Source of the DNA: Chitinophagaceae bacterium
Lineage (GTDB): Bacteria > Bacteroidota > Bacteroidia > Chitinophagales > Chitinophagaceae
Assembly: GCA_019454915.1 (NCBI GenBank)
Contig: JACFNM010000017.1
Coordinates: 1-23,583 of the forward strand
Direction: 5' to 3'
DNA length: 23,583 nucleotides
Of this stretch, positions 1-23,583 are shown piece by piece; position 1 is the stretch's first letter; each line of letters starts with the position of its first letter. A program made the position numbers and the translations under genes. The notes under the pieces were generated by a model, which was not told where the DNA came from, did no database searches, and saw only the letters and a list, made by a program, of their open reading frames with translations.

Positions 1-62
1 GCTGATAAACAGGAAACACTACTCTATGAGACTTATTTCACGAATATTAAAATAATAGTGAT

Positions 63-272
63 ATGAAAAAGAATCTCAGTAAAATAGACAGGATCACACG
101 TTTTGTGCTGGCCGTAGTAATTGCCATACTCTATTTTACCCACGTGATCTCCGGCACCACCGCCATTATATTGGGTATTCTTGCGCTGGTATTCATCCTA
201 ACCTCTTTCATTAGCTTTTGTCCTATTTATCATGCCCTGGGAATTAGTACGCTGAAAAAGAAGAAAGAGTAG
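63..272 (+). CDS. DUF2892 (YgaP-like) small membrane protein
   Basis: A 69-residue protein of the DUF2892 family, which corresponds to the transmembrane part of YgaP-type proteins. Two hydrophobic segments are visible at about residues 13-30 and 33-50. They are followed by the family's conserved tail motif CPIYHALGIST (53-63) and a lysine-rich C-terminus that probably faces the cytoplasm. No rhodanese domain is attached, so this is the stand-alone membrane form; its biochemical role is unknown. The start ATG at 63 overlaps a TGA (64-66) of a frame that is open back to the window edge, so the gene could be translationally coupled to an upstream gene outside the window. It converges on gltX, 18 bp away. 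Confidence 0.85.
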   Translation: MKKNLSKIDRITRFVLAVVIAILYFTHVISGTTAIILGILALVFILTSFISFCPIYHALGISTLKKKKE

Positions 273-290
273 GGGTAGGATTCTATCTGA

Positions 291-644
291 TCAGGATAAT
301 AAATCAGCCTCCCTCAAAAACCGGGCTATCCGCGACAGGGTTTCCTCTCTGCCCAGTAGTTCTGCGATCTGAAAAACACCCGGGCCGAACCTGGCGCCTA
401 CCAGCATGATGCGAAGCGGCAACAGCAGTTCATTGGGTTTAAGTTGCCGGGAAGTCGCCAGATCCCTGAATCTTATCTCCAAATCTCCTGCGCTCCAGTG
501 TTCAGCCTCCTTTTCCTGCCGGATGACCACTTCAAAGAAGGACTTTTTAGCCTCGCTCCACCTGGATTTAACAGGGGCTGTTTCATATTCACGGGGAGCT
601 TCAAAAAAGAAGGACCCCTGGGTAAAAAAATCGGGGAGTAGATG
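291..644 (-). pseudogene. gltX: C-terminal part of gltX downstream of the in-frame stop
   Basis: This is the remainder of the GltX anticodon-binding domain, in the same frame as the upstream catalytic part. It begins directly after the TGA with HLLPDFFTQGSFFFEAP and ends at a stop at 291-293. It covers about 117 residues, including the PLRIMLVGARFGPGVFQI segment that resembles the conserved end of GltX (PLR-type motif followed by GP). A GTG at 528-530 could start a separate 79-residue peptide, but nothing suggests independent translation. The separating codon is a single stop with C as the next base (UGAC), a context known to be leaky in bacteria. Confidence 0.85.
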
Positions 645-1829
645 TCACCTGTCTCTGATCAGTTCAATGACTTCAACCAGTCTCTTTTCATCAGAAACCA
701 CTATTCCCTTTTGCTCATAAATATCCCTCACCGGCTCTTTAAGCTCTTCGGCGGTTAATTTTTTAATCCATTCATGGTTGAACCACTTTGCCTTTTCATA
801 ATCAAATTTTGCTCCGCCGCTTTGTACGCGCTCAAGAGAGAATTTTTCAATCAATTCTGCCCTGGTGAATAATTCCTGTTCACTGCCGTCATTCCATCCC
901 AAAACCGCGAGGAGATTAATGAAAGCCTCAGGCAGAAAACCTTTCTCTTTGAATCCTTCGGTAAGTTCATTCGTCTTGGGGTCTTTCCAGTTCATGGCAA
1001 AAACCGGGAAGCCATATTTAGCGCCGTCTCTTTTACTCAATTTCCCGTTCGGCCCCAATATCAGCGGCAGGTGTGCCCACTCCGGCATGGCGTCAAGTCC
1101 AAATAAATATTTCCATAACAATAAATGCACAGGCGTACTCGACAGCCACTCCTCTCCTCTAAACACATGGCTGATCTCCATCAGATGATCATCCACCACC
1201 ACGGCCATGTGATAAGTAGGCATTCCATCCGCCTTGATCAATACTTTATCATCCACTACCGAGGTATTAAAACTCACCTCACCCCGGATGATATCCGTAA
1301 AACTCAAGGTCTCATTTTCAGGCATCTTAATCCGAATGACGTGCCGGGCATTTTCTGACAATAGCCTTGCCACTTCCTCTCGCGGCATACTCAGGGAATT
1401 TCGCATCTTCATCCGAACGGTATGATCGTACTGAGGCGATGGGTTATCCGTTGTCCGGAAATCTTTTCTCATCCTCTCCAGCTCTTCCGGCGTATCAAAA
1501 GCATAATAAGCATACCCCTTGTCCACTAACGCTTCCGCGTATGGGCGATATATTTCCTTTCTCTCGCTTTGCCGGTAGGGTCCATACTTCCCGCCATGAA
1601 CAACACTTTCATCCGGTTCCAATCCGGTCCATTGCAAACAATTAAAAATATATTCCTCTGCTCCTGGTACATATCGGGTCTGGTCGGTGTCTTCTATTCG
1701 AACGATGAAGTTCCCCTGATGCTGTTTGGCAAACAGGTAGTTGTACAAAACGGTTCTCACACCGCCCAGGTGCAGTCCGCCCGTGGGGCTGGGTGCAAAA
1801 CGTACTCTCACTTTTTTGGTAGATGACAT
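645..1829 (-). CDS. gltX: glutamyl-tRNA synthetase, stopped early by an in-frame TGA
   Basis: Glutamyl-tRNA synthetase (class I) charges tRNA-Glu with glutamate in the cytosol. The HIGH-type motif is HLGG (residues 20-23, in SPTGGLHLGGVRT) and the KMSKS-type motif is KLSKR (263-267). The IEDTD and FRGEEWL segments typical of GltX are also present. Translation ends after residue 394 at TGA 645-647, inside the anticodon-binding half. The same frame then continues, without any indel, with clear GltX C-terminal sequence down to 291. The intact protein would be 512 residues, counting the UGA codon, which is normal for Bacteroidota GltX. I chose the ATG at 1829 over a TTG at 1838 because the conserved N-terminus (KVRVRFAPSP) starts just after it. 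A sense codon, perhaps Cys, probably occupied the stop position. Readthrough, a second gltX copy or a base-call error are all possible. Confidence 0.9.
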   Translation of the reverse strand: MSSTKKVRVRFAPSPTGGLHLGGVRTVLYNYLFAKQHQGNFIVRIEDTDQTRYVPGAEEYIFNCLQWTGLEPDESVVHGGKYGPYRQSERKEIYRPYAEALVDKGYAYYAFDTPEELERMRKDFRTTDNPSPQYDHTVRMKMRNSLSMPREEVARLLSENARHVIRIKMPENETLSFTDIIRGEVSFNTSVVDDKVLIKADGMPTYHMAVVVDDHLMEISHVFRGEEWLSSTPVHLLLWKYLFGLDAMPEWAHLPLILGPNGKLSKRDGAKYGFPVFAMNWKDPKTNELTEGFKEKGFLPEAFINLLAVLGWNDGSEQELFTRAELIEKFSLERVQSGGAKFDYEKAKWFNHEWIKKLTAEELKEPVRDIYEQKGIVVSDEKRLVEVIELIRDR

Positions 1830-1908
1830 AAGTTGCAAATTTAAGGGGATATATCAATCCCGCTGAATACAATTACCTTAGCTCCAAATAAAATAAGAGC
1901 CGAATATA

Positions 1909-2535
1909 ATGTCAATCTATTTTACTAAGCCTCCCTGGTGGCTAAAAAAATTATACGGTCCATGTATTTGGGAAATTCCCACCGGCGAAAAAGTACTCTA
2001 CCTTACTTTCGATGACGGCCCACACCCGGAGGCAACGCCCTTTGTGCTGGATGCATTAAAAAAACACGATGCGAAAGCAACTTTCTTTTGTATCGGAAAG
2101 AACGTAGCGGCGCACACGGATATCTACCGGCAGGTAATCAACGAAGGACATCAAACAGGCAATCATAGCTTCAATCATCTCAACGGGTGGAAAACAAATA
2201 CGCTTGCCTATGTGAAGGATGTAGTAAAAGCAAAGGACTATATTGATTCATCTCTTTTCAGACCTCCTTACGGAAAGATATCTCACTGGCAGATTAGCCA
2301 ACTAAAAAAATTATTGGGGTTGAAAATTATTTTATGGTCTGTTTTAAGTGCGGACTTCGATGAAAAAGTAAGCGAAAAAAAATGTCTCGAAAACGTAATA
2401 CTCAACACCGCACCCGGTAGCATTATCGTCTTTCACGACAGCGCCAAGGCCTACCGCAATTTAACCTATACATTACCGAAAGTTTTGAGCCATTATTCGA
2501 GCCAGGGATACAAATTCGATAAAATTAATTTGTAA
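1909..2535 (+). CDS. polysaccharide deacetylase (NodB domain, CE4)
   Basis: A 208-residue carbohydrate esterase family 4 protein that should remove N-acetyl (or O-acetyl) groups from a polysaccharide such as peptidoglycan or chitin-like material, using a divalent metal. All CE4 motifs are present in order: TFDDGP (33-38, D35 as base and D36 as metal ligand), the metal-binding HSFNH (86-90), RPPYG (118-122), the tryptophan-containing WSVLSADFD stretch (about 143-151) and VFHDS with the catalytic His176. No signal peptide or membrane segment is seen. The protein is therefore cytoplasmic as read, or exported by another route; short NodB-only proteins of this kind are common in Bacteroidota. It is divergent from gltX (79 bp between the starts) and ends before a hairpin terminator. 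Confidence 0.9.
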   Translation: MSIYFTKPPWWLKKLYGPCIWEIPTGEKVLYLTFDDGPHPEATPFVLDALKKHDAKATFFCIGKNVAAHTDIYRQVINEGHQTGNHSFNHLNGWKTNTLAYVKDVVKAKDYIDSSLFRPPYGKISHWQISQLKKLLGLKIILWSVLSADFDEKVSEKKCLENVILNTAPGSIIVFHDSAKAYRNLTYTLPKVLSHYSSQGYKFDKINL

Positions 2536-2591
2536 CGAATTTATTTACACATTAAAAGGGCTCAGTTTTAGAAAGTAATCCGTAAAAATTT

Positions 2592-2621
2592 GGGCCTGGG
2601 TGGAAACCCTGGCCCGTTTTT
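2592..2621. terminator. Rho-independent terminator, likely bidirectional
   Basis: A hairpin with outer stem GGGCC/GGCCC, a T-T mismatch, inner stem GGGT/ACCC and a GGAA-type loop (2592-2615). On the plus strand it is followed by GTTTTT (2616-2621). An A/T run on the other side (AAAAATTT, 2584-2591) supplies a T-run for the minus strand after a few bases. It lies between the convergent deacetylase and histidine kinase genes. Positive for the deacetylase end; termination of the kinase operon is inferred. Confidence 0.75.
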
Positions 2622-2783
2622 AATCCGTACCCTATGAAAACTAGAACTAAATTACAACGTTTTTTGATACTTACAAGATTTTTCATGTCTAAAATGCGGT
2701 TATTCAATGGGTTGCACCGTATTTATACTTATAACAACGTATTATTCCTAAGTTGTTTTACGAAATAAATTGATTATTTCAGG

Positions 2784-3845
2784 CTAAGATTCCTTCCTCG
2801 TTAATAATGTAAAACCAAAAGTTGTACCCACATCCGGTTTACTTCTGATATGTATATTTTGACCGTGAGCTTCTATAATGTGTTTGCAAATGGCTAATCC
2901 CAAACCGCTGCCTCCCTCTTTTCTGCTCCTCGCTGCGTCAGTACGGAAGAATCTCTCTGAAATTCTGGGGATGTGCTCTTCCCGGATACCAATTCCATTG
3001 TCGCTCACTTCTATAAGCGCGTGCTGCTCATCCGTAGTGTAGGTGCTGGCGACAACTATTCCGTTAGACTTGCCGTATTTAATGGCATTATCCGTCAAAT
3101 TGATGAATACCTGCCTGATTTTTTCCTTATCAGCAAAAACGGTTATCGGAGCTTCGCATCCCTTTTTGATACTCAGGGTGATGTTCTTCTTAGCCGCCAA
3201 TACCGATAACGAATCAAATACTTCCCGGATTAAATCCTGTACCACAAAACTTTCTTTCACCAATATCTGCTCTCCACTCTCCAGGCGGGTAATAGAATCA
3301 AGATCATTAAGCAGGTTAACAAGGCGCGTCGTATTCCGTGACGCATTTTTCAAAAACCTGATACGCACCTCATCATCCTGAATTCCACCATCCAGCAAAC
3401 TTTCCAGGTAACCCTGGATAGCAAAAATGGGCGTTCTGAATTCATGTGATAAATTCTGTAAAAACTCTTTTCGAAAGGCCTCATTTGCTTTTAACAACTC
3501 CACTTCCTTCTTCTTCTGCTCCGCCCATTTCTCCACATCTTCACTTACCTCGTCTATACTCTTCTGAGGAAGTATCGTCTTGTAGTAAAATTCTTCTCTC
3601 CTGCTGGCCTTGGTTTGATAAATGAATTTATATATCAACTTAATCTTGCGATAAATAAAACGCTGAAGAGTGTACAATATCAACAAATAACTGCCTCCCA
3701 TGGTCAGCCCGAACGCCAACAGCGCCGCCCACCAAAGCGGCTTCAGATAAAAAACGCCCACCGCCACCGGCAATGCAATAAAAAATGATGTATAGGCAGC
3801 TAACTGTCCGGGCGATATATTTTTTGTACTAAGCATATTATTCAT
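2784..3845 (-). CDS. membrane sensor histidine kinase, PhoR-like
   Basis: A 353-residue histidine kinase that autophosphorylates on His and passes the phosphate to the response regulator encoded just upstream. Two membrane helices (about 13-34 and 39-60) are separated by only a few residues, so there is no periplasmic sensor domain. A linker with a coiled-coil-like, Lys/Glu-rich region (about 95-122) follows. The H-box is SHEFRTP with His134. The ATP-binding domain shows the N-box NLTDNAIKYGK (N253), the G1 box DNGIGI (282-287), the ERFFR F-box and the G2 box GGSGLGLAI (311-319). The gene lies 12 bp downstream of the regulator gene, so the two form one operon. The closest functional type by architecture is PhoR/intramembrane-sensing kinases; the signal is unknown. 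Confidence 0.93.
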   Translation of the reverse strand: MNNMLSTKNISPGQLAAYTSFFIALPVAVGVFYLKPLWWAALLAFGLTMGGSYLLILYTLQRFIYRKIKLIYKFIYQTKASRREEFYYKTILPQKSIDEVSEDVEKWAEQKKKEVELLKANEAFRKEFLQNLSHEFRTPIFAIQGYLESLLDGGIQDDEVRIRFLKNASRNTTRLVNLLNDLDSITRLESGEQILVKESFVVQDLIREVFDSLSVLAAKKNITLSIKKGCEAPITVFADKEKIRQVFINLTDNAIKYGKSNGIVVASTYTTDEQHALIEVSDNGIGIREEHIPRISERFFRTDAARSRKEGGSGLGLAICKHIIEAHGQNIHIRSKPDVGTTFGFTLLTRKES

Positions 3846-3857
3846 TGGGACACGCTA

Positions 3858-4541
3858 TTATTCCATAACGAATTTGTAGCCCACCCCCTTTACCGTCAAT
3901 ATAGAATTCATTTCTAACTTCTGACGAATTTTTCTGATGTGTACATCTATCGTTCTGTCTCCCACAATCACGTCGGTTCCCCAAATATGATCCAGGATTT
4001 CATTGCGGGGGAACACCCGCCCCGGTTCCGAAGCCAACAGGTATAATAATTCAAACTCTTTTTTAGCAAGCACAATCTCCCTGTCATTCACCCTCACTAA
4101 AAATTGTAAAGGATCAATAAAAATATTGCCAACCTGGATGGCCCGGTAGTTGTCCGTCTGCGGTAGCCGCCTGAACAGCGAATTCACCTTTGACACCAGT
4201 ACCCTGGGGCTTACGGGCTTAATGATATAGTCATCAGCCCCATACTCTAAACCTTTCACATGTGACTTCTCATCCGTTAAGGCCGTGAGAAAAATAATGA
4301 GAGTTTCTTTAAAATCCGGTATGGACCGTAGTATTTTACATACCTCCATCCCATTTTTATAGGGCAGCATAATATCCAGTACAATCAGGTCGGGCTTAAC
4401 TTTTACCGCCATTTGGAGCGCTTCCTCCCCGTCCTTCGCCTTATACAGATTATACCCCTGGGCAGCCAGACTATAATCAAGAATTTCCAGTATATCCGGT
4501 TCATCGTCGGCAATCAGTACTGTTCTTTCCCGTTGATTCAT
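3858..4541 (-). CDS. OmpR/PhoB-family response regulator
   Basis: A 227-residue two-component response regulator and DNA-binding transcription factor. The receiver domain (1-120) has the acidic pair ADDE (D12, D13), phospho-acceptor Asp56 in LIVLDIMLP, Thr86 and Lys108 in IIKPVSPR. The C-terminal winged-helix domain (about 132-227) has the typical RTIDVHIRKIRQKLE recognition helix and ends with VKGVGYKF. It is the first gene of an operon with the histidine kinase. The promoter should lie in the 213-bp intergenic region shared with the divergent gene at 4755, which also holds a nested dyad symmetry (4612-4678). The target genes are unknown. Confidence 0.95.
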   Translation of the reverse strand: MNQRERTVLIADDEPDILEILDYSLAAQGYNLYKAKDGEEALQMAVKVKPDLIVLDIMLPYKNGMEVCKILRSIPDFKETLIIFLTALTDEKSHVKGLEYGADDYIIKPVSPRVLVSKVNSLFRRLPQTDNYRAIQVGNIFIDPLQFLVRVNDREIVLAKKEFELLYLLASEPGRVFPRNEILDHIWGTDVIVGDRTIDVHIRKIRQKLEMNSILTVKGVGYKFVME

Positions 4542-4611
4542 GAAGCGTGGTTTCTAAAGCAAAAAAAGAAATCTACACCCAAATAGTCAAAAAATAAAAT
4601 TCTTATATCAA

Positions 4612-4678
4612 CCCGGGATTTTGGCACTAAATTTTCTCCCATAACGTTACCCATTAAGGAGTGTTCATCCATCCCGGG
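4612..4678. promoter_or_regulatory. nested dyad symmetry, possible operator
   Basis: The arms CCCGGGAT (4612-4619) and ATCCCGGG (4671-4678) form an 8-bp inverted repeat. Its centre nearly coincides with that of an 8-bp palindrome, TAACGTTA (4642-4649), with spacers of 22 and 21 bp. It sits between the divergent response-regulator operon and the secreted caspase-like gene. A role as an operator is inference from position only; a chance origin cannot be excluded. Confidence 0.25.
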
Positions 4679-4730
4679 GAAAATAGACAGGCGGGTGATT
4701 TCCGGTAAAATTCCCTTCACTGATTATCCT

Positions 4731-4738
4731 TAATTTTG
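4731..4738 (+). promoter_or_regulatory. candidate Bacteroidota -7 box
   Basis: TAATTTTG matches the Bacteroidota sigma-ABfr -7 consensus TAnnTTTG exactly and ends 16 bp before the ATG of the gene at 4755. No convincing -33 TTTG/TTG box is seen at the expected spacing, so support is partial. Confidence 0.35.
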
Positions 4739-4754
4739 TATCAGTTCAACATAT

Positions 4755-6956
4755 ATGTACAAGACAATCACATTGCTATCGCTTCTGCTCATCTTCTTTC
4801 AGGGCGTATCGGCGCATATAGATACGTTAAAAAAGAAAGTAGATATCGCACGAATCCGGTACCATGAAAATATAGAGAAAGAGCAACAGGTAGCGCTTCA
4901 CTATAACGGAGGTAACGGACAATGGATTAATGCATCCGCTAATATGTCTATTAATTCCATGATAACCGGCGCTATTATTAAAGAAATTGAAGCTCTGAAG
5001 GATTCTATTGAAGCTGACCAACGCCTTGACCATCGCCTGAAAGTAAAATATCTTAGTGGCGTTGAAAATCTGTTACACGGATTCAATGCAGGGTGGCGAA
5101 ACAGGGCGTTTAACCCGGTGCTGGCGGGCGAACTGATAGAAAACTACAAGGCGCTCATGTATGCAGACATCAAACACCAGGATATCAGTTCCATCGTTCA
5201 AAGCAGTTCTTATGAAGTCGGCAATATCAATATTAACGGGTCGGGGAGTGCGATGTACGAGAACCAGGGCTTCGAAGCCTCCCGGATTATATTATTCAGA
5301 AAATTCTGTGCGAAATTTCCGGAGAGAATACTTCCCATGCTGGAGCAGTATTATAATGTTCCTTTTGCAGACAGTCTCGTCAAAGAAGCCGCCCATCGGA
5401 ATCCCAATCAACTTTATGATTATGCGGCAGCTACACGAACGCAAACCGGACGCCTGATAAGTAGAAATACCGATCCTCTGGTTAAAACAATTTCTGCCAT
5501 CGCAAACAGCAAAAGCGGCCAGCAGTACTATCCCTTCCTGGATGAAATCGTTCACGGAAAATTGACCATGCCGGAGATATTTCAGTCCATGAACGATAAC
5601 CTGCTATATTACAGGCTGCTTGTAAAAACCCAGATAAGTTATGCAGAGAGGCTAATCAAAAAAGATACGCCATTAGCTCACGATAAACTCCTCGTTAAAC
5701 TGCAGGATCGGGCTAAGAATATTTTTATAGAAGAAGTGAATGCCCTGCATGACTCTCCTGATAATATCCGGTTTAAAATTGTAGAACCGCTCACTCCCCA
5801 GGAATTATATTATCTCATTGTTTTGGGGGAAGACGTAATGTACACTTCAAGCTATAAGGGTATATTCAACCGCATGATGCAACGCATGTCCGTACCCTCC
5901 GGCGATACCTTATTAATGAGCGTACAATTTGACCGTTTCAAAAAATTCATCCGATTGGCAGCAGGTTATAATAAATTGGATGAGTTTTTGCAAACGATGC
6001 CCGATAGCAATTCACAAAGATTGATGATGGCTTTTGTCAGAGGACTTGAAAAAAGCGGTACGCTGGAAGATGCCGTGGACGTAGCCGACTCTTATGGCAG
6101 TATTAACAATCCTTCTGTAAAAAGACTGATAGACCAGGAAATTGAAAAGAATCTCACCCAGGCGGAGAAGAAACACGATAAACGTGCCGTCGCTATATAT
6201 AATATTCTGCAGATTATTTTTCAGTCATCGCAGGATAGTTCCATTGACATTTCCTCCAAACTGAATATACCGCCCATTTACCGGGTAAACTATAAAGACC
6301 TGCAGGACGATAGCAGCAGAATTGTCCAACAGGTATTCTTTTACGGCGACCAGGACGGTAAAGAATCTTATGCCAATTTCATGAGCATGTTTACCGGGGC
6401 AGAATGGAATGTGAAGCGAAAGGCAGAATGGGTTGAAATCAGGTCGCTGAAAGGAAGGCCGGTATATATTTTCGCTAACCTTCCCCTGGATTACGAAAAA
6501 GGGCTTGATTCGGTGGCGCAATTGCATTTACAACAATATTTAGAAAAGAATAAACTGGAACCGGGTATTACCATCCATCGCGGACACAGCTATTGGGTCG
6601 GCTCCACCATCCGCAACCTTGCGCCATCCTCAAAGATAGTCATACTGGGCTCCTGCGGTGGGTTCCATAATTTGGACGACGTGTTGAAAACCTGTCCCGA
6701 TGCCCATATCATCTCCTCAAAAGAAGTGGGCACCCGGATCATCAACGAGCCGATTCTTAAAGCCATCAACGATGATTTGAAAGTCGGAAAAGATATCGAG
6801 TGGCTTACGATATGGAGAGACCTTTCCCAGCAGTTTTCTTCGGGAGATGCCAAAGAAAGATTCGATAATTATATCCCTCCCTATAAGAATTTAGGCGCTC
6901 TTTTTATCAAGGCCTATCTGAAACAAATGGGCAGTATTTCGGAGGCTGCTATGTAA
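4755..6956 (+). CDS. secreted protein with a caspase-like His/Cys motif near its C-terminus
   Basis: A 733-residue protein I cannot assign to a named family. It starts with a clear signal peptide (about 1-20, ending GVSA). A long, mostly helical region (about 25-500) without recognisable domain motifs follows. The C-terminal part (about 520-680) alternates predicted strands and helices: RPVYIFANLP, then GITIHRGHSYW, then SKIVILGSCGGF. A histidine (H608 or H611) after one hydrophobic strand and a cysteine (C634) after the next is the arrangement of the catalytic dyad in clan CD (caspase/CHAT/gingipain-like) peptidases. This assignment is inference from motif order; no further family hallmark is seen. 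It stands alone, divergent from the two-component operon and convergent with the metallo-hydrolase gene at 7037. A possible role is a periplasmic or surface-bound peptidase. Alternatively, the fold may be non-catalytic. Confidence 0.85.
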   Translation: MYKTITLLSLLLIFFQGVSAHIDTLKKKVDIARIRYHENIEKEQQVALHYNGGNGQWINASANMSINSMITGAIIKEIEALKDSIEADQRLDHRLKVKYLSGVENLLHGFNAGWRNRAFNPVLAGELIENYKALMYADIKHQDISSIVQSSSYEVGNININGSGSAMYENQGFEASRIILFRKFCAKFPERILPMLEQYYNVPFADSLVKEAAHRNPNQLYDYAAATRTQTGRLISRNTDPLVKTISAIANSKSGQQYYPFLDEIVHGKLTMPEIFQSMNDNLLYYRLLVKTQISYAERLIKKDTPLAHDKLLVKLQDRAKNIFIEEVNALHDSPDNIRFKIVEPLTPQELYYLIVLGEDVMYTSSYKGIFNRMMQRMSVPSGDTLLMSVQFDRFKKFIRLAAGYNKLDEFLQTMPDSNSQRLMMAFVRGLEKSGTLEDAVDVADSYGSINNPSVKRLIDQEIEKNLTQAEKKHDKRAVAIYNILQIIFQSSQDSSIDISSKLNIPPIYRVNYKDLQDDSSRIVQQVFFYGDQDGKESYANFMSMFTGAEWNVKRKAEWVEIRSLKGRPVYIFANLPLDYEKGLDSVAQLHLQQYLEKNKLEPGITIHRGHSYWVGSTIRNLAPSSKIVILGSCGGFHNLDDVLKTCPDAHIISSKEVGTRIINEPILKAINDDLKVGKDIEWLTIWRDLSQQFSSGDAKERFDNYIPPYKNLGALFIKAYLKQMGSISEAAM

Positions 6957-7036
6957 GCGCTTTCACCCCGGGGGAACGACGTACAACCGCCAACCTGCCA
7001 GGTCACGCTTCAGCCGGGCGCCCTATACTTCACATC

Positions 7037-7684
7037 TCAGATACTCATACCTACAAAGGGATTATGCTTTTTTTCAAATCCAATGGTAGTTGGGTCGCCG
7101 TGTCCGGGATACACGATGGTTTCATCCGGCAAGGGAAACAGGCGGTTCTTTATGCTTGCTATCAACTGTTCATGATTGCCGCCTGGCAAATCCGTCCGGC
7201 CAATACTCATCCGGAACAATACATCTCCTCCTATAACGAATTGTTGCTCCCGGCAATAATACACCACACTACCCGGAGAATGACCGGGGGTGAAAAACAC
7301 CTCTAATTCACCATCACCCAACTTTAGCTTGTCATGTTCGCGTACATACGTCAATTCTCCCGTATAATTATCAAAAGGTAGGTTCCACATCAAACCTGAA
7401 GTGGGTGCATAATCCAGCACCGGCTTTTCCTTTTCATGAAGATGGAGAATCAAACCGTATTCTTCGGATACCCACTTATTGCCGAAAACATGATCCAGGT
7501 GACAATGCGTATTCAGCAATAATTTCGGTTTTAAAGCATTAAGGTCTATGAAAGATGCCAGTTCTTCCCGTTCTTTGTCGAAGTAACAACCGGGATCTAT
7601 GATAATACAATCTTTCTGATCGTTATATAACAGATAGGTATTCTCTTGTACGGGGCTAAATATGAAAACTTTAACAAGAAACAT
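7037..7684 (-). CDS. MBL-fold hydrolase, glyoxalase II-like
   Basis: A 215-residue cytoplasmic metallo-beta-lactamase-fold hydrolase of the hydroxyacylglutathione-hydrolase-like (YcbL) type. The di-zinc ligands are all present: HCHLDH (60-65), His135 in TPGHSPGS, Asp154 in IGGDVLF, and His195 in YPGHGDPT. The segment SIGRTDLPGG after the Asp is typical of this subfamily. It lacks the C-terminal glutathione-binding extension of true glyoxalase II, so the substrate could be another thioester or lactone. It is convergent with the gene ending at 6956 and divergent from the large gene at 7730, with 45 bp between starts; it is probably monocistronic. Confidence 0.92.
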   Translation of the reverse strand: MFLVKVFIFSPVQENTYLLYNDQKDCIIIDPGCYFDKEREELASFIDLNALKPKLLLNTHCHLDHVFGNKWVSEEYGLILHLHEKEKPVLDYAPTSGLMWNLPFDNYTGELTYVREHDKLKLGDGELEVFFTPGHSPGSVVYYCREQQFVIGGDVLFRMSIGRTDLPGGNHEQLIASIKNRLFPLPDETIVYPGHGDPTTIGFEKKHNPFVGMSI

Positions 7685-7688
7685 AATG

Positions 7689-7718
7689 CTTGATTATAGC
7701 TTAAAAACGCTAATTTTA
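7689..7718 (+). promoter_or_regulatory. candidate Bacteroidota promoter
   Basis: A CTTG (7689-7692) and a TAATTTTA (7711-7718), one mismatch from TAnnTTTG, are spaced by 18 bp, close to the usual 19-21. The -7 box lies only 11 bp before the ATG at 7730. If it is used, the ATG at 7742 is the more comfortable start. Confidence 0.3.
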
Positions 7719-7729
7719 TTGAATTAAGA

Positions 7730-10700
7730 ATGTGCGAAATTATGGGAATCACAAAGAATAAGGCTTGTTATTATATAGTGGGTATTTTTGGAATTGTGCT
7801 TTTATGGATGATGAGTCAGCCCGTATTTTCTCAGGTGAACGCAGAAGAGTTCGGGAAAAACAGGGTGCAGTATAAAAAAATGAAATGGCGGTTTTATCAA
7901 AGCAGAAATTTTAACGTTTACTTTAGTCAAAATGGGCTAGCACTCGGAAAGTATGCCGCCCAAATAGCAGAAAAGGAATTGCCCGGGATGGAGGACTTTG
8001 TGGAATATGGTTCTCAGCGCCGGATTAATATTGTTGTGTACAACTCCTTTGATGAATTGCAACAGTCAAATATCGGGCTCGGAATTGACTGGCAAAACAC
8101 CGGCGGTGTGACGCGGTTTGTGAATAATAAAATGATTGTTTATTTCGACGGGAACCACGAAAACCTGAGAATTCAAATCAGAGAGGGTATTGCAAAAGTG
8201 CTACTTGAAAACCTGCTCTTTGGAGATGACCTGGGTGAGTTTGCCAGCAATCAGGCGCTGCTTGATTTACCAAAATGGCTGACAGACGGGTACGTGAAAT
8301 ATGCCGGCGAAAACTGGAGCCCTGCACTGGACGATAAGCTAAAGTCGGCGCTGCTTTCGGGAGACTACAGAAGTTTTTATCAGTTTGCCTTCGATAAACC
8401 GGAGTTAGCCGGTCACGCATTCTGGAGATTCATAGCGGATAATTACCGGAAAGACAACGTGACCTATTTTCTCTATTTGGCAAGAATATACAAGAGCCTT
8501 AACTCTGCCAGTCTAAAAGTAACCAAGAAAAAATTTAAGGAAGTACTGAAGGAGTTCATGGAAAAAGAATCCGACAAGTATTATAAAGACCTGAAAGGGA
8601 GAAGGAACGCACCGAAAGGCAGTGTTGTTACGATTGAAGAAATCAATAAAAACCTGGACTATTACCGTTTTCAGGCAAATCCCAATCCAAGAAACAATAC
8701 CTATGCCGTGGTACGGTTTAAAAAAGGTATTTACCGGATTGAGTTGGAAGACTTCGGATACAAGAGAAAAATCCTTTTGAAGTCAGGCGTTTTGGATAAT
8801 CAAAATGAAATCAACCCCAATTATCCGCTCCTGGCCTGGGATCCCAAAGGGTCTCAACTGGTGGTTATTTACAGTGAGAAGAGTAAACTAAAAATGTTTG
8901 TTTACGATCTTGCAACCCGACTGAAGAAGTTTAAACAGGAATTGCCGGAAGAATTTGGTCAGGTGTTGGACGTGAAGTATATGCTTGACCAAAACACCTT
9001 ACTGTTCAGTGCGGTTAATAACGGCTATTCAGATATTTTCGTTTATAAAATCAACGAGCAGACCCTGAATCAAATTACCCATGATGTATACGATGACCTG
9101 GATCCTTCGTTTGTTGCTTTTCCTAACAGAACCGGTATCATCTTTTCATCCAATCGCCCTTCGGGAAATGCCCTAAACAGTGATACGGCGCTACCCTCAA
9201 ATAACCGGTTTAATATTTTTCTGGTTGACAACTGGAACCGTACCGAATTCAGACAAATCTCACAGCTAACCAATATTAAGAACGGAAACGCACGCTACCC
9301 GATGCAGTATAATACCAACCACTTCACCTTCGTAAATGATGAAATGGGTATTGCCAATCGTTATGCGGGATTTTTCACCACCCGCAAGGCTGGAGTTGAC
9401 ACGGTTTACCGGGTGGGCGATGAATTATTACGGAATCCCGAACCGGCAGAGCTGGACTCAATTCTACAGGTCTGGAACAAAACTGCTCCGGATTCGATTG
9501 GCTATATTTCTGTTACCACCGATTCAGCTTATTCATTTCCGATCACCAATTATCAGAGCAGCCTGCAGGAAACAAGAATAGCCGGTGATTTTGGACAGGT
9601 TTCAGAAGTACGCCAGGAAGGAAATTTGAAATTGTTATATAAACTGAAGGTAAATGACGACGCATTGAAGAAAAGGAACGTGAACGTTCGCCCGACAGAG
9701 TACATGAAAAAAGTGATGGAGCAGGAAAGAGCCGCAGCGGGAACCGCCACTTTTTATCAACCGGTAACGCCCGATACTGCTGTTGTACCGGGAAATGAGT
9801 TTCAGAGCGAATTCGAGGATGAGGCTCCTGACAGTTCAAGACTCGGGAGAGCATATCATTTGAACGAACTTACCGTAGCACCATCCACATTATCACAAGC
9901 GAAATTATACGATTACCGGCTGAAATTTGCAACGGAATACTCAGTCTCCGGATTCAATAACTCCGTCCTCCTAACACGCTGGCAGCCATACGGAGGAGGA
10001 GGCGGACCTATTTATCTTACGAATGGAAGCTCAAACCTAAACGGTATTGTACGAATAGGCGTTTCGGATCTTTTTGAAGACATAAAATTTATAGGTGGCT
10101 TTCGTATCGGACTAAATTTAGACGACAAAGATGTGCTACTCAGTTTTTACAATATGCGCAAGCGACTGGACTGGGGACTCACCTATTATCGTTCAACGGT
10201 AACGGATTACCCCTTTTACAAACAGGATGACTTTCCGCTGAGTGTCCTGCCAAACAAACTATTCAGCAATATCTACCAGGTAAATCTTTCTTATCCCCTG
10301 GATAGAGTGAGGAGCCTGCGGGCGCATGTGGCGCTGCGAAACGACCGGGTAGCTATTAAGACGTTTGTGAACTACCCGCCCGCTACCGCCATTGGCGACA
10401 CCGTGAAGAACTCCCTGCTTACGCACCTGGAATATGTGCACGACAATACCATAAATCCCACGCTTAATATATGGAACGGGTTAAGGTATAAGATTTATAG
10501 TGATATCAATACAGACCTTACCAAGAATAAAGAGGGTAAACTCACCTTCAACGTAGGTACGGACGTCCGCTATTATTATCCCATCTATCGCAACTTTATC
10601 TGGGCAGCGAGGGGCGCGGTAGATATCTCGTGGGGTAGCCAGAAAATTCTTTATTACTTAGGAGGCTCAGACAGTTGGATTGCACCTAAGTTTAATAATA

Positions 10701-11140
10701 GCAATCCGCCTGCACCGGATATGACCTACGCTTACCAATCGTTAGCTGTTAACCTGCGAGGCTACAAACAGAACGTCGCCAATGGTAACAATGCGGTAGT
10801 AATCAACAGTGAATTCCGATTACCGGTATTCACCACACTGCTGAGCCGGCCTATCAATAATGCTTTTGTAAGAAATTTTCAGTTGATACAATTCATTGAC
10901 CTCGGCTCTGCCTGGAACGGGGCATATAATAAGATTTCGCGTCCTTACCAAACTTATGTAGACGGGCCGATAAGGGTTACCTTAAAAGGCAGTGGAGTAG
11001 GACCTTTCGCAGGCGGCTACGGCTTCGGATTGAGAAGCACATTGTTGGGATATTTTCTGAGAGTGGATGCAGGATGGCCCATGACCGGATTTTTTAGCGG
11101 AAAGCCCATATGGTATTTTTCTTTAGGGGTCGATTTCTAA
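7730..11140 (+). CDS. outer-membrane protein: degenerate peptidase, TolB-like propeller, beta-barrel
   Basis: A 1136-residue envelope protein with a signal peptide (about 1-35, ending PVFSQ). Residues about 45-290 resemble gluzincin-type metallopeptidase domains, but the HExxH site reads REGIAKVLLE (151-160) and the expected Glu of the W..EG motif is Asp in LPKWLTDGYVKYAG (about 180-192), so it is probably inactive. Residues about 320-620 contain TolB/PD40-like propeller repeats, for example DLDPSF followed by IIFSSNRPSGN. The C-terminal part (about 730-1136) has alternating beta strands and ends with FSLGVDF, a terminal aromatic residue as in outer-membrane barrels; it resembles Omp85/surface-antigen barrels. 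The function is unknown; a scaffold or transport role at the outer membrane is inference. An in-frame ATG at 7742 is an alternative start. Its stop overlaps the stop of the convergent kinase gene (CTAA, 11137-11140). Confidence 0.88.
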   Translation: MCEIMGITKNKACYYIVGIFGIVLLWMMSQPVFSQVNAEEFGKNRVQYKKMKWRFYQSRNFNVYFSQNGLALGKYAAQIAEKELPGMEDFVEYGSQRRINIVVYNSFDELQQSNIGLGIDWQNTGGVTRFVNNKMIVYFDGNHENLRIQIREGIAKVLLENLLFGDDLGEFASNQALLDLPKWLTDGYVKYAGENWSPALDDKLKSALLSGDYRSFYQFAFDKPELAGHAFWRFIADNYRKDNVTYFLYLARIYKSLNSASLKVTKKKFKEVLKEFMEKESDKYYKDLKGRRNAPKGSVVTIEEINKNLDYYRFQANPNPRNNTYAVVRFKKGIYRIELEDFGYKRKILLKSGVLDNQNEINPNYPLLAWDPKGSQLVVIYSEKSKLKMFVYDLATRLKKFKQELPEEFGQVLDVKYMLDQNTLLFSAVNNGYSDIFVYKINEQTLNQITHDVYDDLDPSFVAFPNRTGIIFSSNRPSGNALNSDTALPSNNRFNIFLVDNWNRTEFRQISQLTNIKNGNARYPMQYNTNHFTFVNDEMGIANRYAGFFTTRKAGVDTVYRVGDELLRNPEPAELDSILQVWNKTAPDSIGYISVTTDSAYSFPITNYQSSLQETRIAGDFGQVSEVRQEGNLKLLYKLKVNDDALKKRNVNVRPTEYMKKVMEQERAAAGTATFYQPVTPDTAVVPGNEFQSEFEDEAPDSSRLGRAYHLNELTVAPSTLSQAKLYDYRLKFATEYSVSGFNNSVLLTRWQPYGGGGGPIYLTNGSSNLNGIVRIGVSDLFEDIKFIGGFRIGLNLDDKDVLLSFYNMRKRLDWGLTYYRSTVTDYPFYKQDDFPLSVLPNKLFSNIYQVNLSYPLDRVRSLRAHVALRNDRVAIKTFVNYPPATAIGDTVKNSLLTHLEYVHDNTINPTLNIWNGLRYKIYSDINTDLTKNKEGKLTFNVGTDVRYYYPIYRNFIWAARGAVDISWGSQKILYYLGGSDSWIAPKFNNSNPPAPDMTYAYQSLAVNLRGYKQNVANGNNAVVINSEFRLPVFTTLLSRPINNAFVRNFQLIQFIDLGSAWNGAYNKISRPYQTYVDGPIRVTLKGSGVGPFAGGYGFGLRSTLLGYFLRVDAGWPMTGFFSGKPIWYFSLGVDF

Positions 11141-11490
11141 AACAACGTCATTATCCTCGGGAAGAAAATAACGGTTCCGATTATTGCACTAAGTATAGCC
11201 GCCATCAGCACTGCTCCCGCGCTCAGGTCTTTTATTATTTTGATTCGTGGATGATAATCGGAATGAACCAGATTACATAGGTTTTCAATAGCAGTATTGA
11301 TCATCTCGAAGCCTATTACCAGCATAATACAAAATAGTATAGCTATCCACTCGGTCCTTTCTATTTTAAGAATAAATCCCAGTAATATTACCAGTACGGA
11401 TATCCCAAGCTGAATTTGTCCGTTCCGCTCCGTTTTAAAAAAGACTTTGATTCCAGTGACTGCATACCTTATTGCCACAAAGAAACTCAT
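11137..11490 (-). CDS. dgkA: DgkA-type diacylglycerol/undecaprenol kinase
   Basis: A 117-residue integral membrane kinase of the prokaryotic DgkA family, which phosphorylates lipid alcohols such as diacylglycerol or undecaprenol on the inner face of the cytoplasmic membrane. Three hydrophobic helices are visible (about 28-42, 47-66, 90-110). The family's signature EMINTAIENLCNLV (62-75) carries the catalytic/ATP-site Glu residues, and KDLSAGAVL (87-95) follows. ERNGQIQ (21-27) corresponds to the conserved E.N motif before the first helix. It is the last gene of the minus-strand ceramidase-like block, 37 bp after its upstream neighbour. Co-transcription is therefore likely, but it could also be an unrelated housekeeping gene. 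Its exact substrate cannot be told from sequence. Confidence 0.9.
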   Translation of the reverse strand: MSFFVAIRYAVTGIKVFFKTERNGQIQLGISVLVILLGFILKIERTEWIAILFCIMLVIGFEMINTAIENLCNLVHSDYHPRIKIIKDLSAGAVLMAAILSAIIGTVIFFPRIMTLF

Positions 11491-11527
11491 GATCGTTTAC
11501 TTCAAATTGTTCTTATCAATTTCAGTT

Positions 11528-12961
11528 TTACTTTTTCTTTCTGGCCTTTCTCACCACTTCATGTACGCCTTTGGCAATCTGATCTTCTACATCGCCCGCC
11601 CATCTCCAGGCGGGATGACCATACTCATCCAAATGGGGTCCGCCTTCATAACCACCTTCTTCCCACACGCGTCGTGATGGTATATAGGCAACCATTGTGT
11701 TCGTATAACCAAAAACCCAGGTGTTTCCCACTCCATATTCTCTTTTGAAACGCAGAGAGTAATCCACCACGGTTTCTCCTCCCGTTCCTATAAAAAGCAA
11801 CTCCTTCCCTAATTGCCAGGCCATAACCGGATAGTAATGATATGCGGAAGGGAGTACTAATCCTTTATCAAGCACATTCAGCATCCGCCTGGCCCAACGG
11901 GATTGAATATCGCTACCTCCGGTAGTCAGCGGCTTTAACTTCTCTACTGTAACCACTTCTTCATAATTCAATTTGACAAAGCGGAACGCGGATCGTAAAC
12001 CCGGAGATACAGGAAACATCGGTTTTTCTATGACTTCTTCAACCGCATCCGATAACATCTTTCCATATTTTTCGCAGAGTTCTATTGTACGTCGGGGCAG
12101 CGGATTCATATCCGCCCCGCAAGCGTTAAAGAACATAGCTGTAACTCCGGGGTAACGATTTTCCAGATTTATCTGGGCAAACCCCGGATAATCACCCAAC
12201 AACTGATTACCGGAGAGAGTTGTAGGATGACATGCATAACCAAATAATAAAGCTATAAGTTTCCCATCTTTGTTTTTCAACGATAAAACCGGAACATAAT
12301 GATCCGTAACACCTTTTAACGACTTACCGGCAGCGAGTAATTCCGGTACCTCAGATTCTTTATTATCTCTTCTGTTCACGGCAAAATCACATTCTCCTTC
12401 TCCCTTAAACATATCAACCGGCTGAAGATTATTCAACGCTTCTGCAACAGCCTCTATAATTTGCCCTTCCATCCAGTCTGAATATTCATCCACCCGTTTG
12501 TCCTCTTCATCATCGCTTGGATAATAATCTACCAAATCTCCCCGGAGGCGCGGCCCAGAATGATTGTGAGAGAACGTAAGCATAAACTCGGAACGGTCGA
12601 GATGAAAGCGTTCGTTAAGCTTTTGAAACAGGTCTTCATAAATCAATCGCGACATCCCCTGATGATCGGTTGTCACCATGACCACCTGCTTTCCCCGCGG
12701 GTCTTTCAAAGCCAATACTTTCGCCCAGATATCGTGTACTTTCTCCTCTATGGTTCTTCTTGTGCCATAGCCAGCCAGCCACACATCCGTTGTGGGACTC
12801 AATACCCGTCGGGATATTCCGGCTTCCCAGCCGTTCTCTCCATCGCCGGTCGAGTTTACGTACTTGTTCTGGTCTTTCTTCTCATCACCTGAAATCTTCG
12901 CTTCGGCAGAAATCCCTATCATCAGTAAACAGAAAAAAATTAGAATGCTTCTTGAAGACAT
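11528..12961 (-). CDS. neutral-ceramidase-like zinc hydrolase A3
   Basis: A 477-residue protein with a signal peptide (about 1-22) and one domain of the neutral/alkaline non-lysosomal ceramidase N-terminal family. That family hydrolyses the amide bond of ceramide in characterised members. Presumed zinc ligands are H132/H134 in SHNHSGP, H245 in GYACHPTTL, E396 in GGETVVDY and Tyr426 in NTMVAYIPS. The segment aligned with the catalytic-serine loop reads ACGADMNPLPR, with Asn286 where true ceramidases have Ser. The C-terminal Ig-like domain of true ceramidases (about 650-780 residues in total) is absent. It is the most divergent of the three A-type paralogues: it has an insertion of acidic residues after the HxH motif and a basic C-terminus (RKARKKK). 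It lies 23 bp after A2. The substrate is unknown; any amide-linked lipid or N-acyl compound is possible. Confidence 0.88.
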   Translation of the reverse strand: MSSRSILIFFCLLMIGISAEAKISGDEKKDQNKYVNSTGDGENGWEAGISRRVLSPTTDVWLAGYGTRRTIEEKVHDIWAKVLALKDPRGKQVVMVTTDHQGMSRLIYEDLFQKLNERFHLDRSEFMLTFSHNHSGPRLRGDLVDYYPSDDEEDKRVDEYSDWMEGQIIEAVAEALNNLQPVDMFKGEGECDFAVNRRDNKESEVPELLAAGKSLKGVTDHYVPVLSLKNKDGKLIALLFGYACHPTTLSGNQLLGDYPGFAQINLENRYPGVTAMFFNACGADMNPLPRRTIELCEKYGKMLSDAVEEVIEKPMFPVSPGLRSAFRFVKLNYEEVVTVEKLKPLTTGGSDIQSRWARRMLNVLDKGLVLPSAYHYYPVMAWQLGKELLFIGTGGETVVDYSLRFKREYGVGNTWVFGYTNTMVAYIPSRRVWEEGGYEGGPHLDEYGHPAWRWAGDVEDQIAKGVHEVVRKARKKK

Positions 12962-12984
12962 ACTTTCTTAGTTTAAATAACCGG

Positions 12985-14379
12985 TTATTCAATCTTTTTC
13001 GTGGGTATGGGGATACTCGCCTCCTCAGCCAGTTCCAGGACGGTTTCATAAATCAATGATTGGGCGTCAGCTCTCCAGGTAGCCGGCAACCCATAAACTA
13101 TAGGAGCCAGCGCGCCTTCATAACCGCCTTCTCGTAAGATTCTGGCAGAAGGAATATAGGACATCACGTCGTTGGAGTAACCAAGGACAAACAGATTTTG
13201 GCCGAAGATATTTTTGAGATCAATTGCATAGTCCACCACCACTTCTCCCCCTAAGATAACCATGGGTTGCTCACCCAGCTTCCATACCTGCACCGGGTAG
13301 GGATAACTCCGATCGAGTGATTTTCCCTGATCTAATTCTTTCAGCAATCTGGATGCCCACCTGCTTTGATAGCCGCTATTCTTCTTAGCCATCTGTTCCA
13401 TTTCCGTTCTGGGCATGGGAGCGTTCATGGGTAAATCTATCTCCTTATAGGCCGTTTTAATCTGACCTGATAATAATTCCATGTCCTCGCCCAATACAGC
13501 CTGTACTGCGGATGATAACTCCTGCCCGTATTGTTTGGCAACTGCGACTGTTCGTCGTGGTAAAGGATTCAGGTCTGCACCACAACCCTGAAAAAACAGA
13601 GCCATCGTTCCGGGGAATGTCTTTTCTAAATCAATCTGTGCGAATCCTGCATAGTCGCCAGACCATTCGTAGCCACTCAATACGGTATTATGACATGCAT
13701 AGCCAAAAGCTACTGCTATCATCTTCCCCGACTTGTCCACAACTTTGATAACGGGTACCGCATAATCATTCGGGCCGTTCAGATGCGTAATAGAGGTTAA
13801 GAGGGCTTCTGAGTTATTTCTTCTGTTAACCTGAAACCGGGTAATGCCATTCGCTGAGTAAACATCTACGGGGACCATCTTTTGAAACGATTCCCCAACC
13901 ATTTTAATGACCGCATTCGTCAACCATTTTGTGTATTGGGCAATTTTATCTCTTTCCGCGTCATTCAATGGGTAAATATCAAACAAAGCATCCGAGAGCA
14001 CAGGGCCTGAATGCGTATGGGAGGTATTTAAAATAATCTGCGATCTTGATAATCCCAGCTTTCCTTTCAACGCGTCTCTTATCTCCTCCGATACTTTTTT
14101 AGGAACGCCCACCAGGTCCATGGTTACCAATACTGACCGGTTTCCCGCTTTGTCTTCCAACGCCAACGCCTTCACCCAAATATCCGTCAGTTTACCTTCT
14201 GACGGCTTTGTCCGGCTGCCGTATCCGGCCATCCACATGGATTGTTGTGGCGTAATGTTTAACCTCGCGGTACCCGCTTTCCACTGAAAATGACTCTTAT
14301 CCTGACTGAACCCCGTCAGGTACAGGAAAGAGAATAACAATAACAGAATCGAATAGCTGCTGCGTTTAGATTGTTTCAT
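12985..14379 (-). CDS. neutral-ceramidase-like zinc hydrolase A2
   Basis: A 464-residue exported protein of the ceramidase N-terminal-domain family. The signal peptide is about residues 1-25 (ending TGFSQ). I chose ATG 14379 over a TTG at 14388 because it gives a standard signal peptide. Presumed zinc site: H121/H123 in SHTHSGP, H230 in GYACHNTVL, E379 in GGEVVVDY and Tyr408 in DVMSYIPS. The loop that carries the ceramidase nucleophile reads GCGADLNPLPRR, with Asn271 in place of Ser. It is colinear with A1 over the first 300 residues, almost without gaps, sharing blocks such as FQVNR and NGPNDYAVPV, so it arose by duplication. The gene lies 28 bp after B2 and 23 bp before A3. Confidence 0.9.
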   Translation of the reverse strand: MKQSKRSSYSILLLLFSFLYLTGFSQDKSHFQWKAGTARLNITPQQSMWMAGYGSRTKPSEGKLTDIWVKALALEDKAGNRSVLVTMDLVGVPKKVSEEIRDALKGKLGLSRSQIILNTSHTHSGPVLSDALFDIYPLNDAERDKIAQYTKWLTNAVIKMVGESFQKMVPVDVYSANGITRFQVNRRNNSEALLTSITHLNGPNDYAVPVIKVVDKSGKMIAVAFGYACHNTVLSGYEWSGDYAGFAQIDLEKTFPGTMALFFQGCGADLNPLPRRTVAVAKQYGQELSSAVQAVLGEDMELLSGQIKTAYKEIDLPMNAPMPRTEMEQMAKKNSGYQSRWASRLLKELDQGKSLDRSYPYPVQVWKLGEQPMVILGGEVVVDYAIDLKNIFGQNLFVLGYSNDVMSYIPSARILREGGYEGALAPIVYGLPATWRADAQSLIYETVLELAEEASIPIPTKKIE

Positions 14380-14407
14380 CTGATACAATTTTTATTTTAC
14401 CTGACTA

Positions 14408-15853
14408 TTATTTGTTCAACAAATTGCTAATGGCTTTCATAAGCACTGCTTCCGCTTCGGCGGTAACATTCGATCCCCGCTCGGTTTCATAGCCTCCATA
14501 CTGGTAGGCTTCCGCAGTTCCTATATATCCCGGCCCATAATCACCATAGGCTGACATGGCCACTAAACGGTTCCTTCCTGCCTTCTTTGCTTCAATCTGA
14601 TACTCGACAAACAATTCTCCCGGCATAAACAGCAGGTTCGCGTTTTTTATTTTCAGGACGGCACAATCTACTTTTTTACCAGCTTCATATTGATTCAGCC
14701 AGGCGAGATCATACGCGTCACTCATATTTTTTACAGATGCTTCACTCATTTGAATCTTGTTCCTTAAGTTATATATCTTTTGATTTGGACGTAAAGCAAC
14801 CGATTCCACAAACCAGTTGATGTCTTTCGCTGTTATCGTTTGTCGCTGCGTGGATTTCCACGCCCTCTCCATTCCGTCTGCCAGGCGCTCTGCTAGAAGC
14901 AGCCTGTTGATATGCGACCCGTCATTGTATTTTCCCACCGCCACGTTTCCGCCCGCTCCGTTGAAATGGATATGCAATGCATCAGGTACGGCTAACTGAC
15001 GGAAAAAACGGGCAACTCCTACAAAATCGGGATTGGCAACGCCTGTCCGGTAATAACTCTGCGGATGGGTAGCAAAAAAACTTAAAACCGCAACCGGCTT
15101 ATCATTGTTCCAAAAGCTGACAACGGTTACCGTGGAATCAACGGTACCCACCGGTAATTTTCGCAACAGGGAATCCGTGCCTGTACTGGAAAAACGCGGG
15201 CGTATCACCTTGCCGTCTGCGCCCCGGTAAACCGTTCTGTTAGATGCCACTTCATGGACAAAAGCTTCTCCCCATCCGAAGTAGTTTACCGGTTGAGCTG
15301 ATTTCAGCGACGCGCTGATGGCCTTTACCAGGTGGTCAATTGTCTCTCTTCCCCAGGTGCTATTTAACCCGGCAGGATCAATACCGGCGTCCAGCAGAAT
15401 TTTCTCTCCTCCCGGATCATACCGCGGAGCATCGTGCTGGTGAAGCGCGTGTACGGCTACCCGTTCTTTAGAAGTACCCGCTGCAAATGCTAATGCTTTT
15501 CTAAAGTCCTCATGTCCCTGGTTGCTGATGCCTATCGCATCAATGGCGCACAGCACGATAGGTTCTCCCACGCCCAGGAGAACAATTCCCTTAGCCCTCA
15601 ATCCTAAATCCCATTTGTTTATTTCTGGATCGTAAGCCAGGTGATAACCTACGGGCGGAGTTACGTCAATGTCGAAGGTGGAAATACGCAATCCCTCGCC
15701 CTGGTGGCGTCCGCCATCCGGTGAATGACCGGCTAAGGCATGGGACAACGGCCACGATGCTAATACGAAAAACAGGACGCACGCTTTACCCGCCGTAAAA
15801 AACAGTTGATGGCTTTTACGCATCGAAGTCTTAAAAAATTTGCTCCTTCTCAT
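14408..15853 (-). CDS. ceramidase-like hydrolase B2 (second subfamily)
   Basis: A 481-residue protein distantly related to the ceramidase N-terminal domain and clearly paralogous to B1. A long N-terminal signal is present (hydrophobic about 17-41; M11 at 15823 is an alternative start). The domain opens with FDIDVTPPVGY (60-70). Presumed metal ligands: H138/H140 in HALHQHDAP, H263 in ATHPQSYY, E413 in MPGELFVEYQ and Tyr443 in PGYIGTAEAY. The loop that carries Ser in ceramidases reads FNGAGGNVAVGKYNDGS, with Ala305 at that place. A3-type motifs such as SGP after HxH are replaced by DAP. Enzymatic role is inferred as an exported zinc hydrolase, probably of an amide; the substrate is unknown. Spacing is 54 bp from B1 and 28 bp to A2. 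Confidence 0.85.
   Translation of the reverse strand: MRRSKFFKTSMRKSHQLFFTAGKACVLFFVLASWPLSHALAGHSPDGGRHQGEGLRISTFDIDVTPPVGYHLAYDPEINKWDLGLRAKGIVLLGVGEPIVLCAIDAIGISNQGHEDFRKALAFAAGTSKERVAVHALHQHDAPRYDPGGEKILLDAGIDPAGLNSTWGRETIDHLVKAISASLKSAQPVNYFGWGEAFVHEVASNRTVYRGADGKVIRPRFSSTGTDSLLRKLPVGTVDSTVTVVSFWNNDKPVAVLSFFATHPQSYYRTGVANPDFVGVARFFRQLAVPDALHIHFNGAGGNVAVGKYNDGSHINRLLLAERLADGMERAWKSTQRQTITAKDINWFVESVALRPNQKIYNLRNKIQMSEASVKNMSDAYDLAWLNQYEAGKKVDCAVLKIKNANLLFMPGELFVEYQIEAKKAGRNRLVAMSAYGDYGPGYIGTAEAYQYGGYETERGSNVTAEAEAVLMKAISNLLNK
14911..15080. repeat. best-conserved DNA segment of the B1/B2 duplication, copy in B2
   Basis: Matches 16411-16580 in direct orientation at an offset of exactly 1500 bp, without indels. 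In the 60 bp at 15001-15060 I count 10 mismatches to 16501-16560. It encodes the region around ATHPQSYY to KYNDGSHINRL. Confidence 0.75.
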
Positions 15854-15907
15854 AATGAATATATCATTTCACTTATTCTGTTTTTTGTTTCCGATCCACA
15901 AACGGGA

Positions 15908-17377
15908 TCAGTTACTCAATAGCTTACGAACAGCTTCCATTAGAATAGCGTCAGCCTTAGACGAAACTTTAGAAGCACGTTCCGTTTCATATCCGCCGTA
16001 GCGATAAGCTTCCGCTGTTCCTATATAGCCCATTCCCCTGTCCCCATATGCAGACATCGCTACAAAAAGATCGGGACGCATCGCTTTCGCCCTTAGTTGA
16101 TACTCGACAAATAATTCTCCGGGCATAAACAGGATTCTCGAATTTTTCATTTTAAGACAGGAACAATCTACCGTTATACCGGCTTCATACCGCTTCAGCC
16201 AGGCCAATTGCTCGGCTATATAACTACTACTGATGGTAGTGTCTCCTGCAAGGAGTTTTTCCCTCAACCGATATATTTTTTCATGCGGAGGCAACAAAAC
16301 CGGTTGTACCCACCAGTCAATGTCACTCGCTGTAATGGGTTGTCGCTGTGTGGCGTCCCATGCTCTTTTCATGCCATCGGCTAATCTCCGGGCAAGGATA
16401 AGGCGGTTAATATGTGACCCGTCATTGTATTTTCCGGCTGCCACATCACCGCTTGCCCCGTTGAAATGGATATGCAGGGCATCGGGGACCTCCAACTGAC
16501 GGAAGAAGCGGGCAACCCCCACAAAGTCAGGATTCGCAACGCCGGTAAGGTAATAACTCTGGGGATGGGTAGCATAGAAACTGAGCACAGCTACCGGATT
16601 ACCTTTATTCCAGAAACTGATTACGGATACGATAGAATCAATTGTTCCTTCCGGAAGTTTACGCAGAAGCGTATCGGTACCCGTACTTGAAAAGCGTGTC
16701 CGAATCACTTTTCCGTCTGCACCTCTGTACACGGTTCGGTTCGATGCTACTTCGCGAACGGCTGCTTTTCCGAGTCCGAGCTCATCAACAGGATGGGCGT
16801 GTTGCAAACACTTCTTTACAGCCTCCGCCAACTGCGGGATCACTTTCCTGCCCCACGATCCATCCATCCCACCAAACAAGCTGTCCACTTCTAATCCTGC
16901 TTCCAGCATGATTTTCTCTGCACTGGGATTAAAGCCGGGCGCATCGTGCGGATGGAGCGTATGCACGGTTACCCTTTCCGGAGTGGTGCCGGCAGCCGTT
17001 GCCAGGGCTTTCTTGAATAAAACCATTCCTTCGTTGCTAAGATCTATCCAATCTAACGCACAAAGAACAATCGGTTTGCCTGCCCCAATGAGAACCATGC
17101 CCTTCGCACGCAATCCTAAATCCCATTTGTTTATTTCTACGTTGTAGGGTAACCGATAACCCACCGGAGGTGTAACATCTAAGTCAAAAGTAGCCACGCT
17201 TAACCGACTCTTGCCCACAGTATCTATTTCTGAAAATATTACTTCTGCGCCAGCTTGTATTGGCTTACCGCTCAAAACAAGCAGAAAAAGAAGTAATAAC
17301 TCCGGAACCCGGGCTCCGGATAAAATCTTTGGAAAAACCGACAATTTTGAAAATATTAAAATCCTATACGTTATCAT
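15908..17377 (-). CDS. ceramidase-like hydrolase B1 (second subfamily)
   Basis: A 489-residue exported protein, a close paralogue of B2. The signal region is long (hydrophobic core about 25-40). Presumed metal ligands: H142/H144 in HTLHPHDAP, H271 in ATHPQSYY, E421 in MPGELFVEYQ and Tyr451 in MGYIGTAEAY. The nucleophile loop reads FNGASGDVAAGKYNDGS, with Ala313 where ceramidases have Ser. It shares long identical blocks with B2, for example ASNRTVYRGADGKVIR and GVANPDFVGVARFFRQL. Its ATG overlaps the TGA of the M20 gene (ATGA, 17374-17377), implying translational coupling and making this start firm. It has a few extra residues (about 163-175) between the DAP motif and the WGR motif compared with B2. 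The substrate is unknown. Confidence 0.86.
   Translation of the reverse strand: MITYRILIFSKLSVFPKILSGARVPELLLLFLLVLSGKPIQAGAEVIFSEIDTVGKSRLSVATFDLDVTPPVGYRLPYNVEINKWDLGLRAKGMVLIGAGKPIVLCALDWIDLSNEGMVLFKKALATAAGTTPERVTVHTLHPHDAPGFNPSAEKIMLEAGLEVDSLFGGMDGSWGRKVIPQLAEAVKKCLQHAHPVDELGLGKAAVREVASNRTVYRGADGKVIRTRFSSTGTDTLLRKLPEGTIDSIVSVISFWNKGNPVAVLSFYATHPQSYYLTGVANPDFVGVARFFRQLEVPDALHIHFNGASGDVAAGKYNDGSHINRLILARRLADGMKRAWDATQRQPITASDIDWWVQPVLLPPHEKIYRLREKLLAGDTTISSSYIAEQLAWLKRYEAGITVDCSCLKMKNSRILFMPGELFVEYQLRAKAMRPDLFVAMSAYGDRGMGYIGTAEAYRYGGYETERASKVSSKADAILMEAVRKLLSN
16411..16580. repeat. best-conserved DNA segment of the B1/B2 duplication, copy in B1
   Basis: The partner of 14911-15080, 1500 bp away in direct orientation. 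Conservation at synonymous sites indicates a fairly recent tandem duplication or gene conversion, whereas the A-type genes match each other only at protein level by eye. Confidence 0.75.
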
Positions 17378-18708
17378 TGTTTCACTTTTCCTTTAAAAAG
17401 TTCAAAGGTTACCAGCACCATGGCTCTCACTCCTGTCTTTATAGATACTTCCGGGAGGGGAGCAAACAGAGGTGAATGCAATGATGGTAATGACTCTCCG
17501 TTTTCTTTAGCCGTTTCTACTTTCCGGGGATCGACGGTGCCGAGCCAGAACATGAATATGGGTACTTTAATATCCTGCATACCAAAGCGACTGAAGTCTT
17601 CGCCAAGTGTGTAGGCGGGCATCTCCTCCACCTGGTTTTTTCCAAAATTATCTTCAAAAACCTGCACTACACGATTCGTGAGAGCGGCATCATTCACTGT
17701 GGCGGGGATATAGGGTTCGCGGATGTTGATAACAGGAATTTTTTCTTCCGGCAATCCTTTGGCCAATGCCAAATTTTTACTTATCCGCCTCATGGAAGCA
17801 ATCATCTTTTCTCTTACTGCTTCAGAATAAGATCTCAGCGTGAGCTGAAGCTTAACCTCATCCGGTATAATATTATGTACAGAACCACCATGTATGGAAC
17901 CCACCGTTATGACGGCCGCATCCAAAGGGTTTATTTCTCTGCTCACGATTGTTTGAAATGCCAGGATGATTTCCGAACTCAGCACAATCGGATCAATAGT
18001 CGTATGGGGTGCTGCACCATGGCCGCCTTTTCCATACACGGTCATGTCCACCATATCTACTCCGGCCATAAACGGACCCTCTTTATATCCTAACTTTCCG
18101 GCTTCCAATCCCGCGTGATCGTGCAAGGCGATAGCATAGTCAGGCCGGGGAATTTTCTGGTACAACCCTGCTTTGAACATCATATCTGCCCCTTGTCCGT
18201 TTTCTTCAGCAGGCTGCGCTACCATGACCAAAGTTCCTTTCCATTCATTTCTCGCTTTCACCAGCGCGCGTGCTGTTCCGATGAAAACAGTCATATGAAG
18301 ATCATGCCCGCAGGCATGCATAACATAAACTTCATTACCTGCAACGTTAATTCCCCGGGCTGTACTGGCATACGGTAAACCTGTCTTTTCTTCTATGGGC
18401 AGGGCATCCATATCTGTACGATAAAGAACGGTTGGGCCCTTTCCATTACGGAAAATTCCTACTACCCCATAGCCACCGACGTTCCGGAGGGTTTCAAATC
18501 CAAGACGTTGTAATTCATCAGCTATCTTTTCTGAAGTTTTCTCCTCGTGAAGAGAGAGTTCAGGATGCTGATGCAGATCCCTATACCACTTTTCCAGATC
18601 GGCATAATTTTCCCTGAGTGATTCATCGGCGATCCTGTTAGCCGGCGATTGTGCGAATACACCTGGTAGCAGGAAAAGAAATATTATCACGATCAACCCG
18701 TCTTTCAT
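17374..18708 (-). CDS. exported M20 family (M20D-type) amidohydrolase
   Basis: A 444-residue metal-dependent amidohydrolase of the M20D group (hippurate hydrolase, N-acyl-amino-acid and IAA-amino-acid hydrolases). It splits the amide bond between an acyl group and an amino acid. An N-terminal signal peptide (about 1-20, ending GVFAQ) places it in the periplasm, which is less common for this family. Motifs: TDMDALPIEE (98-107), HACGHDLH with metal ligands C133 and H135, QPAEENGQG with E168/E169, H196/H198 in ALHDHAG and H411 in LHSPLF. The dimerisation/lid domain (about 210-320) contains GKGGHGAAPH and GSIHGGSVHNIIPD. It sits between ceramidase-like A1 (62 bp upstream) and B1 (4-bp overlap). 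This context suggests it acts on an acylated product or substrate of the same pathway. Confidence 0.92.
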   Translation of the reverse strand: MKDGLIVIIFLFLLPGVFAQSPANRIADESLRENYADLEKWYRDLHQHPELSLHEEKTSEKIADELQRLGFETLRNVGGYGVVGIFRNGKGPTVLYRTDMDALPIEEKTGLPYASTARGINVAGNEVYVMHACGHDLHMTVFIGTARALVKARNEWKGTLVMVAQPAEENGQGADMMFKAGLYQKIPRPDYAIALHDHAGLEAGKLGYKEGPFMAGVDMVDMTVYGKGGHGAAPHTTIDPIVLSSEIILAFQTIVSREINPLDAAVITVGSIHGGSVHNIIPDEVKLQLTLRSYSEAVREKMIASMRRISKNLALAKGLPEEKIPVINIREPYIPATVNDAALTNRVVQVFEDNFGKNQVEEMPAYTLGEDFSRFGMQDIKVPIFMFWLGTVDPRKVETAKENGESLPSLHSPLFAPLPEVSIKTGVRAMVLVTFELFKGKVKQ

Positions 18709-18770
18709 ATTTCAATGTTTTTAGTAAATCCGCTTCCCTCCCCGTCGGTCGTACTTGAAGATTTATGTTA

Positions 18771-20186
18771 TCAATGTTGTTTTGACTTGAGCGACAGGTA
18801 TTGAGGTATGCCCAGTTGCCCGGCCTGACGTACGGCTTCGTCTATAATAATGTTTTCAATGGTTGAAGCGTAAGGTGTAGTGAATACCGGTGACATCGTC
18901 ACTTCATAACCGCCCTCAGTAAGCATTTGTGCAGTGGGAATATAAGACATGATGTTGTTGCTATATCCCATTACAAAAACATCCTGACCAAAAACCCTCT
19001 TAATATCTATGGCGTACCCTACTGTCAGTTCACCTCCAAAAGCGAACAAAGCCTGACCTCCCAGATTCCATACCTGTACCGGATACCATGGATAAGATGA
19101 CATGATAGTTCCGCCCGTTTCAAGTGTATTCAGAAACCGCCTGGCTTTTCGTTTCAGATAGTCGGGATAGGCAGACGAAGAAGAGTCACCGATAATCCTG
19201 GTCAACTCATCTTTGGTTGGAGGCTTACGGGCAAAGGGTAAATCAATTTCTGCATAAGACATGGTCAACTTGCTGTCAAGAGGTTTCATTTCGTCTGTAA
19301 GCACGGCTTCTACGGCCGACGCCAGCGTCTTTCCATATTGCTGTGCCAGCGCCACGGTGCTTCGTGGCAGAGGATTCTGGTCTGCACCGGCGCCCTGAAA
19401 AAATAAGGCAACTACCCCCGGGAATTTTTTCTCTAATTCTATCTGGGCAAACCCGGCATAATCTCCTGACCACTGATAAAGTTGCAATGTTGTATTATGA
19501 CATGCGTAGCCAAAGAGTATAGCAAGTATTTTGTTATTAGCATCCATCACCTTCAAAACAGGAACGGCGTAATCGTTTGGCCCGTTCAGATATGTAGTCC
19601 CTGTCTTTGTCAGAAACTCTTTATTACTATGCCTGTTAACCTGAAACCGGCTAATTCCGTTACCGGAAAAAATTCTTACGGGCTGCGTTTTACTAAACGC
19701 GTTGATTACCAGATCAATAATCATCTTCTCCAGGTCAGCCGCATAGTCATCTACTTTCTTACGTTCTTCCGGATTTAAATTATAGATGTCGGCTGACAGA
19801 TAACCTACTACGGGTCCGGTATGTGTATGCGATGCGTTTAGGATAATCTGTGCCTTGCTAAGTTGAAGCCTGGTATTCAATTCCTGCCTGATTTTATCCG
19901 AAAAGTCTTTAGAAATCCCCACCAGGTCAAGGGTTACTATCACTGCCTTTTGACCATTTCCGTCTTCCAATGCCAGCGCCTTCGCCCACAAATCGGTCAA
20001 CTTACCTTCAGCGGGATGATCGCGGAAAGCATATCCCCCCATCCAGATATTTTCGCGTGGAGTAATATTCACGCGGGCAACACCTGCTTTCCAATTTTGC
20101 GCAACATAAAGGCTCGGCGCGGCATTTGCGTCAAGGGATATGAACATCATGAAGAGGAGTAGTGCAGACAAAATACTTTTATTCAT
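18771..20186 (-). CDS. neutral-ceramidase-like zinc hydrolase A1
   Basis: A 471-residue exported protein of the ceramidase N-terminal-domain family. Signal peptide about 1-23 (ending DANAA). ATG 20186 is preferred over a TTG at 20195. Presumed zinc site: H120/H122 in SHTHTGP, H230 in GYACHNTTL, E386 in GGELTVGY and Tyr415 in NIMSYIPT. The nucleophile-loop segment is GAGADQNPLPRS with Asn271 replacing Ser. It is most similar to A2; both carry H230 and N271 at the same residue numbers. It lacks the ceramidase C-terminal domain. It is the second gene of the block, 46 bp after the alpha/beta hydrolase. The A-type copies flank the M20-B1-B2 group, so that group may have been inserted between A copies. 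Confidence 0.9.
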   Translation of the reverse strand: MNKSILSALLLFMMFISLDANAAPSLYVAQNWKAGVARVNITPRENIWMGGYAFRDHPAEGKLTDLWAKALALEDGNGQKAVIVTLDLVGISKDFSDKIRQELNTRLQLSKAQIILNASHTHTGPVVGYLSADIYNLNPEERKKVDDYAADLEKMIIDLVINAFSKTQPVRIFSGNGISRFQVNRHSNKEFLTKTGTTYLNGPNDYAVPVLKVMDANNKILAILFGYACHNTTLQLYQWSGDYAGFAQIELEKKFPGVVALFFQGAGADQNPLPRSTVALAQQYGKTLASAVEAVLTDEMKPLDSKLTMSYAEIDLPFARKPPTKDELTRIIGDSSSSAYPDYLKRKARRFLNTLETGGTIMSSYPWYPVQVWNLGGQALFAFGGELTVGYAIDIKRVFGQDVFVMGYSNNIMSYIPTAQMLTEGGYEVTMSPVFTTPYASTIENIIIDEAVRQAGQLGIPQYLSLKSKQH

Positions 20187-20232
20187 ATGCAACAATTTTT
20201 CTAAAACGCATTGATTACTATATACCGGATGA

Positions 20233-21357
20233 CTAATCTCTCTGTTTAAGAAAATGATCTAAAAACTCATAGGCTTCAAAGCGAACAATCGGCGGAAAAT
20301 CGTGTGAGGCTATCGGATACCTTACCTGAAGATTATCATCCGCACGCAGAAAATGATACACTTCGGATGCATTTGCTATACCTATTCGTACTCCTTCCAC
20401 ATTGAAGTTTGCATCATGAATGGGTGAATTAGAGAAAAAAGGTCTGGGCGCAATCACCGCCATCAGCTCATCAAAATCAAAGGGCATTTTCTCTACTTTC
20501 AATTGATATTTCGTCAACGCCAAAGGTGAATACCTCTCCTGGGCAGCCCCCCATAAGCGGCTTCCGAACTCTTTTCTTTTCTCCTCATTGTAATTGTTGT
20601 AATATCTTCTCAGCGTCCAGCCACAACTGGATACAATAGCTTTCAGGCGGGTTTCAAAAGCTGCGGTGTACATGGCTGTATGTCCACCGAGAGAATGGCC
20701 TATGATGCCGATGCGTTCCGGATCAACATCTGCTCTTGCCTGAAGAAAATCAACGCATCTTACATTGTCGAATACGGCTTTCATAACGCCAGACTCATAA
20801 CGGTCTTTTTTGAAATCATAATCTTTTTGGTCGCCAAAGGAGGGATAGTCAGGTGCTATAACCGCATATCCTCTTTCCGCTAATTCTTTGGCATAACCTC
20901 TGTTTGGATTTGGGCCCTGATCATCTACAATCTTTTTACCCAGATCACCGGTGGGCTGACATGCGATTATAGCGGGAAATCTGCTATTCCCTTTTCGTTG
21001 GTTGGGGATATACAGATAGGCTGTTACTTCTTCCCTGTCTGCTACTGTAAAACGGATATTGTATCGTGTGTAATATCTCGTTTTTATGCTGTCTTTGACA
21101 CGGGTGTTAAAAGGGGGTAGTGGAGCTATATTGCTTTGAAAGGGCGGATGCTCCGGATCGCCGGGAAACTTTCCGAAAAGCGCTTCCATACTGTCGAGAA
21201 TCTGATTTCGCCGCAACTGCCACTCATAGAGCGTTTTTACGGGATGTACGCTGCCGTCCGGTTTCTTGTACGCCAATAAACTCTGCCCATATGAAAGTGT
21301 GCCACTTGTTAAGAAGAGACTGAAAGAGATGATAATCGTCAGGGTTACTTTGTTCAT
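20233..21357 (-). CDS. exported alpha/beta hydrolase (acetylxylan-esterase-like)
   Basis: A 374-residue secreted alpha/beta hydrolase, probably an esterase. Signal peptide about 1-24 (MNKVTLTIII to SYGQ). I prefer ATG 21357 over a start at 21396, which would add 13 residues before the signal peptide. The nucleophile elbow GHSLGG has Ser222; the likely acid is Asp315 in SPIHDANF and the likely base is His352 in IASHDFPP. The segment ERGYAVIAPDYPSFGD is typical of acetylxylan esterase/dienelactone-hydrolase-like proteins of Bacteroidota. It is the first gene of the minus-strand block. An ester-cleaving step before amide hydrolysis is a reasonable inference, but the substrate (acetylated sugar, lipid ester or other) is not known. 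Confidence 0.88.
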   Translation of the reverse strand: MNKVTLTIIISFSLFLTSGTLSYGQSLLAYKKPDGSVHPVKTLYEWQLRRNQILDSMEALFGKFPGDPEHPPFQSNIAPLPPFNTRVKDSIKTRYYTRYNIRFTVADREEVTAYLYIPNQRKGNSRFPAIIACQPTGDLGKKIVDDQGPNPNRGYAKELAERGYAVIAPDYPSFGDQKDYDFKKDRYESGVMKAVFDNVRCVDFLQARADVDPERIGIIGHSLGGHTAMYTAAFETRLKAIVSSCGWTLRRYYNNYNEEKRKEFGSRLWGAAQERYSPLALTKYQLKVEKMPFDFDELMAVIAPRPFFSNSPIHDANFNVEGVRIGIANASEVYHFLRADDNLQVRYPIASHDFPPIVRFEAYEFLDHFLKQRD

Positions 21358-21676
21358 GGAGGGTGCAATCGTTTCGCTTCTATAAATATAGCACATTTTC
21401 GTTTGCCGGCTACCTACTCAGCAATCTAAAGTTCATGCAGAAGAAAAAAATTGAACCAGCAATATACGGGTTAACTCTTATTTTTCGGTTGAGTGTGAAG
21501 GAATTGAGAATACCACCTTAAGGCACGATAACTTAGGAGAAAAAAATGAAGAGTAATTCAACCTGGATTATGCAGTTCAACTACAAAATCTGGGTTCAAT
21601 TAATACTCCGTGGTTTTTTAACGGTCGTTCTTCTATTATTGAGACAGGCTTGTTCAAAGCTCAAATAGAAAAATTC
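21358..21676. other. 319-bp intergenic region between korB and the hydrolase block
   Basis: Holds a possible small plus-strand ORF (21546-21668), an inverted repeat AATTGAACC (21449-21457)/GGTTCAATT (21593-21601), and three TTCAA boxes at exact 19-bp steps (21557, 21576, 21595). The upstream promoter of the block must lie here. No RNA gene and no hairpin-plus-T-run terminator was seen for korB. Confidence 0.5.
21546..21668 (+). CDS. possible 40-residue membrane or secreted peptide
   Basis: An ATG preceded by a textbook AGGAG (21535-21539, spacer 6 bp), which is rare in this window, opens a 40-codon frame ending in TAG. The peptide has a basic start, a hydrophobic stretch (about residues 17-32, rich in Leu/Val) and the tail RQACSKLK, so a single membrane helix or a signal-like segment is plausible. 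No family is recognised. It could equally be the decayed N-terminus of a larger exported protein. It converges on korB, 8 bp apart. Confidence 0.25.
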   Translation: MKSNSTWIMQFNYKIWVQLILRGFLTVVLLLLRQACSKLK

Positions 21677-22714
21677 TCATGCTATCTCCCACACTTCTTT
21701 ACCCCTAAGCAACTTATCTAAATTTCCTTTTCCTTTTTTAGTGATGGCTTCTTCTATCTGTCGGTTCATAATATCTTCATAGCAAGGCCGGTCCGTTTCA
21801 TAAAAAACACCAAAGGGGCGGGGAAAATGCCCTTCTGCAGAAGGATCATCAAACATGCGGACTAATATCTGCGCTTTATAGAAATCTTTTTCATCATGTA
21901 CCCAGAGGTCGTCTTCCGTGAATCCGTTTCCAAGTTCAACCACCACAGGCTTATAACCGTCTAACCGGATGCCCTTATTTTTCGTAGCTCCAAATACCAA
22001 AGGTTTGCCCTGCTCAAGAAACAACGAATATTCCGGTTTGGTACTCTTCTCGGTAAACATTTCGAAAGCGCCATCATTAAAAATATTGCAGTTTTGATAG
22101 ATCTCCAGAAAAGAAGCTCCCTTATGTTCATGGCTTCTCCTCAACATATCCTGCAAGTGTTTGGGATCGCGGTCCATACTTCTGGCCACAAAGGATGCAT
22201 CGGCTCCCATCGCCAATGCCAACGGATTAAACGGATGATCTACACTTCCGACGGGAGATGATTTGGTGACCTTCTGTTGTTCTGATGTTGGTGAATACTG
22301 TCCCTTGGTCAGCCCGTATATCTGGTTGTTGAACAATAAAATATTAACATCAAAATTGCGGCGCAATATATGTATGGTGTGGTTACCGCCGATACTCAAA
22401 GAATCACCATCTCCGGTAACGATCCAAATGCTTAATTCCGGGCGTGACGCTTTTAAGCCGGAAGCGATTGCGGTTGCCCTGCCGTGAATTGAATGAATTC
22501 CATAGGTATTCAGATAATAAGGGAATCGCGAGGAACATCCGATACCCGAAATCACCACAATGTTTTCCTTGGGAACACCAATGCCCGGCATCACACGCTG
22601 TACCTGCGCCAGGATGGAGTAGTCGCCACAACCAGGACACCATCTCACTTCCTGGTCAGTAGCAAAATCTTTTGCCGTCAATGCCGGCTTCGAAGAAAGG
22701 GTCGCTGTATCCAT
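21677..22714 (-). CDS. korB: 2-oxoacid:ferredoxin oxidoreductase, beta subunit
   Basis: A 345-residue thiamine-diphosphate-binding beta subunit of 2-oxoglutarate (or related 2-oxoacid) ferredoxin oxidoreductase. The complex oxidatively decarboxylates 2-oxoglutarate to succinyl-CoA and reduces ferredoxin in the cytosol. Evidence: the N-terminal WCPGCGDY (25-32), a third Cys at 60 in GIGCSSRF that can help bind the [4Fe-4S] cluster, and the ThDP motif GDGDSLSIGGNH (101-112) closing with FNNQIYGLTKGQYSPTS. Length is normal for Bacteroidota KorB. The alpha(gamma) subunit korA, usually adjacent, is not in the window: the next upstream gene on the same strand is a DUF4197 lipoprotein gene. A -7-like box lies 17 bp before the start. 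Confidence 0.92.
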   Translation of the reverse strand: MDTATLSSKPALTAKDFATDQEVRWCPGCGDYSILAQVQRVMPGIGVPKENIVVISGIGCSSRFPYYLNTYGIHSIHGRATAIASGLKASRPELSIWIVTGDGDSLSIGGNHTIHILRRNFDVNILLFNNQIYGLTKGQYSPTSEQQKVTKSSPVGSVDHPFNPLALAMGADASFVARSMDRDPKHLQDMLRRSHEHKGASFLEIYQNCNIFNDGAFEMFTEKSTKPEYSLFLEQGKPLVFGATKNKGIRLDGYKPVVVELGNGFTEDDLWVHDEKDFYKAQILVRMFDDPSAEGHFPRPFGVFYETDRPCYEDIMNRQIEEAITKKGKGNLDKLLRGKEVWEIA

Positions 22715-22730
22715 GATGAAGAAATATACG

Positions 22731-22738
22731 CAAATTTA
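22731..22738 (-). promoter_or_regulatory. candidate Bacteroidota -7 box for korB
   Basis: On the minus strand the bases read TAAATTTG, an exact TAnnTTTG match, ending 16 bp before the korB ATG (22714). A matching -33 box at normal spacing is not seen; the nearest TTG is only 14 bp upstream. Confidence 0.35.
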
Positions 22739-22849
22739 CGCCTTAGCCATTACAATATAGCGCCTTTAGCGTCAATTGTAACCACATTCTCCAAAAATCG
22801 CAACTCAAAAACGAGCCAACTCCACCAGTATCAATTGGATCAACTCCCG

Positions 22850-23551
22850 TTAACTGTTACTTCCGAACACTTTCTTCAGCAGCTCCGTTACCCTTGCCGC
22901 CGGATCTTTTCTTATCTTCAATTCTTCCTGCCCCACTTCATGGAATATGCCATCTAACGCTTTGCCGGTGACATAAGCCGTTAAGTCAGTGTTTACGGGA
23001 TTAGCTGCAAATTTGTTATAAGCGGAAAAAACGTCATTCCAATACTTTGTAGCGTCTACCTTAGTCAACGCCTTTTCTATTACCGGACGGAATGCATTGG
23101 TCAGGGGTAAAGTGGTTTTTTCCTTAAAGTAATCAGTTGCAGCATAATTCCCTCCCCTCAGTATGCCCATCGCATCGGAAATTGTCATGGATTTGATGGC
23201 ATCTACGAAAATGGGCGTTGCATATTTTGCCGCGTCTTCCGCAGCCCGGTTCATAGAAAGAATTGCCTTGTCCACCAGACTGCCCAAGCCCAGATTTCTT
23301 AAAGAGCTCTCCACTTTTTTGGCTTCCTCCGGCATTAGAATCTTCACCGCTGCGTTGGCAAAAAAACCATCTGCCACAGAAAGCTTGCCCGTGCCGTTCT
23401 GCGTTCCAATCCTAAGCGCTTCTTTTAGTCCGGAGGCAATTTCAGCACTGGTCAAAGGCCCCGACCCGGTGTTCATGCCGCTTAAAATTTGTTGAGCCGG
23501 CTCACATCCCGTGAGCATAAGAAACAATCCAACAGTCATGAGTATTTTCAT
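22850..23551 (-). CDS. DUF4197 lipoprotein
   Basis: A 233-residue lipoprotein of the DUF4197 family, of unknown function. The signal peptide ends in a lipobox LTGC with Cys16 as the lipidation site, after which Glu follows. The mature protein is helical, with the family's typical segments SGLKEALRIGTQNGT, NAAVKILMPEEAKKVE and a C-terminal half (about 115-225) ending in LKKVFGSN. It is anchored to the periplasmic or outer membrane by the lipid. The start ATG at 23551 is supported by an AAAGGA ribosome-binding site about 8 bp upstream (within 23552-23565). The 135-bp gap to korB holds a -7-like box, so the two genes need not be one transcript. Confidence 0.9.
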   Translation of the reverse strand: MKILMTVGLFLMLTGCEPAQQILSGMNTGSGPLTSAEIASGLKEALRIGTQNGTGKLSVADGFFANAAVKILMPEEAKKVESSLRNLGLGSLVDKAILSMNRAAEDAAKYATPIFVDAIKSMTISDAMGILRGGNYAATDYFKEKTTLPLTNAFRPVIEKALTKVDATKYWNDVFSAYNKFAANPVNTDLTAYVTGKALDGIFHEVGQEELKIRKDPAARVTELLKKVFGSNS

Positions 23552-23583
23552 ACGTATATCCTTTTATTTTTTCCTTTTTTTAT

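Follow-up and report, generated by a model that had tools for sequence, protein, structure and literature searches.

What do five ceramidase-like genes do when they are placed side by side in one bacterial genome? The question is raised by a contig of a Chitinophagaceae bacterium (C150), which was analysed over its complete length of 23,583 nucleotides and is referred to below as the window; the genome comprises 4.64 Mb in 802 contigs. We tentatively propose, giving the idea nearly an even chance, that the encoded proteins are exported zinc amidases which deacylate N-acylated amino sugars or glycans bearing them. Gene order, the fold of A1 and B1, conserved residues, hydrophobic N-termini and the gene neighbourhoods of relatives were computed directly.

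The operon and its products

A preliminary description of the locus listed five ceramidase-like genes and an M20 amidohydrolase gene on the minus strand, in the order A1-M20-B1-B2-A2-A3, and the ORF coordinates agree with it (Table 1). Its upper limit, position 20186, is the first ATG of A1, whose ORF extends to 20195, and it did not include the first gene of the operon, the esterase gene EST. The gaps along EST-A1-M20-B1-B2-A2-A3 measure 37, 62, -4, 54, 19 and 23 bases, and none of the six minus-strand terminator-like sites of the window lies between the seven genes. This bears out the operonic arrangement with short gaps claimed earlier, and we infer that the seven genes are co-transcribed. 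Promoter-like sites are rarer than in shuffled sequences (11 versus a mean of 20.7) and were not used as evidence. All seven proteins carry a hydrophobic stretch at the N-terminus (best 12-residue mean 2.20-3.25), so that their export, also predicted earlier, is probable. The stretch is the hydrophobic maximum of the protein in six of the seven; the exception is B2, whose N-terminal stretch is the weakest (2.20 versus 2.28 further in).

Table 1. Genes of the operon, listed from its first gene
Gene	Positions	Strand	Feature
EST	20233-21396	-	alpha/beta hydrolase with hydrophobic N-terminus; best Pfam match glucuronyl esterase PF22244 (48.7 bits)
A1	18771-20195	-	subfamily A ceramidase-fold protein, putatively an exported zinc amidase
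M20	17374-18708	-	M20 amidohydrolase (TIGR01891, 289.9 bits); hydrophobic N-terminus
B1	15908-17377	-	ceramidase-fold protein, subfamily B
B2	14408-15853	-	subfamily B; sister of B1; PF04734 27.5 bits, under cut-off
A2	12985-14388	-	subfamily A; PF04734 44.7 bits
A3	11528-12961	-	subfamily A; PF04734 49.6 bits; last ceramidase-like gene of the operon

A TPP-enzyme gene precedes EST and a prokaryotic diacylglycerol kinase gene follows A3. Apart from two that Pfam does not match at E 1e-5, the remaining main ORFs encode a tRNA synthetase and polysaccharide deacetylase, two-component, metallo-beta-lactamase-fold and DUF4197 proteins. SusC and SusD were not matched beside the operon in any of the 17 main ORFs of this 23.6-kb contig, whose ends bound the search, and the window contains no DegT, Gfo/Idh, NagA or NagB gene.

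The match to the Ceramidase_alk family (PF04734, cut-off 32.1 bits) separates the five proteins. A1 (58.5 bits), A2 and A3 score above the cut-off, B2 scores below it, and B1 has no match at E 0.1. B1 and B2 are 61% identical to each other, and 23% and 22% identical to A1. Compared to the PDB, the A1 and B1 models match nothing but four neutral-ceramidase chains at E <=0.001; both have the catalytic-domain fold of the neutral-ceramidase superfamily. B1 is retained in the superfamily because of its identity to B2 and because its model matches these chains alone. The proposed division into two subfamilies of one superfamily is thus sustained, and descent of the five copies from unrelated enzyme families, an outcome named in advance as fatal to that proposal, is rejected on the same matches.

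The catalytic-domain fold and seven active-site positions are what the proteins have in common with neutral ceramidase (ASAH2; PaCD, 2zws/2zxc; human enzyme, 4wgk). The residues at PaCD H97, H99, R160, H204, E411, Y448 and Y460, which we take to be the zinc ligands and the catalytic His, Arg and Tyr, are invariant in 73 of 73 subfamily A and 41 of 41 subfamily B rows, and the same positions are aligned in all five window proteins (A was mapped via HMMER alignments to PaCD and B via the A-B alignment). His196, Arg257, Tyr579 and Tyr591 are named as active-site residues of human neutral ceramidase (PMC6952831). Based on these sequence features, all five ceramidase-fold proteins would bind zinc and hydrolyse amides.

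In other respects the proteins differ from neutral ceramidase. Identity to PaCD over the aligned part is 20% for A1 and 15% for B1. The ceramidase-like proteins of the window are 467-489 aa long; the A1 and B1 models align only to PaCD residues 1-490 and 1-485 of about 646, the C-terminal Ig-like domain of neutral ceramidase being absent. The site of the active-site Ser (human Ser354) is occupied by Asn in 73 of 73 subfamily A rows. In subfamily B the assignment of this site varies with the alignment: a motif reading places it at A313 of B1 (Ala 18, Gly 16, Thr 7 of 41 rows), and MAFFT at S321 (Ser 29, Ala 12 of 41). None of the five reaches the NCBI equivalog for neutral ceramidase (NF041649, cut-off 1200 bits): A1 and A2 score 24.5 and 17.7 bits, and A3, B1 and B2 have no match at E 0.1. 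The gene neighbourhoods of A and B differ from that of neutral ceramidase as well.

The assignment of M20 in the preliminary description is confirmed by a TIGR01891 score above the cut-off of 153.75 bits. The best solved relative of M20 is an N-alpha-acyl-glutamine aminoacylase (6slf). Among M20 amidohydrolases such as CpsA and 6slf, the window protein is set apart by its hydrophobic N-terminus and by a score of 296.8 bits against the CpsA equivalog NF040868, under its cut-off of 500 bits. EST has homologues that are fused to a B domain in six ORFs (44-50% identity to EST), found in Maribellus, Petrimonas, Proteiniphilum and a Dysgonomonadaceae MAG.

Copy number and history of the ceramidase-like genes

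The expectation that a genome holds a single copy fails in this genus. The genome of the window has 19 PF04734 matches and 23 A1 matches, and the 11 other genomes of the genus have 3 to 19 A1 matches each. At E 1e-70 an A-type match occurs in 6 of 395 genomes of the phylum, and at E 1e-20 a B1-type match in 11 of 58 relatives, all 11 in this genus; both counts include the genome of the window. The wider A1 search gave at least 7943 significant relatives among 8000 candidates scored. The named proteins among the 120 listed bear the name ceramidase, the name of its domain or hypothetical; one name was unreadable.

The comparison of homologous neighbourhoods that had been suggested as a check shows that clusters recur, so the window is not unique. 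Across the counted loci, the 125 same-strand runs of ceramidase-like genes comprise 93 singles, 26 pairs and 4 triplets, the five genes of the window and a run of seven in the same-genus genome G010 (including a 110-aa fragment and another short copy); 32 runs thus hold at least two genes.

The phylogenetic tree used for A1, A2 and A3 contains 50 rows with a minimum length of 330 aa; the one used for B1 and B2 contains 79 rows of 330-560 aa, a range that leaves out the esterase fusions. A1 pairs with a copy from G010, A2 groups with copies from G009, G010, G011 and two named MAGs, and A3 groups with copies from G009, G010 and G011 in a seven-row clade (support 100/100). Recent amplification of the A copies is rejected, since A1, A2 and A3 fall into separate supported sets with rows from the same genus. 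B1 and B2 are sisters (support 100/99), which marks them as a lineage-specific duplication. The operon thus combines older paralogues with one duplication.

Gene neighbourhoods of relatives

We counted protein families within 8 kb of 38 A loci, 82 B loci and 39 random control regions, 35 of these from genomes with ceramidase-like matches and 4 from two relatives without (Table 2). Three loci (L126, L129 and L165) duplicate L022, L023 and L024 and were left out; some near-identical loci, such as L022 and L023, were counted apart. DegT, Gfo/Idh/MocA, DUF7133, EST-like esterases, Amidohydro_2 and an unnamed protein are enriched near both subfamilies (Fisher's test; p from 2e-8 to 2e-3 for A and from 2e-6 to 5e-2 for B, nominal and uncorrected, with loci related to one another and B loci spanning a wider taxon range than the controls). 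NagA-like genes near A reach a nominal p of 0.03 only, and the remaining families are weak or null: NagB, GH20 and MFS, each taken singly, are not significant near A or B relative to the controls, nor is PF06439. SusC and SusD, of which the controls hold as many, were dropped as support for A and B. The enriched families are of sugar or general hydrolase type, which suggests a carbohydrate substrate.

Table 2. Loci with a given family within 8 kb
Family	A loci	B loci	Controls
DegT	20/38	29/82	0/39
Gfo/Idh/MocA	14/38	27/82	3/39
DUF7133	14/38	11/82	1/39
EST-like esterase	11/38	14/82	0/39
Amidohydro_2	9/38	10/82	0/39
Unnamed 430-460-aa protein	10/38	14/82	0/39
LacI	3/38	11/82	0/39
NagA-like	5/38	2/82	0/39
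NagB-like	3/38	1/82	0/39
GH20	2/38	2/82	0/39
3-keto-disaccharide hydrolase (PF06439)	7/38	8/82	2/39
SusC	12/38	21/82	11/39
SusD	11/38	19/82	7/39
M20	2/38	1/82	0/39

Thirteen of the 38 A loci were fetched via the B query. The 25 fetched independently of B, the window included, hold DegT in 10 cases, the esterase in 9 and a B gene in 3. Of the 23 loci whose ceramidase-like gene is more distant, just 1 has DegT, which means that the association with DegT does not extend to the superfamily as a whole; DUF7133 is found at 11 of these loci, and SusD likewise at 11, compared to 7 of 39 controls (nominal p 0.01).

The DegT matches possess SxQxxK in 49 of 49 cases, presumably the PLP-lysine motif, and 45 of the 49 display a twin-arginine motif RRx[FL] within the first 45 residues. 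The one DegT protein compared to solved structures, from locus L130, is nearest to 2-deoxy-scyllo-inosose aminotransferases (5w71, 207.3 bits; 2c7t, 206.5 bits), followed closely by perosamine synthetase (202.4 bits). The best NCBIfam match of a linked Gfo/Idh protein is the BT_2158 model, under its cut-off (133 versus 750 bits); the matches of a linked Gfo/Idh protein that fall below cut-off include an inositol 2-dehydrogenase model (78 versus 355 bits).

Four other genomes have M20 beside ceramidase-like genes. The closest relative of the A1-M20 pair is found in G010, in the same order and with 70% and 73% identity. In G002, G005 and G008 the M20 proteins (39, 39 and 38% identical to that of the window) are encoded beside more distant ceramidase-like genes, and these pairs, by our reading, stand behind SusC-SusD. 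A CehA/McbA-type metallohydrolase comes next after M20 in G002. Another M20 of G005 (46%) is located in a GH20 cluster that has no ceramidase-like gene. M20 was rejected as a fixed partner of B: the ORFs of 80 B loci, the best 80 of 436 confirmed, gave no match at E 1e-5.

The one-strand cluster of G010 starts with LacI, two Gfo/Idh genes, a 419-aa ORF, an SSS-type transporter (126 bits, below cut-off), a NagA-like and a NagB-like gene, continues with two ORFs that we read as a sigma factor and FecR, and ends with SusC, SusD, the seven ceramidase-like genes and M20. The NagA-like protein scores 222.9 bits against a cut-off of 225.65 and the NagB-like protein 129 bits against the nagB cut-off of 236.9, which leaves room for a sugar other than GlcNAc. 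An A gene also occurs near GH20, a NagB-like gene, a NagP-like transporter and a GH109-domain protein in G303, and adjoins GH20 in G216. In the genome of the window, whose assembly is fragmented, contig C62 carries an SSS-NagA-NagB-like module, and a DegT-amidohydrolase-isochorismatase-type module is present on contig C198.

Candidate substrates

The operon would encode an exported deacylase set in which five ceramidase-fold zinc amidases are joined by an M20 amidohydrolase and an esterase. In every amidase, zinc coordinated by His, His, Glu and Tyr would activate a water molecule to attack the amide carbonyl, assisted by the second His, Arg and the second Tyr. The substrates would be N-acylated amino sugars or small glycans bearing them, perhaps O-acylated or uronyl-esterified, which would account for the esterase in the operon. 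The products would be imported and enter amino-sugar catabolism, for which NagA- and NagB-like genes are present elsewhere in the genome. Both the sugar substrate and a division of labour among the five amidases are inferred.

The earlier proposal of a multi-enzyme amide-hydrolysing pathway stands insofar as several amide hydrolases are predicted; its ceramide and lipid chemistry is not supported, no scanned neighbour family speaking for it. Degradation of lipid amides, in which the ceramidase-fold enzymes would split the N-acyl bonds of ceramides, glycine/serine or related lipids, the esterase would remove O-acyl chains and M20 would free the amino acid, is kept as a rival because the neutral-ceramidase fold and catalytic residues are preserved and M20 resembles acyl-glutamine aminoacylase. 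An amidase-esterase fusion would suit lipids with both an amide and an ester, and a diacylglycerol-kinase-type gene lies next after A3. We nevertheless find it unlikely: the neighbour proteins scanned, which are representatives, include sugar families and no sphingolipid family, the best Pfam match of EST is a glucuronyl esterase, and Asn replaces the motif Ser throughout subfamily A.

The twin-arginine DegT proteins of relatives would also fit a pathway that scavenges N-acylated aminocyclitols or other small molecules with an amino group, the amidase being followed by an exported scyllo-inosose-type DegT transaminase and Gfo/Idh. This is quite improbable in our view, even with the nearest structures of the L130 protein and the sub-cut-off inositol 2-dehydrogenase match on its side: perosamine synthetase scores almost equally, and the GH20, NagA- and NagB-like genes point to hexosamines. 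We give slightly less credence still to scavenging of peptide or amino-acid amides by M20 and the ceramidase-fold enzymes acting on N-acyl amino acids or peptidic debris. A ceramidase-like gene followed by M20 in three same-genus genomes is consistent with it, as is the CehA/McbA-type metallohydrolase next in the one such locus scanned, but the same locus (L158) encodes a protein of the 3-keto-disaccharide hydrolase family three genes past M20, and we know of no peptidases of the ceramidase fold, which we count against it.

Two sugar pathways are among the closest known parallels. NagA-NagB amino-sugar loci with SusCD resemble the G010 cluster; the window lacks these genes, and those of relatives are at or just under the cut-off for NagA and well under it for NagB. 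To our knowledge no ceramidase-fold gene has been part of such loci, and we found no description of loci like the present one among the open-licence papers listed in our searches. Periplasmic use of 3-ketoglycosides (Bacteroidota, Caulobacter; BT2157; LacABC with DUF1080) is a related known pathway (PMC9007349). The neighbours of relatives include PF06439 and a Gfo/Idh protein that is nearest to the BT_2158 model, below its cut-off; none of the pathway's genes is in the window, and the passages on the pathway name no amidase.

A broader scheme is possible, if rather doubtful: A and B would make up a large group of exported carbohydrate amidases that bear the wrong name, and amide cleavage in the periplasm would be followed by a Tat-exported DegT/StrS-type PLP aminotransferase and Tat-exported Gfo/Idh dehydrogenases, which act on the amine released and on its keto form. 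The window would then be a reduced, seven-gene deacylase operon with five specialised amidases. If sugar deacylation is true, many database proteins are misnamed, and if A and B act on amino sugars the name ceramidase misleads readings of bacterial sphingolipid metabolism. The association with DegT proteins bearing twin-arginine signals hints at export of a PLP-dependent pathway for amines, which is open to direct testing in cultured genera; those with B loci include Dyadobacter, Chitinophaga and Cyclobacterium.

Gene clusters with ceramidase-like genes in same-genus genomes

In the same-genus genome that holds the closest relative of the A1-M20 pair (G010), a single-strand supercluster spans about 150-198 kb of contig C45 (locus L213 12414-20000, with loci L122 and L123). 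It comprises Gfo/Idh and NagA/NagB-like genes, SusCD, M20, RhaT, an altronate-dehydratase-like gene and seven ceramidase-like genes, one of them a fragment. Loci from three same-genus genomes (L158, L159, L160) share the order ceramidase-like gene, M20, large ORFs; by our own reading, the genes ahead of the ceramidase-like gene are SusC-SusD. At L158, the only one of these loci scanned, the first large ORF past M20 is of CehA/McbA type, and a carbon-nitrogen hydrolase gene lies upstream.

Fusions and further ORFs

B-type ceramidase-fold domains fused to an esterase domain like that of EST recur among the fetched loci (table). L029:14922-17237 may be an additional EST-like fusion, with a distant ceramidase-like domain. 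A B-type ORF elsewhere in the window's own genome (table) is flanked by SusD-type and DUF7133-type genes. Within the window, the plus-strand ORFs at 4755-6956 (733 aa) and 7730-11140 (1136 aa) had no Pfam match at E 1e-5.

Coordinates of features in loci of relatives and of the own genome
Feature	Locus:positions
430-460-aa protein	L075:5953-7326
430-460-aa protein	L152:8081-9385
430-460-aa protein	L139:7849-9195
B-type/EST-like fusion	L058:9905-12301
B-type/EST-like fusion	L080:1783-4224
B-type/EST-like fusion	L088:9962-12367
B-type/EST-like fusion	L089:1-2376
B-type/EST-like fusion	L090:9980-12364
B-type/EST-like fusion	L094:2258-4204
B-type ORF, own genome, without about the N-terminal third	L226:2917-3885 (G000:C455)
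DegT-family ORF, example	L130:1947-3329
DegT-family ORF, example	L152:10940-12355

Recurrent neighbours

A protein of 430-460 aa, two members of which were scanned and gave no Pfam match, lies within 8 kb of 10 of 38 A loci, 14 of 82 B loci and none of 39 random control regions. DegT-family ORFs (DegT/StrS-type aminotransferases) in the fetched loci are often immediate neighbours of ceramidase-like genes, and 45 of the 49 carry a twin-arginine motif. These putative exported PLP aminotransferases merit separate study.
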